Shown here piece by piece: positions 1 through 64,000 of a stretch of 64,000 bases of DNA; position 1 is the stretch's first letter; each line of letters begins with the position of its first letter. The DNA is from Maritimibacter sp. (GTDB lineage Bacteria; Pseudomonadota; Alphaproteobacteria; Rhodobacterales; Rhodobacteraceae), in NCBI GenBank assembly GCA_011389895.1, contig JAABTN010000001.1, forward strand, positions 62,001 to 126,000, read 5' to 3'. The notes under the pieces were generated by a model. That model saw nothing but the letters and a program-made list of their open reading frames with translations, was not told where the DNA came from and searched no databases. The position numbers and the translations under genes are program-made.

Positions 1-746
1 GGAGCGTGCCGGTCTGGCTGCCGATCGCGGTGGGGGGCGCCGTGCTCGCGGTTTTTGTCGCGCGCCAGATCGCCCTGGGACCAAGGGAGCGCGCGCTTTT
101 GGACCTGCGCACCTTTCGCCACGGGGTTTTCACGGTGGGGACGGTAATGCTTGGCCTGTCGATGATGGCGCTCTTCGGCATGATCATCCTTTTGCCGATC
201 TACATGCAGAACGTGCTCTGGATGGAGCCGCTTCAGGCCGGGTTGATGCTGTTGCCCGGCGGGCTGACCATGGGCCTCTTGGCACCGGTCGTCGGGCGGT
301 TGTTTGATGCCCATGGTGCGCGCAAGCTAGTGATCCCCGGTGCGGTCGCCGTGTCGGCGGCGCTTTGGACCATGACGACCTTCGGGGTGGATACCGGCAT
401 TGGCATGGTGCTGGGCGGGCATATCCTGTTGAGCATCGGGCTGGCCTTCCTGTTCACGCCCCTCTTCACCTCGAGCCTCGGGGCGCTTCCCAGTGAGCTG
501 TATTCGCACGGCTCCGCGCTCATCGGGACGATCCAGCAGGTGTCGGGGGCCGCCGGGATCGCGCTTTTCGTGTCGGTCATGTCGCTGGGGTCTGCCGCCG
601 CGCTCGCCCGTGGTCTGGGCGAGGTCGCGGCCTTGGCCGAGGGGTTGCGATATGGCTTTGCCTGCGGTGCCGTGGCCTCGCTCTTTCTCATCGGCGCCGG
701 GGTCTTCGTGCGCCGCCCGCCCGATCAGGCCAACGCCCCGCGCTGA
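1..746 (+). CDS. MFS multidrug exporter, DHA2/EmrB type (C-terminal part)
   Basis: This is the C-terminal part of a major facilitator drug exporter; the reading frame is open to the window edge, so the true start lies upstream. The visible roughly 246 residues are almost entirely hydrophobic helices with short loops, about half of the 14-helix DHA2 (EmrB-like) architecture. The stretch QAGLMLLPGGL followed by GRLFDAHGAR matches the conserved second-half loop of DHA2 proteins. The family exports drugs or other amphipathic compounds by proton antiport in the inner membrane; the substrate cannot be read from sequence. The gene is convergent with the DUF2244 gene, and a row of GC hairpins lies between them. 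Confidence 0.85.
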   Translation, partial: SVPVWLPIAVGGAVLAVFVARQIALGPRERALLDLRTFRHGVFTVGTVMLGLSMMALFGMIILLPIYMQNVLWMEPLQAGLMLLPGGLTMGLLAPVVGRLFDAHGARKLVIPGAVAVSAALWTMTTFGVDTGIGMVLGGHILLSIGLAFLFTPLFTSSLGALPSELYSHGSALIGTIQQVSGAAGIALFVSVMSLGSAAALARGLGEVAALAEGLRYGFACGAVASLFLIGAGVFVRRPPDQANAPR

Positions 747-803
747 TCCCCACGCTTGGCGGTGTCGACCGGAGCCTGCGCCGGGGGCGCAGGCGCAGGA
801 TAT

Positions 804-857
804 GCGCGGCTTGCGCCGCGCGGGCAGGGGGCGTTGCCCCCACGGGGCTGCGCCCCG
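804..857. repeat. Three consecutive GC-rich hairpins between convergent genes
   Basis: Three perfect short inverted repeats follow one another: GCGCGGC (804-810) with GCCGCGC (815-821), GGGGGC (827-832) with GCCCCC (836-841), and CGGGGC (843-848) with GCCCCG (852-857). Loops are 3 to 4 bases. They sit between the MFS stop and the DUF2244 stop, so a bidirectional terminator or mRNA 3'-end element is likely. There is no long T-run. Confidence 0.6.
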
Positions 858-904
858 CGTCCCCCAAGGTATTTTCGAAACGCTGAAGGGGCGTGGCACC
901 CGGG

Positions 905-1447
905 TCAGGCGCGGCGCGACTTTGCGCGGGTCAGGGTGCGCGCGATCTCGTCATAGAGGGCGGGGCGTTCGTCATCGGATAGGAAGGCCCCGATCTCGAC
1001 CTCGCGCCCGTTGCCCTTGAGGGTGATGTAATCCTCGATCGGGCCGCTGTCCTTGTGGCGCTGCACCGTGACCCAGTGAGGGTTGGCCTCCCAGTCCGAG
1101 AACTTCCCCCGGGGGCCGGTGCGGGTGAGCTGGATGTGATCGGTCCAGATTGACAACTCTTCGAGGATTTCCCCGTCGCGGTAGCTTTTGCCAAGGGACC
1201 ACCAGAGCGCGAAGATGACCAAGAGGCCGGGGAAGAAGAGCCACCACATCGCCACGGTGCCGACGAAGCCCGCCACCGGGATCATCAGCGCGACATAGGC
1301 AAAACCGATGGCAAAGGCGAAGCCGCGTTTGGGCAGGCTTCTGTAAGGCCAGGCGTGCAGCACGGCGATGGGATCGCCCCCGTCTGCGTGGCCCGGCGTG
1401 TCCTGGCGCGGGGGCTCATAAAGCGGGGTGTCCCATTCGAAGGGCAT
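905..1447 (-). CDS. DUF2244 domain membrane protein
   Basis: A 180-residue protein of the DUF2244 family. It has a short N-terminal cytoplasmic part, two membrane helices at about residues 43-62 and 64-83, and a C-terminal beta-rich domain with the family pattern of aromatic and basic residues (WTDHIQLTRTGPRG). The function is not known; in related bacteria it is often found near cytochrome oxidase genes, as here. Its ATG overlaps the stop of the preceding membrane-protein gene (TGATG), which points to translational coupling and membership of the ctaD transcription unit or its read-through. A minor role in oxidase assembly is possible but is inference from position only. Confidence 0.8.
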   Translation of the reverse strand: MPFEWDTPLYEPPRQDTPGHADGGDPIAVLHAWPYRSLPKRGFAFAIGFAYVALMIPVAGFVGTVAMWWLFFPGLLVIFALWWSLGKSYRDGEILEELSIWTDHIQLTRTGPRGKFSDWEANPHWVTVQRHKDSGPIEDYITLKGNGREVEIGAFLSDDERPALYDEIARTLTRAKSRRA

Positions 1448-1926
1448 CAGGCGGACCCCCGGAGGCGGCGGATGACAGGGCGCAGGAGGATGACGAAGCC
1501 GAGGCCCAAGAGGCCCGCCATGAAGAAATAGGCGCCAAGGTTGGCAATCGCGGAACGCCAGCCGCCGGTGCTGGGCGGCAGGGTGGTGAGCGGCAGGAGG
1601 CTCAGCGCGCCACCGATGAGGAGCATGAGGAAAAGCGTGACCGTGGTCAAGCGGTCCTCGGGGCCGAGGCGCTCTTTCACCGCTTGGGCGACAAGCAGGA
1701 GGAAGGTCAGGATCACGAGGCTGCGGATGAAGACGATGGAGCCGAAAAGGAAATAGCTGTCGCCATTGGCATCGGCGGACTCCATGGGCCAGAACATGGC
1801 GGTCACCATGTAGGCCACCACGCCAAGCAGGCCCCCGGCCATCACCAACGATGTCCGCAGACGTAGACCCAGTGCGGCGAGGGCCAGGGCCGGAATCAAT
1901 AGCAGCAGGACGGCAGGCGGCAGCAT
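1447..1926 (-). CDS. Hypothetical membrane protein downstream of ctaD
   Basis: A 159-residue, very hydrophobic protein with about five predicted membrane helices and no soluble domain. I do not recognise a named family. The start is supported by a good ribosome site (GGAAGGA) seven bases before the ATG. It begins about 70 bases after the ctaD stop, beyond a hairpin that looks like a terminator, and its stop overlaps the start of the DUF2244 gene. The two small membrane genes therefore form a coupled pair that may depend on read-through from ctaD or on a promoter inside the ctaD end. Confidence 0.7.
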   Translation of the reverse strand: MLPPAVLLLLIPALALAALGLRLRTSLVMAGGLLGVVAYMVTAMFWPMESADANGDSYFLFGSIVFIRSLVILTFLLLVAQAVKERLGPEDRLTTVTLFLMLLIGGALSLLPLTTLPPSTGGWRSAIANLGAYFFMAGLLGLGFVILLRPVIRRLRGSA

Positions 1927-1947
1927 GGGTGTCCTTCCAAGTAGAAA

Positions 1948-1971
1948 GGCCCGGACGTCTCCGCCCGGGCC
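1948..1971 (-). terminator. Hairpin after ctaD
   Basis: On the minus strand a 7-bp perfect GC stem (GGCCCGG at 1948-1954 pairing with CCGGGCC at 1965-1971, 10-base loop) follows the ctaD stop and runs into a short T-rich stretch. It is a plausible intrinsic terminator or attenuator between ctaD and the next small membrane gene. Confidence 0.6.
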
Positions 1972-1996
1972 CTTCGGTTATCGTGACCGCCAGCCC

Positions 1997-3670
1997 CTAG
2001 TGGCTGTGGCCGTGATCCCAGTCTTCACGCTTCGGGAGCTGTTCGAAGGTATGCTCCGGCGGCGGCGTCGGCAGCGTCCACTCAAGCGTGTCGGCGTATT
2101 CGTTCCAGTAGTTGTTCTCGGTGATGCGCCGACCCGCCTTGAGCGTGTAGAGCATGATCCCGAAGAAGAACACGAAGGACGCGAAGGACAGGAACGCACC
2201 GTAGGTCGAGATCTTGTTCCAGTAAGCGAAGGCTTCCGGGTAGTCGATGTAACGGCGCGGCATGCCCTGACGACCCAGGAAGTGCTGCGGGAAGAAGGTG
2301 ACGTTCACGCCGATGAAGAACATCCAGAAGTGCAGCTTGCCTGCCCATTCCGGATACTGGCGACCCGACATCTTGCCGATCCAGTAGTAGATCCCGGCAA
2401 AGATGGTGAAGGCCGCGCCCATCGACATCGTGTAGTGGAAGTGCGCCACGACATAATAGGTGTCGTGATAGACCCGGTCGACCCCGGCCTGCGACAGCAC
2501 CACACCCGTCACACCGCCGATGGTGAACAGGATCAGGAAGCCGAAGGCAAAGAGCATCGGTGTCTTGAACTCGATCGAGCCGCCCCACATCGTCGCGATC
2601 CACGAGAAGATCTTGATGCCCGTTGGCACCGCGATCACCATCGTGGCGAGCATGAAGTAGGACTGTTGCTGGAGCGACATCCCGACCGTGTACATGTGGT
2701 GCGCCCAGACGACGAAGCCGATCACGCCGATGGCGATCAGCGCCCAGACCATCGGCAGGTAGCCGAAGACCGGTTTGCGCGCGAAGGTCGCGAAGACGTG
2801 GCTGACAAGCCCGAAGCCGGGCAGGATCACGATATACACCTCCGGGTGGCCGAAGAACCACAGGATGTGTTGATACAGGATCGGGTCACCGCCGCCCGCC
2901 GGGTCGAAGAAGGTCGTCCCGAAGTTGCGGTCCATCAGCAGCATGGTGATGGCGCCCGCGAGCACCGGCAGGGCCAGAAGGATGAGCCACGCGGTGACGA
3001 AGACCGACCATGCAAAGAGCGGCACCTTGAACATCGTCATGCCCGGTGCGCGCATGTTGAGGAAGGTGGTGATGATGTTGATCGCCCCGAGGATCGACGA
3101 GGCCCCCGACACGTGAACCGCGAAGATCGCGAGATCCATCGAATACCCGCCCTCGGTCGTGGACAGCGGCGGATACAGCACCCAGCCGACGCCCGAGCCA
3201 AGCTGATCATTGCCACCCGGGGCCAGAAGCGACGCTACGCCAAGCGCGGTGCCGGTCACGAAAAGCCAGAAGGACAGGTTGTTCATCCGCGGGAAGGCCA
3301 TGTCCGGGGCCCCGATCTGGAGCGGCATGAAGTAGTTGCCAAAGCCCCCGAAGAGCGCCGGGATGACGACGAAAAACATCATCAGGACGCCGTGATAGGT
3401 GATCATCACGTTCCAGAGGTGGCCGTTCGGCGTACATTCGGCTGCGCTGTCCGCGAACAGTCGCGCGCCTTCGAGGCACATGTGCTGAACACCGGGCTCC
3501 ATCAGTTCGAGGCGCATGAACACGGTGAACGACACCGAGATCAGCCCCACGATGGCCGAGGTGATCAGGTAAAGGATACCGATATCCTTGTGGTTGGTGG
3601 ACATGAACCAGCGCGTGAAGAAACCGCGGTTGTCTTCGTGGTCATGACCCTGGATGGCTGCGTCGGCCAT
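1997..3670 (-). CDS. ctaD: Cytochrome c oxidase subunit I (aa3 type)
   Basis: The catalytic subunit of the aa3-type cytochrome c oxidase, which reduces oxygen to water and pumps protons across the inner membrane. The 557-residue protein has the usual twelve-helix layout and carries the key residues: [12 protein letters not shown] (haem a ligand), [10 protein letters not shown] (CuB histidine cross-linked to tyrosine, with the channel glutamate), AHHMYTVGM (two CuB histidines) and [11 protein letters not shown] (haem ligands). An open frame extends further upstream, but the ATG at 3668-3670 has a strong ribosome site (AGGGAG) and gives the family N-terminus. Subunits II and III are not adjacent, as is common in Rhodobacterales. 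An FNR-type box lies about 120 bases upstream. Confidence 0.98.
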
Positions 3671-3789
3671 TCTGGTCTCCCTTGTTTTCCTTCCCACACG
3701 GGGGCGATGATAAATTCGCGGGCTCAAAGACAGACTCGCCCCCGCAGCATTGGGGTCGTGTTTAATGCGACAATTCGCGCAGGGCAATG

Positions 3790-3803
3790 TTGATCGAGAT
3801 CAA
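3790..3803. promoter_or_regulatory. FNR/FnrL-type binding site upstream of ctaD
   Basis: The sequence TTGATCGAGATCAA is an exact match to the FNR/CRP-family consensus TTGAT-N4-ATCAA. It lies about 120 bases upstream of the ctaD start, in the long gap that precedes this gene. Control of the aerobic oxidase by an oxygen-sensing FnrL-type regulator, or by a related Dnr/NnrR protein, is the expected reading. Whether it activates or represses depends on distance to the transcription start, which I cannot place. Confidence 0.75.
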
Positions 3804-4004
3804 ACCTGCACGTTCCTGCATGTGAACCGAAAAAAACGTGGGTTCAGGGAGTTATCTGCGACGGCATGCCGCAGGAATCGCGACCGGGTGTGCGGGTTTT
3901 TGAAAAAACCGTGCGCCGCCCGGGCCGAAATCCCGGTGCCGTGACCTTGGGCCGGGTCGGGCGGCGCGGTGCCTGGCGGACCTTGGGCCGAGGCGCGGGC
4001 CTGA

Positions 4005-4033
4005 AAAAGCCCCGCCGGATCGGGCGGGGCTTT
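4005..4033 (-). terminator. Intrinsic terminator of the cytochrome c gene
   Basis: A strong hairpin with arms AAAGCCCCGCC and GGGCGGGGCTTT around a short loop. Read on the minus strand the stem is followed by five T residues, as expected for a Rho-independent terminator of the cytochrome c gene about 70 bases upstream of it. Confidence 0.85.
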
Positions 4034-4099
4034 GAAGGGATCGGGGTCGGTCCGTGGTCTGGTCAGCGGTCCAGCCCGTGGCCCGGTCAGTGTCCGATG

Positions 4100-4510
4100 C
4101 TACTCGGAAAAGGTTGCAAGATAGGCTGCGACATCTTCGCCGTCTCTCAGCTTGAAGGTCATTTTCGACCGGGCGGTTTCGCCAAGATAGTCGGAGAGAA
4201 ACGCTTTCGGATCAGCGGCATATTCGACCAGCAGTTCTTCGGTCCACACCAACCCGGCTTCCCCGGCGGCGACGATGCTGTCGCCATAGTTGAAACCTTC
4301 GACGGTGCCGGCGGTGCTGCCCACGATGCCGTAAAGGTTCGGTCCGGTCCGGCCGCCCTTCACGATGCTTTCGCCGTCAGCATCGGTGATTTCATGGCAG
4401 GCTTTGCACTTGCGAAATTCTTTCTCACCGGCGGCTGCATCGCCTTCTGCGAACAGCGCGGTGCCGGAAAAGGCGAGCGCGAAGGTAGCGGTTGTCAGGA
4501 TGGCTTTCAT
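4100..4510 (-). CDS. cycA: Cytochrome c2/c550-type soluble cytochrome c
   Basis: A 136-residue periplasmic class I cytochrome c. Residues 1 to about 21 form a cleavable Sec signal ending TALFA. The mature protein begins EGDAAAGEKEF and has one haem-attachment motif, CKACH. The segment TARSKMTFKL supplies the probable methionine axial ligand, and GPNLYGIVG is the conserved loop of the c2 family. It carries electrons from the bc1 complex to the terminal oxidase (and in phototrophs to the reaction centre). The ribosome site GAGGA lies just before the ATG. It sits upstream of ctaD on the same strand, with its own terminator between them, so the two are neighbours but probably separate transcripts. 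Confidence 0.93.
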   Translation of the reverse strand: MKAILTTATFALAFSGTALFAEGDAAAGEKEFRKCKACHEITDADGESIVKGGRTGPNLYGIVGSTAGTVEGFNYGDSIVAAGEAGLVWTEELLVEYAADPKAFLSDYLGETARSKMTFKLRDGEDVAAYLATFSE

Positions 4511-4660
4511 GGCGTTCCTCGATATTTGCGTTCAGTGATCCCGTGGAAGGAATCGATCAACTCCGTCCCAAGGTCTGATGCGAACATGGCCGCTGCCGGG
4601 CGCGGTCGCAAGTGTCGCTTTGTCGCAATGTCCGGCGTGGGCCGCGCAGATGGGAGCCGG

Positions 4661-5314
4661 TCAGAAAACATCGTCGAATGTGCGTTTCAGGGCGACATCC
4701 ACGTCTGCAAGGGTCACGGGCAGGCCCAGATCGACGAGCGAGGTGACCCCATGCTCGCTGATGCCGCAGGGCACGATGCCGGTGAAGTGATCAAGCTCGG
4801 GTTCGACATTGATCGACAGGCCATGAAAGCTCACCCATTTGCGCAGGCGAATGCCGATCGCCGCAATCTTGTCCTCGGCTTTGGCGCCCGCCGCCGTGCG
4901 CGGCTTGTCATCCCGATGGACCCAGACGCCGACGCGCCCGTCGCGGATCTCGCCGGTCACGTTGAAGGCATCGAGCGTGGCGATCACCCATGCCTCGAGT
5001 TGTTTCACGAAGGCGCGCACATCGCGCCCGCGCGTGTTCAGGTCAAGCATCACATAAACCACCCGCTGCCCCGGTCCGTGATAGGTGTATTGCCCGCCCC
5101 GTCTGGTCACATGGACGGGAAAGCGGTCGGGGTCGACCAGATCGCGGATATTGGCCGAGGTGCCGGCGGTATAAAGTGGCGGATGTTCGACCAGCCAGAT
5201 CAACTCATCGGCTTCGCCCTTGGCGATAGCCTCGGCGCGGGCCTCCATCCGGGCCACGGCGGTGTCGTAGTCCGTCAAACCTTCGGAGATGTTCCATTCG
5301 ACCATGGCTGTCAC
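4661..5314 (-). CDS. lipB: Octanoyl-[ACP]:protein N-octanoyltransferase
   Basis: Transfers octanoyl groups from acyl carrier protein to lipoyl domains of 2-oxoacid dehydrogenases and the glycine cleavage H protein, the first step of lipoate assembly in the cytosol. The 217-residue sequence has all the family motifs: [30 protein letters not shown] with the catalytic lysine, and GIVPCGI with the catalytic cysteine. The upstream LytTR gene overlaps it by four bases (GTGA) if the GTG start is used; an ATG three codons further in (5303-5305) is an equally good start and gives MVEWN. Confidence 0.95.
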
Positions 5315-6081
5315 CGGGGCAAAAGCCCCGCCTCCCTGATCGCAGGGATGTAGGTGCGGCTGACGGGAATGTCACGCCCGTCGACCATGGTCAGAACCGC
5401 GCGCGCGCCATCGCGCCGGGCGGATTTGACCGCGCCGGTGACCACCCAATGGGAGCGGTGAACCTGCAACCCCGGTGTGTCTCCCACCTCTGCCATCGCA
5501 TCCGACAGCCGGATCAGGACCAACTCCGCACCCTTGGTCGTCACCACCTCGACATAGTGATCCTGCACCGAGAGCGAGATCAACGCCCCGCGCTTTTCGA
5601 CCGGCAACCGTTCGAGAAGGCGGGCCGGTGTCGCGGTGTCGTCGCGCATCATGCTGCGTTCGATGGCGACATAGGCACCGGACACCACGATCGAGATGAG
5701 GACGACGTTGATCCCAAGGGTGGCAAGATACCCCGGCTCGGACACCGTCAGGCGAAACACCAGCCAATTCACGACCAGAAGGGCTCCGAGGTTCGCCACC
5801 CCGGCGGCCGCGCCCGACGCCACCACCGAGGGCCAGAGCGGGACATTTCGCGCGCGCAGGATCTCGGCAACAGGCGTCGCGACGAGAGAGCCGAGAAAGA
5901 ACCCGAGCGTGGCGACGAACACCCAGTAGACCACGCGCGGCGCAACGGCGAGACCGCCGGTGCCGAAGGGCGCGGCAAGCCCCAGAATCACGCCCGCCGC
6001 AAGGACCCCGATCCAGACCGAGGGGCTGGTCGCGAGCGATTGCATTTCACGCTTCGCGATCTGTAACGGCGATCCGTCCAC
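5311..6081 (-). CDS. Membrane-bound LytTR-family transcriptional regulator
   Basis: A 256-residue protein with four predicted membrane helices (about 21-38, 50-70, 84-106, 119-140) followed by a LytTR DNA-binding domain at about 163-255. The domain shows the family pattern [15 protein letters not shown], then LQVHRSHWV and the C-terminal [16 protein letters not shown]. There is no receiver domain, so sensing is probably through the membrane part. The GTG start has an excellent ribosome site (AGGAGG five bases upstream). It overlaps lipB by four bases, so both are likely on one mRNA. The signal and target genes are unknown. Confidence 0.87.
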
Positions 6082-6180
6082 GTTTTCCTCCTATCGGCCC
6101 ACGTATCCGCGCTCGCCTGCCGGTCCGCGCCTTGTCACAGAAGTGCCACTTCGATCCCGCCAAGACAAGGAGACCCCGAC

Positions 6181-6675
6181 ATGACGCTCACCCCGATCCT
6201 GACCGCAACACCCGAGATCCAGATCCACGTGATCGCCGCCCTTCTGACACTTGCGCTCTTGCCCCTGACGCTGTTTCGCAAGAAACGCGACCGGGTGCAC
6301 AAGGTGTCGGGTTACATCTGGATCACCGCGATGATGGTCACCGCGTTCTCGTCGTTCTGGATCAATGGCATTCGCCTTGTCGGCCCGTTCTCACCGATCC
6401 ACGCGCTGTCGGTTCTGACCATCGTCAATGTCGTCTGGGCGCTGGTCGAGGTGCGCCGGCGGCGCATCCGCACCCATGAACAGATCCTGAAGACCACGGC
6501 GTTCTGGTCGCTGGGGGTTGCCGGGCTCTTCACGCTCCTCCCGGGGCGGATGATGAACCACGCCTTGTTCGGCGACGCATCGGTCGCCGGTTTTGCGGCC
6601 GCCTTCACGATCGCGACGATCCTCGTGGCCCGCTACGGCTTCCCGCGCGGCTATCGCGATATCGCCACCAGATGA
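6181..6675 (+). CDS. DUF2306 family membrane protein
   Basis: A 164-residue membrane protein with about five helices. The run HKVSGYIWITAMMV followed later by RTHEQILKTTAFWSLG fits the DUF2306 family, whose members carry conserved histidines and resemble small b-type-haem-like membrane domains; no function is established. An AAGGAG ribosome site lies nine bases before the ATG. It is divergent from the LytTR gene with about 100 bases between, so the two could share control. Confidence 0.75.
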   Translation: MTLTPILTATPEIQIHVIAALLTLALLPLTLFRKKRDRVHKVSGYIWITAMMVTAFSSFWINGIRLVGPFSPIHALSVLTIVNVVWALVEVRRRRIRTHEQILKTTAFWSLGVAGLFTLLPGRMMNHALFGDASVAGFAAAFTIATILVARYGFPRGYRDIATR

Positions 6676-6714
6676 GCGGTGCGGGGGGATTTTGCACAAA
6701 TCGCAAATACCCCC

Positions 6715-6743
6715 TTCACATCCCCCTTAACCCACGCTATTCA
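6715..6743 (+). promoter_or_regulatory. Candidate promoter of the tRNA-Leu gene
   Basis: TTCACA (6715-6720) and TATTCA (6738-6743) are separated by exactly 17 bases and end 22 bases before the tRNA. They resemble sigma-70 -35 and -10 boxes. This is a pattern match only. Confidence 0.5.
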
Positions 6744-6765
6744 GCGCGCCACCAAGCCAAGATTT

Positions 6766-6852
6766 GCGGTCGTGGCGGAATTGGTAGACGCGCAGCGTTG
6801 AGGTCGCTGTGGGGTAACACCCGTGGAAGTTCGAGTCTTCTCGACCGCACCA
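6766..6852 (+). tRNA. tRNA-Leu (anticodon GAG)
   Basis: The acceptor arms GCGGTCG and CGACCGC pair perfectly around an 87-base gene that ends with an encoded ACCA. The anticodon stem CAGCG/CGCTG closes a loop TTGAGGT with anticodon GAG, reading CUC/CUU leucine codons. A long variable arm (CTGTGGGGTAACACCCGTGG region) and the D-loop GGTAGACGC are typical of class II tRNA-Leu. A terminator follows directly. Confidence 0.96.
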
Positions 6853-6874
6853 ATCTCCCGGATGGGAGAGGCAC

Positions 6875-6902
6875 AAAGCCCCGCCGTTTCGGTGGGGCTT
6901 TT
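6875..6902 (+). terminator. Terminator after tRNA-Leu
   Basis: AAAGCCCCGCC and GGTGGGGCTTTT form a strong stem around a short loop, with T residues at the end on the plus strand, 23 bases after the tRNA 3' end. Confidence 0.85.
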
Positions 6903-6972
6903 GGGTTTCGGGACGACGCGCGACAAACTAAAATGAGCTTGTCTTTGGCGCGCATCAAGGCATTGTCTTGCC

Positions 6973-7170
6973 ATGGAAGCCCTTCTTCCCTTCGCGGCTA
7001 TCACTGTTATCGGCGTTATTCTTTACCAGCTTTTTGCGCTGGTCGGCGACATGGCGACGGACCGGGGGCATGACCCATGGGTCTGGTGGATCATTTCGCT
7101 GGTTTGGTCGCCAGTGGGCTCAATCATCGTGATGTGGGTGTTCTTCCCGATCGAGGATGACGAAAGCTAA
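6973..7170 (+). CDS. Small two-helix membrane protein
   Basis: A 65-residue protein with two hydrophobic helices (about residues 4-24 and 36-58) joined by a polar linker RGHDPWVWW and an acidic C-terminus EDDES. It belongs to no family I can name. The ribosome site is weak (AGG about 12 bases before the ATG). It stands alone between the tRNA terminator and the DUF2218 gene. The strongly patterned hydrophobic and polar segments favour a real gene over chance. Confidence 0.55.
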   Translation: MEALLPFAAITVIGVILYQLFALVGDMATDRGHDPWVWWIISLVWSPVGSIIVMWVFFPIEDDES

Positions 7171-7294
7171 CGCCCCCGGCCCTGCAATTATGCACATGGT
7201 CATCCACGCGTTGCGCGGCTGATTGGGTTGCCAAGGGTGAATCATCCATATTACCTGATAAAAATAATAAGGATATGCTGAAAAGGACCGGGAC

Positions 7295-7582
7295 ATGGTG
7301 ACCAGTGAAGCCTACCTGACAACCGAGAACGGGTCGAAATACCTGCAACAACTGCGCAAGCACTTCGGCCACAAGACCGAGGTCGAAGTCACGCCAAAGG
7401 AAGGTCGTGTGAAACTGCGCGCGGGGGTGGCGCGGCTAAAAGCGGATGACGCCGGTTTGTGGGGTCAGGTGGAAACCGACAAGGCCGAGGATATTCCCGG
7501 CCTGCAAAACGTCATCGACCGCCACCTTGAACGCTTTGCCTTTCGCGAGACGCTCAAAACCATGCCTTGGCCGCAGGTCTGA
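7295..7582 (+). CDS. DUF2218 domain protein
   Basis: A 95-residue cytosolic protein of the DUF2218 family. The N-terminal pattern TTENGSKYLQQLRKHFGHK and C-terminal VIDRHLERFAFRE are typical of it. In other bacteria the family is often linked to iron or siderophore genes, but no such genes are adjacent here, so I assign no role. An AAGGA ribosome site precedes the ATG. The upstream 124 bases are unusually AT-rich for this window and probably hold the promoter. Confidence 0.85.
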   Translation: MVTSEAYLTTENGSKYLQQLRKHFGHKTEVEVTPKEGRVKLRAGVARLKADDAGLWGQVETDKAEDIPGLQNVIDRHLERFAFRETLKTMPWPQV

Positions 7583-7595
7583 TCACCCCCCTTCC

Positions 7596-7615
7596 GTTAG
7601 GTAATTCTACCTAAC
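7596..7615. promoter_or_regulatory. Perfect 20-base palindrome upstream of scoAB
   Basis: GTTAGGTA (7596-7603) and TACCTAAC (7608-7615) are perfect inverted repeats around ATTC. The site sits just after the DUF2218 stop and about 160 bases before the scoA start. The size and symmetry suit a dimeric TetR- or GntR-type repressor of ketone-body or acyl-CoA metabolism; the regulator is not in this window as far as I can tell. Confidence 0.55.
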
Positions 7616-7774
7616 CTTGCGTGCTTGTGGTCCGGCCCGCCCCTTGCTAGCAAAGGCCATGATCCGAAACGCGATAGGTTTGGGGGATCGCGCGGCGACA
7701 GGCGCGGGCCTTTCGCCTGTCTCGGACCGGAGGGCCTGAGGAGGGCCGGTGCAACCAACGAGGACTAGGATAGT

Positions 7775-8497
7775 ATGAAGAAAGTGTTCGCTACGGCAGA
7801 TGAGGCCTTGGACGGCATCCTGCACGACGGGATGCTGATCGCCGCCGGTGGCTTTGGCCTTTGCGGGATCCCCGAGCTTCTCATCGACGCGCTGGTCAAG
7901 AGCGGGGTCAAGGATCTGACCGTCGCCTCGAACAACGCGGGCGTCGATGGGTTTGGCTTGGGCAAGCTGCTTGAAACCAAGCAGATCAAGAAGATGATGT
8001 CGTCCTACGTGGGCGAGAACGCGGAATTCATGCGACAGTATCTGGCGGGTGAGCTGGAGCTTGAATTCAACCCGCAGGGCACGCTGGCCGAGCGGATGCG
8101 CGCGGGCGGTTCGGGCATCGCGGGGTTTTACACCAAGACCGGCTACGGCACCCAGATCGGGGAGGGCAAAGAGGTCAAGGTGTTCCCGACCGGCCCCCAG
8201 GGCCAACCCGAGCACTATATCCTCGAAGAAGGCATCTTCGCGGACCTGGCGATCGTGAAAGCCTGGAAAGCCGACGACACCGGCAACCTCGTGTTCCGCA
8301 AGACCGCGCGCAACTTCAACCCGCCTGCGGCGATGTGCGGCAAGATCTGCGTTGTCGAGGTCGAGGAAATCGTGCCGCGCGGCACGCTCGACCCCGACCA
8401 CATTCACCTGCCGGGGATCTTCGTGCACCGCATCATTCAGGGCGAGCACGAGAAACGGATCGAAAAAGTCACCACGCGCAGCCGGGAGGACGCATAA
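7775..8497 (+). CDS. scoA: Succinyl-CoA:3-ketoacid CoA-transferase subunit A
   Basis: The alpha subunit of 3-oxoacid CoA-transferase, which moves CoA from succinyl-CoA to acetoacetate and so links acetoacetate and PHB breakdown to acetyl-CoA. The 240-residue protein shows the family glycine-rich start [15 protein letters not shown], then [12 protein letters not shown] and [15 protein letters not shown]. It is the usual length for this subunit in bacteria where A and B are separate. It overlaps subunit B by the stop/start TAATG, so the pair is translationally coupled. A perfect palindrome upstream is a candidate operator. Confidence 0.95.
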
Positions 8498-9120
8498 TGC
8501 CCTGGGATCGGAATCAAATGGCGGCCCGCGCCGCAGAAGAGCTTGAAGACGGCATGTATGTGAACCTTGGTATCGGTATTCCGACGCTGGTGGCGAACTA
8601 CGTGGGTGACAAGGACATCACGCTACAATCCGAGAACGGGATGCTTGGCATGGGTCCGTTCCCCTATGAGGGCGAGGAAGACCCGGACCTGATCAATGCG
8701 GGCAAGCAGACGATCACGGAATTGAACCGCACATCCTATTTCGACAGCGCCACGTCCTTCGGCATGATACGGGGCGGCAAGATCGCGGCGGCAATCCTTG
8801 GCGCGATGGAAGTGGCCGAAAACGGCGACCTGGCGAACTGGATGATCCCCGGCAAGCTGATCAAGGGCATGGGCGGGGCGATGGACCTTGTCGCCGGTGT
8901 CGAAAAGGTCGTGGTGGTCATGGATCACACCAATAAAGCGGGTGATGCGAAGCTTCTGAAGGCCTGCACGCTGCCGCTGACCGGCACGGGTGTCGTGGAC
9001 CGGATCATCACCGATCTGGGCGTGTTCGACGTGGTCGAAGGCGGTCTGAAGATCGTCGAAACCGCGCCCGAGGTGACCGAGGATGAAGTTCGCGCCAAGA
9101 CGGAAGCGACCATCGTCTGA
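8497..9120 (+). CDS. scoB: Succinyl-CoA:3-ketoacid CoA-transferase subunit B
   Basis: The beta subunit, 207 residues, carries the catalytic glutamate in [10 protein letters not shown], which forms the enzyme-CoA thioester. [16 protein letters not shown] and [10 protein letters not shown] are further family motifs. A longer open frame starts upstream inside scoA, but the ATG at 8497 overlaps the scoA stop and has the ribosome site GGGAGGA, and it yields the expected N-terminus [12 protein letters not shown] terminator hairpin follows. Confidence 0.95.
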
Positions 9121-9142
9121 TCCGAAACCTTTTGCGAATTTG

Positions 9143-9169
9143 GGGGCTGCGCTGGGCGCGGCCCCTTTT
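9143..9169 (+). terminator. Terminator after scoB
   Basis: GGGGCTGCGC (9143-9152) pairs with GCGCGGCCCC (9156-9165) with one G-T pair, followed by TTTT. It separates scoB from the convergent ribF. Confidence 0.8.
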
Positions 9170-9173
9170 GCGA

Positions 9174-10112
9174 TCAGAGCGCGTCGAGGATGGCGCGTGC
9201 GCGGGCGCAGTCTTCGTCCATCTGGGTGATGAGCGCGTCGAGGCTGTTGAATTTTTCCTCTGGCCTCAGGTAATCGACCAGCGCAACCGACAGATGCGCG
9301 CCGTAAAGATCTCCGCCGAAATCGAACAGGTAGGTTTCGATGTTGGGAATGTTCTCGCCGAACGTCGGGCGCACGCCAACGCTGGCCGCGCCCCTGTATG
9401 CGCCCGCGTGCGGACCCGACAGCACGTCGACCTTCACCGCGTAGACGCCGAATTTCGGCTGGTGCAGCCCGGAAAGCGCCATGTTCACCGTGGGATACCC
9501 AAGATCGCGCCCGCGCTGATCGCCCCGGATCACCGCCCCGTCGATCCGGTGCCAGTGGCCCAGCATCGTGGCGGCATCGCGCACCCGGCCTTCGGTCAAT
9601 GCCTCGCGGATGGCGGTGGACGAGATTTCCAGCCCGTCTACCTGCATCAGTGGCGCGATGCTCACCCCGAACCCAAGCGCGTCTCCCAGTGCCTGAAGCT
9701 TTGCGGAGTCGCCCGCGCGCTTTGCGCCAAAATGGAAATCCTGCCCGACGACCACGTGCTTGAGACCAAGCCCCTCGACGATGACGCGCGCGGCGAAATC
9801 CTCGGGGCTGAGACCCGAGAGCGTGTCGTTGAAGGTCAGCTCATAAAGCTTTTCCACCCCGAGCCAGTTCAGCCGGTTGGCCCGCGCTTCGGCGTTCATC
9901 AGCCGGAAATCCGGGCCGTCGCCTGCGAAATACTGCCGTGGATGCGGCTCGAACGTCATGACACCCAAGGGGGCATCCAACTGTCGCGCCTGCGTGCGGG
10001 CGATATCGATGACATACTGGTGCCCCCGGTGGACCCCGTCAAAGTTTCCGATGGCGGCAGAGGCGCCCCGATCGGCTTCAGCAACGAATTGGAAATCGCG
10101 AATGATCTGCAT
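9174..10112 (-). CDS. ribF: Bifunctional riboflavin kinase / FAD synthetase
   Basis: Converts riboflavin to FMN and then FAD. The 312-residue protein has the N-terminal nucleotidyltransferase domain (GNFDGVHRGHQ, with VEGLGLKHVVVGQDFHFG) and the C-terminal kinase domain (RGDQRGRDLGYPTVN then GVRPTFG). Length and domain order are those of the normal bacterial RibF. No clear ribosome site is seen before the ATG. The gene stands between scoB (convergent) and an outer-membrane gene (divergent); I see no FMN riboswitch in the 230-base leader. Confidence 0.96.
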   Translation of the reverse strand: MQIIRDFQFVAEADRGASAAIGNFDGVHRGHQYVIDIARTQARQLDAPLGVMTFEPHPRQYFAGDGPDFRLMNAEARANRLNWLGVEKLYELTFNDTLSGLSPEDFAARVIVEGLGLKHVVVGQDFHFGAKRAGDSAKLQALGDALGFGVSIAPLMQVDGLEISSTAIREALTEGRVRDAATMLGHWHRIDGAVIRGDQRGRDLGYPTVNMALSGLHQPKFGVYAVKVDVLSGPHAGAYRGAASVGVRPTFGENIPNIETYLFDFGGDLYGAHLSVALVDYLRPEEKFNSLDALITQMDEDCARARAILDAL

Positions 10113-10341
10113 AAAACCGGGTTATCCCCACCTGCGCGCAGGGTCCAGCGCCGACATCGCGCCGGAGCCGACAAAAGGAACGGCGGCGGGCCGGAAAAAC
10201 ACGCGTAGGGCCGGGGGCGATCCATGGGTCATGTGTTCTTTTCACCCGAAACCGGGGCAGGGGGCAAGTGGGTGCGGTGCTTGACGCACGCGACCCCGAC
10301 ACCCTATTCAGGAAAGAACGGAAACCTGCGGATCAGGATCA

Positions 10342-11472
10342 ATGACAACGATGGCAATCGGGCGTTTCGCCTTGGCGGCGCTGGTTGCCCTCACCGCGTC
10401 CGGCGCAAGCGCGCAGGGCCGCAGTTTCAGCGCCGAAGGGTCCGATACCGTCATGGGCCTTGGCGCGCGCCACTTGGCCATGGGTGGCACCGGCACCGCC
10501 ACGGCCAATGATCCGCACGCGGTGTTCTACAATCCCGCACTCCTTGCGGGTGTCGACGAGATGATCGTCAGCGGCACCCGCCAGATCGACGCCGAGCTTC
10601 GGCCTTATGCCTTCATTGGCGCGACGCTTCCGATCAACCTGTTCTCGGATTCGGGGCTGGACCTGACCCTTGGCGTGGCGCGCTATAACCGGGTGCATGT
10701 CCGCTCAACCGGCGCGTTCAAGGCGGCAGAGTTCGAGAGCACCTTCTTGCGCCTTCTCCTGCCCGGTGTCTCGGGCACCTTTGATGGTGATATCGACTCG
10801 AAAACGCTGGTGAACCGCTTTGCCGTCGGGGTGCGCCACGACGCGGTGCCGGGGCTGAGCATCGGCGCCAACATCGACTGGATCGACTGCAAGACCGAGA
10901 CCTGTGGAGTGCACAGCACGTCGAACGGCTATGAAACCCGCTCGGTGCATGCCACCGCGCTCAGTTTCGGGGTCGGGGCGAGTTACGAGGTGACCGACCG
11001 GCTGACGCTGGCCGCTGCCTTTTCCGACATCGACACCACGCTCGATGTGACGACCCAGATTACCGACAACGCGGGCACACGGCCCGGCGGGTTTCAGGCC
11101 GCATTGCCGCGCAAGCTGAACGCAGAGGCGGCGTTTCAATTCAACGACCGCCTTCTGTTTGCCGCTGGATACCAGAAATTCTGGGGCAATTACGGGGCGA
11201 ATGCCCTGAATTTCGAGACCGCCCATGCCGGGGTGGAATGGGCGCGGACCGATGCGCAGACATGGCGCGCCGGGTTTTGGGCGCCGCTCGACATCACCAC
11301 GAGCAATGGATTGAACCTCGCCCCGCCCTTCCCGGTGGCCCCGACCGTGGGCATGGGGTGGCGTTGGGGCGCGATGACCGCCGATGCGGCCCTTTATGCC
11401 CATCCGCTCATGACGATGCACAAGAAGGGCCCGGCGATTTCGGCCGAGCTTTCGTTAAGCTACCGGTTCTGA
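10342..11472 (+). CDS. Outer-membrane beta-barrel protein (FadL/PorV-like)
   Basis: A 376-residue secreted protein. Residues 1 to about 24 are a Sec signal ending ASAQG. The mature start GSDTVMGLGARHLAMGGTG followed by NDPHAVFYNPA is typical of the FadL/PorV group of outer-membrane barrels. The rest alternates in beta-strand fashion and ends in phenylalanine, the usual barrel-assembly signal. Family members import hydrophobic molecules or act as porins; the ligand here is unknown. Cysteines at DCKTETCGV suggest an extracellular disulfide loop. AGGA lies before the ATG. It stands alone, convergent with valS. Confidence 0.8.
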   Translation: MTTMAIGRFALAALVALTASGASAQGRSFSAEGSDTVMGLGARHLAMGGTGTATANDPHAVFYNPALLAGVDEMIVSGTRQIDAELRPYAFIGATLPINLFSDSGLDLTLGVARYNRVHVRSTGAFKAAEFESTFLRLLLPGVSGTFDGDIDSKTLVNRFAVGVRHDAVPGLSIGANIDWIDCKTETCGVHSTSNGYETRSVHATALSFGVGASYEVTDRLTLAAAFSDIDTTLDVTTQITDNAGTRPGGFQAALPRKLNAEAAFQFNDRLLFAAGYQKFWGNYGANALNFETAHAGVEWARTDAQTWRAGFWAPLDITTSNGLNLAPPFPVAPTVGMGWRWGAMTADAALYAHPLMTMHKKGPAISAELSLSYRF

Positions 11473-11491
11473 CGGGCAGGGCATGTGACCC

Positions 11492-11515
11492 GGCCCCATC
11501 CGCGAGGACGGGGCC
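11492..11515. terminator. Bidirectional hairpin between the barrel gene and valS
   Basis: GGCCCC-A-TCC pairs with GGA-C-GGGGCC around a GCGA loop in the 55-base gap between the two stop codons. No T-run is obvious on either side, so intrinsic termination would be weak. Confidence 0.5.
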
Positions 11516-11527
11516 CGGATTTCAGGC

Positions 11528-14500
11528 TCAGCCAAGCTCTGCGAGACGGGCGAGCGCCTCGCGCAGTTTGCCTGCTTCGTCTTCGCGGGCGGCAAGGTTG
11601 CCGCGCGCTTCCGCAACCACCTCTTCCGGCGCGCTTTCCGCGAACTTGGGGTTGTCGAGCCGGCCTTTCAGCCCGCCGATTTCCTTGTCCAGCTTGCCGA
11701 GGCTTTTCTCAAGTCGGGCTTTTTCCGCGTCCACGTCGATGATGTCGGCCAGCGGTAGCGCAAAAGTGCCGCCATCCACCGGGATCGTAACGCAGCCCTT
11801 GGGCAAGGTGGACAGCTCCGTCAGGCTGTCGATCCGGGCCATTTTAAGGATCAGGGCCTCGTTTCTGTCCCAAGCCTGCCGCCCCGCCGCGTCGAGGTCG
11901 CGCAGGATGACAGGGATCTGAAGCCCGGCCGGGACGTGCATCTGGGCGCGGGCCGAGCGGATGCTCTCGATCAACTTGATGACCCAGTTCATTTCGCGAT
12001 CCGCCGCCGGGTCGATCAATTCGGTCCCGTAGGTCGGCCAATCCTGATGCACGATCATCGTGTCGCGGCGCGCGATCTGGCCCCAAAGCTCTTCGGTGAT
12101 GAAGGGCATGATCGGGTGCAGCATGATCAGGCACTGGTCGATGACCCAGGCCATGGTGGCGCGGGTTTCCGAGGCCACCGCTTCATCTTCTGATCCCAAA
12201 AGCGGCTTCGAGAACTCGACATACCAGTCGCAGACCTTGCCCCAGACATAGGCATAAAGCCCGTTGGCCGCGTCGTTGAACCGGTAGGCGGTCATCGCCT
12301 CGTCCACGGTTTCGCGCATCCGCGCGGTTTCACCGACGATCCAGCGATTGACGGTTTGGGTCGCGCTGGCCGGGTCGAAGTCCGGCTGCGGGCGGCAGTC
12401 GTTCATCTCGGCGAACCGTGCCGCGTTCCACAGTTTCGTGCCGAAGTTGCGGTAGCCCTTGATGCGCTCTTCCGACAGCTTCAACACCCCCCCGAGCGCG
12501 GCCATCGAGGCATTGGTGAACCGCAGGGCGTCGGCCCCGTATTCGTCGATGATTTCCAGCGGGTCGATGACGTTGCCGGTGGTCTTCGACATTTTCTTGC
12601 CCTTCTCGTCGCGCACGAGCTGATGAAGATAGACCGTGTGGAACGGCTCCTGGCCAACCACTGCAAGCTGCATCATCATCATGCGGGCGACCCAGAAGAA
12701 CAGGATGTCAAAGCCGGTGACGAGGACATCGGTCGGGAAATATTTCTCGAAGGTTTCGGTTTCCTCCGGCCAGCCCAGCGTGCCGATCGGCCACAGACCC
12801 GACGAGAACCAGGTGTCGAGCACATCGGGGTCGCGCCAGACCGGGTAGACCAGCTTCGACGGATCCTGGTCGATGGTGTATTGGGCAAGCGTCTCGGACA
12901 GCCGGTCGACGGCCTCTTTCTTGTCGGCAACCTCGATCACCCGCATATGCGACAGCGGCACCGGCGTATCGGCGATCTCGTCCATGAAACGCTCGGTGAC
13001 GCCGTCAAAGCTTTCGGCGGCATGGTGAACCTCACCACGATGCACGAGCCCGCCGATCAGAACCTTTAGCATCTCGACCTCGTCAAGATCGCCATCGGCG
13101 GACACGTAATCCTCATATCCCAGATCGAGACCATACCAGACCGGGATCTGGTGCCCCCACCAAAGCTGGCGCGAGATACACCAAGGCTCGATGTTCTCAA
13201 GCCAATGGTAATAGGTCTTCTCGCCCGATTCCGGGATGATCCGGGTGCGCCCGTCGCGCACGGCCTGAAGCGCGGGGCCGACGACCTTTTCGGCATCCAC
13301 GAACCACTGGTCGGTAAGCATTGGTTCGATCACGACCTTCGAGCGGTCTCCGAACGGCTGCATGATCGGCTTGTTCTCGACAAAGGGGGCAAGGCCGCCC
13401 TCGTCGTCGCGCACCATGACGGCAAGCCCGTCTGCGTTGATCTGTTCGACGATCTTCTCGCGTGCCGCGAACCGGTCGAGACCGCGCAGATCGTCGGGGA
13501 TGAGGTTCAGGGTGTCGACCTCGGCCCCGGTAAACGCCGCCCCTTCCGCGATCTCGCGGGCGCGGGTGGCGCAGGTGGCGTAATCGTCGCCATCGTCGCG
13601 CATCGCCCCCTTGGTGTCCATCAACCGATACATCGGGATACCGCCGCGCGACGCCACGCCGTAGTCGTTGAAGTCATGCGCGCCGGTGATCTTCACCGCG
13701 CCCGAGCCGAAGTCCGGGTCGGGGTATTCGTCGGTGATGATCGGGATCAGGCGCCGGTGTTCCTTGGGGCCAACTGGAATTTCGCACAGCGCGCCCACGA
13801 TGGGGGCATAGCGTTCATCCTTCGGGCTGACCGCAACCGCCCCGTCGCCCAGCATGGTTTCGGGCCGGGTCGTGGCGATCGCGATATAATCGCGCTCTTC
13901 CTCGAACAGGATGGCCCCGTCCGCGTCTTTCTCGACATAGGTATAGGTCTGGCCTCCCGCGAGCGGGTATTTGAAGTGCCACATGTGACCCTGCACCTCG
14001 ATGTTCTCGACCTCGAGATCGGAAATCGCGGTTTCGAAATGCGGGTCCCAGTTGACCAGCCGCTTGCCCCGGTAGATGAATCCTTTCTCGTACATGTCGA
14101 GAAAGACCTTGATCACCGCGTCATGGAAATTGGCCGAGTTCTCGTGCCCGGTGCGCGGGTCGCCGTCGGCGCCCGCCATGGTGAAGGCGTTGCGCTCCCA
14201 GTCGCAGGACGCGCCCAAGCGTTGCAGTTGCTCGACGATGGTGCCGCCATACTGCCCCTTCCACTCCCAGACCTTTTCCAGAAACGCATCACGGCCCAGA
14301 TCGCGGCGCGGCGGCTGGCCGGTCGATGCCAGCATTTTCTCGACCTGAAGCTGGGTGGCGATGCCCGCGTGGTCCTGTCCGGGCTGCCAGAGCGTGTCGA
14401 AGCCGCGCATCCGGTGCCAGCGCACGAGGATGTCCTGAAGCGTGTTGTTGAAGGCATGGCCGACATGCAGCGCGCCGGTCACGTTCGGCGGCGGGATCAT

Positions 14501-14620
14501 CACCGTGAAGGTTTCCTTGCGCGAGGCATTGGCACCGGCGCGAAAGGCCCCCTTTTCCATCCACTCGCGGGTGATGCGCGGCTCTGCGGCGGCTGCGTCG
14601 AAGGTCTTGTCCATGGCCAT
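11528..14620 (-). CDS. valS: Valyl-tRNA synthetase
   Basis: Charges tRNA-Val. The 1030-residue class I synthetase has the HIGH motif in [14 protein letters not shown], the KMSKS motif in [11 protein letters not shown], and the inserted editing domain ([16 protein letters not shown]). The C-terminus ([15 protein letters not shown] onward) is the tRNA-binding coiled coil characteristic of ValRS. It is a single-gene unit. Two in-frame ATGs lie at the start (14618-14620 and 14612-14614); neither has a strong ribosome site. Confidence 0.98.
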
Positions 14621-14751
14621 GGCGTTGGTCCCGTCTCATGCGTCTGATCGGAATGGGTGATAACGCTCAATGGCGGCGAGGGAAAGGTGGCGCTGTCAAA
14701 TTGTGCCGCGCCCCGCGCGGGCGTATCGCGACCTTCCGCCGGGCGCGTCTT

Positions 14752-16380
14752 TCAGGTGACGACATCCGGGCCATCGCGCCCGGTGCGCGCGCGGATCCCC
14801 GCCACGGCCTCTGCTGCCGCCTTTACCGGGGCAAGGGCCGCCTGCGGGTCTTGGCCCAGATCGCCGGTCGGGGCTTCGTGACGCTCGAGATAAAGGCGCA
14901 AGGTTGCCCCTTCGGTCCCCGTGCCCGACAGGCGCAAAACGGCGCGCCCGCCGCCCTCGAACGTCAAGATCACGCCTTGGCTGGTCGCAACCGACCCGTC
15001 AACCGGGTCGGTGTAGTCGAAATCCTGCGCCTCCACGATGGTCAGAGGACCGGCCGCCTGCCCCGGCAAGGTCGCCAGCGCGGATTTGAGGTCGTTCATC
15101 AGGGCGTTGGCCACCGTCGCGTCAATCCCGTCAAAGTCGTGGCGCGAATAATAGGTGCGGCCATAGGTTGCCCAGTGGTCCGCCATGATCTCTGCGACAG
15201 ATTGACCGCGCGTGGCGATGATATTCAGCCACATGAGCACCGCCCAAAGCCCGTCTTTCTCGCGCACATGGTCCGAACCGGTGCCCGCGCTTTCCTCGCC
15301 GCAGATCGTGGCCCGGCCCGCGTCAAGCAGCGTGCCGAAGTATTTCCACCCGGTCGGCGTCTGGTGACATTCGATGCCAAGCGTCCGGGCGACCCGGTCC
15401 GCCGCCCCCGAGGTCGGCATGCTGCGCGCAATACCCGTGATCCCGTCGCGATACCCCGGCGCGAGATGCGCGTTGGCCGCGATCACCGCGAGACTGTCGG
15501 ACGGGGTGACATAGATGCCCCGGCCCATGATCATGTTCCGGTCCCCGTCCCCGTCCGAGGCGGCCCCGAAATCGGGCCCGTCCGCCGCCATCATCGCGGC
15601 AACAAGGTCCGAGGCCCAGACCGGGTTCGGGTCGGGGTGCCCGCCGCCAAAATCGGGCTGGGGCCGGTGGTTCACGACACTGCCGCCGGGCGCGCCAAGG
15701 CGGCGTTCGAAGATCTCGACGCCATAAGGCCCGGTGACCGCGTGCATTGCGTCGAACCGCAGCGTGAAACCGCGCGCGATCAGGCCCCGGATGGCATCGA
15801 AGTCGAACAGCGTCTCCATCAGGTCGGCGTACTCCGTGACCGGATCGACAATGTCGATGCGCATGTCTCCGAGCGCGAACTCACCGTCCTGCGTGTGGTC
15901 CGGGGCGTCCGCTTTCGCGATGCGGTATTCGGTGATCTTGCGGGTCCGGGCGTGGATTGCATCGGTGATCGCCTCGGGGGCGGGGCCGCCGTTGGCGATG
16001 TTGTATTTCAGGCCGAAATCGCCCTTGGGCCCACCGGGGTTGTGCGAGGCCGAGAGGATCAGCCCGCCATCTGTTTCATGCAGGCGGATCAGGTGCGACA
16101 CGGCGGGCGTGGACAAAAGCCCCGCGCGCCCCACGATCATGCGGGCGACGCCGTTCGCCGCCGCCATGCGCAGGATGATCGCGATGGCGACATCGTTGAA
16201 ATACCGCCCGTCGCCGCCGAGAACATAGGTTTTGCCGGCGGGTTCGATCGCATCGAAGATCGCCTGCACGTAGTTTTGCAGGTAGTCGGGGCTCAAAAAC
16301 GTGGCGGTCTTCTTGCGCAGCCCGGAGGTGCCGGGTTTCTGGCCGTCGATCGGTCGTGTGGCGTGGGCTTCAATCTGCAT
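14752..16380 (-). CDS. pgm: Phosphoglucomutase, alpha-D-glucose phosphate specific
   Basis: Interconverts glucose 1-phosphate and glucose 6-phosphate for glycogen and envelope sugar synthesis. The 542-residue protein carries the phosphoserine loop (LSASHNPGGPKGDFG), the magnesium loop (SDGDGDRNMIMG), and the sugar-binding CGEESAGTGSDH. Length is normal for the family. It begins only nine bases after the Lrp-type regulator stop, so the two are very likely cotranscribed. There are no glycogen genes adjacent. Confidence 0.96.
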   Translation of the reverse strand: MQIEAHATRPIDGQKPGTSGLRKKTATFLSPDYLQNYVQAIFDAIEPAGKTYVLGGDGRYFNDVAIAIILRMAAANGVARMIVGRAGLLSTPAVSHLIRLHETDGGLILSASHNPGGPKGDFGLKYNIANGGPAPEAITDAIHARTRKITEYRIAKADAPDHTQDGEFALGDMRIDIVDPVTEYADLMETLFDFDAIRGLIARGFTLRFDAMHAVTGPYGVEIFERRLGAPGGSVVNHRPQPDFGGGHPDPNPVWASDLVAAMMAADGPDFGAASDGDGDRNMIMGRGIYVTPSDSLAVIAANAHLAPGYRDGITGIARSMPTSGAADRVARTLGIECHQTPTGWKYFGTLLDAGRATICGEESAGTGSDHVREKDGLWAVLMWLNIIATRGQSVAEIMADHWATYGRTYYSRHDFDGIDATVANALMNDLKSALATLPGQAAGPLTIVEAQDFDYTDPVDGSVATSQGVILTFEGGGRAVLRLSGTGTEGATLRLYLERHEAPTGDLGQDPQAALAPVKAAAEAVAGIRARTGRDGPDVVT

Positions 16381-16389
16381 CTCTATGGG

Positions 16390-16821
16390 TCATCCAAGTC
16401 GGTCGATTTTCGTGGAAAGATGGATCAACGTCTCGGTCGACTTGACCCCGTCGATGGTGCCAAGACGGTCGAGTGCGGCATCGAGCGCCGCCGTGGTCGG
16501 CGCGGCGAGCGTGAGGACGAGATCGGCGCGACCAGAGGCGGTATGGGCAGCGGCAACCTCCGGCATCCGGGCCAGACGGGCGATGACGGCCCCGGTTGCG
16601 CGCGGTTCAAGCGCCAACAACACCGTGGCGCGGATCTGCCCAAGCGTCGCATCCTCGCCCAGCCGAAGCGCGTAGCCGGAGATCGTCCCGGTCCGCTCAA
16701 GCCGCTCGAGCCGCGCCTGCACGGTTGAGCGCGCCAGCCCGAGATCACGGGCCAGATCGGCCACGGGACGCCGGGCATTTTCGCCAAGCAGGGCCAAAAG
16801 CTTTCGGTCAGTATCATCCAT
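16390..16821 (-). CDS. Lrp/AsnC-family transcriptional regulator
   Basis: A 143-residue regulator with an N-terminal winged helix (DDTDRKLLALLGENARRPV to ARSTVQARLERLERTG) and a C-terminal RAM ligand-binding domain, the standard Lrp/AsnC layout. The open frame runs much further upstream, but the ATG at 16819-16821 gives the family N-terminus. It lies nine bases before pgm and is divergent from the PLP decarboxylase gene, the usual position for a local amino-acid-responsive regulator. A weak inverted pair CGAAA/TTTCG (16847-16866) in the gap is a possible operator. The effector is presumably an amino acid such as ornithine or lysine, by inference from the neighbour. Confidence 0.9.
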   Translation of the reverse strand: MDDTDRKLLALLGENARRPVADLARDLGLARSTVQARLERLERTGTISGYALRLGEDATLGQIRATVLLALEPRATGAVIARLARMPEVAAAHTASGRADLVLTLAAPTTAALDAALDRLGTIDGVKSTETLIHLSTKIDRLG

Positions 16822-16933
16822 ATCGCCACGCAATCCGACGAATTGACGAAAGTAAACCGCATTTCGCCCGATCCGCCGCTTTGAATCGACGGAAAACCAC
16901 CGGATGCTCAAGAAAACATCGTGCAGGAGCCCC

Positions 16934-18085
16934 ATGAGCCGCTTTTCAAGCATTTGGGCGACGGAGATTGACCATCTTCGCGCCGACACCCCGCGCAATC
17001 CCGTGCTCTACTTCGCACCCGAAACACTGGCCGAGACGCACCGCAGGTTGCGCGCCGGCTTCGCGGGCGAGGTGACATATGCGGTCAAGGCCAACGACAA
17101 CCCCGGCGTGATCGAAACGCTGGCGCAGGGCGGCATGCGGGCCTTCGACGTGGCCTCGCCTGCCGAAATCGCGGCGCTGCGCGCGTTGGTTCCGGGGGCG
17201 GCGCTGCATTACAACAACCCGGTGCGCGGGCGTGATGAAATTGCGCTGGCGGTGGAGGCCGGGGTCACGTCCTATGCCGTTGATGGGTTTGGCGAGTTTG
17301 ACAAGCTCTGTGCGCAGGTGCCCAAGGGGCGCGAAATGGCCGTGCGTCTTGCGCTTCCCGTCGCGGGCGCAGCCTATCATTTTGGCACCAAATTCGGCGA
17401 AGGGCCGGAGGGCGCGGCAACCTTGCTCCGGGCGGTCGTAGCGGCGGGCTATACCCCTGCGATGACCTTTCACCCCGGCACGCAATGCGAAGACCCGGCG
17501 GCCTGGACGCAGTATATCGAAACCTGCGCAGAGGTGGCGCAGGCGGCGGGGGTTCGGTTGGAGCGGCTCAACCTTGGTGGCGGGTTCCCCTCGGATCGTG
17601 GACAGGGCGCCCGGTTGCAACCGATCTTCGATGCGATCGAGGCAGCGGTGACGCGGGCGTTTCGCGCGCACCGACCGAAGCTCTTGTGTGAGCCCGGGCG
17701 GGCGATGGTGGCCGAGGCCTTTACGGCGGCGTTCCGGGTGAAGGCCGAGCGCGCCTGTGGCGGATTGTTTCTGAATGACGGGATCTATGGCCTTCTCGCC
17801 GAGCTTCCGATCATGGGGCCGCACCACCGGTTGCGCGTGGTCTCGCCCGAAGGCGTGATGCGCCGGGGCGCGCCACGGCCCCGTGTTCTCTATGGCCCGA
17901 CCTGTGACAGTCTCGACAGGTTGCCGGACACGGTCGATCTGCCCGATGACGTGGTCGAGGGCGACTATGTCATCTTCGACGGGATCGGGGCCTATTCCAC
18001 CGCGACGAACACCCGTTTCAACGGATATGGGGCCTACGATATCGTGACGGTGCGGCGGTCTGGACATCGCGCGTTGGGCGGTTAG
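16934..18085 (+). CDS. Type III PLP-dependent ornithine/lysine decarboxylase
   Basis: Decarboxylates a basic amino acid, most likely ornithine to putrescine. The 383-residue protein has the alanine-racemase-fold barrel with the PLP lysine in TYAVKANDNPG (about residue 52), the phosphate-binding LGGGFPSD, CEPGRAMV, and the C-terminal YGPTCDSLD with the active-site cysteine and substrate aspartate. These match the bacterial ornithine/lysine group; diaminopimelate or carboxynorspermidine decarboxylases are less likely given the GPTCDSLD pattern. The ATG at 16934 follows a GGAG ribosome site. It is divergent from the Lrp-type gene and is followed at 30 bases by the molybdopterin-protein gene. It could feed the polyamine pathway encoded at 40-51 kb. 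Confidence 0.88.
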   Translation: MSRFSSIWATEIDHLRADTPRNPVLYFAPETLAETHRRLRAGFAGEVTYAVKANDNPGVIETLAQGGMRAFDVASPAEIAALRALVPGAALHYNNPVRGRDEIALAVEAGVTSYAVDGFGEFDKLCAQVPKGREMAVRLALPVAGAAYHFGTKFGEGPEGAATLLRAVVAAGYTPAMTFHPGTQCEDPAAWTQYIETCAEVAQAAGVRLERLNLGGGFPSDRGQGARLQPIFDAIEAAVTRAFRAHRPKLLCEPGRAMVAEAFTAAFRVKAERACGGLFLNDGIYGLLAELPIMGPHHRLRVVSPEGVMRRGAPRPRVLYGPTCDSLDRLPDTVDLPDDVVEGDYVIFDGIGAYSTATNTRFNGYGAYDIVTVRRSGHRALGG

Positions 18086-18115
18086 TCTCGCCCCGAACCG
18101 CGCGGGGAGACAGGC

Positions 18116-20404
18116 ATGGAAAAGTTCGGCAAGGCACAGGCGTTCACGCGTCTTGAAGATATTCGATTTTTGAAAGGTGAAGGGCGATATATCGACGATA
18201 TCGCACCGTTTGGGTCGGCTTATGGATATTTCCTGCGCTCGCCGGTCGCCCATGCCACGATCACAACGTTGGATGTCGACGACGCGCGGGGCGCGGATGG
18301 CGTGCGTCTGATCCTCACGGCGGAGGATCTTGAAGCGGCAGGTGTGAAGATGGAGATGTGGGCCTCGCAAGTCCCGAACCGGGACGGAAGCCGGGGGGCA
18401 AAGCCCGCCCGCCCGCCCTTGGCGAAGGGCAAGCTGCGCTTCGTGGGCGAAGCGGTGGCGTTCATCGTCGCCGACACGCTTGAGGCCGCGCGTGACGCTG
18501 CCGAAATGATCGAGCTGGATTTCGATGAACACCCCGCCAAGACCGATCTCGCCCCCGGCGGGGCGGTGGTGCATGACGCGGTGCCCGATAACGTGGCCTA
18601 TGATTTTGGTCTGGGGGATGAAGCCGCGACCGAAGCCGCCATTGCCAAGGCCGCCCACGTGGTGACAAGGACCATTCCCGACACCCGCGTCTATGCCGTT
18701 TCGATGGAGCCGCGCGGGGGCTTTGCCGAGGTGATCGAGGGCGGGCGTCTCCATCTTGCCATGTCCGGGCAGGGCGTGTGGGGCCCGAAATCTCAGATCG
18801 CGAAGGCGCTGGGTCTGGACGAGGATCAGCTTCGAGTGACAACGCCGGACGTGGGCGGCGGTTTTGGTATGAAAGCGCAGATGTATCCCGAATACATCGT
18901 GCTGACACATGCAGCGCGGGTGTTAAGTTCGCCGGTGCGCTGGATGGCGGATCGCACGGAATCGATGCTCTCTGATAATGCCGGGCGCGCGCTGACCTCG
19001 ACCGCGACGCTTGCTTTTGACGAAAACTACAAGATCACCGCCTACAAGGTCGAAACCCTGAGCGACCTTGGCGCCTATAGCAGCCAGTTCGGCCAGCCGA
19101 TCCAGTCGAACCTGTTCGCCCGGGTGCTGACCGGCGTCTACGACATCCAGACCGCGTGGCAGAACGCGCGGGGCATTCACACCAACACGGTGCAGGTCGA
19201 TGCCTACCGCGGGGCCGGGCGGCCCGAGGCGATCTATGTGCTCGAACGGATGATGAATTTCGCCGCGCATGATCTTGGGCTTGATAGCTGGGATCTGCGG
19301 CGGCGCAATTTCATTCCCGCCGATCAATTCCCCTATGACACCGTGTCAGGCGAAACCTATGACGTCGGGGATTTCGACCGTGTGTTGTCGCGGGTCGCGG
19401 AAGAGGCCGATCTTGGTGGCTTCACCAAACGATGCGAGGCGTCCAAGGCCAAGGGGCGCTTGCGCGGCATCGGGCTGGCCTTCTACATCGAATCGATCCT
19501 TGGCGCCCCCGAAGAGGATGCGACCCTCGAATTCACCGATGATGGTCATGTCCGGCTCTATGTCGGCACCCAATCCAACGGTCAGGGGCATGAGACGGTT
19601 TTTGCAAAGTTTCTGTCCGATCAGACCGGGATTCCGGTCGAAAAGATCGAAATTGTACAAGGCGACAGTGATCGCATCGCGCGCGGCGGCGGCACCGGCG
19701 GGTCGCGCTCTGTCACCGTGCAGAACAACGTGACGCTGGCCACGATCGACACCGTCATCGCCGGGTTCAAGGCGCTTTTGGCGGCCGAGGAAGGCGTGGA
19801 CGCGGACGACATCAGCTTTGATGACGAGGTGTTTCGCATTCCCGGCTCGAACCTCACCCCCACCATGCTCGACACCGCCGCACTGGCCCATGCGCGTGGG
19901 CGCAAGGATCTGATGCGGGTGACCGAGACGGCAAAGCTGCCTGCCCGATCGTTCCCCAACGGGGCCCATGTGGCCGAGGTCGAGGTTGATCCCGAGACCG
20001 GCGCGGCGCGTCTTGTGCGCTACACGGTCACCGATGATTTCGGCAACATGATCAACCCGCTTCTCGTCGAAGGACAGGTGCATGGCGGCGTGGTGCAGGG
20101 GGCGGGGCAATTGCTCATGGAACACGCCGTGACCGATGAGGACGGACAGGTCGTGACGGCGAGCTTCATGGATTACGCCATGCCGCGCGCCGACGATGTG
20201 CCGTTCATGAAATTCACGACCGAACCGGTTCCCTCGACCGCCAATCCCATGGGCATGAAGGGGTGTGGCGAGGCCGGGACGGTCGGGTCGATGGCCGCGG
20301 TCGGCAACGCCATGGCCGATGCGCTTTGGCAGGCGGGGGTGCGCGATCCGCAAATGCCCTTCACCCCGCTTCGGGTCTGGCAAATGATCCAGGACGCGCG
20401 CTGA
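18116..20404 (+). CDS. Molybdopterin-binding hydroxylase large subunit (form II CoxL-like)
   Basis: A 762-residue protein of the xanthine dehydrogenase / CO dehydrogenase large-subunit family. It shows the Moco-binding segments GGGFGMK, GQGHETVFAKFL and the active-site glutamate in GCGEAGTVGSM (about residue 717). The active-site loop reads AYRGAGR (about 363-369), the form II signature, not the AYXCSFR of true CO dehydrogenase, so CO oxidation is not implied. The substrate is unknown. The FAD and iron-sulfur subunit genes normally found beside it are absent here. It lies 30 bases after the decarboxylase gene and 32 bases before the DUF2235 gene. The ribosome site is GGGAGA. Confidence 0.9.
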   Translation: MEKFGKAQAFTRLEDIRFLKGEGRYIDDIAPFGSAYGYFLRSPVAHATITTLDVDDARGADGVRLILTAEDLEAAGVKMEMWASQVPNRDGSRGAKPARPPLAKGKLRFVGEAVAFIVADTLEAARDAAEMIELDFDEHPAKTDLAPGGAVVHDAVPDNVAYDFGLGDEAATEAAIAKAAHVVTRTIPDTRVYAVSMEPRGGFAEVIEGGRLHLAMSGQGVWGPKSQIAKALGLDEDQLRVTTPDVGGGFGMKAQMYPEYIVLTHAARVLSSPVRWMADRTESMLSDNAGRALTSTATLAFDENYKITAYKVETLSDLGAYSSQFGQPIQSNLFARVLTGVYDIQTAWQNARGIHTNTVQVDAYRGAGRPEAIYVLERMMNFAAHDLGLDSWDLRRRNFIPADQFPYDTVSGETYDVGDFDRVLSRVAEEADLGGFTKRCEASKAKGRLRGIGLAFYIESILGAPEEDATLEFTDDGHVRLYVGTQSNGQGHETVFAKFLSDQTGIPVEKIEIVQGDSDRIARGGGTGGSRSVTVQNNVTLATIDTVIAGFKALLAAEEGVDADDISFDDEVFRIPGSNLTPTMLDTAALAHARGRKDLMRVTETAKLPARSFPNGAHVAEVEVDPETGAARLVRYTVTDDFGNMINPLLVEGQVHGGVVQGAGQLLMEHAVTDEDGQVVTASFMDYAMPRADDVPFMKFTTEPVPSTANPMGMKGCGEAGTVGSMAAVGNAMADALWQAGVRDPQMPFTPLRVWQMIQDAR

Positions 20405-20436
20405 GGTCCACGTGGAGAACAGGGTAAGACCCGGTC

Positions 20437-21546
20437 ATGTCGCTTCGACGCAGGATCAATCGCACGCTTCACGGGCTCACCGGCGGTGGGTTCACGCGGC
20501 TGCGCAAACTGTTGCGGGGCAAGGTGCTTTGGGCCGGGGCGCAAACGCCGTCGCGCGCGCCGGTAACCCATGTGATCCTGCTCGACGGGACCATGTCGAC
20601 GCTGGAGCCGGGGCGCGAAACCAATGCCGGGCTGGTCTATCGCCTTGCCGATGAAATGCGCCGGCGCAGCGGCTCGCCGCGCCTGTCGGTCTATTACGAG
20701 GCCGGCATCCAATGGCGCGACTGGCGTTCAGCCTGGCCGGTGGCGACGGGCAAGGGCATCGACGCCCAGATATGCCGCGCCTACGGCGTGCTTGCCAGCC
20801 GGTATCGCCCCGGCGACCGGGTCTTCCTGTTCGGTTATTCGCGCGGGGCCTTCGCCGTGCGCTCGCTCGCCGGGATGATCGACCGGGTCGGGTTGTTGCG
20901 GGCCGATCAGGCGACCGTGCGCAATGTCGAGACCGCCTTTCGCCACTACCAGGCCGACAGCCTGAGCGCCGCCGGGCACAGCTTTGCCCAAACCCATTGC
21001 CATGGCTATGTCGAGATCGAGATGATCGGGGTCTGGGATACGGTGAAGGCGCTTGGCCTGCCCTGGCCGATCATCTGGCGGCTCTTCGAACGCCACCACC
21101 GGTTTCACAACGCGAGCCTCGGGTTGAACGTGCGCCATGGCTATCACGCGCTGGCGCGTGACGAGACGCGGCGTGCCTATCAACCGATCCTGTGGCGCAC
21201 CTTTGGTGAATTTCCCGGTCGGATCGAACAGCTGTGGTTTCCCGGCACACATGGCGATGTCGGCGGGCAATTGGACGGGTTCGAGGCGGCGCGCCCCCTG
21301 TCCTGGGTATCGCTCAACTGGATGCTTGCGCGCGCGGAAGAGACCGGTCTGCCGCTGCCCGAGGATTGGGGCAAGCGATTTCCTGCGGATCCCGACGCCC
21401 CGTCCATGGGGCATCGGCACGGCTGGGGCAGGCTCTTTTTCCTGCGTAGTGTCCGGCAGCGCGGCAATGACCCTTCCGAGGCGGACTGGCAGCCGGACCC
21501 TGCCGCCCACAAGAATGCCCAGACGGAACGCGAGGGTGCGCGATAA
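20437..21546 (+). CDS. DUF2235 alpha/beta-hydrolase-like protein
   Basis: A 369-residue protein of the DUF2235 family. The nucleophile motif GYSRGAFAVRSLAG (about residue 132) and the downstream GVWDTVKALG and WFPGTHGDVGG, with the likely catalytic aspartate and histidine, match the family. Related domains occur in type VI secretion phospholipase effectors (Tle1 group), but there are no VgrG, PAAR or immunity genes nearby, so a housekeeping or unknown hydrolase is more likely. There is no signal peptide. It follows the molybdopterin-protein gene by 32 bases and is convergent with the thioesterase gene. Confidence 0.83.
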   Translation: MSLRRRINRTLHGLTGGGFTRLRKLLRGKVLWAGAQTPSRAPVTHVILLDGTMSTLEPGRETNAGLVYRLADEMRRRSGSPRLSVYYEAGIQWRDWRSAWPVATGKGIDAQICRAYGVLASRYRPGDRVFLFGYSRGAFAVRSLAGMIDRVGLLRADQATVRNVETAFRHYQADSLSAAGHSFAQTHCHGYVEIEMIGVWDTVKALGLPWPIIWRLFERHHRFHNASLGLNVRHGYHALARDETRRAYQPILWRTFGEFPGRIEQLWFPGTHGDVGGQLDGFEAARPLSWVSLNWMLARAEETGLPLPEDWGKRFPADPDAPSMGHRHGWGRLFFLRSVRQRGNDPSEADWQPDPAAHKNAQTEREGAR

Positions 21547-21555
21547 CCCGCGCGC

Positions 21556-22032
21556 TCACCCCACCTGCATGATGATGCAGGTGGTCGACCCGGTGGCATA
21601 GAGTTTACCATCCTCCACCCCGCGTATTTCACCGCTGGCGATCCCGGTCGACCGCCCGGCATGCTGGACCCAACCGGTCGCCTCGATCTCCATGCCGATC
21701 GGCAGGGGGCGGGTGATGTTCACCTTGTATTCGAGCGTGGTGTAGACCGACCCTTTCGGCACCTTCGTCATCACCGCGCAGGCCATGCAGCTATCCAGAA
21801 GCGTGCCATACCAGCCGCCATGAACCGTGCCCATCGGGTTGCAGACCTCAAACGTCGGGGCGCCCCGAAAGACAACCTTGCCGTCCTCCACATGGGTCGC
21901 CTCGTAATTCATCGTGGTGCCGATCGGGGGGCCGGCCAGATCGCCCGCAAGCATTCTTTGCATGAATTCGAGGCCGGACATGGACAGGGCTTCGGCCTGT
22001 GACGGCAGGTCGTCGGGGGTTTGCGCGCGCAT
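21556..22032 (-). CDS. PaaI-family hotdog thioesterase
   Basis: A 158-residue hotdog-fold acyl-CoA thioesterase. NPMGTVHGGWYGTLLDSCMA is the PaaI-type active-site region, and VNITRPLPIG with GWVQHAGRSTGIA are further family features. The open frame extends 50 codons upstream through a GC-rich repeat, but the ATG at 22030-22032 has a strong ribosome site (AAGGAGA) and gives the usual N-terminus. Substrate is unknown; family members hydrolyse aromatic or medium-chain acyl-CoAs. Single gene, divergent from groESL. Confidence 0.88.
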   Translation of the reverse strand: MRAQTPDDLPSQAEALSMSGLEFMQRMLAGDLAGPPIGTTMNYEATHVEDGKVVFRGAPTFEVCNPMGTVHGGWYGTLLDSCMACAVMTKVPKGSVYTTLEYKVNITRPLPIGMEIEATGWVQHAGRSTGIASGEIRGVEDGKLYATGSTTCIIMQVG

Positions 22033-22102
22033 CTGGATCTCCTTTTCACGCGTGAGCGTTGCGCTGCCTGGCCACGGGGGCAAGCGTGACGTTGGGTTCG
22101 GG

Positions 22103-22141
22103 CGGGGGGCAGGTCGGGGGGGCAGGTCGGGGGGGCAGGTC
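22103..22141. repeat. Three tandem copies of a 13-base G-rich unit
   Basis: The unit GGGGGGGCAGGTC is repeated three times without gaps (the first copy begins with C in place of the first G). It lies between the thioesterase start and the groESL promoter. It looks like a small variable tandem repeat, and each unit carries a G-tract able to join a G-quadruplex. Confidence 0.8.
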
Positions 22142-22208
22142 GGGCGGCAAGCGGGGACATCCGGAGAAGCTGGCGCACGCAAGGTGAAAATTTTTCACAC
22201 GCGCGCCG

Positions 22209-22238
22209 TTGACACGCTCGCGTGACCTCCCTAGCTAT
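22209..22238 (+). promoter_or_regulatory. groESL promoter
   Basis: A perfect -35 TTGACA (22209-22214) is followed after 17 bases by TAGCTA (22232-22237), a good -10 box. The CIRCE element starts about seven bases further on, so HrcA bound there would block initiation. Confidence 0.8.
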
Positions 22239-22244
22239 GCGCCG

Positions 22245-22271
22245 TTAGCACTCGCGTTCCGTGAGTGCCAA
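22245..22271. promoter_or_regulatory. CIRCE element (HrcA operator) of groESL
   Basis: TTAGCACTC-N9-GAGTGCCAA matches the CIRCE consensus TTAGCACTC-N9-GAGTGCTAA with one mismatch in the right arm. It overlaps the expected transcription start of groES, so heat-shock control by HrcA is expected. Confidence 0.95.
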
Positions 22272-22304
22272 TATCGAATTCAATCGAGTTGAGGAGCCTC
22301 AGAG

Positions 22305-22592
22305 ATGGCATTTACTCCCCTGCATGACCGCGTTCTCGTCGAGCGCGTCGAGAGCGAAGAAACGACCTCCGGTGGCCTGATCATCCCTGACAGTGCCAAG
22401 GAAAAGCCGGCCGAAGGCAAAGTTGTTGCCGTTGGCGCCGGGACCAAGGACGAAGACGGCGACCGTATCGCGTTGGATGTCAAGGAAGGCGACGTCGTGT
22501 TGTTCGGCAAGTGGTCGGGCACCGAAATCACGCTCGACGGCAAAGAAATGCTGATCATGAAAGAATCCGACATCATGGGCATCATCGCCTGA
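22305..22592 (+). CDS. groES: Co-chaperonin GroES
   Basis: The 95-residue lid of the GroEL folding chamber. It has the usual start ([14 protein letters not shown]), the mobile loop ([19 protein letters not shown]) that contacts GroEL, and the C-terminal [14 protein letters not shown]. It is the first gene of the groESL operon, 36 bases before groEL, under a sigma-70 promoter and a CIRCE element. Confidence 0.98.
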
Positions 22593-22625
22593 TCGTCGAC
22601 CCGAAACATCTCTACAAGGAGTTAA

Positions 22626-24269
<1,644 letters not shown>

Positions 24270-24310
24270 ACGCCGGTGTCCGCGCTGCGGATACGGACAA
24301 GATCGAACAA

Positions 24311-24337
24311 GGGCGGCGCGCAGGCGTCGCCCTTTTT
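24311..24337 (+). terminator. Terminator after groEL
   Basis: GGGCGGCG and CGTCGCCC form a stem with one mismatch, followed by TTTTT, about 40 bases after the groEL stop. Confidence 0.85.
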
Positions 24338-24488
24338 CATGGCGTGCCGAACGGCCCGTGATCCACGCCCGCGACCCATGCATCAGACGCGGGCCGGGGA
24401 TGTCGAATTTCCGGGCCTCAAACCTTAAAGTCGTCCGCCATAACGCCTATGTGAACAGGACGCTGCTTTTGCAAAAAGGACACCCATC

Positions 24489-25616
24489 ATGTTGCGACAG
24501 GCGCTTATTTTCATTTTTCTCATGGCGGCAACACCGCTCGCCGCGCAAGAGGGCGCATCCTTCTCGCTCGGCGGGGATCAGTTTCTCGCGGGCCGGACCG
24601 TGGACGCCAGCCGCGCGGTCGACGGCGATGTCTTTGCCGCGGGCAACAGCGTCACCGTCACCGGCGACGTGGGTGGGAGCGCGCATCTCGCGGGCCGCAA
24701 GATCATCGTGAATGGCCAGATCGGGACCAACCTTTATGCCGGGGGCTTCAGCGTGGATGTGAACGGCGCTGTGTCGGGCAACGCGACGCTCACCGGCAAT
24801 TCCATCCGGGTGGATGAGCCGGTCTCGGGCAACCTTCGGGCGATGGGCGCGGATGTCTACCTCAGGGCCCCGGTGGCCGGCAGCGCCATTCTCGGGGGTG
24901 ACGGGGTTGTCATTGATGCCGCGATCCTGGGCGATCTGGCGCTTGGCGGCAGCGACATTGATTGGGGCGAAAGTGCCCGGGTCGACGGGACGCTGCATCT
25001 CTATGTCGAAGAGGGCGAAGAGATCGAGGTTCCGGCGCGCGTCGCCACGGCGGACCGGGTGGAACTCCACCCGATGTCGGCTTGGGACGGGGACGTCGAG
25101 GCCGCTGAAGAGGACGAGCCGCGCGGGTTCTGGGCGCGTCTGGGCGGGCTTTTCGGCCCGGTCCTGATCACCGGCGTGATCGCCACCGCGCTGGCGGCCC
25201 TTGCCCCCGGGTTCACCGCGAGCCTGCGGGAACGCGCGCTGGCGCAACCGGGTCGCACCCTGTGGATCGGGGCGCTGGGCCTGTCTGCCGTGACCGGCGC
25301 GACCGTGGTGCTGGCCATCACCGGCATTGGCATTTTCGTTGCACCGCTGGCGGTCTTCGCGGCCCTTGCCTTGGGGGCTGCGGGCTACGTGGTGGGCGCC
25401 TATCTTCTCGGGGTCTGGGCCATGACCGCCGTGGGGCAGGAGGTGCCGCAAAGCACGCTTGACCGCGCGATCGCCGCCTTTGTCGGGGCCGGGCTTTTGA
25501 CCATCGCGTCCCTGATCCCGTTCGTCGGCTGGCCTGCCGTGGTTGCCGTGCTTCTGGTCGGGGTCGGCGGATTGGTGATCCGGCTGTTCGAGCCGGCGTT
25601 CTTTGCAAGGGCCTGA
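24489..25616 (+). CDS. Secreted beta-solenoid protein with C-terminal membrane domain
   Basis: A 375-residue protein. Residues 1 to about 19 are a Sec signal (ending PLAAQ). Residues about 25-180 are built of short repeats rich in G, V, D, N and A ([34 protein letters not shown] and so on), the pattern of a bactofilin-like right-handed beta-helix. After an acidic linker (EAAEEDEP), about residues 220-370 form four or more membrane helices. So the solenoid is probably periplasmic and tethered to the inner membrane. The function is unknown; similar polymer-forming proteins act as scaffolds. It is followed at 19 bases by the lipase-like gene, on the same strand. Confidence 0.75.
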
Positions 25617-25635
25617 TGTGAGAGGCTTGCCCAGA

Positions 25636-26391
25636 ATGACGCGCACCCTTGCGCTTGGCCTTTGTGCAGTCGTCGCGTCATCGGTCTGGGCGCAGGACGC
25701 CCGGGCCGATTGTGCCGTGCTGTTGCACGGGCTGTCGCGCACCTCCGCGTCGCTTCTGATCATGGAGGAGGCGCTCACGCAGGCGGGCTATGACGTGGTC
25801 AACCGCGACTACCCCTCGACCGACGCCCCGATTGACGAATTGGTCAAGGCGGTGCCCGAGGCCGTGGAGGCCTGTCCCGAAGGTCCGGTTCATTTCGTCA
25901 CCCATTCGCTCGGGGGCATCCTGTTGCGCGTCTGGCTGGAAGATCATCGACCGGAGAACATGGGGCGGGTCGTGATGCTCGCCCCCCCGAACCATGGCAC
26001 CGAGGTGGTCGACCGTTTCGCCGACCTCGCCGCCTTCGAATGGATCATGGGGCCCGCCGGGCTCGAACTTGGGACCGGGCCGGGATCGACGCCCAATGCG
26101 ATTGGCCTGCCGCGTTTCGCGCTTGGGGTCATCGCCGGGGATCGGTCGTTGAATCCGATCCTGTCGGCCATGATCGAAGGCGAGGATGACGGCAAGGTTT
26201 CGGTCGCTTCGACCCGGATCAAGGGCATGGACGATCACATCGTTCTGCCGGTGACCCACACGTTCATGATGTCCAATCCGCTGGTCATCGCCGAAGTCGT
26301 CGAATTCCTTGAAACCGGCGCCTTTGATCACGATCTCACGGTTGCCGATGTTCTGGACCGCATTGCGCGCGAGGCAGGCTACCGAAACTGA
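25636..26391 (+). CDS. Secreted lipase-like alpha/beta hydrolase
   Basis: A 251-residue periplasmic hydrolase. The first about 24 residues are a Sec signal ending ARADC, possibly with a lipoprotein-like cysteine (the lipobox is poor). [12 protein letters not shown] supplies the oxyanion region and [14 protein letters not shown] the serine nucleophile (SxG in THSLGG). [15 protein letters not shown] supplies the likely catalytic histidine. It resembles esterase/lipase proteins that hydrolyse triacylglycerol or phospholipid esters. I chose the ATG at 25636, after GAGAGG, over an earlier in-frame codon that overlaps the previous gene. Cotranscription with the solenoid gene is likely. Confidence 0.82.
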
Positions 26392-26410
26392 GCCGGACGC
26401 GGTCGCAGGG

Positions 26411-26839
26411 TCACAAGATGCCAATCTCGGCCAGCTTTTTTTCAAGCTCGACCGGCAGATCGCTGTCCCCCGCGCGTGCCTTCGGAAGGTCGCCGGGCGC
26501 GTCCCCCGCTGCGAGGTATCGCCAGCCCTGAAACGGGCGGCGCGGTGCTGCGTTGGTGCGGATGATCTCCTGATCCAGCACGAGCCCGCAACGCCGTATC
26601 CCGTCGTCCCCGATCACCTCGTCGAGCCGTTTGATCCGCTGGCGGGCGAGAATCACACCCTTGAACACCCAGTAAAGCGACCCGCCCGCCAGCAGCTCGG
26701 CCTCGCGTTTCGGCCACATCCGGGTGACGTGACGGGGTTCAAAGTGCTCGGCCCCGCCCGCGCGCAGGGCCTGCCAGGCCGCCAGGTCTTCGACGTTTTC
26801 CGCGCCGACGCAGAGTTTGACCAAGTTTACATGGCTCAC
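26411..26839 (-). CDS. DUF1489 family protein
   Basis: A 142-residue cytosolic protein of the DUF1489 family, found throughout alphaproteobacteria and of unknown function. The N-terminal SHVNLVKLCVGAENVEDLAAW, the central HVTRMWPKREAELLAGGS and RPFQGWRYLA are typical. I prefer the GTG start at 26839 (after a GGGGG ribosome site), which gives MSHVNLVKLC; a TTG five codons upstream is also open. It is divergent from nrdJ, with a perfect 10-bp inverted repeat in the gap. Confidence 0.85.
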   Translation of the reverse strand: MSHVNLVKLCVGAENVEDLAAWQALRAGGAEHFEPRHVTRMWPKREAELLAGGSLYWVFKGVILARQRIKRLDEVIGDDGIRRCGLVLDQEIIRTNAAPRRPFQGWRYLAAGDAPGDLPKARAGDSDLPVELEKKLAEIGIL

Positions 26840-26857
26840 AGGCAATGCCCCCAATAT

Positions 26858-26894
26858 GTCACGCCGCTACATCTTTGGTGCCTCGCGGCGTGAC
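26858..26894. promoter_or_regulatory. Perfect 10-bp inverted repeat between DUF1489 and nrdJ
   Basis: GTCACGCCGC (26858-26867) and GCGGCGTGAC (26885-26894) are exact inverted repeats 17 bases apart. The site lies about 19 bases from the DUF1489 start and 100 bases from nrdJ. It could be an operator or an RNA hairpin. I see neither a NrdR box nor a cobalamin riboswitch in this gap. Confidence 0.5.
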
Positions 26895-26993
26895 TCACCC
26901 AAATGTTCTGTTATATTAGGTCTTCTCCGGCTGCCCGTGCAACCGGGGGCTAGCCATTAGACCGTTCACGTAACCGTTCAACAAGGACGTGCC

Positions 26994-29255
26994 ATGACCC
27001 GTTTCGCCGCCCCGATCGCCGAGCAAATCTGGGATATGAAATACCGGCTGAAAGAGGCGGATGGCACACCGCGCGACAAATCGGTCGAGGATACATGGCG
27101 GCGGATCGCCCGCGCATTGGCCGCCGGCGAGCCGGATCAGGAAGAGCGGTTTTACGGCGCGCTCGAAGATTTCAAATTCCTGCCCGCCGGGCGGATCACC
27201 GCAGGCGCGGGCACGGCGCGGCAGGTGACCCTGTTCAACTGTTTCGTGATGGGCACGATCCCCGACAGCATGGGCGGCATTTTCGACATGTTGAAAGAGG
27301 CCGCGCTGACCATGCAGCAGGGCGGTGGGATCGGCTACGATTTCTCGACCATCCGTCCGCGCGGGGCGGATGTTCTGGGCGTGGCGGCGGATGCCTCGGG
27401 CCCCTTGAGCTTCATGGATGTATGGGATGCCATGTGCCGCACGATCATGTCGGCGGGCAGTCGCCGGGGCGCGATGATGGCCACCATGCGGTGCGATCAC
27501 CCCGATATCGAGGATTTCATCAGCGCCAAATCGGATGCCGCGCGGCTGCGCATGTTCAACATGTCTGTGCTCGTGACGGATGATTTCATGGAGGCGGTGA
27601 AGGCCGACGGGCCATGGAACCTGACCTTCGGCGAGACGGTGTATCACACCATCCCGGCGCGCGATCTGTGGAACAAGATCATGCAGGCGACCTATGATTA
27701 TGCCGAACCCGGCGTGATCTTCATCGACCGCATCAACCAGATGAACAATCTGTCCTATTGCGAAGACATCTCGGCCACCAATCCCTGCGGCGAACAGCCC
27801 CTGCCGCCCTATGGCGCCTGTCTTCTGGGGTCGATCAACCTCGCCCGTCTCGTTGCGGACCCGTTCACCAAGACCGCCTCGCTCGACTACGCCGCACTCG
27901 ACGATCTGGTCGCGACCGCCGTGCGCATGATGGACAACGTGGTGGATGAAAGCCGCTTTCCGCTTGAGGCCCAAAGACAGGAAGCGCAGGCGAAGCGCCG
28001 TATCGGTCTGGGCGTGACCGGGCTGGCCGATGCGCTCCTGATGCTCGGGCTGCGCTATGGCTCGGATGAGGCGGCGGCACAGACCGAGGCCTGGATGAAA
28101 CAAATCGCGCGCGCCGCCTACCTCGCGTCGGTCGAGCTTGCGAAAGAAAAAGGGTCCTTCCCGCTTTTCGATACCGAAGCCTTCCTCGCCTCCGGGTCGA
28201 TGCAGGCGATGGACGAAGATGTGCGGGACGCGATCCGCGCGCATGGCATCCGCAACGCGCTCCTCACCTCCATCGCACCGACCGGCACGATCAGCCTCTA
28301 CGCGGGCAATGTGTCATCCGGGATCGAGCCGGTCTTTGCCTATGCCTATACCCGGAAGGTGCTGCAAAAGGACGGCACGCGCACCGAGGAAGAGGTGGTG
28401 GATTACGCCGTGCAGATGTGGCGCGACACCTTCGGGGATGCCGCGCTGCCCGACTATTTCGTGAACGCCCAGACCCTCGCCCCATCCGAGCATGTGAAAA
28501 TGCAGGCGGCGGCGCAGCCTTGGATCGACAGCTCGATCTCGAAGACGATCAATTGCCCCGAGGATATCTCCTTCGAGGATTTCAAGGACGTCTACATGCA
28601 GGCCTACGAGACGGGCTGCAAAGGCTGCACCACCTACCGCCCGAACGAGGTGACGGGATCGGTGCTCTCGGTCTCGGCAGACAGCGAAAAGGTCGCTGAA
28701 ACCGACCGGGGGCAGGGCGATGTCGTCTATATCTCGGAGCCGCTGGACCGGCCACAAGAGCTTGATGGTTCGACCTACAAGCTCAAGTGGCCAGATAGCG
28801 AACATGCGATCTACATCACCATCAACGACCTGATCGTCGGCGGGCATCGCCGCCCCTTCGAGGTGTTCATCAACTCGAAAAACATGGAGCATTTCGCCTG
28901 GACCGTGGCGCTGACCCGGATGATCAGCGCGGTGTTTCGCCGGGGTGGGGACGTGTCCTTCGTGGTCGAGGAATTGAAGGCGGTGTTCGACCCGCGCGGA
29001 GGGGCGTGGATGCAGGGCAAATACGTGCCCTCGATCCTTGCGGCCATCGGCGGTGTGATCGAACGGCACATGATCGCAACCGGGTTCATAGCGGGCGAAG
29101 GCATGGGGTTAAAGACCGATCCACAGGCCGAAGTGATCGCCATCGGTCAGGGTCAGGGCCGGGGTCCGGCCTGCCCGTCCTGCGGCCAATATGACATGCG
29201 GATGGTCGAGGGCTGCATGACCTGCGCCGCCTGTGGCCATTCCAAGTGCGGCTGA
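26994..29255 (+). CDS. nrdJ: Class II (adenosylcobalamin-dependent) ribonucleotide reductase
   Basis: Reduces ribonucleotides to deoxyribonucleotides using vitamin B12, with or without oxygen. The 753-residue protein has the active-site cysteines in TLFNCFVMG and NPCGEQPLPPYGACLLGSINL, the conserved APTGTISLYAGNVSSGIEP, and a C-terminal zinc-ribbon-like CPSCGQYD ... CMTCAACGHSKCG that supplies redox cysteines. There is no radical-generating small subunit nearby, as expected for class II. The gene makes the organism dependent on B12 for DNA precursors unless another reductase exists elsewhere. Single-gene unit. Confidence 0.97.
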   Translation: MTRFAAPIAEQIWDMKYRLKEADGTPRDKSVEDTWRRIARALAAGEPDQEERFYGALEDFKFLPAGRITAGAGTARQVTLFNCFVMGTIPDSMGGIFDMLKEAALTMQQGGGIGYDFSTIRPRGADVLGVAADASGPLSFMDVWDAMCRTIMSAGSRRGAMMATMRCDHPDIEDFISAKSDAARLRMFNMSVLVTDDFMEAVKADGPWNLTFGETVYHTIPARDLWNKIMQATYDYAEPGVIFIDRINQMNNLSYCEDISATNPCGEQPLPPYGACLLGSINLARLVADPFTKTASLDYAALDDLVATAVRMMDNVVDESRFPLEAQRQEAQAKRRIGLGVTGLADALLMLGLRYGSDEAAAQTEAWMKQIARAAYLASVELAKEKGSFPLFDTEAFLASGSMQAMDEDVRDAIRAHGIRNALLTSIAPTGTISLYAGNVSSGIEPVFAYAYTRKVLQKDGTRTEEEVVDYAVQMWRDTFGDAALPDYFVNAQTLAPSEHVKMQAAAQPWIDSSISKTINCPEDISFEDFKDVYMQAYETGCKGCTTYRPNEVTGSVLSVSADSEKVAETDRGQGDVVYISEPLDRPQELDGSTYKLKWPDSEHAIYITINDLIVGGHRRPFEVFINSKNMEHFAWTVALTRMISAVFRRGGDVSFVVEELKAVFDPRGGAWMQGKYVPSILAAIGGVIERHMIATGFIAGEGMGLKTDPQAEVIAIGQGQGRGPACPSCGQYDMRMVEGCMTCAACGHSKCG

Positions 29256-29318
29256 CATCCGACCACAACTGCGCCATCGCCGCTTGACGATACCGGCCCG
29301 CTGAGGCCTTCTTCGTGC

Positions 29319-30059
29319 ATGTTTCCGATCCGCGATCACAACCCGTCCGAGCGAACGCCATATGTCACCTACGCGCTGATCGCCATCAACCTGGTGGTGT
29401 TCTTGTGGCAGCTTTCGCTCGACCAGCGCAGCGAGAACATGTTCATCGTGAGCTACGGGGTGGTGCCTGCGGTGGTGACGCAAGGGTTTGGGTTCGAGAC
29501 CCTCGTGACTTCGATGTTCCTGCATGGCGGCTTCATGCATTTCATCGGCAACATGCTGTTTCTGTGGGTCTTCGGCGATAACCTTGAGGACGAGTTGGGT
29601 CATTGGCACTTTGGTCTTTTCTATCTCGCCTGCGGCGTCGGTGCGGCTTTCGCACAGATCCTGCCAGACCCGACATCGCGCGTCCCGATGGTCGGGGCCT
29701 CGGGGGCGATCGCGGGGGTCATGGGGGCCTATCTTTTGTTTTTCCCCAAGGCGCGGGTCGATGTGCTTTTCATCATCATCGTGATCATTAAGATCATTCC
29801 CCTGCCGGCCTGGATCGTGCTTGGCGCCTGGTTCGCGCTCCAGCTTTTCAATGGCGCGGCGACGCCGATCGAGGGCGGTGGTGTTGCCTATTACGCCCAT
29901 ATCGGCGGGTTCGTTGTCGGGTTCCTCTGGGCCTTGCCGAAATGGGTGCGCGAGGGCGGGCCGGATTTCTGGCGGCGCACCCATGGGCATCCGCCGCACC
30001 CCGAGGCGCGTTACCGGTTTCAGGAAAGCGCGGTGCCGACCGTGCGCAGGCGCAAGTAA
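29319..30059 (+). CDS. Rhomboid-family intramembrane serine protease
   Basis: A 246-residue six-helix membrane protease. The catalytic serine is in GASGAIAGVMGAY, the catalytic histidine in YYAHIGGFVVGF, and the first loop HGGFMHFIGNMLFLWVFG is the conserved HxxxN region. It cleaves membrane helices of other proteins; substrates are unknown. The N-terminus MFPIRDHNPSERTPYVT is common to alphaproteobacterial rhomboids. It starts 63 bases after nrdJ on the same strand. Confidence 0.93.
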   Translation: MFPIRDHNPSERTPYVTYALIAINLVVFLWQLSLDQRSENMFIVSYGVVPAVVTQGFGFETLVTSMFLHGGFMHFIGNMLFLWVFGDNLEDELGHWHFGLFYLACGVGAAFAQILPDPTSRVPMVGASGAIAGVMGAYLLFFPKARVDVLFIIIVIIKIIPLPAWIVLGAWFALQLFNGAATPIEGGGVAYYAHIGGFVVGFLWALPKWVREGGPDFWRRTHGHPPHPEARYRFQESAVPTVRRRK

Positions 30060-30101
30060 TCGGGCCTACGCCCAATCATGACTGCAAGCCGTCCGGGTGG
30101 A

Positions 30102-30296
30102 TCAGTTCGGGCCTACCGGGGAACTGGACAGGAAAGTCGACATGTTGTTCGCAAGCTCTGGCACGGAAGACGAGACGCTGAACCCCGCCGCCATGCCAAG
30201 CATCACGATCACCGCGACAAGGGCAATCCAATCGACGGTAACGGCACCCTCGTCGTTACGAACATATCTTGTCAGAAGTCTCTTGATGGCTTCCAT
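30102..30296 (-). CDS. Small Flp-type pilin-like protein
   Basis: A 64-residue protein with a short basic N-terminal region (MEAIKRLLTRYVRN), then DEGAVTVDWIALVAVIVML, a single hydrophobic helix, and a short polar tail. The charged leader, the helix and the glycine before it resemble Flp (type IVb) pilins, but the usual EY after the glycine is replaced by DW. Such AVTVDW proteins recur in Rhodobacterales. No tad/cpa assembly genes are adjacent. The ATG at 30294-30296 has a CGGAGC ribosome site; upstream in-frame codons are less likely starts. Confidence 0.75.
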   Translation of the reverse strand: MEAIKRLLTRYVRNDEGAVTVDWIALVAVIVMLGMAAGFSVSSSVPELANNMSTFLSSSPVGPN

Positions 30297-30398
30297 GATG
30301 GCTTTGCTCCGTTTCGCTTGACCCGACGTTGGTTGCGAAATCAGGCGCGAGTGGGGCATTGCCATGCCGTGTGTACGAAATCTTTAAGTCAGCGATGA

Positions 30399-31187
30399 TC
30401 AATCGCGAACAATCTTGGCGAATTGATCGAAGATTGTTTCGTTTGCGGCAATAACCTCGCCATCCGCGAGGATATTTCCCGACCGGTCGAGCGGTTCGAT
30501 CAGTCCGCCCGCTTCCTTGACGATCACGACGCCAGCGGCAAGATCCCACGCGTTCAGGCGGCGTTCCCAGTAGCCTTCATACCGGCCCGCGGCGACATAG
30601 GCGAGGTCGAGCGCGGCAGAGCCCCAACGCCGCACACCGGCGCAGGTGGGCATGATCCGGGCCAGGTCTTGAAGCGTGTCGGGCAGATCGCCGCGCCCGC
30701 CAAAGGGCAGCCCGGTGGCAAAAATCGACTCGATCATCTTGGTGCGGCCCGAGACCCTCAGCCGCTGGTCGTTCATGAAGGCCCCGAAGCCTTTCTCCGC
30801 GAAGAACAATTCGTTCTTGGCGGCATCGAAGATGACCCCGGCGACCACTTCGCCCTTGTGTTCGAGCGCAATGGAAATGGCCCAATGCGGCAAACCGTGG
30901 AGAAAATTGGTGGTGCCGTCGAGCGGATCGACGATCCAGCGCCGGGTCGGGTCAACACCCTCTTCCGATCCGCCTTCCTCAGCAACCCAGCCGTAATTCG
31001 GGCGCGCCTCCATCAACTCGGTCTTGATGATCGCTTCGGCGGCAAGGTCGGCTTTCGACACGAAATCGCCCGCCCCCTTCATCGAGACTTGCAGGTTCTC
31101 GACTTCGCGGAAGTCCTTGACCAAGGATCGCCCCGCTTTTCGCGCGGCTTTGATCATGATGTTCAGGTTTGCGCTGCCTTGCTGCAT
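30399..31187 (-). CDS. suhB: Inositol monophosphatase family protein
   Basis: A 262-residue magnesium-dependent phosphatase of the inositol monophosphatase / SuhB family. The metal-binding motifs are WVAEEGG, WIVDPLDGTTNFLHG and NAWDLAAGVVIVKEAGG, all intact. Substrates in bacteria include inositol phosphates; SuhB also acts in rRNA antitermination in enterobacteria. The ATG at 31185-31187 follows an AGGAG ribosome site; the frame open further upstream is not used. It precedes the pilin gene by about 100 bases on the same strand. Confidence 0.92.
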   Translation of the reverse strand: MQQGSANLNIMIKAARKAGRSLVKDFREVENLQVSMKGAGDFVSKADLAAEAIIKTELMEARPNYGWVAEEGGSEEGVDPTRRWIVDPLDGTTNFLHGLPHWAISIALEHKGEVVAGVIFDAAKNELFFAEKGFGAFMNDQRLRVSGRTKMIESIFATGLPFGGRGDLPDTLQDLARIMPTCAGVRRWGSAALDLAYVAAGRYEGYWERRLNAWDLAAGVVIVKEAGGLIEPLDRSGNILADGEVIAANETIFDQFAKIVRD

Positions 31188-31300
31188 GTCCGGGGCTCCT
31201 ATGGACCGGGCCGCGCGACCGGGCGCGGGGGGATCAGGACGCGCGTATACGCGCGGGGATGGGGTTTGCCAAGGGTTTGCAGGGCGCATAGGGTTCGGGC

Positions 31301-32305
31301 GTGTCGCTGCGTCAGATCATCGTAACCTCGCCCGCCTCGACCTTGCCCTACCTGGTGCAGGCGATCGAGGCCGTGGGATGTATCGAATGCCGGGTCCTGA
31401 CCGCTGGAGAGGACGGTAAAGCGGTGCTTCTCGTGTTGGCCAACGACGACAACCGGCAGGCGCTTTTGGACCGGATGCAGGCGGTGTTCGGCCCGGAAAA
31501 CGACGGGGAATGGCGCATCACGCTGCTGCCCGTTGAGGCGACGATCCCGCGGGCCGAGGCGGAACCCGAGGCGCGGCGCGAAGTGGCGTCGACCGGGCTC
31601 ACCCGCGAAGAGATCTACACATCGGTGTGGAAGAACGCGCGGGTGGATCGCAATTACATCGTGTTCGTCGTGCTCTCGACGGTGGTTGCGGCTTTCGGGA
31701 TGCTGGCCAACAACGTGGCGGTCGTGGTGGGCGCCATGGTGATCGCGCCGCTGTTGGGGCCGAACCTCGCCTTGGCGGTCGGCGTGGCGCTTGGCGACGG
31801 GGCGCTCATGCGCCGGGCGCTGGTGACGAACCTTGCGGGCGTCGCGGTGGTCTTGGGCCTGTCCGGCGTGATCGGCGTACTGGCAGAGCCGGTATTCACC
31901 GCCGGGGAGCTCATGAGCCGGTCCGAGGTGGGCTTTGACGGGATGGCCATTGCGCTGGCCTCCGGCGCGGCGGCTGCGTTGTCGCTTGTCACCGGCATCT
32001 CGTCGGCGCTGGTGGGCGTGATGGTGGCCGTTGCGCTGTTGCCGCCGACCGCCGCGATCGGGTTGTTCGCGGGCTTCGCGCGCCCGGACCTCGTCATGGG
32101 GGCGGCGACGCTTCTGGCAGTCAACGTGGTCTGTGTGAACCTTGCCGCACAGGTCGTGATGATGACGCGCGGGATCACACCGCGCACGTTTTATGAGAAG
32201 AAAAGCGCGGCGAGAGCGCGGTGGATTTCGGCCGGGGTGTCCGTCACGCTCCTCATCGCGCTTGGCGCGCTGGTGTGGTGGCGGCTCATTCAACCGGCCG
32301 GGTGA
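31301..32305 (+). CDS. DUF389 / TIGR00341 family membrane protein
   Basis: A 334-residue protein with an N-terminal cytosolic domain (about 1-110) and a membrane domain of about seven helices (NNVAVVVGAMVIAPLLGPN and GISSALVGVMVAVALLPPTA are the typical conserved segments). Function is unknown; a transport role has been suggested for the family. The start is GTG. The stop overlaps the convergent LuxR-type gene by 16 bases. It is divergent from suhB. Confidence 0.85.
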   Translation: MSLRQIIVTSPASTLPYLVQAIEAVGCIECRVLTAGEDGKAVLLVLANDDNRQALLDRMQAVFGPENDGEWRITLLPVEATIPRAEAEPEARREVASTGLTREEIYTSVWKNARVDRNYIVFVVLSTVVAAFGMLANNVAVVVGAMVIAPLLGPNLALAVGVALGDGALMRRALVTNLAGVAVVLGLSGVIGVLAEPVFTAGELMSRSEVGFDGMAIALASGAAAALSLVTGISSALVGVMVAVALLPPTAAIGLFAGFARPDLVMGAATLLAVNVVCVNLAAQVVMMTRGITPRTFYEKKSAARARWISAGVSVTLLIALGALVWWRLIQPAG

Positions 32306-32814
32306 GGGGGCTCGTTTTCGCCCGAGAGCAACTCTTCCATGAAGACCGAGAAAAGCTGCGCGCGGCTTTCGACGCCGGCCTTGGTGTAGATCGCGGTGCA
32401 CTGGGCGCGCACGGTCCCCGGTGCGGTGCCCCGGATGCGCGCGATGTCATCGTTGTCGATGCCCTTGAGCACCATGAGCGCCACGTCGCGCTCAGACGGG
32501 GTGAGGTGCCAGTCGGTGAAAAATGCGTCGATGACCTCGGCCATGTCGCCACGGGCCGCTTGGCTCACGGTTTCCAGCGTGGCCATGCGGGCCAGAACGC
32601 GGCGCAATTCGATCATCAGGAACACAATGCCGCCGACCAACGCGACCGCAGCGACCGCTTCGAGCCACATGTGGACATCGTCCAGCGCGCCGTCGATCGC
32701 GAGGTCCGCAACCACATCGGCGACAAAGAACGCAGCCGTAACCGCCTGGAGCAGGATAACGGCGGCCAGAAGGACCGCCCGCCGTTCATGGGGTGTGCCG
32801 TTGAGGCCTGTCAC
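32290..32814 (-). CDS. Membrane-anchored LuxR-type transcriptional regulator
   Basis: A 174-residue protein with two membrane helices (about 13-36 and 50-69) and a C-terminal LuxR/GerE helix-turn-helix (about 103-160: LTPSERDVALMVLKGIDNDDIARIRG, then TVRAQCTAIYTKAGVESRAQL). There is no receiver or autoinducer domain. The GTG start, one base after the stop of the cytochrome b561 gene, has a strong ribosome site (AAGGAG), so it is translationally coupled to it. A membrane-bound regulator that reads the redox state or a partner of the cytochrome b is a reasonable inference. Targets are unknown. Confidence 0.83.
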   Translation of the reverse strand: MTGLNGTPHERRAVLLAAVILLQAVTAAFFVADVVADLAIDGALDDVHMWLEAVAAVALVGGIVFLMIELRRVLARMATLETVSQAARGDMAEVIDAFFTDWHLTPSERDVALMVLKGIDNDDIARIRGTAPGTVRAQCTAIYTKAGVESRAQLFSVFMEELLSGENEPPHPAG

Positions 32815-32815
32815 C

Positions 32816-33388
32816 TTAGCGCTCCTTAACCTTGGGCTTTTTGCCATGAAACATGGCGGGGACCAAGGGACGACGCGTGACAAGCGTGTCGAGGACCACG
32901 CCTGCCAAGTGCAGACCGATGGAGATCAAAAGCCAAGTGAACAATCCTTCGTGTAGCTCTTCAACCCAGTCGTAGCCGAAGAAACGCACGGTTCCCATCA
33001 TGTATCCCGTGATCCCCATTCCGATCACCGTGGCCCAGAGGTTGTAGGCCATGAGAGCCCCGGCGGGGTTGTGTGACAGGTGGCTCTGGTGCCTGCCCGA
33101 GAGATGCGACGCGAGATAGCGGATCGCCGCGACCGGGTTGGGCGGGAAGGCCCTAAACCGCGCGTGTTCGGTGCCGATCAGTCCCCAGAGGAGCCGCACG
33201 AGCACAAGACCGACCGCCGCATATCCGATGACTTCGTGCATGAGGCTTTCATCTTCGACCACGGTCGCATTGAGCACGATCGCCAAGGCGAGGCTCCAGT
33301 GGACGAGCCGCACCAAAGGATCCCAGACCCGAACGGTGGCGGCTTGGGGCGGCTTGGCAGCCGCCCCGGAGATCCCTGCCTCAGTCAT
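32816..33388 (-). CDS. Cytochrome b561-type membrane protein
   Basis: A 190-residue di-haem cytochrome b with four membrane helices. Likely haem-ligand histidines are in LVHWSLALAIVLN, DESLMHEVIGYAAV, and DWVEELHEGLF and SIGLHLAGVVLDT. The start VRVWDPLVRLVHW is the classic N-terminus of the bacterial b561 (Ni/Fe-hydrogenase cytochrome b-like) family. It moves electrons between the quinone pool and a periplasmic partner. Its start overlaps the PepSY gene stop by eight bases, and its stop lies one base before the LuxR start, forming a tight three-gene operon. Confidence 0.9.
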   Translation of the reverse strand: MTEAGISGAAAKPPQAATVRVWDPLVRLVHWSLALAIVLNATVVEDESLMHEVIGYAAVGLVLVRLLWGLIGTEHARFRAFPPNPVAAIRYLASHLSGRHQSHLSHNPAGALMAYNLWATVIGMGITGYMMGTVRFFGYDWVEELHEGLFTWLLISIGLHLAGVVLDTLVTRRPLVPAMFHGKKPKVKER

Positions 33389-33674
33389 CGGTGCCGACCC
33401 GGGTCACTGCGCCGGTCGCGGTATTCACATAGACCTCGGCCATGAAGCGGTCCTTGACCACGTAAGCTTCGATCTTGCCATACTCCATGTCGATCTTGCG
33501 CACGTCATAGCCAAGCGACGTGAGCGCGGTGCGGATCGCGTCGGGGTCTTTGCCGAGCAGGGTGCCAATGGTGAGATCGACGGGGGCGTTGGCCATGGAA
33601 TAATTGTCGTCGTCCGAGGCGAAGGCCGGGCTGGTCATGGCGAGAGTGGCGAGGATCAAGAGAGATTTACGCAT
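33381..33674 (-). CDS. Periplasmic PepSY-domain protein
   Basis: A 97-residue secreted protein. Residues 1-19 form a Sec signal ending SPAFA. The remainder is one PepSY domain (IRTALTSLGYDVRKIDMEYGKIEAYVVK then AEVYVNTATGAVTRV). Single PepSY domains commonly partner with b-type cytochromes in other bacteria, as here. It is the first gene of the operon with cytochrome b561 and the membrane LuxR regulator. Confidence 0.87.
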   Translation of the reverse strand: MRKSLLILATLAMTSPAFASDDDNYSMANAPVDLTIGTLLGKDPDAIRTALTSLGYDVRKIDMEYGKIEAYVVKDRFMAEVYVNTATGAVTRVGTDD

Positions 33675-33843
33675 GGTGTATCCTTTCAGGTTGGTGCAGG
33701 GCGGAATGCCTGCTGGTGCGATAAACCTGAGAGGCTTCGGGGGGTGGCGCCATTGGAGCGGGGTTTAGGATGCGGGTCATAAGCGGGTGCTTATGTACGA
33801 TGGGCAAACCCGCGGTGCCAAGATTGGAAGGGCCGCGACCCGG

Positions 33844-34749
33844 TCACGCCCGCTGGAGTCTCACCGGCTCCGTGCGCGCCAGTCGCATCATGTGGGCGAT
33901 ATAAGGCTTGGCGACGTCTTCGTCGCGGGTCGCGGCATACATGCGTTTGGTCAGGCCTGTCTCGGTGATCGGGCGGATGGCGTAATCGGGGTTGGTCTTA
34001 TATTTGCCCAGCACCCAGTCGGGCAGGACGGTGACACCGCGTCCGGCGGCGACGAGCATCAAGATCACCTCGGTCAACTCCACGCTCCGCGTACCCCGCG
34101 GCTCGACCCGGGCCGGTGTGAGAAGCTGGGTGAAAATGTCGAGTTTCGCGCGCTCAACGGGGTAATGCAGAAGCGTTTCTTCCGAGAAATCCTCGGCCTC
34201 GATCCATTCGTGTTCGGCCAGCGGATGTTTGGCGGCGCAAACGAACATCGGTTCATAGTCGAACAGCGGCGTGAAGGTCACACCCGGAAGCTCGACCGGA
34301 TCTGAGGAGATCACGAAGTCCACCTCTTCACGGCGCAACGCCTCGATCGCGTCGAAGGCGAGACGCATGCGGATGTCCACATCGACCTCGGGCCATGCCT
34401 CGCGAAACCCGTCGAGCACGGGAAACAGCCAGTCGAAACATGCGTGGCATTCGATGGCGATGTGCATGCGCCCCGAGCGGCCAGACTGCATCGCGTGAAA
34501 TTCGTCTTCCAGCCGCGACACCTCGGGCAGCACCCGTTCGGCCAGACGCAAGAGCTTGAGCCCGGCGGGGGAGAGTTTCATGGGCTTTGAGCGGCGTTGA
34601 AACAACTCCATCCCCGCTTGGTCCTCAAGCCCCTTGATCTGGTGCGACAGGGCCGATTGGGTGATATGCAGAATGTCGGCGGCCCGCGCGAGCCCGCCCG
34701 CTTCGTGAATCGCCCGGATGGTGCGCAGGTGACGGAATTCGATATACAT
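33844..34749 (-). CDS. LysR-family regulator, MetR-like
   Basis: A 301-residue LysR-type regulator: winged helix at residues 1-65 (FRHLRTIRAIHEAGGLARAA, then TQSALSHQIKGLED) and a substrate-binding co-inducer domain. Sequence and position, divergent from metF, point to MetR, which answers to homocysteine. Five codons upstream another ATG is open, but the one at 34747-34749 has GAGGAG seven bases before it and starts MYIEFRHLRT. An inverted repeat in the gap with metF is the likely binding site. Confidence 0.88.
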   Translation of the reverse strand: MYIEFRHLRTIRAIHEAGGLARAADILHITQSALSHQIKGLEDQAGMELFQRRSKPMKLSPAGLKLLRLAERVLPEVSRLEDEFHAMQSGRSGRMHIAIECHACFDWLFPVLDGFREAWPEVDVDIRMRLAFDAIEALRREEVDFVISSDPVELPGVTFTPLFDYEPMFVCAAKHPLAEHEWIEAEDFSEETLLHYPVERAKLDIFTQLLTPARVEPRGTRSVELTEVILMLVAAGRGVTVLPDWVLGKYKTNPDYAIRPITETGLTKRMYAATRDEDVAKPYIAHMMRLARTEPVRLQRA

Positions 34750-34762
34750 GTGAGGGCTCCTC

Positions 34763-34779
34763 ATATTCTTTTTGAATAT
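34763..34779. promoter_or_regulatory. Inverted repeat between the metR-like gene and metF
   Basis: ATATTC (34763-34768) and GAATAT (34774-34779) flank TTTTT in the 106-base divergent gap. LysR proteins bind such interrupted palindromes, so this is the likely MetR site controlling metF and perhaps metR itself. Confidence 0.65.
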
Positions 34780-34855
34780 TATGAATTTGCCTCACTAATG
34801 ACAAGGGCGTAGCACAGGGGAGAACAGGAACACCGGAACGAAACGAGTCTGACCC

Positions 34856-35722
34856 ATGACACCGCCCCGCATCTCTTTCGAATTTTTCCCGCCCAAGGAT
34901 GTCCAATCCACCTTTCGCCTGTCCGACACGGTGCGCGACCTATCGCTGCTTGCGCCCTCTTTCGTCTCGGTGACCTACGGGGCCGGGGGCACGACGCGCG
35001 AATTGACCCATGACGTGGTGACCACGATCCACCGCACCTACGGGCTTCCGGTGGCCGCGCATCTGACCTGTGTGAACGCGTCGAAATCCGAAACGATGGA
35101 CATCGTCGACCGCTACGTGGACGCGGGCGTGACCGACATCGTGGCGCTGCGGGGCGATCCGCCCAAGGGGCAGGGCCATTTCACCGCGTCGAAGGACGGC
35201 TTTGCCAATTCCGTCGAGCTTGTCGAAGCGCTCGCCAAACGCGGGGATGTGAACATCCGCGTCGGGGCCTACCCCGATCCGCATCCCGAGGCGGGCCATG
35301 CCGATGCCGATGTCGAGTGGCTCAAGCGCAAGATCGACGCAGGCGCGACCAGCGCGATCACGCAATTCTTTTTCGAATCCGACACATATTTCCGGTTCCG
35401 TGACAAATGCGTCGCCGCCGGGATCGAGGCCCCGATCATTCCCGGCATCCTGCCGATCGACAAATGGTCCGGGGTGCGCAAATTCGCGATCGGCTGCGGC
35501 ACGCCGATCCCCACATGGCTCGACGAAGCTTATGAACGCGCCGAACGGGACGGGCGGGCAGAGCTCTTGTCGGTGTCCCTGGCCACCGAGCTGTGCACCG
35601 AGCTGATGGAAGGCGGAGCCGAAGACCTGCATTTCTACACGCTCAACAAGCCCGGGCTGACCCGCGACATTGCCCATGCGTTGGGCGTGTCGCCCCGCGT
35701 GGTCTTGCAAAACGTGGCCTGA
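34856..35722 (+). CDS. metF: 5,10-Methylenetetrahydrofolate reductase
   Basis: Makes 5-methyltetrahydrofolate for methionine synthesis, using FAD. The 288-residue protein has the TIM-barrel motifs ISFEFFPPKD, FVSVTYGAGGTTRE, AHLTCVNAS, IVALRGDPPKG and ITQFFFESDTYFRF, and the C-terminal DLHFYTLNKPGLT. Length is that of the bacterial enzyme. It is divergent from the MetR-like gene, the classic arrangement. Confidence 0.97.
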   Translation: MTPPRISFEFFPPKDVQSTFRLSDTVRDLSLLAPSFVSVTYGAGGTTRELTHDVVTTIHRTYGLPVAAHLTCVNASKSETMDIVDRYVDAGVTDIVALRGDPPKGQGHFTASKDGFANSVELVEALAKRGDVNIRVGAYPDPHPEAGHADADVEWLKRKIDAGATSAITQFFFESDTYFRFRDKCVAAGIEAPIIPGILPIDKWSGVRKFAIGCGTPIPTWLDEAYERAERDGRAELLSVSLATELCTELMEGGAEDLHFYTLNKPGLTRDIAHALGVSPRVVLQNVA

Positions 35723-35743
35723 GAACCGGGGCAGGCCCCTCGT

Positions 35744-36403
35744 TCACGATTGCTCGGGGGTGATGGCGCGGCCTGTGTCAGACAGGTCGTATCGCCCCGT
35801 CTCGACCCGGATGAACCAGCCCAAGTGGTTGTCATACATGATCCGGGTCGCGCGGGCGACGCCGGTCGTGTGTGCGATGTCAGCACCTTTCGAAGGGCCA
35901 TGTGCGGCGAGATGGGCGTGGATGCGCGCGCAATCCTGTTTATAGGCCGTCGTGATCTGCCCGCGCGTGCCCCCAAGGTTCGGGTCCCCCGCGCGCGCCG
36001 CGAATTCTTTCAAAAGGCGATCACGCCGGTTCTTTGACTTGCGCGGCCTGAATTCCGCCGGGTCGCAATGGACCTGCACGCCCCCATCCCCGAGCCGCAC
36101 CGACAGAACCCCGAGTCCGAGGCGTTTGCACAGCCCGATGTTGCCCTTGAATGCCCGCCACCCAGATTTTCCGGTCCAGCGCGGCACCGCGACATAGACC
36201 GCGTCGGTGATCGCCTGTCGGGCCACGGCCTGTTGCAGAAGGGTGAGCGAAAAGCCCGCCTTGAGTTCGACCACGAGCGGGTCGTCACCGGGGCGCTGCG
36301 CCACCACGTCGGCAGGGCCGATCTCGGATTTCACCTCGTATCCCAAGCCTTCGAGCCAGGTCTTCACGGGGGGGTAGAGATCGGTTTCGGTGACGTTGCC
36401 CAT
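35744..36403 (-). CDS. DUF2161 (PD-(D/E)XK nuclease-like) protein
   Basis: A 219-residue cytosolic protein of the DUF2161 family. The N-terminal part has the features of a PD-(D/E)XK nuclease fold: ETDLYPPVKTWLEGLGYEVKSE, GPADVVA and VVELKAGFSL (the D and the ExK). The C-terminal part (RIHAHLAAHGPSKGADIA to WFIRVETGRYDLSDTG) resembles a winged helix. No partner gene suggests a defence or repair role; it is convergent with metF and divergent from ppaC. Function is unknown. Confidence 0.83.
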   Translation of the reverse strand: MGNVTETDLYPPVKTWLEGLGYEVKSEIGPADVVAQRPGDDPLVVELKAGFSLTLLQQAVARQAITDAVYVAVPRWTGKSGWRAFKGNIGLCKRLGLGVLSVRLGDGGVQVHCDPAEFRPRKSKNRRDRLLKEFAARAGDPNLGGTRGQITTAYKQDCARIHAHLAAHGPSKGADIAHTTGVARATRIMYDNHLGWFIRVETGRYDLSDTGRAITPEQS

Positions 36404-36510
36404 GGGACTTTCTAGCGCGGGCGACGGATCAGCCCAAGGGGGTGGTGACATTGGACCGGGGCGCGCCTATACAAGCGCCGAAATTCAACACCCACAGGGG
36501 AAAGAGCATC

Positions 36511-37431
36511 ATGACAACCCTCGTTTTCGGGCACAAGTCGCCCGACACCGATTCCACCGGCAGCCCGATGATCTGGGCGTGGTATCTGAACACCGTCAAA
36601 GGTATCGAGGCCAAGCCCGCGCTTCTGGGCGAACCGAATACGGAAGCGGCCTTCGTGCTCGATCGCTGGAAACAGGCCAAGCCCGAAATCCTGTCGTCGC
36701 TCCCCGACGGGCAGCGGTGCGTGGTGGTGGATACCAACAACCCCGCCGAGCTTCCCGCCAACATCAACGACGCCGATGTGGTGCAGATCATCGACCATCA
36801 CAAGCTGGTGGGCGGGCTCGAAACGGCGGGCCCCATCGACATCACCATCCGCCCGGTCGCCTGCACGGCCACCATCATGTATGACCTGATGGGCGATGAC
36901 ACGGCGAAGATGACCGACGACATCCGCGCGCTGGCGCTGTCGTGCATCCTGTCGGACACGCTTGAGTTTCGCTCGCCGACCACCACCGACCGCGATGTCG
37001 AGGTGGCCCGGACGCTCGCCGCCGAGCTTGGCCTGTCGATCCCAGACTATGCCGCCGAGATGTTCGCGGCCAAATCGGACGTCAGCGCGTTCTCGGATTC
37101 CGAGCTGTTGCGGATGGATTCAAAGGAATACGAGATCGGGGGAACCAAGTTCCGCATCTCGGTTCTCGAAACCACGGCACCCGAGATCCCGTTAGGTCGC
37201 AAGGACAGCCTGATGGAGACGATGAAGACCGTCGCCACCGAAGACGGTGTCGATCAGGTTCTGCTTTTCGTCGTGGACATCCTGCGCGAAGAAGCCACGC
37301 TTCTCGTGCCCAACGCCCTAGTCAAAGAGGTCGCCGAGAAAAGCTTCAACGCGTCGGTTTCGGGCGACACCGTGGTTCTGCCGGGGGTCGTGAGCCGCAA
37401 GAAACAGATCATCCCGAACCTCACGGTGTGA
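36511..37431 (+). CDS. ppaC: Manganese-dependent (family II) inorganic pyrophosphatase
   Basis: Hydrolyses pyrophosphate, pulling biosynthetic reactions forward. The 306-residue DHH-family protein has the motifs FGHKSPDTDS, VVVDTNNPAE, IIDHHK and the C-terminal SRKKQ that binds substrate. The ATG at 36511 is preceded by AGGGGAAAG; the open frame upstream is not needed. A terminator follows. Confidence 0.96.
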   Translation: MTTLVFGHKSPDTDSTGSPMIWAWYLNTVKGIEAKPALLGEPNTEAAFVLDRWKQAKPEILSSLPDGQRCVVVDTNNPAELPANINDADVVQIIDHHKLVGGLETAGPIDITIRPVACTATIMYDLMGDDTAKMTDDIRALALSCILSDTLEFRSPTTTDRDVEVARTLAAELGLSIPDYAAEMFAAKSDVSAFSDSELLRMDSKEYEIGGTKFRISVLETTAPEIPLGRKDSLMETMKTVATEDGVDQVLLFVVDILREEATLLVPNALVKEVAEKSFNASVSGDTVVLPGVVSRKKQIIPNLTV

Positions 37432-37453
37432 TCCCGCCAAAGACCGGAATTTG

Positions 37454-37483
37454 AAAAGAGCGTCCGCCAAGGGCGCTCTTTTC
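37454..37483 (+). terminator. Terminator after ppaC
   Basis: AAAAGAGCG (37454-37462) and CGCTCTTTT (37474-37482) form a perfect stem, ending in T residues, about 20 bases after the ppaC stop. Confidence 0.88.
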
Positions 37484-37590
37484 TCATGCAGGATGTCTGA
37501 AAAGTGCAATCCGCCTTTACTTCGCCGTGGCAGGCGGTAGCGTAACATCTGGGTCAGAAGGCCAGACACCGGACATCGTCGGAGATCACC

Positions 37591-37959
37591 ATGTCGTTTC
37601 GCCACGCCACGCTTTTAGCCTTCCTTGTTGCCGGGGTGCTCACGCTGCTGCTGCTGCTCGTCCCCGGCGTGGTGTTCTGGCTTTTCGGGTTGGATCAGAC
37701 CGAGGCGGCGACTGTAATGGTGCGCCGCTGCGGGGTGCTGTTTTCCGGCATCGCGATCCTTCTGTGGGGCGCGCGCCGCGCCAAAGGTGCGACGCAGGTG
37801 GTCTTTGCCCGGGGTATGGTGGTGATGATGGGGGGCATGGCGATCCTTGGCTTGGCCGAGTTTCTGGCCGACCGCGTGGGCCCGGGCGTCTTCGTCGCGA
37901 TGACGATCGAAACGCTGCTCGCCGTGGCGTATCTGCCCTATATCCGGCGGCGGTTCTGA
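37591..37959 (+). CDS. Small membrane protein
   Basis: A 122-residue protein with four predicted helices (about 8-33, 47-62, 71-91, 98-116) and a basic C-terminus (YIRRRF). I do not recognise a named family. A competing longer frame on the same strand has no sensible protein pattern. It is convergent with the rhodanese gene, 11 bases apart. Confidence 0.6.
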   Translation: MSFRHATLLAFLVAGVLTLLLLLVPGVVFWLFGLDQTEAATVMVRRCGVLFSGIAILLWGARRAKGATQVVFARGMVVMMGGMAILGLAEFLADRVGPGVFVAMTIETLLAVAYLPYIRRRF

Positions 37960-37970
37960 GCCCGCGCGGT

Positions 37971-38396
37971 CTACGGCGTGACGGTCTGGTAGCCTTCAGA
38001 GATGATCCGCCGGATACCGCCTTCGACCGAGATGATCCGGTTCGGGATCAAGGCGGCGAGCTCATCCGCGGCGACCTGCGTGCGGTTGCCGCTTCGGCAG
38101 ATCAGCACGAGATCGCGACCATCCGCCAATTCCGGGCCCAACTGGCCAAGAAACCGTTCGGGCGCGGTATAGGTGAACAGAAGCGATCCCTCGACGACGC
38201 CGGTTTCGGCCCATTCCTCGGGCCGCCGAATGTCGACCACCAAGGCATCGCCCGTGGTCAGCTCTGCGACCGACACGGGACCATGTTCATAGGCGAGGGT
38301 CTGGTCGTCAGGTGACAGGGCAAGCCCCGCGCCCGCGAGGATCGCGAAAGCCGCGCCGATCGCCAAAAGCGTGTTGCGCCGTGTTGTGTTGGCCAT
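37971..38396 (-). CDS. Secreted rhodanese-like protein
   Basis: A 141-residue protein with an N-terminal signal or signal anchor (TTRRNTLLAIGAAFAILAG) and a rhodanese domain with the catalytic cysteine in LVLICRSGNRT. The two arginines and hydrophobic stretch may mark a Tat-like signal, though only weakly. It would act on periplasmic sulfur compounds such as thiosulfate. The ATG at 38394-38396 follows AAAGG. The very long frame extending upstream on this strand is a shadow of the HAD gene. Confidence 0.88.
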   Translation of the reverse strand: MANTTRRNTLLAIGAAFAILAGAGLALSPDDQTLAYEHGPVSVAELTTGDALVVDIRRPEEWAETGVVEGSLLFTYTAPERFLGQLGPELADGRDLVLICRSGNRTQVAADELAALIPNRIISVEGGIRRIISEGYQTVTP

Positions 38397-38609
38397 GGCC
38401 CGACCTTTCTCAAGTCTTCGTGATTTTGAATATGATGACCCGGCGGCGGTTTGCAAGGGCCACGTGGCGGGGCCTTTGAAAGATGCAGGATTTCGCCCGG
38501 CAGAAATTTTGCCCAAGCGGCGCGATCCGGGTCGCACGCGCGCCGGACGCGGGGTAGAGAGGGGCGATAGCGCGAAAGACCCCGCAACAATGCGACCGCA
38601 GGAGACCCC

Positions 38610-39482
38610 ATGACGCAGATCATCGAAAGCCTTGCCGAGATTTCCGCCCCCTATGATGCGCTGTTTTGCGATCTGTGGGGCTGCGTGCATGACGGGCACG
38701 CCCCGTTCCCGGCAGCCATCGCGGCGCTGCGGGCGTTTCGGGCAAAGGGCGGGGTTGTCGTGCTCGTCACCAACGCGCCGCGCCACCGGGGCGCGGTGGC
38801 AGAGCATCTGGCGGAGATCGGCCTGCCCGAAGACACCTGGGATACCATCGCAACCTCGGGCGATGCCGCGCGCGCGGCGATGTTCACCGGAGCGGTGGGG
38901 AAAAAGGTTTGGTTCATGGGCGAAGCGCGGGACGCCGACTTTTTCGATCCGATGCAGATCATCGACGATCCGCTGCGCATCGAACAGGTGTCTCTCGACA
39001 AGGCCAAGGGGATCGTCTGCGCTGGTCCTTTCGATCCGCTCGCCCCGCTCGAAGATCTGCGCCCGCAGTTGCTCTACGCCAAGCAGAAGGGATTGAAGCT
39101 TCTCTGTGCAAACCCGGATATCGTGGTCGACCGGGGCGAGGTGCGCGAATGGTGCGCGGGGGCCGTCGCCGCGCTTTATACCGAGATGGGGGGGGAAAGC
39201 CTGTATTTCGGCAAACCGCATCCGCCGATCTACGATCTGGCGCGCCGCCGCCTTTCGGCGCTTGGCAAACTGCCGTCCGACCGGCGCATCCTTGCCATCG
39301 GGGATGGCATCGCAACCGATATCAAGGGGGCCTTGGGCGAAGACTTGGAGTCGCTCTTCATCACCGGTGGGCTGGCCCGGGCCGAGACGAAGACCGCGCC
39401 GCAGCCCGATGCGACCGCGCTTGCGGCCCTTGTGGAACGGGAAATGATCACCCCGACCTATGCCATGGGATATCTTGGCTAG
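38610..39482 (+). CDS. HAD-superfamily hydrolase, TIGR01459 family
   Basis: A 290-residue HAD phosphatase. The nucleophile region reads LFCDLWGCVHDG; VVLVTNAPRHRG is motif II; GKPHPPIYDLA carries the lysine and ILAIGDGIATDIKGALGED the metal-binding aspartates. The family is widespread in alphaproteobacteria with unknown substrate; it resembles NagD-type sugar phosphatases. Divergent from the rhodanese gene. Confidence 0.9.
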   Translation: MTQIIESLAEISAPYDALFCDLWGCVHDGHAPFPAAIAALRAFRAKGGVVVLVTNAPRHRGAVAEHLAEIGLPEDTWDTIATSGDAARAAMFTGAVGKKVWFMGEARDADFFDPMQIIDDPLRIEQVSLDKAKGIVCAGPFDPLAPLEDLRPQLLYAKQKGLKLLCANPDIVVDRGEVREWCAGAVAALYTEMGGESLYFGKPHPPIYDLARRRLSALGKLPSDRRILAIGDGIATDIKGALGEDLESLFITGGLARAETKTAPQPDATALAALVEREMITPTYAMGYLG

Positions 39483-39572
39483 GCTGAAATCCGGCCTTGA
39501 TTTCTGCACCCGCAAAGTAATATTGTTGCCCAATGCCGGAGTTTCGGTAATTTATGTTGCGTGGAGAAAATC

Positions 39573-40016
39573 ATGTTGGACAATCTGCCCCGGGGAACGA
39601 TTTGTATCGAAGACCTTGAGATCGGCATGTCGCGCCATGTGACCAAGGAGGTGACGGATCGCGATATCGAGTTGTTTGCCGAGGTGTCGACCGACCGCAA
39701 CCCGGTGCATCTTGATGATGATTATGCCCGCGACACGATCTTCGGCGGGCGCATTGCCCATGGGATGCTGACCGCTGGGCTGATTTCGGCGGTGATCGGC
39801 GAGCAGCTTCCGGGGCACGGCACCATCTACATGGGCCAAAACCTCAAATTCCTCGCGCCCGTGCGTCCGGGTGACGTGGTGCGCGCCGAGGTGACGGTCA
39901 TGGAAATCGACCATTCCAAGCGCAAGGTGACGCTGAAGACCGAATGCGTGGTCGATGGCAAGCCGGTTCTGAAAGGCGATGCCACCGTTCTTGCCCCGTC
40001 GAAGAAATTCGATTGA
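39573..40016 (+). CDS. MaoC-like (R)-specific enoyl-CoA hydratase
   Basis: A 147-residue single-hotdog hydratase. The catalytic D and H are in DRNPVHLDDDYARDTIFGGRIAHGM, the MaoC/PhaJ signature. It hydrates trans-2-enoyl-CoA to (R)-3-hydroxyacyl-CoA. The ATG at 39573 has GGAG six bases before it; a GTG four codons upstream is also open but overlaps that ribosome site. It follows the HAD gene by 90 bases. Confidence 0.92.
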   Translation: MLDNLPRGTICIEDLEIGMSRHVTKEVTDRDIELFAEVSTDRNPVHLDDDYARDTIFGGRIAHGMLTAGLISAVIGEQLPGHGTIYMGQNLKFLAPVRPGDVVRAEVTVMEIDHSKRKVTLKTECVVDGKPVLKGDATVLAPSKKFD

Positions 40017-40023
40017 TCCGACG

Positions 40024-40041
40024 GGGGCGCTGCGTCGCCCC
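40024..40041. terminator. Hairpin between convergent maoC-like and FAD oxidase genes
   Basis: GGGGCG (40024-40029) and CGCCCC (40036-40041) form a short GC stem eight bases after the MaoC stop. It lacks a T-run, so termination would be weak or Rho-assisted. Confidence 0.4.
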
Positions 40042-40077
40042 GGCCTTGCACACAGACATCCCGCCCCGGGCCTCTCG

Positions 40078-41391
40078 TCAAAGCGCGTCGCGCAACATGG
40101 CGACGGGATAAGCGAGACGCAGTAGGTTTCGGCGCAGCGCGGGGACCGGAAAACGCCCCAGTGGCGCCTTGTGCACCCGGGATCGCGCATCCTCACCCAA
40201 GAGCATGCGGGCGGCGAGGTGACCCGTATAGCTTCCCATCGCGAGACCATTCCCGTGATAGGCCATGGCGACCAAGGCGCTCGGATCACCGTCGATGGGG
40301 CCCAGATGGGGCAGCAGGCGGGCCGAGAAATTCACGAAACCGGACCAGTGATGCGGAATGTCCACGTCGCGCCAAGCCGGAAACATCCTGCGAAAATCCC
40401 GGATCATGCGCGCGGTCGACCGCGCTTCGGCCCGCGCCGTGGCGCGAATGCCGCCGCGCATGCCGAACAGGAACCGGCCATCGGGCAGCAGGCGGAAGTA
40501 ATGCAACAGCGCCCGGCTGTCATAGGCCATCAGGTCCGAGGTCCAGCCTTGGCGCGCGCGCTCCGCACGGCTCAGGGGCCGGGTCATGAGCACGCTGGAT
40601 TGAACCGGAAGGAACCGGCCCCTGAGCCACGGGTGCAGGTCTTCTGCCCCGTAGCCGTTGGTGGCAACCAAAAGCCGCCTTGCGGTGACCGTGCCCGCCG
40701 CCGTGCGCAACCGATGCTGCCCATCTACGGTCTCGATCCCCTCGACTCGGGTCTGGGCCCGGATGTCGGCCCCGGCCTGCGCGGCGGCCCGCGCCAGACC
40801 GGCACAATAGGCCCCGGGGTCGAGGGCAAAGCCGGCGCGCACATGCAGGCCCGCGTGAAACCCCGGACTGGACAGGCCCGCTTCCGTGAGCGCGGCCTGA
40901 TCCAGAACGCGCGCCGCGATCCCCCGCGCGGCGTAGGCCGCCACCGCATCGTCAAACGCCCTTGCCTCGCGCGGTTTGTGGGCCATGAACACCTCGCCAT
41001 CGGAATGTCGGTCAGCGTCGATCCCGTGGCGGTCAAGCAGGTCTCGCACATGGGAAATGGCGTCGACCTCGGCCTTGCGAAACTCTGCCAAGGCGTCTGC
41101 TCCGTGGCCCCGCGCGATCTGTTTGTCCTCAAGCGCGCTGCCCCCGAGACAGCAAAACCCGCCATTGCGCCCCGATGCGCCCCAGCCGGGGGCCTGCGCG
41201 TCAAGGACGAGCGGGCTGTGCCCGGCTTCGGCCAGCGTCAGCGCGGCGTTCAGCCCGGTGAACCCGCCGCCGATGATGGCGATGTCAACGCTCCGGTCGC
41301 TTGATAGCCGGGGCCAATCGCGCTCAAGCTGCCAGGCGCAGCCCGCGCGCGGCGCGTCCGAATAGGCGCGGGCTTCGTAGAGGGTTTTCAA
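40078..41391 (-). CDS. puuB: FAD-dependent oxidoreductase (gamma-glutamylputrescine oxidase-like)
   Basis: A 437-residue D-amino-acid-oxidase-fold enzyme. The FAD site is SVDIAIIGGGFTGLNAALTLAEAG, followed by GWGASGRNGGFCC and the C-terminal GNGLAMGSYTGHLAA. Next to a gamma-glutamylputrescine synthetase and a putrescine-type transporter, it most likely oxidises gamma-glutamylputrescine to the aldehyde with release of ammonia. It is the last gene of the operon and overlaps puuA by four bases (ATGA). A second, related oxidase lies at 49.4 kb. Confidence 0.87.
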   Translation of the reverse strand: MKTLYEARAYSDAPRAGCAWQLERDWPRLSSDRSVDIAIIGGGFTGLNAALTLAEAGHSPLVLDAQAPGWGASGRNGGFCCLGGSALEDKQIARGHGADALAEFRKAEVDAISHVRDLLDRHGIDADRHSDGEVFMAHKPREARAFDDAVAAYAARGIAARVLDQAALTEAGLSSPGFHAGLHVRAGFALDPGAYCAGLARAAAQAGADIRAQTRVEGIETVDGQHRLRTAAGTVTARRLLVATNGYGAEDLHPWLRGRFLPVQSSVLMTRPLSRAERARQGWTSDLMAYDSRALLHYFRLLPDGRFLFGMRGGIRATARAEARSTARMIRDFRRMFPAWRDVDIPHHWSGFVNFSARLLPHLGPIDGDPSALVAMAYHGNGLAMGSYTGHLAARMLLGEDARSRVHKAPLGRFPVPALRRNLLRLAYPVAMLRDAL

Positions 41392-42740
41392 AGGCGGCCA
41401 AGGTAGGTGCGGTATTCGATCTGGCTGATCGCCGTGGTGAGCTGCGAAATCTCGTCCCGGCGCACGGCGGTATAGATGTCGCGAAAGCCCTCACCGAAGA
41501 TCGCGCTGGCGATGTCCGCGTCCGCGAACCGTTCGACCGCCGTGCCCCAGTCGGCGGTGAGCGGCGTGCTCTCGGTCTCGGTCTCTTCGTCGAGCGGGGG
41601 CGGGAGCGGCAGGTCAGGATGGTCCATGCCGTGAAGCATCCCGCCCAGAACGGCGGCGATGACGAGATAGGGGTTGGCATCCGCCCCGGCGATCCGGTGT
41701 TCAAGCCGTGCGCCGGGCCCCGAGATATCCGGCAACCGCACCGCGGCGGCCCGGTTGTCGATACCCCAGTCTGGCGTATGGGGGGCAAAGCTCATCGGTT
41801 GGAACCGGCGATAGGAATTCATGTGCGGGGCGAAGATCGCCTGCAACGGCTCCATCGTTGCAAGCGTGCCCGCGACACATTGCAAAAGACGGGGGCCGGG
41901 GGCGTTTGCCGCGCCTTCGTCAAACACGTTCTTGCCGGTCTCATCCACCATCGAGATATGAACATGCATCCCGTTGCCCGGATAGTCGGCGTAAGGTTTG
42001 GCCATGAACGTTGCCGCCATCCCGTGCCGCCGGGCGACGCCGCGCACAAGACGACGAAAGGTCAGCGCGTCATCGGCGGCGGACAGGACATCGTCGGTGT
42101 GATGAAAATTGACCTCGAATTGCCCGGGGCCATATTCCGCGATCAACGTATCGGGCGACATGCCCTGCGCGGTGGCTCCGGACAGGATATCGTCAAGGAT
42201 TGCATGGGTGCGGTCGAGCACTTCGAGATCATAATTCTGCGCGGTGGGCGAGCGGTCCGGGGGCAGGGGGGGATCGTTCTGATCCTCGCGCGGCTGGTAG
42301 AGATAGAATTCAAGCTCGGTCGCGATCACGGGTTTCAGCCCGCGCGCCTTGAACCGTTCGAGAACGAGGGCAAGCTGCCTGCGCGATGAATACGCCGGGA
42401 TCTCGCCCCTCTCGTCGATCATCTCGACCAGAACCTGCGCCGCGGTCCCCTTGGCCCAAGGCACCGGGTGCAAAGACCCCGCGACCGGCACCAGCTTTCC
42501 GTCCGGGTCGCCCACGGCGATGCCGAGCCCGGTGGCCTCGACCTCTTCGCCAAGAATGTTGGGCGCATAGGTGGACAGCGGCAGGCGCACGCCGCCGTTG
42601 GCCAGCTTTTCTTCATCGTCGCCCGGAAGCCATTTGCCCCGCAACACCGCGTTGATGTCACAAAGCATCAGCTCAAGACGATCCGGGCGGCCATGCTCGG
42701 TGCAAAAACTGGCGTATTCGGACAGGAAATCGGTGGTCAC
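41388..42740 (-). CDS. puuA: Glutamine synthetase-like gamma-glutamylputrescine synthetase
   Basis: A 450-residue member of the glutamine synthetase superfamily. It has the metal and ATP site patterns EYGPGQFEVNFHHTDDVLSAAD, MAKPYADYPGNGMHVHIS and RLEHRIAGADANPYL, but its N-terminus and length match the PuuA/GlnA3 group and not housekeeping GlnA. Context (polyamine ABC genes, PuuB-like oxidase) supports ligation of glutamate to putrescine. It overlaps potI by four bases and puuB by four bases, so translation is coupled along the operon. Confidence 0.9.
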   Translation of the reverse strand: MTTDFLSEYASFCTEHGRPDRLELMLCDINAVLRGKWLPGDDEEKLANGGVRLPLSTYAPNILGEEVEATGLGIAVGDPDGKLVPVAGSLHPVPWAKGTAAQVLVEMIDERGEIPAYSSRRQLALVLERFKARGLKPVIATELEFYLYQPREDQNDPPLPPDRSPTAQNYDLEVLDRTHAILDDILSGATAQGMSPDTLIAEYGPGQFEVNFHHTDDVLSAADDALTFRRLVRGVARRHGMAATFMAKPYADYPGNGMHVHISMVDETGKNVFDEGAANAPGPRLLQCVAGTLATMEPLQAIFAPHMNSYRRFQPMSFAPHTPDWGIDNRAAAVRLPDISGPGARLEHRIAGADANPYLVIAAVLGGMLHGMDHPDLPLPPPLDEETETESTPLTADWGTAVERFADADIASAIFGEGFRDIYTAVRRDEISQLTTAISQIEYRTYLGRL

Positions 42741-43543
42741 GTGGCGTTCTCCTCACGCATCCGGCGAATGGCCGCGCGCTTGGTGGTGATCGAGAAGCTG
42801 ATCACGCCAATGGTGACGAGGCCGATCAGGATGGACGACAGCGCGTTGATCTCGGGGCTGACCCCAAGACGCACGGCGGAAAAGATCTTGATCGGGAGCG
42901 TCGTGGACGCGGGACCGGCGGCGAAAGAGGCGATGACGAGATCGTCGAGCGACAGGGTGAACCCCAAAAGCCAGCCGGAGATCACGGCCGGCGCGATGAT
43001 CGGCAGGGTCACGGATCGAAACGCATCCCACGGGGTGCAGCCCAGATCATAGGCGGCTTCTTCCAGCGACCGGTCGAAGGACACCAGGCGGGACGACACA
43101 ACCACGGCCACGTAGCACATGGAGAAGGTGGTATGGGCCAAGATGATGGTCAGCATGCCCCGGTCCAGCCCGACCGAGATGAACAAGAGCAGAAGCGAAA
43201 GCCCAAGGATCACGTCCGGCATGACAAGGGGCGCATAGATCATGCCGGAAAACAGCGTCTTGCCAAAAAACTTGCCCCCCCGCACCAACACGTAAGCCGC
43301 CGCCGTGCCGAGGATCGTCGCCAACGTCGAGGAAAAGATCGCAACCCGCAGGGTAACCCATGCGGCGTCCAGAAATGCCTCGTTGCGAAAGAGCTCGCCA
43401 TACCACTTGGTCGAAAAACCGGCCCAAACCGTCACGAGTTTGGATTCGTTGAAGGAATAGATGACCAGAATGACCATCGGCATGTAGAGGAACGCAAAGC
43501 CAAGCGTCAGGGAGGTCGCGTTGAACCAGCTCAGGCGGCGCAT
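42737..43543 (-). CDS. potI: Polyamine ABC transporter permease
   Basis: A 268-residue inner-membrane permease with six helices. The ATPase-contacting EAA loop is EEAAYDLGCTPWDAFRSVTLP. The start MRRLSWFNATSLTLGFAFLYMP is typical of PotC/PotI. A GGAGG ribosome site lies six bases before the ATG. It pairs with the PotH-type permease, 34 bases upstream. Confidence 0.93.
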   Translation of the reverse strand: MRRLSWFNATSLTLGFAFLYMPMVILVIYSFNESKLVTVWAGFSTKWYGELFRNEAFLDAAWVTLRVAIFSSTLATILGTAAAYVLVRGGKFFGKTLFSGMIYAPLVMPDVILGLSLLLLFISVGLDRGMLTIILAHTTFSMCYVAVVVSSRLVSFDRSLEEAAYDLGCTPWDAFRSVTLPIIAPAVISGWLLGFTLSLDDLVIASFAAGPASTTLPIKIFSAVRLGVSPEINALSSILIGLVTIGVISFSITTKRAAIRRMREENAT

Positions 43544-43577
43544 CCGGCACCTCCGATCCTGGGGGCTTGCCGATGGA

Positions 43578-44468
43578 TCATCCTTCTGCCTCCCGCTGCT
43601 TTTCCTCGTTTCTCTGGAACAGCACGATCGGGATCACGAGGATCGCAAGCAAGATCACCGCAACCGCCGAGGCCACCGGCCAATCCCGGTTCGAGAAGAA
43701 TTCCTCCCAAAGCACCTTGCCGATCATCAAGGTTTGCGACCCGCCCAAAAGCGCTGGGATCACGAATTCCCCCATCACCGGGATGAAGACGAGAAAACAA
43801 CCCGCGATGATTCCGTTGCGCGACAGCGGGAAAGTCACCAGCCAGAACGCCTGAAACCGGGTGCACCCAAGGTCTTCGGCGGCTTCGAGCAGCGATGTGT
43901 CCAGCTTTTCAAGCGCCGAATACAGCGGCAGCACCATGAACGGCAGGTAGGTATAGACGATCCCGATATAGACCGCGGTCGGCGTGTTCAGGATCGTCAG
44001 CGGTTCGCTGATCACCCCGATCCACAGCAGAAGCTGGTTCAACAGCCCTTCGTTCGCCAAGATCGCCTTCCACGAATAGACCCGGATCAGAAACGACGAC
44101 CAGAATGGCAAGATCACCAGCATCAAGAGCGTCGGACGCCACTCCTCCGGCGCGCGCGCCATCCCGTAGGCGATCGGATAGGCAACGAGAAGCGCCACGA
44201 AGGTGGAAATGACAGCGATCTTCAGCGAAGAAAGATAGGCCATCCAGTAAAGGTTGTCGGTCGTCAGAAACCGGAAATTGTCGAAATCCAGCGCGCCGAA
44301 GAAGGATGTCAGCCCCGCCCAGCCCGCGCTCAGGTCCAGCGTCGGGGAATAGGGGGGGATCGACAGCGCCGGGTCCGACAGGCTGATCTTCACCACGATG
44401 ATGAAGGGCACGAGGAAGAGAACGACCAGCCAACTGTAGGGCAGCAGGATCAGCGCGGCGCGTTTCAT
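43578..44468 (-). CDS. potH: Polyamine ABC transporter permease
   Basis: A 296-residue permease with six helices and the EAA loop LEAAEDLGCTRFQAFWLVTFP. I chose the ATG at 44466-44468, which overlaps the stop of the ATPase gene (ATGA) and gives the PotB/PotH-like start MKRAALILLPYSW, over a longer frame beginning inside the ATPase gene. Confidence 0.93.
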   Translation of the reverse strand: MKRAALILLPYSWLVVLFLVPFIIVVKISLSDPALSIPPYSPTLDLSAGWAGLTSFFGALDFDNFRFLTTDNLYWMAYLSSLKIAVISTFVALLVAYPIAYGMARAPEEWRPTLLMLVILPFWSSFLIRVYSWKAILANEGLLNQLLLWIGVISEPLTILNTPTAVYIGIVYTYLPFMVLPLYSALEKLDTSLLEAAEDLGCTRFQAFWLVTFPLSRNGIIAGCFLVFIPVMGEFVIPALLGGSQTLMIGKVLWEEFFSNRDWPVASAVAVILLAILVIPIVLFQRNEEKQREAEG

Positions 44469-45607
44469 TCGGTCAGCACCACGCCAGCGGATGATCTGAA
44501 GCTGAGCCAGATCTTGTCTTCCCATGTGAAATCACGGCGCGACAGGCGGGTGGCATTGGTCATCGAGGCCTTGACCATCTGCCCCCCCGGCAATTCGACG
44601 TGATAGGTCGACAGGTTGCCGAGATAGCCGATGTCGATGATCGTGCCTTCGACGACATTGTCGCGGTCCTCGGGCGGTTCGGACGAAACGCGGATTTTCT
44701 CTGGGCGAATGGCGAATGTCACCGATGCGCCGGTCTCAAGCGAAAGGTCACATTCCGAAACCTCGATGGGCGCGCTGCCTTCGCCATAGTCGATCGAATA
44801 GGTGCCATCGCCACGCGCGGTGGCGGTGCCGCGAAACAGGTTCACGTCCCCGATGAAATCGGCGACATAAGTGCTCGCGGGCGTCTCGTAGATATGGGCG
44901 GGGGTATCGACCTGCTTGATCTTGCCATGGTCCATGACCGCCACGCGCGAGGCGACAGTCATCGCCTCTTCCTGATCGTGTGTGACGATGACGAAGGTGG
45001 TGCCGGTCTTTTCCTGGATATCCATCAACTCGAACTGGGTCTCTTCGCGCAGCTTCTTGTCGAGCGCGCCGAGAGGTTCGTCCAGCAGAAGGAGTTTAGG
45101 GGCCTTGGCCAGCGCGCGGGCCAGCGCGACGCGTTGCCGTTGCCCGCCCGAGATTTGGTGCGGTTTGCGCTTTGCGAACCGGTCAAGCCGCGTGAGGCGC
45201 AGCATTTCTTCGACACGGGCCGGGATCTCGTCCTTCGCCATGTCCGAGCGCTTCAGCCCGAAGGCGATGTTGTCCCAGACCGACAGGTGCGGAAACAGCG
45301 CATAGCTTTGAAACATCATGTTCACGGGGCGCAGGTTTGGCGGCACCCGCGCGATGTCGCGCCCGTCCAATTCAATGGTGCCCTCGGTCGGCGTCTCGAA
45401 ACCCGCGAGCATCCGCATGATCGTGGTCTTGCCACAGCCCGACGGGCCGAGCAGGGCGAAAAATTCGCGTTCGTAAATGTCGATGGTCAGGTCGTCGATC
45501 GCGGTGAAATCACCGAAACGCTTCGTGACATTGGCGAAACGGATCAGCGGTTTGGCGTCCGGGTCGGTCCACGGGGCAAACACGTCTTGCGGATTGGAGT
45601 GCGCCAT
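44465..45607 (-). CDS. potA: Polyamine ABC transporter ATP-binding protein
   Basis: A 380-residue ATPase: Walker A GPSGCGKTT, signature ISGGQRQRVALARAL, Walker B LLLLDEPLGALD, then a C-terminal TOBE domain (RPEKIRVSS onward). It powers the PotH/PotI permeases; PotA or PotG would both fit. It is separated from the binding-protein gene by 64 bases that contain a strong hairpin. Confidence 0.93.
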   Translation of the reverse strand: MAHSNPQDVFAPWTDPDAKPLIRFANVTKRFGDFTAIDDLTIDIYEREFFALLGPSGCGKTTIMRMLAGFETPTEGTIELDGRDIARVPPNLRPVNMMFQSYALFPHLSVWDNIAFGLKRSDMAKDEIPARVEEMLRLTRLDRFAKRKPHQISGGQRQRVALARALAKAPKLLLLDEPLGALDKKLREETQFELMDIQEKTGTTFVIVTHDQEEAMTVASRVAVMDHGKIKQVDTPAHIYETPASTYVADFIGDVNLFRGTATARGDGTYSIDYGEGSAPIEVSECDLSLETGASVTFAIRPEKIRVSSEPPEDRDNVVEGTIIDIGYLGNLSTYHVELPGGQMVKASMTNATRLSRRDFTWEDKIWLSFRSSAGVVLTE

Positions 45608-45626
45608 TTTTTCCCTCGATGCGTAC

Positions 45627-45654
45627 CCCCTGCCCGCAGGGTCGCGGGCAGGGG
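45627..45654 (-). other. Intra-operon hairpin between potF and potA
   Basis: CCCCTGCCCGC (45627-45637) and GCGGGCAGGGG (45644-45654) form a perfect 11-bp GC stem with a six-base loop. It has no T-run. It lies between the binding-protein gene and the rest of the same operon, where such stems usually protect the upstream message from decay or cause partial termination, giving more binding protein than transporter. Confidence 0.75.
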
Positions 45655-45671
45655 CGATGTCACGTTCGGGT

Positions 45672-46754
45672 TCAGGTGCCCGATTTGATCGAGGTCCAAA
45701 GACGCGTCACGGTGCGCTGGGTCCGGAGCGGATAGGGGCGGGTCGTGAACAGGTTGTCCAACGTCGCCTCGTCCGGGTAGATGGCCGGATCACCGATCAC
45801 GTCGTCAAGCAACAGCGGCTGCGAGGCCTTGTTGCCGTTGGCGTAATAGACGTAATTCGACGCGGCGGCCATGTTCTCGGGGTCCATGATGAAATTCAGG
45901 AACGTATGGGCCCCTTCCGGGTTCGGCGCATCGACCGGGATCGCCATCTGGTCGAACCACATCTGTGCGCCTTCTTTCGGTGCGTTGTAGGCGATCACGT
46001 TGCCGTTGTCGGCCTCGGCCGCCCGGTCGCGCGCCTGAAGCACATCGCCGGACCAGCCGACCGCGACGCAGATTTCACCATTTGCCAGCGCTTCGATGTA
46101 TTCGGATGAATGGAATTTCTGGATATAGGGGCGGATCGGCTCGAACACTTCGCCCGCCATGGCGATGACGTCTTCGTCATGGCTGTCGGGGTTTTCGCCG
46201 ATATATTTCAACGCCGCCGGGATCATTTCCGCCGGGGCATCGAGGAAATGCACGCCGCATTCGGCGAGTTTTTCCATGTTCGCGGGATCGAAGACGAGAG
46301 ACCAGCTGTCGATCGGGGCGTCTTCGCCCAGAAGCTCCTGCACCTTGCCGACGTTCACGCCAAGGCCGGTGGTGCCCCACATGTAGTTGATCGAATACTC
46401 GTTGCCGGGGTCGTATTGATCGGTGCGCGAGCTGATCACATCCCACATGTTGTCAAGGTTCGGGAGCTTGGATTTGTCCAGCTTCTGGAAGGCACCGGCC
46501 GAGATCTGGCGTTGCAGGAAGGTGCCGGTCGGCACGACGACATCGTAGCCAGAGCCGCCCGCGAGCATCTTGGTTTCAAGCAGCTCGTTGGAATCGAACA
46601 CATCGTAGATGAGATCGATGCCGGTTTCCTCTTCGAACTTGGTCAAAAGCGACTCGTCGATGTAGTCTGACCAGTTGTAGACGCGCACTTCATCGGCCAT
46701 CGCGGCCGGGGCCGACAGGGCTGTCGCTGCAAAGAGCAGGGTTTTAAGTTTCAT
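45672..46754 (-). CDS. potF: Periplasmic polyamine (putrescine) binding protein
   Basis: A 360-residue solute-binding protein with a Sec signal (residues 1-20, ending APAAMA). The mature start DEVRVYNWSDYIDESLL is the PotD/PotF hallmark, and TGTFLQRQISAGAFQKLDKSKLPN and LGVNVGKV match PotF. The ligand is putrescine or spermidine; the gamma-glutamylputrescine genes in the operon favour putrescine. It is the first gene of the operon, and a perfect 12-base palindrome lies about 50 bases upstream. Confidence 0.94.
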   Translation of the reverse strand: MKLKTLLFAATALSAPAAMADEVRVYNWSDYIDESLLTKFEEETGIDLIYDVFDSNELLETKMLAGGSGYDVVVPTGTFLQRQISAGAFQKLDKSKLPNLDNMWDVISSRTDQYDPGNEYSINYMWGTTGLGVNVGKVQELLGEDAPIDSWSLVFDPANMEKLAECGVHFLDAPAEMIPAALKYIGENPDSHDEDVIAMAGEVFEPIRPYIQKFHSSEYIEALANGEICVAVGWSGDVLQARDRAAEADNGNVIAYNAPKEGAQMWFDQMAIPVDAPNPEGAHTFLNFIMDPENMAAASNYVYYANGNKASQPLLLDDVIGDPAIYPDEATLDNLFTTRPYPLRTQRTVTRLWTSIKSGT

Positions 46755-46803
46755 GTTTGCCTTCCTGTTGGGTTCAATGGGAGTCGCGCTCCCTTAACGC
46801 GGT

Positions 46804-46815
46804 ATTTGATCAAAT
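46804..46815. promoter_or_regulatory. Palindromic operator upstream of potF
   Basis: ATTTGATCAAAT is a perfect 12-base palindrome 50 bases before the potF start. Matching sites lie upstream of the GntR gene and the aminotransferase gene, so it is the probable binding site of the GntR/FCD regulator. Confidence 0.75.
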
Positions 46816-47146
46816 TCCTGAATATCCCGCAATGGTAATGTTGCGCGGGCCTCCTGTAACACCCGAACGCTGCCTGTCCCGATCCGCGCCCTGCGCCCGC
46901 CCGGTCCGAACGCACGCTCCGACGCCGGGAACAAACATGATCGGGCCCTGCGCATATTCGATCTGAATGGGAAAGTTTCAAGCCCTTATGGATGCGGCCC
47001 GCGAGATGGCGCCAACACCCTGACAAGACATGAGAAATCGGCCGCTCGGGATTTTCCGCGACGCCGCGCGTCCGGCCAACCGATCCGACGTGCCAAGGGG
47101 GAGGCTTCTCCTTGGCTGGCCAGGCTCCGGCCCCCGCCGCAAAGCG

Positions 47147-47156
47147 TTTGATCAAA
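47147..47156. promoter_or_regulatory. Palindromic operator upstream of the GntR gene
   Basis: TTTGATCAAA is a perfect palindrome about 70 bases before the regulator start. It shares its core with the potF and aminotransferase sites, which suggests autoregulation. Confidence 0.7.
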
Positions 47157-47225
47157 ACCATGTCCGCGCGCTAAGGTGCCCGGCATGCGATGGGCCCTGC
47201 GCCCGGTTTTCGACTGCGGACACAG

Positions 47226-47894
47226 ATGAACCACGACCCTGCCAAGCTGCCCGACCACGAACGCGCATACCGTGGTGTTCGCGACATGATCTTGCACGGT
47301 GAACTGGCACCAGGACAGCCCGTCACGATTCAGGGCCTTGTCGACCAGATGGGTCTTGGCATGACGCCGGTGCGCGAAGCGATTCGCAGGTTGACCAGCC
47401 GCGGGGCGCTGGAATTCAAAGGCAATCGACGGGTCTGCGTGCCCGAGATGGATGCCGACACCTACGGCGAATTGGCATTCGTGCGTTTGTCGGTGGAACC
47501 CGAGCTGGCGCGCCGGGCGGTCAAATTTCTGGATTCAAACAAGATTTCCGTTCTGGAAGCGCTTGATGCCGATGTTGATGCGGCCATCGAGCGGGGTGAT
47601 GTGCGCGGCTATCTGGAAAGCAACCGGTTGTTTCACACCCGCCTTTATGAGGCCTCCGGTGCCGAGGTTTTGTTGGCCATTTCCGAGATGCTCTGGCTGC
47701 GCTCCGGGCCATCGCTTCGGGTCATGCTGGGGCGGGCGGGCACCGCCAACCTGCCCGACATGCACCGCGAGGCGCTCTCGGCGATGCGCGCGGGTGATGC
47801 CGATGGTGTCGCGGCGGCGATCCGGGGCGACATCGAACAGGGCATTGCACAAGTGCAGGCCTCGCTTTCGGTTGCCGGTGGCCCGGGTGGCTGA
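47226..47894 (+). CDS. GntR-family (FCD) transcriptional regulator of the polyamine genes
   Basis: A 222-residue regulator: N-terminal GntR winged helix (YRGVRDMILHGELAPGQ, then MGLGMTPVREAIRRLTSRGAL) and a C-terminal all-helical FCD ligand domain, with likely metal-binding histidines in NRLFHTRLYEASG and DMHREALSAMRAGD. I use the ATG at 47226; the frame is open further up but without a better site. It sits between the two arms of the polyamine island, with palindromes upstream of all three transcription units. A polyamine or a breakdown product is the likely effector. Confidence 0.9.
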   Translation: MNHDPAKLPDHERAYRGVRDMILHGELAPGQPVTIQGLVDQMGLGMTPVREAIRRLTSRGALEFKGNRRVCVPEMDADTYGELAFVRLSVEPELARRAVKFLDSNKISVLEALDADVDAAIERGDVRGYLESNRLFHTRLYEASGAEVLLAISEMLWLRSGPSLRVMLGRAGTANLPDMHREALSAMRAGDADGVAAAIRGDIEQGIAQVQASLSVAGGPGG

Positions 47895-47918
47895 CGATCC
47901 GCGCGTTGACAGCCCAAA

Positions 47919-47930
47919 ATTTGATCATAT
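47919..47930. promoter_or_regulatory. Palindromic operator upstream of the aminotransferase gene
   Basis: ATTTGATCATAT differs by one base from the potF site. A TTGACA hexamer (47906-47911) lies just before it, so the operator would cover the -10 region of this promoter and repress it. Confidence 0.72.
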
Positions 47931-47965
47931 TGTGAGCGCCAGTTTTCCCTATGCCGGAGGGCGCC

Positions 47966-49363
47966 ATGAACAAGATCACGAATCATATGCCGACTGCCGA
48001 GTTGCAGGCGCTGGACGCTGCGCATCACATGCACCCGTTCACCGCCAACGCCGATCTCGCAAAGCGCGGCGCGCGAATCATCACGCAGGCGGACGGGGTG
48101 ACGCTGACTGACAGCGAAGGCGAAAAGATCCTCGACGCGATGGCCGGTCTTTGGTGCGTGAACATCGGCTACGGGCGTGACGAGCTTGCCGATGCCGCCG
48201 CGCGCCAGATGAAGGAGCTGCCCTATTACAACACCTTCTTCATGTCCTCGCATGTGCCCGCGATCGCCCTTGCCGACAAGCTTGCAGACCTTGCGCCCGG
48301 GGATCTGAACCACGTCTTTTTCGCCTCGGGCGGGTCCGAGGCCAACGACACCAACATCCGGCTGGTGCGCAGGTATTGGGACCTGATGGGCAAGCCCGGC
48401 AAGAAAACCATCATCTCGCGCAAGAACGCCTACCACGGAACCTCGATGGGGGCGGCCAGCTTGGGTGGTATGCAGGGGATGCACGCGCAGGGTGGCATGC
48501 CGATCCCGGATATCGTGCATATCGGCCAACCCTACTGGTATCTCGAAGGTGGGGACATGAGCCCGGAGGACTTCGGCCTGATGCGCGCGCACGAGCTTGA
48601 GGCAAAGATCGACGAGCTGGGTGAAGACCGGGTCGCGGCCTTCATCGCCGAGCCGATACAGGGCGCGGGCGGTGTAATCATTCCGCCCGACAGCTATTGG
48701 CCCGAGATCAGCCGCATCTGCGCCGAGCGTGATATCCTTTTGATCGCGGACGAGGTGATCACCGGCTTTGGGCGCACCGGCGAATGGTTCGGGACCGAAT
48801 ACTACGGGCTGGCCCCCGACATCATGACAATCGCCAAGGGGTTATCGTCCGGCTACGCACCTATTGGCGGCTCGATGGTGTCCGACAAGGTTGCCGCGGT
48901 GATCGGGCGGGATGAATTTACCCATGGCTACACTTACTCTGGCCACCCCGTCGCCGCCGCCGTTGCATTGGAGAACCTGCGCCTTCTCGAAGAGGAAAAG
49001 ATCGTCGAGACGGTTCGGAACGACACCGGGCCCTATCTTGCCGACAAATGGCATCAGCTTGCCGATCATCCCTTTGTCGGGGAGACCACGATTGTCGGCA
49101 TGATGGCCTCTCTCGCCCTGACGGCGGATAAATCGGTGCGCAAACCGTTCAAATCCGATGCGGGAACGGTGGGGTTCATGACCCGTGAGCGGTGCTTTGG
49201 CAACAACCTGATCATGCGTCACGTGGCCGACCGGATGATCATCGCCCCGCCGTTGGTGATGACGCGCGCGGATATCGATACGCTGTTTGAACGGGCGGTG
49301 ATGTCGCTGGATCAGGCGTTTGAGGACGTGAAAGAGGCGGGACTTCTGGAAACGGCCGACTGA
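47966..49363 (+). CDS. spuC: Class III aminotransferase (putrescine:pyruvate type)
   Basis: A 465-residue PLP enzyme of the omega-aminotransferase group. It has ASGGSEANDTNIRLVRRYW, the aspartate in LLIADEVITGFGRTG, and the PLP lysine in TIAKGLSSGYAPIG (about residue 290). Sequence and context match SpuC, which transfers the amino group of putrescine to pyruvate. I use the ATG at 47966 after GGAGG; an earlier in-frame ATG at 47951 would overlap that site. It is followed by a second FAD oxidase. Confidence 0.88.
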   Translation: MNKITNHMPTAELQALDAAHHMHPFTANADLAKRGARIITQADGVTLTDSEGEKILDAMAGLWCVNIGYGRDELADAAARQMKELPYYNTFFMSSHVPAIALADKLADLAPGDLNHVFFASGGSEANDTNIRLVRRYWDLMGKPGKKTIISRKNAYHGTSMGAASLGGMQGMHAQGGMPIPDIVHIGQPYWYLEGGDMSPEDFGLMRAHELEAKIDELGEDRVAAFIAEPIQGAGGVIIPPDSYWPEISRICAERDILLIADEVITGFGRTGEWFGTEYYGLAPDIMTIAKGLSSGYAPIGGSMVSDKVAAVIGRDEFTHGYTYSGHPVAAAVALENLRLLEEEKIVETVRNDTGPYLADKWHQLADHPFVGETTIVGMMASLALTADKSVRKPFKSDAGTVGFMTRERCFGNNLIMRHVADRMIIAPPLVMTRADIDTLFERAVMSLDQAFEDVKEAGLLETAD

Positions 49364-49381
49364 TCAGGCAGGCAGGCGGGC

Positions 49382-50680
49382 ATGGATATTCTGACGGTAA
49401 ACGACCGGCCGGGAAGGTACCCGTCATCGGTGTATGCCGCCTCGACCGAAGCGCTCGCGCCGTGCCCGCCCGCGACAGGCGATCTGCGCGCGGATGTCGT
49501 GGTGATTGGGTCCGGGTATACCGGGCTGTCTGCCGCGCTTCACATGGCCGAAGCCGGGCTGGATGTCTGCGTGCTCGAAGCACAGCGCATTGGCTTCGGG
49601 GCGTCGGGGCGCAATGGCGGGCAGGTCGGAACCGGGCAACGGCTGGACCAGGACGCGTTGGAGGCGATGCTGGGCAAACCCCGCGCCCGCGATTTATGGG
49701 ATCTCGCGCAGGAAGCGGTTGAGATGACCAAGACGCTGGCGGTGAAACATGCGCCGGACGCCGGGTTCACGCCGGGCGTGATCCATGCCGATCACCGCGC
49801 CCGGTTCGTGGACGAAAGCCATGCCTATGTGCGCAAGTTGCAAGAGGATTATGGCCACGATCAAATCCGTGCGCTGGACCGCGACGCCCTGCGCGCGCTC
49901 TGCGCGTCCGATGCCTATCATGGCGGCTACATCGACATGGCCGCCGGGCATTTGCATCCGCTCGCCTATGCCTTCGGGCTGGCGCGTGCCGCCCTTGCGG
50001 CAGGCGCGCGCATTCACGAGACGTCGCGCGTCATCCGGGTGACCGACGGCCCCACGGTGGTGGTCGACACCGAAAGCGCCCGCATCCGGGCCGATCATGT
50101 TCTATGGGCCGCCAATGGATACCTCGGGCAGGCCGAACCACGGATCGCCACCCGGGTCATGCCGATCAACAATTTCATCGTGGCGACCAAACCGCTCGGC
50201 GATCTGGCGGCATCCATCCTGCCCGGAAACAACGCGGTGGCCGACAGCAAGTTCGTGATCAACTATTTCCGCTTGTCGCAAGAGGGCCGGATGCTGTTTG
50301 GCGGTGGCGAAAGCTATGGCTACCGCTTCCCCCGCGACATCGCATCCAAGGCGCGAAAACCTATGGTCGAGATCTTTCCGCAGCTCGCGGATGCAAGGAT
50401 CGATTATGCTTGGGGCGGGACGCTCGGGATCACGATGAACCGGATGCCGCATTTCGCCCGGCTTGGTCAGAACGTCCTTAGCGCCTCGGGGTTCTCGGGG
50501 CACGGCGTGGCCATGGCGACACTCGCGGGCCGGCTGGCGTCGGAGGCGGTCGCAGGACAAGCGGGGCGTTTCGACATCATGGCCGAGGTGCCGAGCCCGG
50601 GGTTTCCCGGCGGGATGGCCCTTCGCACGCCGCTTTTGATCGCCGGGATGCTCTGGTTTTCGCTGCGGGATCGGCTGTAG
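49382..50680 (+). CDS. FAD-dependent oxidoreductase (second PuuB-like)
   Basis: A 432-residue D-amino-acid-oxidase-fold enzyme related to the one at 40.1 kb. The FAD site is RADVVVIGSGYTGLSAALHM, with GFGASGRNGGQVGTGQ and the C-terminal FSGHGVAMATLAGRLA. It follows the aminotransferase by 18 bases. It may oxidise gamma-glutamylputrescine or another amine. Which of the two oxidases acts on which substrate cannot be told from sequence. Confidence 0.85.
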   Translation: MDILTVNDRPGRYPSSVYAASTEALAPCPPATGDLRADVVVIGSGYTGLSAALHMAEAGLDVCVLEAQRIGFGASGRNGGQVGTGQRLDQDALEAMLGKPRARDLWDLAQEAVEMTKTLAVKHAPDAGFTPGVIHADHRARFVDESHAYVRKLQEDYGHDQIRALDRDALRALCASDAYHGGYIDMAAGHLHPLAYAFGLARAALAAGARIHETSRVIRVTDGPTVVVDTESARIRADHVLWAANGYLGQAEPRIATRVMPINNFIVATKPLGDLAASILPGNNAVADSKFVINYFRLSQEGRMLFGGGESYGYRFPRDIASKARKPMVEIFPQLADARIDYAWGGTLGITMNRMPHFARLGQNVLSASGFSGHGVAMATLAGRLASEAVAGQAGRFDIMAEVPSPGFPGGMALRTPLLIAGMLWFSLRDRL

Positions 50681-50906
50681 CCGGGGCTGGATATCACTTT
50701 TCCAACATTTCCGGCATGTCTTTTGCGTAGATCATCCCGCACCTGCACAAAAACCGTGCGCGCCCGTGTTTCGCCCGTGTTTCGGGCCGCCCCGGCGCAG
50801 GGGGTCATTTGCACCTTGGCCGGTGTGCGCGTAAAACCCGACCCATCGGCTTGTCACCCCGCGACGGGGCTGTCGGCCATGGGGACAGGCGGGCGCGAGA
50901 TCCGGG

Positions 50907-52163
50907 ATGAATTACGATAAGATCGACAAGAAAGCCCGCAAGGTCATGGAGACGAATGATCGCGGGCTCTACACGGTGCCGACACAGGGCCTTTATCCCT
51001 ATCAATGGAACTGGGACAGCGCCTTTGCCGCCTGGGGGTTTTCCAGCTTCGATCCGAAACGCGCCTGGGCCGAGCTTGAGACGCTGTTCCAAGGGCAATG
51101 GGACACCGGGATGGTCCCCCATATCGTGTTTCACAAACAGGCCTATGGGTATTTCCCCGGCCCGGACGTCTGGGATATTCCGCGTATCCCGCATACCTCG
51201 GGCATTTCGCAGCCGCCGATCGCCGCCACCATGGCGCGCGCGGTCTTTGAAGCCGACAAGCATTACGGACGGGTGCATATGGAGCTTCTGTTCGGGCGGC
51301 TTGTCAGCTGGCATCGCTGGTGGATGCGCAACCGGGTCGAGGGGGGCATGGTCGCCATCACCCACCCGTGGGAAAGCGGGCGTGACAATGCCCCCGACTG
51401 GGATGCGGCGCTGATTAATGTCGACACCTCGCAGGTCGGCGAATACCACCGCTCGGACATCGACCATGTCGATGCCTCCATGCGCCCGTCACAACAGGAT
51501 TACGACCGCTACGTCGCGCTCGTGCAACTGGCCCGCGATGCAAATTGGGACGAGGCCGCCATTGCCGCACGCAGCCCGTTTCGCGTGGCGGACGTGGGTA
51601 TGACCTTTTTGTTTCTCCGGGCCTGCCGGGATCTTCTATCAATCGCGGCCGAGTTCGACCAAGGCACGGATGAAATCGAGGGCTGGATACAAACGCTGAA
51701 GCAAGGCGTGAAAGCCCATTGGAACGAGGCGCGGGGGCATTATGACAGCGTGAATTTGCGCACCGGGGCCTTCACCAACACCCTGACATCGGCGTCCTTC
51801 CTGAATTGGTATGCCGGTATCCGCGATGATCGGCAACTCAAGCATCTGCACCGCATCCTCGACCAGGTGCAATTCGGCGTCCCGTCGCTTGACCCGGAAA
51901 GCCCGCATTTCGATCAGCTTCGCTATTGGCGCGGGCCGGTCTGGGGCATGATGAATGCGCTCATAGGGGTCGGGCTGGCCGAGACCGGGCACACGGTGCT
52001 GGCCGAACGGTTGCGCAAGGATACCCAGCAATTGATCGCCGAACACGGGTTTTACGAATACTTCTGCCCGGTCGACGGGGCCGCCGCCGGTGGCGCGGCC
52101 TTCACATGGACGGCGGCCATATGGCTCACATGGGCGTCGCCCCATGCGAAAGGCCGGTTCTGA
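50907..52163 (+). CDS. Glycoside hydrolase, GH63 / mannosyl- or glucosylglycerate hydrolase-like
   Basis: A 418-residue cytosolic glycosidase of the alpha/alpha-barrel GH63 type. GLYPYQWNWDSAFAAWGF, the acid/base region THPWESGRDNAPDWD, the middle VDASMRPSQQDYDRYVAL and the C-terminal LRYWRGPVWGMMNALIGVGL match the mannosylglycerate/glucosylglycerate hydrolase group. These cleave compatible solutes. There is no signal peptide. It lies 226 bases after the FAD oxidase and 65 bases before the oxoprolinase-type gene. A solute-synthesis gene is not visible here. Confidence 0.78.
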   Translation: MNYDKIDKKARKVMETNDRGLYTVPTQGLYPYQWNWDSAFAAWGFSSFDPKRAWAELETLFQGQWDTGMVPHIVFHKQAYGYFPGPDVWDIPRIPHTSGISQPPIAATMARAVFEADKHYGRVHMELLFGRLVSWHRWWMRNRVEGGMVAITHPWESGRDNAPDWDAALINVDTSQVGEYHRSDIDHVDASMRPSQQDYDRYVALVQLARDANWDEAAIAARSPFRVADVGMTFLFLRACRDLLSIAAEFDQGTDEIEGWIQTLKQGVKAHWNEARGHYDSVNLRTGAFTNTLTSASFLNWYAGIRDDRQLKHLHRILDQVQFGVPSLDPESPHFDQLRYWRGPVWGMMNALIGVGLAETGHTVLAERLRKDTQQLIAEHGFYEYFCPVDGAAAGGAAFTWTAAIWLTWASPHAKGRF

Positions 52164-52228
52164 CCCCGTCTTCTGTTTGACAATGCACTGTCCTCGCCGC
52201 CTTATCCGGACAGCGACAGGGGGTCTGA

Positions 52229-55200
52229 ATGGCACGCGACATGTGGGAGTTTTGGGTCGACCGGGGCGGTACGTTCACCGATGTTGTGGCGCGGGCGCCC
52301 GATGGCGCGCTCAAGACGCACAAGCTTTTGTCGGAAAACCCTGAACGCTACCCGGATGCCGCCGTGCAAGGCATACGTGATCTCATGGGCCTAACGCGCG
52401 ACACGCCTTTTCCGGACGAAAGCATCGCGGCGGTCAAGATGGGCACGACCGTGGCCACCAATGCTATGCTGGAGCGCAAGGGCGACCGCACCGCGCTGGT
52501 CATCACCCAAGGGTTCGCGGACCTTCTGGACATTGGGTTTCAGGCGCGCCCGGATCTTTTCGCCCTCGACATCCGCAAACCATCGCGGCTTCACCACCGC
52601 GTGGTCGAGGCGGTTGAACGGCGGGGCGCAGATGGGTGCTGTCTTGAACCCCTGGACGAGGACGCGCTTCGGCGTGCGCTGCGCGATGTATATGACAGCG
52701 GGACCGACGCGGTCGCGATCGCGTTCCTGCACGCCCATATCGCCCCGGATCACGAAAAACGCGCAGCCGAGATTGCGCGCGAGATCGGGTTTTCGCAGGT
52801 CTCTTGCAGTCACGAGGTGTCGCGGCTTGCGAAGATCGTGTCGCGCGCGGATACCACCGTGGTCGACGCCTACCTGTCGCCGATCCTGTCGCGCTACGTC
52901 GCGCAGGTCGCGGACGCGCTGGACATCGGGCGGGCCTGTGGGCGGCTTTTGTTCATGCAATCCAATGGCGGTCTGGCCGACGCGCGGCATTTCCACGGGC
53001 GTGACGCGATCCTGTCCGGTCCCGCCGGGGGTATCGTGGGTATGGTGCGCACCGCACAGGAAGCCGGGTTCGACCGGCTCATCGGCTTTGACATGGGCGG
53101 CACCTCGACCGATGTGAGCCACTACGCGGGGCTTTACGAACGCCGGTTCGAGACCGAGATCGCGGGGGTGCGCATGCGTGCGCCGATGATGGATATCCAC
53201 ACCGTCGCGGCGGGCGGCGGGTCGATCCTGAATTTCCGCGATGGCCGGTTCCAGGTCGGACCGGAAAGCGCGGGGGCGGACCCCGGGCCTGCGTGTTACA
53301 GGCGGGGTGGGCCGCTCACCGTCACCGATGCGAATGTCATGCTCGGGCGTCTGAACCCGGCGCATTTCCCGGCGATTTTCGGCGCCGACGGCACCCGGCC
53401 CATCGACCGTGATATCGTTGCCGAGAAATTCCGGGCGCTTGCCGCGCAGATCGCGCAACACACCGGGCAGGCCGAGAAAACGCCCGAGGAGACCGCCGAG
53501 GGGTTCTTGCAGATCGCCATCGACAACATGGCCAACGCGATCAAGAAAATCAGTGTCGAACGCGGGCATGATGTCAGCGCCTACACGCTACAATGTTTCG
53601 GCGGGGCCGGGGGGCAGCATGCCTGCCGGGTGGCGGATGCGCTGGGCATGACCCGCGTGTTTCTTCACCCTTTCGCGGGCGTTCTGTCGGCGTTTGGCAT
53701 GGGGCTGGCCGATATTCGGGCGATGCGCGAGGCGCAGGTTTCGGTGTCGCTTGAGGATCTGGACGACATCGGCCCCCTGCGCAGGCGGCTGTCGGAGGCG
53801 GCCGAGGACACCGCCCGCAGCCAGGGCGCGCAATCGGTGGATGTCCTGTGTCGGTTGCATTTGAAATACGACGGGGCGCACCAGTCGATCCCCGTCGGGT
53901 ATGATGCGCGCGAGACCATGATCGCGGCCTTCGAGGCAGCCCATCGCGAGCGGTTCGGGTTCGCGTCGCCCGAGCGCGCTATCGAGATCGACATGATGGA
54001 AATCGAAGCCATCGGGGCGACGGGCACCGACGCAGAGGCCAGCGCCCCCGCCGGTCCGCCCAAGCGCCTGGGCGAGATCGGCGTTTGGATCGATGGCCGA
54101 GAAACGACAACCCCGGTGTTCGACCGTGACAGCCTGCCGCAAGGCACCGCCTTCGACGGGCCCGCGATTGTCCGCGAAGAAACCGGGACAACCATTGTCG
54201 AGCCGGGGTGGCGGGCCTCGGTCGATGACCATGGCAACCTGATCCTTGCGCGTGTCGCGAAGGCTGCGCGAGAGGCGAGCATCGGGACCGATGCCGATCC
54301 CGTCATGCTCGAGGTGTTCAACAACCTCTTCATGTCGGTCGCCGACCAGATGGGCGCGACGCTGGCCAACACCTCCTGGAGCGTCAACATCAAGGAGCGG
54401 CTGGATTTTTCTTGCGCGATCTTCGACGAGGCAGGCGATCTTGTCGCCAATGCGCCGCATGTTCCGGTTCATCTCGGGTCGATGTCCGCCGCGATCAAGA
54501 CGGTGATCTCGCAGGTCGGCGACAGGCTCGACCCCGGCGATGCCTATATGCTGAATTCCCCGTTCAACGGCGGCACGCATCTGCCCGATGTGACCGTCGT
54601 GACCCCGGTGTTCATCGACGGGCGACCGGTCTTCTGGCTGGGTTCGCGCGGCCATCATGCCGATATCGGGGGGCGCACGCCGGGCTCCGGCCCGCCGGAT
54701 TCGACCCGGATCGAGGAAGAGGGCGTGGTTATCGATCTTGAAAAGATCGTCTCGAAGGGCGCTTTTCTGGAAGACGAGGCGCGCGCCATTCTCGGATCGG
54801 GGCGCTGGCCGGCGCGACAACCAAATCAGAACATCGCCGACCTGAAGGCCCAGATTGCAGCCAATGAAACCGGGCGTCGCGAAGTGCTCAAGGTCGTGGA
54901 AAGCTACGGGGTGGACGTGGTGCGCGCCTACATGGGGCATGTGCAGGACAACGCCGAGGAAAGCGTGCGGCGGGTGATCGATACCCTGTCGGACGGCGCG
55001 TTTCGCTATGCCATGGATGATGGCAGCGAGATCGTCGTCTCGGTCACCGTGGACCGGGCCGCGCGGCGTGCGCGGATTGATTTCACCGGCACCTCTGGGC
55101 AGCACAAAAACAACTATAACGCACCTCTTTCGATCTCGCGCGCGGTCGTTCTTTACACGTTTCGAACCTTGGTCGGGCGCAGCATCCCATTGAACGAAGG

Positions 55201-55816
55201 CTGTCTGAAGCCGCTGGATATCGTGGTGCCGGAAGGCTCCATGCTCAATCCGCGCCCGCCTGCCGCGGTCATCGCAGGCAACACCGAGGTGAGCCAGGCC
55301 GCCTGCAACGCGCTCATGGGCGCGTTGGGTGTCATGGCGGCATCGCAGGGCACGATGAACAATTTCATCTGGGGCAACGCAGCGTTCCAGAACTACGAAA
55401 CCATCGCGGGGGGAACCGGCGCGGGCCCCGGCTTTCACGGCGCCGACGCGGTGCAAAGCCATATGACCAACACTCGGATGACCGACCCCGAAATCCTCGA
55501 AGCCCGTTTTCCGGTCCGGCTCGAACACTTTGCCGTGCGGGAAAATTCCGGAGGTGCGGGGGAATGGCATGGTGGCAACGGCGTTCTGCGCCGGTTGCGG
55601 TTTCTCGAACCCGTGACGGTCACCACGTTGACGAGCCACCGTGTGGTGCCGCCGTTCGGGGCCAACGGCGGCGAGGCCGGGGCCATTGGCGAAAACTGGG
55701 CCGAGATGGAAGACGGCACGCGGGTGCGGCTTGACGGAAACGACGAGATTGACCTGCCCGCGGGCGCGCTCATCGAAATGCGCACGCCCGGCGGGGGAGG
55801 GTGGGGTCAACCCTGA
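52229..55816 (+). CDS. Fused hydantoinase A/B (5-oxoprolinase) family protein
   Basis: A 1195-residue enzyme joining the HyuA part (about 1-680: FWVDRGGTFTDVVARAPDG, TVATNAMLERKGDRTALV, IGFDMGGTSTDVSHY, AGGGSILNFRDGRF) and the HyuB part (about 690-1195: DPVMLEVFNNLFMSVADQMGA, HVPVHLGSMSAAIK, RGHHADIGGRTPG, GGAGEWHGGNG). The HyuA part binds ATP as an actin-like fold. Single-chain fusions of this kind include 5-oxoprolinases, N-methylhydantoinases and related ATP-dependent lactamases; the substrate cannot be fixed. It overlaps the convergent znuA gene by ten bases. Confidence 0.88.
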   Translation: MARDMWEFWVDRGGTFTDVVARAPDGALKTHKLLSENPERYPDAAVQGIRDLMGLTRDTPFPDESIAAVKMGTTVATNAMLERKGDRTALVITQGFADLLDIGFQARPDLFALDIRKPSRLHHRVVEAVERRGADGCCLEPLDEDALRRALRDVYDSGTDAVAIAFLHAHIAPDHEKRAAEIAREIGFSQVSCSHEVSRLAKIVSRADTTVVDAYLSPILSRYVAQVADALDIGRACGRLLFMQSNGGLADARHFHGRDAILSGPAGGIVGMVRTAQEAGFDRLIGFDMGGTSTDVSHYAGLYERRFETEIAGVRMRAPMMDIHTVAAGGGSILNFRDGRFQVGPESAGADPGPACYRRGGPLTVTDANVMLGRLNPAHFPAIFGADGTRPIDRDIVAEKFRALAAQIAQHTGQAEKTPEETAEGFLQIAIDNMANAIKKISVERGHDVSAYTLQCFGGAGGQHACRVADALGMTRVFLHPFAGVLSAFGMGLADIRAMREAQVSVSLEDLDDIGPLRRRLSEAAEDTARSQGAQSVDVLCRLHLKYDGAHQSIPVGYDARETMIAAFEAAHRERFGFASPERAIEIDMMEIEAIGATGTDAEASAPAGPPKRLGEIGVWIDGRETTTPVFDRDSLPQGTAFDGPAIVREETGTTIVEPGWRASVDDHGNLILARVAKAAREASIGTDADPVMLEVFNNLFMSVADQMGATLANTSWSVNIKERLDFSCAIFDEAGDLVANAPHVPVHLGSMSAAIKTVISQVGDRLDPGDAYMLNSPFNGGTHLPDVTVVTPVFIDGRPVFWLGSRGHHADIGGRTPGSGPPDSTRIEEEGVVIDLEKIVSKGAFLEDEARAILGSGRWPARQPNQNIADLKAQIAANETGRREVLKVVESYGVDVVRAYMGHVQDNAEESVRRVIDTLSDGAFRYAMDDGSEIVVSVTVDRAARRARIDFTGTSGQHKNNYNAPLSISRAVVLYTFRTLVGRSIPLNEGCLKPLDIVVPEGSMLNPRPPAAVIAGNTEVSQAACNALMGALGVMAASQGTMNNFIWGNAAFQNYETIAGGTGAGPGFHGADAVQSHMTNTRMTDPEILEARFPVRLEHFAVRENSGGAGEWHGGNGVLRRLRFLEPVTVTTLTSHRVVPPFGANGGEAGAIGENWAEMEDGTRVRLDGNDEIDLPAGALIEMRTPGGGGWGQP

Positions 55817-56898
55817 TCGCCACCGATGCAATCGGCGATTTCACCACCGATGGTCTCGATGAGCGTGGTGTAGAACCCGGCCCCCAGTTCAAGGTCCCGG
55901 CCGAGCGGGTCGATCGTGCCGGTGCGCAGGTCAATGCCTTCCCCGATCGTCTCAAGCAGGGCGGGGTCATAAGCCGGTTCGGCGAAAAGGCAGGCGACAC
56001 CGTGGTCATCGACGGTCTGTTTCAACGCGGACAAGGCCGCTGCTGACGGGGCAGAAGCGTCGCTTGGCCGGACCGATCCGATGATCTCGATCCCGTAGTG
56101 GTCCGCGAAATACCCGAAGGCATCGTGGAAGGTGACGATTTCGGCGGCTTGATGGGGTGCAAGGGTGGCGACGATCCGCGCGTCAGCCTCGGAGATGTCC
56201 GCCTGCGCGCGGGCTGCGTTTGCCGCGTAGGTTTCGGCATTGTCCGGATCAAGTTCGGCCAGCTCCTCGGCGATGGCGGTCACCCAGGCGCGGGCGTTGT
56301 CGGGAGACAACCAAGCGTGCGGATCGGTGCCATGATGCGCGTGCCCGTCTTCTTCAGCGTGATCATGCGCCGTGTGTTCCGCATGGTCATCCTCTTTTCC
56401 GTGATCGTCGTGGCCATGGTCATCGTGGTCTGCGTGCTCGTCATGCTCGTGATCGTCGCCGTGGTCATCATGCCCGTGGTCATCATGGTCCGCGTGCCCG
56501 TGATCATCATGATCTTCGTCGCCATGATCGTCATGCCCGGCGTCCTCGCCATGCGCGTGCGGGGCATCCATTTCGCGGGTTTTGGTGGTGGGAAGGTCGA
56601 TGAGCGCCATGGTGTGCCCGCCCGAAATCCCGTCAAGCGCGCGTTCTAGCCAAGGTGCAAGCTCGGGGCCGACCCAAACCACGAGATCCGCGTTGCCAAG
56701 CGCGCGGGCCTGTGATGGCCGCAACTGCACGGCATGCGGGTCGCTTGAGCCGTCCACCAGAAGCGTCGGCTCGCCCAGGTCACCCATGACCTTGGCGACA
56801 AGCGAATGGACCGGGGCGATGTCCGCCACCACGTCCGGAACGTCGGCCTGCGCGGCGCTGGCCGACAAGAGAAGGGGAAGGGCGATGCGGTAGCTCAT
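55807..56898 (-). CDS. znuA: Zinc ABC transporter binding protein with long His/Asp-rich insert
   Basis: A 363-residue periplasmic zinc-binding protein. The signal is residues 1-18 (ending SASAAQA). Zinc ligands are the histidines in VADIAPVHSLVAKV, GTDPHAWLSPDNAR and VTFHDAFGYFADHYG. Residues about 114-194 are a loop almost wholly of H and D in repeated DHDDHGH-type units, long for ZnuA. The loop is thought to help catch zinc. I chose the ATG at 56896-56898; the frame upstream runs through the operator. It is divergent from zur and convergent with the oxoprolinase gene. Confidence 0.95.
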   Translation of the reverse strand: MSYRIALPLLLSASAAQADVPDVVADIAPVHSLVAKVMGDLGEPTLLVDGSSDPHAVQLRPSQARALGNADLVVWVGPELAPWLERALDGISGGHTMALIDLPTTKTREMDAPHAHGEDAGHDDHGDEDHDDHGHADHDDHGHDDHGDDHEHDEHADHDDHGHDDHGKEDDHAEHTAHDHAEEDGHAHHGTDPHAWLSPDNARAWVTAIAEELAELDPDNAETYAANAARAQADISEADARIVATLAPHQAAEIVTFHDAFGYFADHYGIEIIGSVRPSDASAPSAAALSALKQTVDDHGVACLFAEPAYDPALLETIGEGIDLRTGTIDPLGRDLELGAGFYTTLIETIGGEIADCIGGDQG

Positions 56899-56922
56899 GT
56901 CTTGTTCCTTGGTGCGTGATGA

Positions 56923-56949
56923 TATAACATCTATTGTTATAGTATAACA
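56923..56949. promoter_or_regulatory. Zur operator between znuA and zur
   Basis: TGTTATA-G-TATAACA (56935-56949) is a perfect palindrome of the Fur/Zur type. A third half-site TATAACA (56923-56929) pairs with the same TGTTATA over five bases. The site lies 25 bases before the znuA start and about 15 bases before zur, so one operator probably controls both directions. Confidence 0.88.
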
Positions 56950-56965
56950 GAATGGCCCGCAACCC

Positions 56966-57457
56966 ATGACCCGACCCGACCCTGCCGCGGCGTTCCATGA
57001 TCACGACCATGCCGCCTGTGCGAGCGATGCTTTGGCGCAGGCGGAAGAGCTTTGTGCCCAGACCGGTGCGCGCTTTACGCCGGTCCGGCGAAGAACCCTT
57101 GAAATCCTGTTGGCCGAACATCGGGCGCTCGGGGCCTACGAGGTTCTGGAAAAGCTCGCCGAAGACGGGTTTGGCAAGCAACCGCCCGTCGCCTACCGTG
57201 CGTTGGAATTTCTCGTGGAACAGGGGCTCGCGCATCGCGTGCGGCGGTTGAACGCCTTCGCGGCCTGCACGCATCCCGGATCCGCCCATGCGCCGGTCTT
57301 CCTGATCTGCTCGACCTGCGATGCGGTTGCCGAGACGTCCGGCCAAAGCCTGCGCACCGCGTTGGACGCGGCGGCCGAGGGGATCGGGTTCAGCGTGGAA
57401 CGCGCCAATATCGAGGCGATCGGCCAGTGCCCGAAATGCCGGGAGACGCGCCCGTGA
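56966..57457 (+). CDS. zur: Zinc uptake regulator Zur
   Basis: A 163-residue Fur-family repressor. The winged helix is ARFTPVRRRTLEILLAEHRAL to PPVAYRALEFLVEQGL, and the dimerisation domain has the structural-zinc cysteines LICSTCDAVAE and QCPKCRE. An N-terminal HDHDHAAC is usual in Zur. It is divergent from znuA and overlaps znuC by four bases (GTGA), so regulator and transporter are coupled and self-controlled. Confidence 0.95.
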   Translation: MTRPDPAAAFHDHDHAACASDALAQAEELCAQTGARFTPVRRRTLEILLAEHRALGAYEVLEKLAEDGFGKQPPVAYRALEFLVEQGLAHRVRRLNAFAACTHPGSAHAPVFLICSTCDAVAETSGQSLRTALDAAAEGIGFSVERANIEAIGQCPKCRETRP

Positions 57458-58209
57458 AACTCCTTGAAGGCGAGGGTCTGACCCTTGAATACGGTGATCT
57501 CACCGTGCTTGATAACGTCTCGGTGTCTGTCTCCGAGGGCGAGATCCTGACGCTCATCGGGCCGAACGGGTCGGGGAAATCGTCGCTGGTTCGTGTGTTG
57601 GCGGGAATCGCGACGCCGAAGTCGGGCAAGGTGATGCGGCGCCCCGGATTGGTGATCGGCTACGTGCCCCAAAAGCTCGCCCTTGCACCCAGCCTGCCCC
57701 TGACCGTGGGGCGGTTTCTCAACCTGCCCAAGCGCCATGATGCCGCGTGGATCGCGCAGGTCATGGACGAGACGGGGATTACCGGTCTCGTGGACCGGCA
57801 GCTTGGCGAACTGTCGGGGGGGCAGACGCAGCGGGCGCTTTTGGCCCGGGCGCTTTTGACATCGCCCGACCTTCTGATCCTCGATGAACCCACCACCGGG
57901 CTCGACCAGCCGGGCGAGGCCGATTTCTATCGCCAGATCGAGCATTTGCGCGACACCAAGGGCGTCGCGGTCTTTATGGTGTCGCATGACCTGCATGTCG
58001 TCATGTCGGCCAGTGACCGGGTGATCTGTCTCAATCATCATGTCTGTTGCGAAGGCACGCCGCATGTGGTGCGAGATGCGCCGGAATACCGGGCCCTTTT
58101 CGGCCCCGGCACCAAGGGGGCGCTGGCCCTGTATCAGCACCAGCATGACCACAGTCACCACGATCATGGACACCATGATCACGACAAGGCGCATGATCAT
58201 GCTGGATGA
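57454..58209 (+). CDS. znuC: Zinc ABC transporter ATP-binding protein
   Basis: A 251-residue ATPase: Walker A GPNGSGKSSL, signature ELSGGQTQRALLARAL, Walker B LLILDEPTTGLD. The C-terminus is an extra His-rich tail (HQHDHSHHDHGHHDHDKAHD) that is not part of the ATPase fold. The GTG at 57454 overlaps the zur stop and has GGGAG eight bases upstream; an ATG nine codons earlier is inside zur. It energises ZnuB. Confidence 0.94.
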   Translation: MKLLEGEGLTLEYGDLTVLDNVSVSVSEGEILTLIGPNGSGKSSLVRVLAGIATPKSGKVMRRPGLVIGYVPQKLALAPSLPLTVGRFLNLPKRHDAAWIAQVMDETGITGLVDRQLGELSGGQTQRALLARALLTSPDLLILDEPTTGLDQPGEADFYRQIEHLRDTKGVAVFMVSHDLHVVMSASDRVICLNHHVCCEGTPHVVRDAPEYRALFGPGTKGALALYQHQHDHSHHDHGHHDHDKAHDHAG

Positions 58210-58981
58210 TTTCCTGATCCGTGCCGCCCTTGCCGGTGTTGGGCTGGCCTTTGCCGTGGGCCCGCTGGGCAGCTTCGTAGTGTGGCGCAGGATGGCCTAT
58301 TTCGGCGATGCCACGGCGCATGCGGCCATTCTCGGCGTCGCGCTGGCGCTGTTGTTTTCGGTGCCGGTCACGCTTGGCACCCTGCTCGTTGCGCTGACCA
58401 TGGCGCTGAGCGTGAGCTGGCTGGTCGCCCAAGGTTATGCGATGGATGCGACGCTTGGGGTTTTGTCCCATTCCGCCTTGGCGGCGGGGCTCGTGGCCAT
58501 CTCTTTCGTTCCGGGGGTGCGGGTCGATCTCTCCGCGTTCCTTTTCGGCGACATCCTCGCGGTCGGATGGTCCGATCTCTGGGTCATCTGGGGCGGGGCC
58601 GCGCTGGTCTGTGCCTTGATTTTCTGGCGTTGGTCGCGGCTTCTCACTGCCACCTTGTCCGAAGATTTGGCGATGGCGTCGGGCATCAACCCGCGGCGTG
58701 AACAACTGGTCCTGACCCTTGCACTCGCGGTGGTGGTCGCGGTTGCGTTGAAGGTGGTGGGAACTTTGCTGATCGCCGCGATGCTGATCATCCCGGCGGC
58801 GGCGGGGCGCAACCTGTCGCGCAATCCCGAGGCGATGGTGGCCTGGGCGATCGTGATCGGGGCGGCATCGGCGCTGGGCGGTCTCGCGGCGTCCTTCACC
58901 CTCGATGCGCCTGCGGGCCCATCAATCGTGGTCGCGGCAGCGGCGATTTTCGTCATCGTGGTGGTCCTGCGCCGGCGATAG
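58199..58981 (+). CDS. znuB: Zinc ABC transporter permease
   Basis: A 260-residue permease of the ABC-3 family with seven to eight helices. GSFVVWRRMAYFGDATAHAAILG is the characteristic segment and LLIAAMLIIPAAAGRNLSRN another. The ATG at 58199 overlaps the znuC end by eleven bases and has AAGG nine bases before it; an ATG two codons earlier is possible. Last gene of zur-znuC-znuB. Confidence 0.93.
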   Translation: MLDDFLIRAALAGVGLAFAVGPLGSFVVWRRMAYFGDATAHAAILGVALALLFSVPVTLGTLLVALTMALSVSWLVAQGYAMDATLGVLSHSALAAGLVAISFVPGVRVDLSAFLFGDILAVGWSDLWVIWGGAALVCALIFWRWSRLLTATLSEDLAMASGINPRREQLVLTLALAVVVAVALKVVGTLLIAAMLIIPAAAGRNLSRNPEAMVAWAIVIGAASALGGLAASFTLDAPAGPSIVVAAAAIFVIVVVLRRR

Positions 58982-58987
58982 CCGCGC

Positions 58988-59920
58988 TCACGGCAAGAGG
59001 TGCAGCCAGACCCAGACGGTGATGAGCGAGGCCCCCGTTGCCGCCAGCACGGCGGTGGCTGCGACCCGTTTTCCGACCCCGTACATGTTGGCGAAGAGAA
59101 AGGCATTCACGCCGGGGGCCATCGCGGCGGTCAGGACCGCCGAGCGGATCTGGCCGGTCGACAGGCCCAAGGCATGCACCATGAGCCATGTCACGCCGGG
59201 ATGCAGGACAAGCGAGACGAAGATGATCCAGCTTACCACCCGCAGATCGCCCTCGGGCCGATAGTTGCGCAGCACCCCGCCAAGTCCGAAAAGCGCGGCG
59301 GGCAGCGCGGCTGTGGCCACCAGGTTGACCGCATCCCCGACCGGCAGGGGCAGGGTGAGACCGGACAGGTTGACCGCAAGTCCCAGCACGATGCCGATCA
59401 ACATCGGATTGCGCGCCATGGTGCGCGCCACCTGCCGCAAAGGGCGCATCAATCCGCCGCCCGAGCCGGAGCGCACGATTTCCATCGCGGTCACGCCGAT
59501 CAGGTAGCAGGTCGGCGCATGGATCGAGATGATCGCGAGATTGGGGCCCAAGGCGCCGGCCCCATAGGCGCGCTCGGTGATCGGCAGGCCCAAGAGGACC
59601 GCGTTCGAGAACAGGGTGGCGAAGCCGATCGCGACGCTGTCGGCCCAAGGCCGTTTGAACAGCACCCGGGCTCCGAAGAACCCCGCCGCGAACCCGAGAA
59701 CCGCGCCGGTGTAGAACGACGCCAGGAGACGCAGATCGAAGGTGGACCCGAGATCGAGCTGCGACATGGCCCGAAACAACAGGACCGGAACCGCGAAATT
59801 CTGCGCGAATTTCATCAACCCGTCGACCGCGCCCTCGGTCAGCCCGAGCTTCCAGCGCGACAGGTAGCCAAAACCGATCACGAGAAAGACCGGCAGGACG
59901 ACTTCGATCAGCGAGCTCAT
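58988..59920 (-). CDS. AEC-family (auxin efflux carrier-like) transporter
   Basis: A 310-residue membrane protein with about ten helices in two inverted halves. The start SSLIEVVLPVFLVIGFGYLS and LFSNAVLLGLPITERAYG are typical of AEC transporters, which export or import organic acids such as malate or malonate. The substrate is unknown. Its ATG overlaps the stop of the metallo-hydrolase gene (TGATG), making it the fourth gene of the holB operon. Confidence 0.9.
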   Translation of the reverse strand: MSSLIEVVLPVFLVIGFGYLSRWKLGLTEGAVDGLMKFAQNFAVPVLLFRAMSQLDLGSTFDLRLLASFYTGAVLGFAAGFFGARVLFKRPWADSVAIGFATLFSNAVLLGLPITERAYGAGALGPNLAIISIHAPTCYLIGVTAMEIVRSGSGGGLMRPLRQVARTMARNPMLIGIVLGLAVNLSGLTLPLPVGDAVNLVATAALPAALFGLGGVLRNYRPEGDLRVVSWIIFVSLVLHPGVTWLMVHALGLSTGQIRSAVLTAAMAPGVNAFLFANMYGVGKRVAATAVLAATGASLITVWVWLHLLP

Positions 59921-60717
59921 CAGCTCTCGACAGTGATCGTCATCCCGTCATGGGCCGGGGTAATGTGGTCGGGGGTCTCAGACTTCACCGTCTCGTAATC
60001 CAGGTCGATATGCATGTTGGTCAGCACCCCCGCCTTGGCCCCCGAGGTCGCGATCCATTCCAGCGCGCGTTCGAGATGGATATGGGTCGGATGCGGTTGA
60101 TAGCGCAGCGCATCGAGAATGAAGGTCTCGACACCGGCGAGCGCCGTCCACGCGTCTTCATTCATGGCGGAGACATCTGGAAGATAGGCGAGGCTCCCGA
60201 TCCGAAACCCAAGCGCGTCGATCGCGCCATGTTCGACCTCGAACGGGGTGAAGGCGATCGGGCCACCGGCACCGTCGATCTGGAACGGGCCACGGATAGT
60301 GAACAGGTCGAGGATCGGCGGGTAACTGGACCCTTCCGGTTGGACGAAGGCGTAGCCGAAACGCGACAGGAGCGCATCCTGTGTGGCCCCGTCAGCCCAG
60401 ATGGGAAGCCGTTTGCGCATGTTGAACACGATCATCCGCAGATCGTCGATGCCATGGACATGGTCGGCGTGTGAATGGGTGTAGACGACCGCGTCCAGCG
60501 TGCCGATCCCGGCGGTCAAAAGCTGCTCGCGCAGGTCGGGCGAGGTGTCGATCAACACGCGGGTGGTCCCGCCGGTGTCTTCGCGCGTTACCAAAAGCGA
60601 ACAGCGCAGGCGGCGGTTTCGCGGGTTGTCCGGGTCACAGGCCCCCCAGTGCCCGCCCAAGCGCGGCACGCCGCCCGACGAGCCGCAGCCAAGGATTGTG
60701 AACGTGGTCCGCGCCAT
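59920..60717 (-). CDS. Metallo-beta-lactamase-fold hydrolase (PhnP-like)
   Basis: A 265-residue metal-dependent phosphodiesterase-like enzyme. The N-terminal CGSSGGVPRLGG and the metal motif YTHSHADHVHGIDDLR are intact, with further histidines at NMHIDLDYE. It resembles PhnP, a cyclic phosphodiesterase, but with no phosphonate genes present. In many alphaproteobacteria it follows tatD, as here. Start and stop overlap neighbouring genes by one base on each side. Confidence 0.92.
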   Translation of the reverse strand: MARTTFTILGCGSSGGVPRLGGHWGACDPDNPRNRRLRCSLLVTREDTGGTTRVLIDTSPDLREQLLTAGIGTLDAVVYTHSHADHVHGIDDLRMIVFNMRKRLPIWADGATQDALLSRFGYAFVQPEGSSYPPILDLFTIRGPFQIDGAGGPIAFTPFEVEHGAIDALGFRIGSLAYLPDVSAMNEDAWTALAGVETFILDALRYQPHPTHIHLERALEWIATSGAKAGVLTNMHIDLDYETVKSETPDHITPAHDGMTITVES

Positions 60718-61523
60718 CAGGCGGCTGCCCTGAAAGCCGCGGCCTTCCAGAACAAACGATCGAAATTCTCCTGCGTCTTGGCTGCGAAGTCCGGGTAATC
60801 AAGGCCAAAGACCTCGGCCCCGACGCGCGCGGTATGCGCGGTGTAGGCCGGTTCATTGCGTTTACCACGGTGCGGCGGCGGGGCAAGATAGGGGCTGTCT
60901 GTTTCGACGAGAATTCGGTCGAGGGGGGCTACTGAGAATATCTCGCGCAACGCGGTCGACCGGGGGAAGGCCGCGATGCCGGACATCGACAGGTAAAAGC
61001 CAAGATCGAGCGCCGCTTCGGCCAGCCCGCGCCCGGACGAGAAACAATGCATCACGCAGCTATAGGCCCCGGCGCGGTGTTCTTCCGCGAGGATTGCTGC
61101 CATGTCGTCATCGGCGTCGCGGGCATGGATGATGAGGGGAAGTCCGGTTTCGCGGGCCGCCGCGATATGCACCCGAAGGCTTTCCTGTTGCACCCCGGCG
61201 CTTTCGGCGGTGTAATGATAATCCAGCCCGCTTTCGCCGATCCCGACGAATTTCGGGTGTTTCGACAGGGCGATCAGGTCATCGACCGTCGCCATCGGTT
61301 CTTCCGCCACGCTCATCGGGTGGGTGCCCGCCGCGAAGAACACCGGGTCATGCGCCTCGGCGATGGCCTGCACCGCAGGCGCGGTCCTGAGCTTTGTCGC
61401 AATCGTCACCATGCGCGTGACGCCTGCCGTAGCGGCATTGGCAACGATGGTGTCAAGCTGACCCTCGAAATCGGGGAAGTCGAGGTGGCAATGGCTGTCT
61501 GTGATATTCGGCTGGTCGGTCAT
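60717..61523 (-). CDS. tatD: TatD-family metal-dependent deoxyribonuclease
   Basis: A 268-residue TIM-barrel hydrolase. Metal ligands are DSHCHLDFPDF, the glutamate in GIGESGLDYHY, the histidines in PLIIHARDADDD and VMHCFSSGRG, and the aspartate in ILVETDSPYLAPPPHRG. It processes DNA ends in repair or turnover. It overlaps holB by four bases and the metallo-hydrolase gene by one. Confidence 0.95.
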   Translation of the reverse strand: MTDQPNITDSHCHLDFPDFEGQLDTIVANAATAGVTRMVTIATKLRTAPAVQAIAEAHDPVFFAAGTHPMSVAEEPMATVDDLIALSKHPKFVGIGESGLDYHYTAESAGVQQESLRVHIAAARETGLPLIIHARDADDDMAAILAEEHRAGAYSCVMHCFSSGRGLAEAALDLGFYLSMSGIAAFPRSTALREIFSVAPLDRILVETDSPYLAPPPHRGKRNEPAYTAHTARVGAEVFGLDYPDFAAKTQENFDRLFWKAAAFRAAA

Positions 61524-62650
61524 GCTGCCCGTTTCGATGCGGTCTCGTTGATCCTGAAAACCATATCGAGGATGAGTGCGGCAGGGTCAAGGTTCACGGC
61601 CCGGCCATGTGCGGCCTTGGCCGAAATCTCTTGCGCCAGCGTGGCCCAGGCCCGCGCGGCGGGGGCGTCGGGCGACAGACGTGCGGCCAGCGCGGCCTCG
61701 CCGGGGGCGGCTTCGATCACGGGCGGCTGGCCCGCGCCGCTGCGCGCGATCCGGGTCAGAAACAGGTCGATCAGGTGCAGGATCAAAGCGTAACGCGGCG
61801 CGTTCGCCGCGCCCGCAGCGCTGTTTGCCAAGGCAATGGCGCGGGTCCGGTCAAAGCGCGGGGTCTCGAAGATCGCGACGATATCGGCGTAAAGACCAAG
61901 CCCGCCCAGCTCGCTCAACCGCATCGCTTCGCCAACCGAGCCGCCCGCCAGTTCGCTTAGCGCCTCGGCGTCAGGTCCGGGGCTGGCCCCCGCCGCTTCG
62001 AGGGCGCGGGCCAGGTCGGGTGGGGCCAGCGGGGTCAGCCGCAACTCGCGGCATCGTGACCGGATGGTGGGCAAGAGGCGCGATGGCTGGTGGCTGACCA
62101 GCAGCATGGTCGCCCCCTTGGGCGGTTCTTCCAGCATCTTGAGAAGCGCGTTTGCCGCTTGCGTGTTCATCTCGTCGGCGGCATCGACGATCACCACCCG
62201 CCGCCCGCCGTCCGATGCGGACAGGCCGAAAAACTCGCGCAATTTGCGCACTTCGCCGACGCGGATGTCGGCGGACAGGCGGTCGCCCTTGTCATTCGGC
62301 CCGCGCCGCAAAAGACACAACCCCGGCTCGGCCATCTGCATCGACCGGCGCACGACCGGGTGGTCGGACGGGGTGTCGAGCGTTTCGGGCGAAGCGGGCG
62401 TGTCGCCGAAAAGCCCGCTATCGCCCGCGGGCGGGGTGGCGAGCAGAAACCGCGCGATCCGCCACGCAAGCGTGGCCTTGCCGACCCCGCGCGGCCCGGT
62501 GATGAGCCAGCCGTGGTGTAACCGACCAGAGGCATAAGCATCGAGAAACCCCTGCTCCGCGACCGCCTGCCCCAAGAGCTGGTCGGTCTCACGCGGGTGG
62601 GGCGCGCCTTCGATACGGTCCGGTTCGGGAAGCTCGGTCAGATCAGCCAT
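61520..62650 (-). CDS. holB: DNA polymerase III delta-prime subunit
   Basis: A 376-residue AAA+ clamp-loader subunit. Walker A is TGPRGVGKATL (about 51-61), Walker B VVIVDAADEMN, and sensor region LLVSHQPSRLLPTIRSRCREL. It helps load the beta clamp onto DNA. I prefer the ATG at 62650; a GTG two codons upstream is open. No clear ribosome site is seen. In most alphaproteobacteria tmk lies just upstream, but here a divergent binding-protein gene is found instead. Confidence 0.93.
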   Translation of the reverse strand: MADLTELPEPDRIEGAPHPRETDQLLGQAVAEQGFLDAYASGRLHHGWLITGPRGVGKATLAWRIARFLLATPPAGDSGLFGDTPASPETLDTPSDHPVVRRSMQMAEPGLCLLRRGPNDKGDRLSADIRVGEVRKLREFFGLSASDGGRRVVIVDAADEMNTQAANALLKMLEEPPKGATMLLVSHQPSRLLPTIRSRCRELRLTPLAPPDLARALEAAGASPGPDAEALSELAGGSVGEAMRLSELGGLGLYADIVAIFETPRFDRTRAIALANSAAGAANAPRYALILHLIDLFLTRIARSGAGQPPVIEAAPGEAALAARLSPDAPAARAWATLAQEISAKAAHGRAVNLDPAALILDMVFRINETASKRAA

Positions 62651-62891
62651 GGCCACACTCTACGGGGGACGTTGGCCGGGTGGTAGGGGCGAATTGACGG
62701 TGTGCTGCCCCGGAAAGGCCCGGATTTTTGGGGGCTGATCGGCCCTGCAGCCGGTGGAATTTTCGGCGTGGTTCGGGCAAGGCTGTTTTATTACCGTCAG
62801 CTTTGGTCTAAAAGCGACACACTCATTCATAAAAATGTCGCATGCGAAATGATATCTTTAAACGCGCGGCAAACAATCAACGGGGAGTCAC

Positions 62892-64000
62892 ATGAAAAAT
62901 CTGAAAACCGGGCCCGCTTGGGCCAATCCGACACGTCGCTCGATCCTTGCGGGCGGTGTTGCGCTGACCGGGTTCGCCGCAGCGGGGCTCGGCGTCCAGC
63001 CAGCGCGCGCGCAATCGCGCGGCGGCAATTTTCGGGTCGCCAAGGGGCATGGCCAGACAACGGACACCTTGAACCCGGCAACCTATGAGAACGGGTTCAC
63101 CATTGCGCTTGCCTATGGTCTGCACGGCTTCCTGACGGGCTTTGCCCGCGACGGGTCGATCGAACCGCAGGTGGCCGAAAGCTGGGAAGCCTCGGCGGAT
63201 GCCAAGACGTGGATGTTCAAGATCCGCTCGGGCGTAACCTTCCACGATGGTCAAAGCGTGACGGCAGACCATGTCGTTACCTCGATCAACTACCACCGTG
63301 GCGAGGAAAGCACCTCGGCTGCGAAACCGCTTCTGTCGGCGATCACCGATATCTCGGCGCAGGGCGATACGGTGACGTTTGAGCTTGAATCCGGCAACGC
63401 CGATTTCCCGGCGACCTTCACCGATTACCACCTTGCGATCCTGCCCGCGGGCGATGACCGGGGCGTGGCTTGGCGGTCCGGGGTCGGTTGTGGCCCCTAT
63501 AAGCTTGTCGAGTTCGATCCGGGCGTCGTCGCGCGTTTCGAGCGATTCGAGAACGATTGGGACGGCGATCGCGGGTTTTTCGACACCATCGAGATGCTGT
63601 CGGTCGTCGACCTCAACGCGCGGACCACGGCGCTTGTCTCGGGCGATGTCCATGCGGCGGACAAGCTCGACCTCAAGACCACCGGCATGGTCGAGCGCGG
63701 CGGCAAGGTGACCGTGCATTCGGTCGCGGGCAACCAGCATTTCACCTTCGCCATGCTGACCGACAACGCGCCCTACACGGATGTGAACGTGCGCCGTGCT
63801 CTCAAGCACGCGATCAACCGGGAGGAGCTGGTTGAAAAGATCTTGTTCGGCTATGGCTCGGTCGGCAACGACCACCCGATCGGGCGCGGGCAGCGGTTCT
63901 ACAATGATGAGCTGGCCCAGACCACCTATGATCCGGACAAGGCGGCGTTCTATCTGAAGGAAGCCGGGATGGACACGCTCGACGTGGCGCTGTCGTCGGC
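62892..64000 (+). CDS. Peptide/nickel-type ABC binding protein (Tat-exported, partial)
   Basis: The start of a family 5 solute-binding protein; the gene runs off the window after about 369 residues of the usual 520. The N-terminus has a twin-arginine signal (NPTRRSILAGGVALTG, cleavage near PARAQS). The mature part shows QVAESWEASADAKTWMFKIR and GVTFHDGQSVTADHV, the family 5 hallmark, and TDVNVRRALKHAINREELVE. Such proteins deliver peptides, opines or other solutes to an ABC permease. GGGGAG precedes the ATG. Divergent from holB. Confidence 0.92.
   Translation, partial: MKNLKTGPAWANPTRRSILAGGVALTGFAAAGLGVQPARAQSRGGNFRVAKGHGQTTDTLNPATYENGFTIALAYGLHGFLTGFARDGSIEPQVAESWEASADAKTWMFKIRSGVTFHDGQSVTADHVVTSINYHRGEESTSAAKPLLSAITDISAQGDTVTFELESGNADFPATFTDYHLAILPAGDDRGVAWRSGVGCGPYKLVEFDPGVVARFERFENDWDGDRGFFDTIEMLSVVDLNARTTALVSGDVHAADKLDLKTTGMVERGGKVTVHSVAGNQHFTFAMLTDNAPYTDVNVRRALKHAINREELVEKILFGYGSVGNDHPIGRGQRFYNDELAQTTYDPDKAAFYLKEAGMDTLDVALSS

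Follow-up and report, generated by a model that had tools for sequence, protein, structure and literature searches.

A conserved PepSY-cytochrome b561-LuxR gene unit with a predicted membrane-anchored regulator in Maritimibacter sp.

Three consecutive genes of Maritimibacter sp. raise the question of how a LuxR-type DNA-binding protein that lacks a receiver domain might work together with a PepSY protein and a cytochrome b561, and of what such a regulator would control. The genes lie in a stretch of 64,000 nucleotides, here called the window, for which an initial annotation had postulated a redox-to-transcription relay, with the periplasmic or the haem protein signalling to an anchored regulator. 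Open reading frames and Pfam matches place all three genes where that annotation had put them, as one unit on the minus strand (33674-32290) that runs from PepSY through b561 to the receiver-less LuxR/GerE gene. The features are as follows.

33381..33674, minus strand: PepSY_2 protein, 97 aa (Pfam PF13670, E 8.9e-9)
32816..33388, minus strand: cytochrome b561, 190 aa (PF01292, E 3.3e-23)
32290..32814, minus strand: receiver-less LuxR/GerE regulator with a predicted N-terminal membrane hairpin, 174 aa, GTG start (PF00196, E 7.3e-8)
32617..32784, minus strand: predicted membrane hairpin of the LuxR protein, about residues 11-66, with a short acidic loop (model and hydropathy)
32347..32505, minus strand: GerE DNA-binding domain, LuxR residues 104-156, with recognition-helix Arg136 (Pfam; covariation with the operator)
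33778..33795, no strand assigned: candidate operator, inverted repeat CATAAGC-N4-GCTTATG, 104 bp before the PepSY start codon
33675..33843, minus strand: intergenic control region between a MetR-like LysR gene and PepSY (ORF calls)

The unit and its conservation

It had been proposed that the start codons overlap the previous stops. PepSY and b561 do share 8 nt (ATGACTGA), but the b561 stop and the GTG start of LuxR lie 1 nt apart without overlap, and thus the proposal is true of one junction only. The PepSY protein begins with a sequence that, judged by eye, resembles a signal peptide and is followed by one helix and four strands; block-mean pLDDT in its AlphaFold2 model is 90-96 for residues 41-90 and <50 for residues 1-27, and a Foldseek search with this model returned no PepSY match. 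The b561 protein scores 82.8 bits against a PF01292 cut-off of 30.1. Its His30, His51, His146, and His160 are presumed to be the ligands of two haems; among 69 aligned sequences, the first two are invariant (69/69), and the others are present in 64/69 and 63/69, respectively. When the b561 profile was compared with the PDB, the sole match at E ≤0.01 was the b subunit of hydrogenase (4gd3/6g94, E 3.3e-6); CybB, whose structure is present in the PDB, was not matched.

The gene order is not unique to this genome. In 101 related genomes, 64 of 84 matches to the hairpin LuxR were counted, the 20 weakest (E >3.9e-14, mostly HTH-only) being left out. PepSY together with b561 lies upstream of 18 of the 64, and a PepSY-like gene lies upstream of 53, a figure that is partly circular because the PepSY profile used (A2) was made from PepSY genes adjoining this LuxR or b561. 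With the independent Pfam model PF13670, 14 of 34 matches in 61 genomes have a hairpin LuxR at a distance of 2.5 kb or less; none of 17 PF03413 matches does. Neither partner was found at 11 of the 64 LuxR matches, two of them at contig ends, and three relatives (L042, L056, L059) have kept LuxR with PepSY and b561 absent. Outside the family, the full order is present in 7 of 38 loci and neither partner in 20, and the order also occurs on three named plasmids. PepSY-b561-LuxR is thus a conserved unit, in which PepSY is the more constant partner of LuxR among relatives (53/64 versus 18/64 for b561), whereas outside the family b561 is commoner (16/38 versus 9/38). Of the 10 other GerE genes of the window genome, 8 were examined in flanks of about 1.5 kb or less, and none of these 8 has a PepSY or b561 match. 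At three loci (L047, L049, L050), the unit comes after the genes for cytochromes b and c1 of a bc1 complex. PepSY-like proteins encoded at trpB loci were initially doubted as PepSY and match Pfam PepSY_2 only weakly (13/26 and 8/16 members at E ≤0.1); profile comparison, at 97.3% (signal peptide included) and 98.2% probability, supports their remote homology to PepSY.

These counts bear on one alternative, in which LuxR does no more than regulate b561 locally, while PepSY, co-expressed as a part of the enzyme, plays no role in signalling. Loci in which b561 stands beside LuxR and no PepSY was found do exist (L175, L189-L191, L197, and L223; 9 of 38 outside the family), and the loci with LuxR by itself point the same way. 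However, 35 of the 53 PepSY-linked LuxR matches have no b561 upstream, and on this account we regard the alternative as improbable.

The predicted anchored regulator and its operator

The GerE domain of the window LuxR scores 32.4 bits against a Pfam cut-off of 23.5, and, as the initial annotation held, Pfam finds no receiver domain with a phosphorylatable Asp; the N-terminal part is instead a predicted membrane hairpin. Hydropathy (KD-19) has peaks of 2.56 and 2.31, indicative of two hydrophobic helices, and the AlphaFold2 model (built from 6 sequences, mean pLDDT 80.8) contains helices at residues 8-41 and 47-101 separated by 5 non-helical residues. Two peaks recur in 61 of 62 homologues, whose mean net charge is +2.1 at the N-terminus, -2.2 in the loop, and +2.5 after helix 2, a pattern consistent with a hairpin that has both ends in the cytoplasm. 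These predictions agree with the earlier proposal of two membrane helices rather than with a protein lacking membrane association. Foldseek with the LuxR model returned only NarL-type HTH domains (best FixJ, VraR, StyR, and NarL, E 0.007-0.02, none at E ≤0.001). LuxR is therefore predicted, from hydropathy and the model, to be a membrane-integrated one-component regulator, with anchor and DNA-binding domain in a single chain. Within the hairpin, Q23, F30, and E52 are conserved. His48, at the start of helix 2, is found mainly in b561-linked copies (29/34 versus 8/52 PepSY-only copies), a distribution that led us to reject it as a universal haem ligand of LuxR.

The inverted repeat in front of PepSY appears to be a new element, the predicted operator of LuxR. 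Sites with no more than 2 of 12 mismatches to the motif lie upstream of 20 of 35 PepSY-b561-LuxR operons, and an A-for-G variant lies, at the same stringency, upstream of 23 of 52 PepSY-LuxR operons, 0.2 being expected from shuffles in each case; the remaining 15/35 and 29/52 upstream regions have no such site of their own motif type. Furthermore, Arg or Lys in the recognition helix tracks G or A in the half-site in 19/19 and 23/24 cases, a count that omits two loci with a broken or cut HTH (L044, L206) and one tie (L182); since most of this pairing coincides with a single deep division of the tree, the independent changes are few, and L051 is the clearest. On the sequence evidence, a LuxR dimer very probably binds CATAAGC-N4-GCTTATG before its own operon.

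Exact matches to the operator core are nearly confined to that position. Six sites were found in five genomes, five of them at the unit's own operon, as against 11 for a backwards control pattern, and the window genome (assembly 92% complete) has a single exact match, the core at 33780-33793. At no more than one mismatch, exact sites included, the genomes G000, G002, and G005 have 9 sites apiece, whereas the backwards control gives 98, 90, and 76. Fifteen of these 27 places were examined, three of them the unit's own operons, and among them the only further site common to two genomes was in the fliI/flgB divergent region (L251/L252). We take that site to resemble a CtrA-type TTAA box, and it was not counted as a target. 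A wider regulon was thus not seen among the exact cores and the places examined, though weaker targets may exist. By the exact-core counts, b561 and PepSY seem to be a regulated output at least as much as an upstream sensor.

The relay that was originally postulated is supported in part, with redox state or haem as a putative signal. The conserved unit and the predicted anchored, receiver-less LuxR are in keeping with it; the occurrence of the operator core almost only at the unit's own operon fits it less well. In its strictest form, the relay would have the redox state of the b561 haems or quinone as the sensor, signalling through the membrane to a LuxR that controls genes elsewhere. It is true that the b561 and LuxR genes adjoin each other in the window. 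In the b561 phylogeny, a strong branch (SH-aLRT 100) divides the proteins into two sets, one of 29 and one of 40; every member of the latter has a hairpin LuxR gene no more than about 320 bp away on its own strand. The six loci with b561 and LuxR in which no PepSY was found, together with those outside the family, the bias of His48 toward b561-linked copies, and the position of the unit behind the bc1 genes in three loci could be explained in the same way. However, most LuxR copies of relatives have PepSY and no b561, and the exact core (weaker sites having been examined in part) hardly occurs elsewhere in the five genomes. We therefore consider a b561 sensor with distant targets unlikely.

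Comparison with known systems

It had been stated that no system of this composition was known, and the open-access literature searched likewise contains no description of exactly PepSY, b561, and a hairpin LuxR. The closest case found is DbfQRS of Vibrio cholerae, in which the PepSY protein DbfQ controls the sensor kinase DbfS in a DbfQ-DbfS-DbfR system (PMC12714742). Here, as there, a small and presumably secreted PepSY is encoded beside a membrane regulator, with two PepSY genes in some loci. Unlike DbfQRS, the unit would have one anchored LuxR in place of a histidine kinase and a response regulator, neither of which is found in the window unit, and b561 is often added. In the neighbourhood screen of that paper, the reported partners of PepSY proteins were kinases and response regulators alone (PMC12714742).

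A comparable substitution can be seen among PepSY-b561 loci. Of 17 loci without a hairpin LuxR, 14 have a response regulator no more than 1.7 kb from b561; of 18 loci with the hairpin LuxR, none does (Fisher 2.9e-7; for b561 matches not near LuxR, 21 of 37 neighbourhoods were examined). Where the hairpin LuxR sits in this unit, many PepSY-b561 loci instead carry a response regulator of the OmpR type, mostly accompanied by a histidine kinase.

Regulators of the CadC/ToxR type have an N-terminal OmpR-type winged helix joined by one helix to a periplasmic sensor domain. The window LuxR resembles them in that a single chain is predicted to hold both the anchor and the DNA-binding part, without phosphorylation; it differs in that its GerE HTH is C-terminal, after a two-helix hairpin, and no periplasmic sensor domain is present. 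NCBIfam NF047608 (LIC13292 family transcriptional regulator) is matched at E ≤0.001 by every one of 36 aligned proteins of the hairpin-LuxR type; the window protein reaches 54 bits against a cut-off of 200, over positions 71-165 of 166, which cover the linker and HTH half. Another comparison is with PedR, a soluble LuxR-type redox regulator of cyanobacteria that is reported to use a cytoplasmic thiol switch at Cys80 (PMC13421787). Both would be receiver-less LuxR proteins controlling their own operon, as is predicted here. Unlike PedR, the window LuxR has a single Cys that sits in the recognition helix and is not conserved, making a PedR-like switch unlikely for this protein. At least 60% of 62 family members do, however, have a Cys in membrane helix 1 that the window protein lacks, and such a switch may thus still apply to relatives.

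For b561 itself, CybB is reported to couple periplasmic superoxide to quinone via two b haems (PMC11869295), and LcoA, with the periplasmic lipocalin of the LcoA-BcnA pair, to limit lipid peroxidation (PMC9113575). These suggest an alternative in which b561 is a superoxide oxidase or a protector against lipid radicals and LuxR is its oxidative-stress switch. Here too b561 would work at the periplasmic face, by itself or jointly with a small partner protein in the periplasm, and its presumed haem ligands are present in 32 or 33 of 33 PepSY-b561-LuxR loci. The unit differs in that PepSY replaces the lipocalin and that it has its own predicted anchored regulator. The PDB match of the b561 profile to hydrogenase and not to CybB speaks against the alternative, which seems to us distinctly improbable. 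A starvation- and light-induced b561 of D. shibae appears not to belong to this unit, as the gene table of that report, which may be incomplete, shows neither a PepSY nor a LuxR gene next to it (PMC4373377).

A model for the unit and its signal

Taken together, these results, the b561 branch included, have led to a model in which the unit is a local, autoregulated envelope-response operon, a reading that, as a whole, we favor slightly. In this model, LuxR would start with two membrane helices joined by a short acidic loop on the periplasmic side and continue through a long helix into a NarL-type HTH, and the output would be the operon itself: PepSY, b561, and, at a few loci, a metal transporter of the VIT type. 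By analogy with the action of DbfQ on DbfS, the periplasmic PepSY could modulate LuxR through the membrane hairpin, a step for which we would put the chances as even. The b561 protein, which would link the quinone pool to the periplasmic face by electron exchange, is probably an output and perhaps an input too. More tentatively, it may feed redox state back to LuxR, with the stimulus perhaps being a periplasmic metal or an oxidative insult.

The signal itself may be hinted at by neighboring genes. VIT proteins carry iron or manganese. VIT genes stand directly behind the unit at 4 of 153 loci scanned, the other 149 giving no VIT match; they follow the unit in L221, L237, and L238 and PepSY-b561 in a response-regulator locus (L109), and this association gives a hint of metals as the signal. 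A 7.5 kb plasmid carries PepSY-b561-LuxR-VIT, and on a Sulfitobacter plasmid the genes for a metal-sensing repressor and an MFS transporter lie just upstream of the unit. In addition, FoxB and a few other PepSY_TM proteins are reported to be ferrisiderophore reductases (PMC13038864), and the PepSY protein UipA to bind uranium (PMC8963506). It might thus be supposed that the unit serves iron or manganese homeostasis, with PepSY binding the metal, b561 reducing it at the periplasmic face, LuxR inducing on excess, and VIT or other transporters removing the product. However, the VIT genes are limited to those few loci, none is in the window, and b561 could have other substrates; we hold metal homeostasis to be possible but somewhat doubtful.

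A bolder version of the envelope-response model would make the unit a phosphorylation-free class of trans-envelope signalling. A secreted PepSY and a di-haem b561 would act on the anchored LuxR dimer by direct contact inside the membrane, the state of b561 would be read via His48 and Glu52 of helix 2, and, with one operator per genome, the unit would be a homeostat complete in itself that replaces a PepSY-linked two-component system. We offer this version as a speculation that is rather unlikely to be correct in full.

The unit suggests that PepSY periplasmic input, which is reported to act on a sensor kinase (PMC12714742), can drive a kinase-free regulator. In addition, it assigns a regulator of its own to an orphan b561 subfamily, and a first guess at the signal comes from the VIT-linked copies. 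As a test bed it is compact: it comprises three or four genes and a single predicted operator, and residue 136 (Arg versus Lys) is predicted to set specificity.

The operon and its predicted membrane regulator

In a 3.08-Mb assembly of 70 contigs (G000), the PepSY gene is followed on the minus strand by those for cytochrome b561 and LuxR. The initial annotation had start codons overlapping the previous stops; this is so for PepSY and b561 (an 8-nt overlap) and not for b561 and LuxR, which are separated by a 1-nt gap.

Features of the unit and its flanks
33674-33381, minus strand: PepSY gene
33388-32816, minus strand: cytochrome b561 gene
32814-32290, minus strand: LuxR gene
31301-32305, plus strand: DUF389/TIGR00341 membrane protein, downstream of the unit and convergent to the operon
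Upstream of PepSY, same strand: MetR-like LysR gene (score for NCBIfam MetR 247 bits, short of the 382 cut-off)
33778-33795, read on the minus strand: inverted repeat CATAAGC-ACCC-GCTTATG, a candidate operator 5' of PepSY

GerE is the sole Pfam family over cut-off in the LuxR protein of the window. In an AlphaFold2 model built from 6 sequences (pLDDT 80.8, pTM 0.48), the first 100 residues make up a hydrophobic hairpin passing into a single long helix. Furthermore, two hydrophobic peaks are present in 61 of 62 homologues, and the charge pattern places the short loop outside. The two membrane helices proposed initially are thus predicted by both model and hydropathy, and by sequence LuxR is a predicted membrane regulator. 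Among 36 LuxR sequences, no variation is seen at Q23, F99, L104, E108, K117, G118, A125, R128, T134, and K145, and F30 and E52 are almost invariant. Because matches at E ≤ 1e-5 (some HTH-only) occur in 48 of 101 related genomes, the hairpin LuxR is a family rather than a single gene. At E ≤ 1e-13, a LuxR family profile matches 23 of 385 genomes at the level of the class and 40 of 398 at that of the phylum, a few of the matches being HTH-only.

Partners of the regulator

When 64 of the 84 LuxR places were compared with the b561 places and PepSY places (profile A2), a co-directional PepSY gene lay no more than 2 kb upstream in 53. The complete order is kept in related genomes at 18 of the 64 places, and it recurs in differing surroundings (metR/metF, bc1-complex genes, ssb with a lytic transglycosylase, proS, and plasmids); by sequence, PepSY-b561-LuxR is a conserved unit. 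Genes for bc1-complex cytochrome b and c1 precede the unit in L047, L049, and L050. Neither partner was seen at 11 of the 64 places, those of G026 and G059 lying at contig ends; L042, L056, and L059 are exceptions in that LuxR lacks both partners although relatives keep the full set.

Many PepSY-only copies of LuxR are preceded by trpB, and two PepSY-like genes, some acidic-tailed, are frequent. Long Asp/Glu-rich tails occur on PepSY-like proteins adjoining LuxR in L077, L087, and other trpB loci, and by their composition look as if suited to cation binding. In addition, the same-genus trpB loci L070, L084, L088, and L092 carry 2-4 extra PepSY-like genes 3' of LuxR on the opposite strand.

Among 22 further loci of the family, 3 have the full order, 17 PepSY only, 1 b561 only, and 1 neither. 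Outside the family, 38 loci were compared: the full order is found in 7, b561 only in 9 (in three of which b561 is ~1.5 kb away), PepSY only in 2, and neither in 20. The link of PepSY to the hairpin LuxR is therefore above all a trait of this family. The hairpin LuxR also adjoins a membrane protein in L179 (DUF347 by Pfam) and L194 (similar by eye), and in L177 it lies beside b561 and a small protein bearing a CxxCH haem motif.

A tree of 62 LuxR proteins, in which 30 of 59 inner branches are open, groups them by gene context, with 10 label changes versus 25.0 in shuffles. Its PepSY-only group (SH-aLRT 89) holds 32 rows, 30 of them PepSY-only and 2 with neither partner.

Exchange of the regulator

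An OmpR-type response regulator lies within 1.7 kb of b561 in 14 of 17 PepSY-b561 loci that lack the hairpin LuxR; a histidine kinase was recognized in 10 of these 14 by similarity and in L106 and L110 by gene clustering. Neither was found in the fetched flanks (that of L104 being short) of the 18 PepSY-b561-LuxR loci of the same genomes. The response-regulator contrast (14/17 versus 0/18) gives a Fisher p of 2.9e-7, uncorrected for relatedness. G017 and G023 each hold one locus of either type. Beyond these genomes, L172 is the sole LuxR locus with a response regulator, ~3 kb away.

In the b561 tree, a branch with SH-aLRT 100 parts 40 sequences from 29 others. All 40 have the hairpin LuxR adjacent and in the same orientation; overlaps had led to different tags for L104 and L239. 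Within the 29, LuxR is close behind in L197 and L200, ~1.5 kb on in L177, L178, and L180, and in a different orientation in L055, L188, and L198. The clean split is in part due to sampling, because the set was mostly gathered via LuxR neighbours and covers 21 of the 37 b561 matches far from LuxR.

Candidate operator and possible roles

The regions 5' of PepSY in six close loci align poorly except for TAAGC-N4-GCTTA and a few following bases. With up to 2 of 12 mismatches, ATAAGC-N4-GCTTAT (G-type) occurs in 20 of 35 PepSY-b561-LuxR operons, and the variant ATAAAC-N4-GTTTAT (A-type) in 23 of 52 PepSY-LuxR operons, versus 0.2 expected for each (dinucleotide shuffles for the G-type). G000, G002, G004, and G773 each have a single exact G-type core, located at the own operon, and G005 has two, one of which is so placed; the backwards control gives 11 sites in these five genomes. 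For the A-type core, the own PepSY-LuxR operon has a site in G001, G002, G004, G006, G007, and G031; the genome search adds one further site in G004 and shows no site in G000 and G063, and the backwards control of this core gives 29 sites in the eight genomes searched. Judged by these patterns, the operator-like repeat is tied to its own operon, and we infer that the PepSY-b561-LuxR operon is autoregulated.

The recognition helix carries Arg with G-type sites (19/19) and Lys with A-type sites (23/24), a pairing that mostly tracks the tree; the clearest separate case is L051 (Lys, A-type, b561-linked). In 12 b561-linked loci with a Lys LuxR, a shorter AACC-N2/3-GGTT, picked post hoc, is exact in 4 (0.1 expected) and present with up to 1 mismatch in 11 (2.2 expected). 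A TTAAGCC..GGTTTAA box, which we take to be CtrA-like, is conserved in the fliI/flgB divergent flagellar promoter region of two relatives (L251 and L252).

In Vibrio cholerae, the PepSY protein DbfQ binds the sensory domain of the kinase DbfS, according to one report (PMC12714742). PepSY would, by analogy, be a modulator of LuxR; b561 would be an output or feedback of the unit. VIT-family genes lie directly 3' of the unit in L221, L237, and L238 and 3' of PepSY-b561 in L109 (4 of 153 loci; a match to Pfam PF01988 confirms the assignment in L237, L238, and L109). In L238, a 7.5-kb mobilizable plasmid of Paracoccus fistulariae (NZ_CP067138.1, 7465 bp), PepSY-b561-LuxR-VIT sits beside a backbone of replication, mobilization, toxin-antitoxin, and hypothetical genes. 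This linkage, a minority feature, hints at metal handling. Alternatively, the unit could have a role in oxidative stress, as described for other b561 proteins in two reports (PMC11869295, PMC9113575).

Among the open-access papers searched, with membrane LuxR regulators covered as well, no description of the unit was found. We rate PepSY-b561-LuxR as a new form of PepSY-linked envelope signalling.
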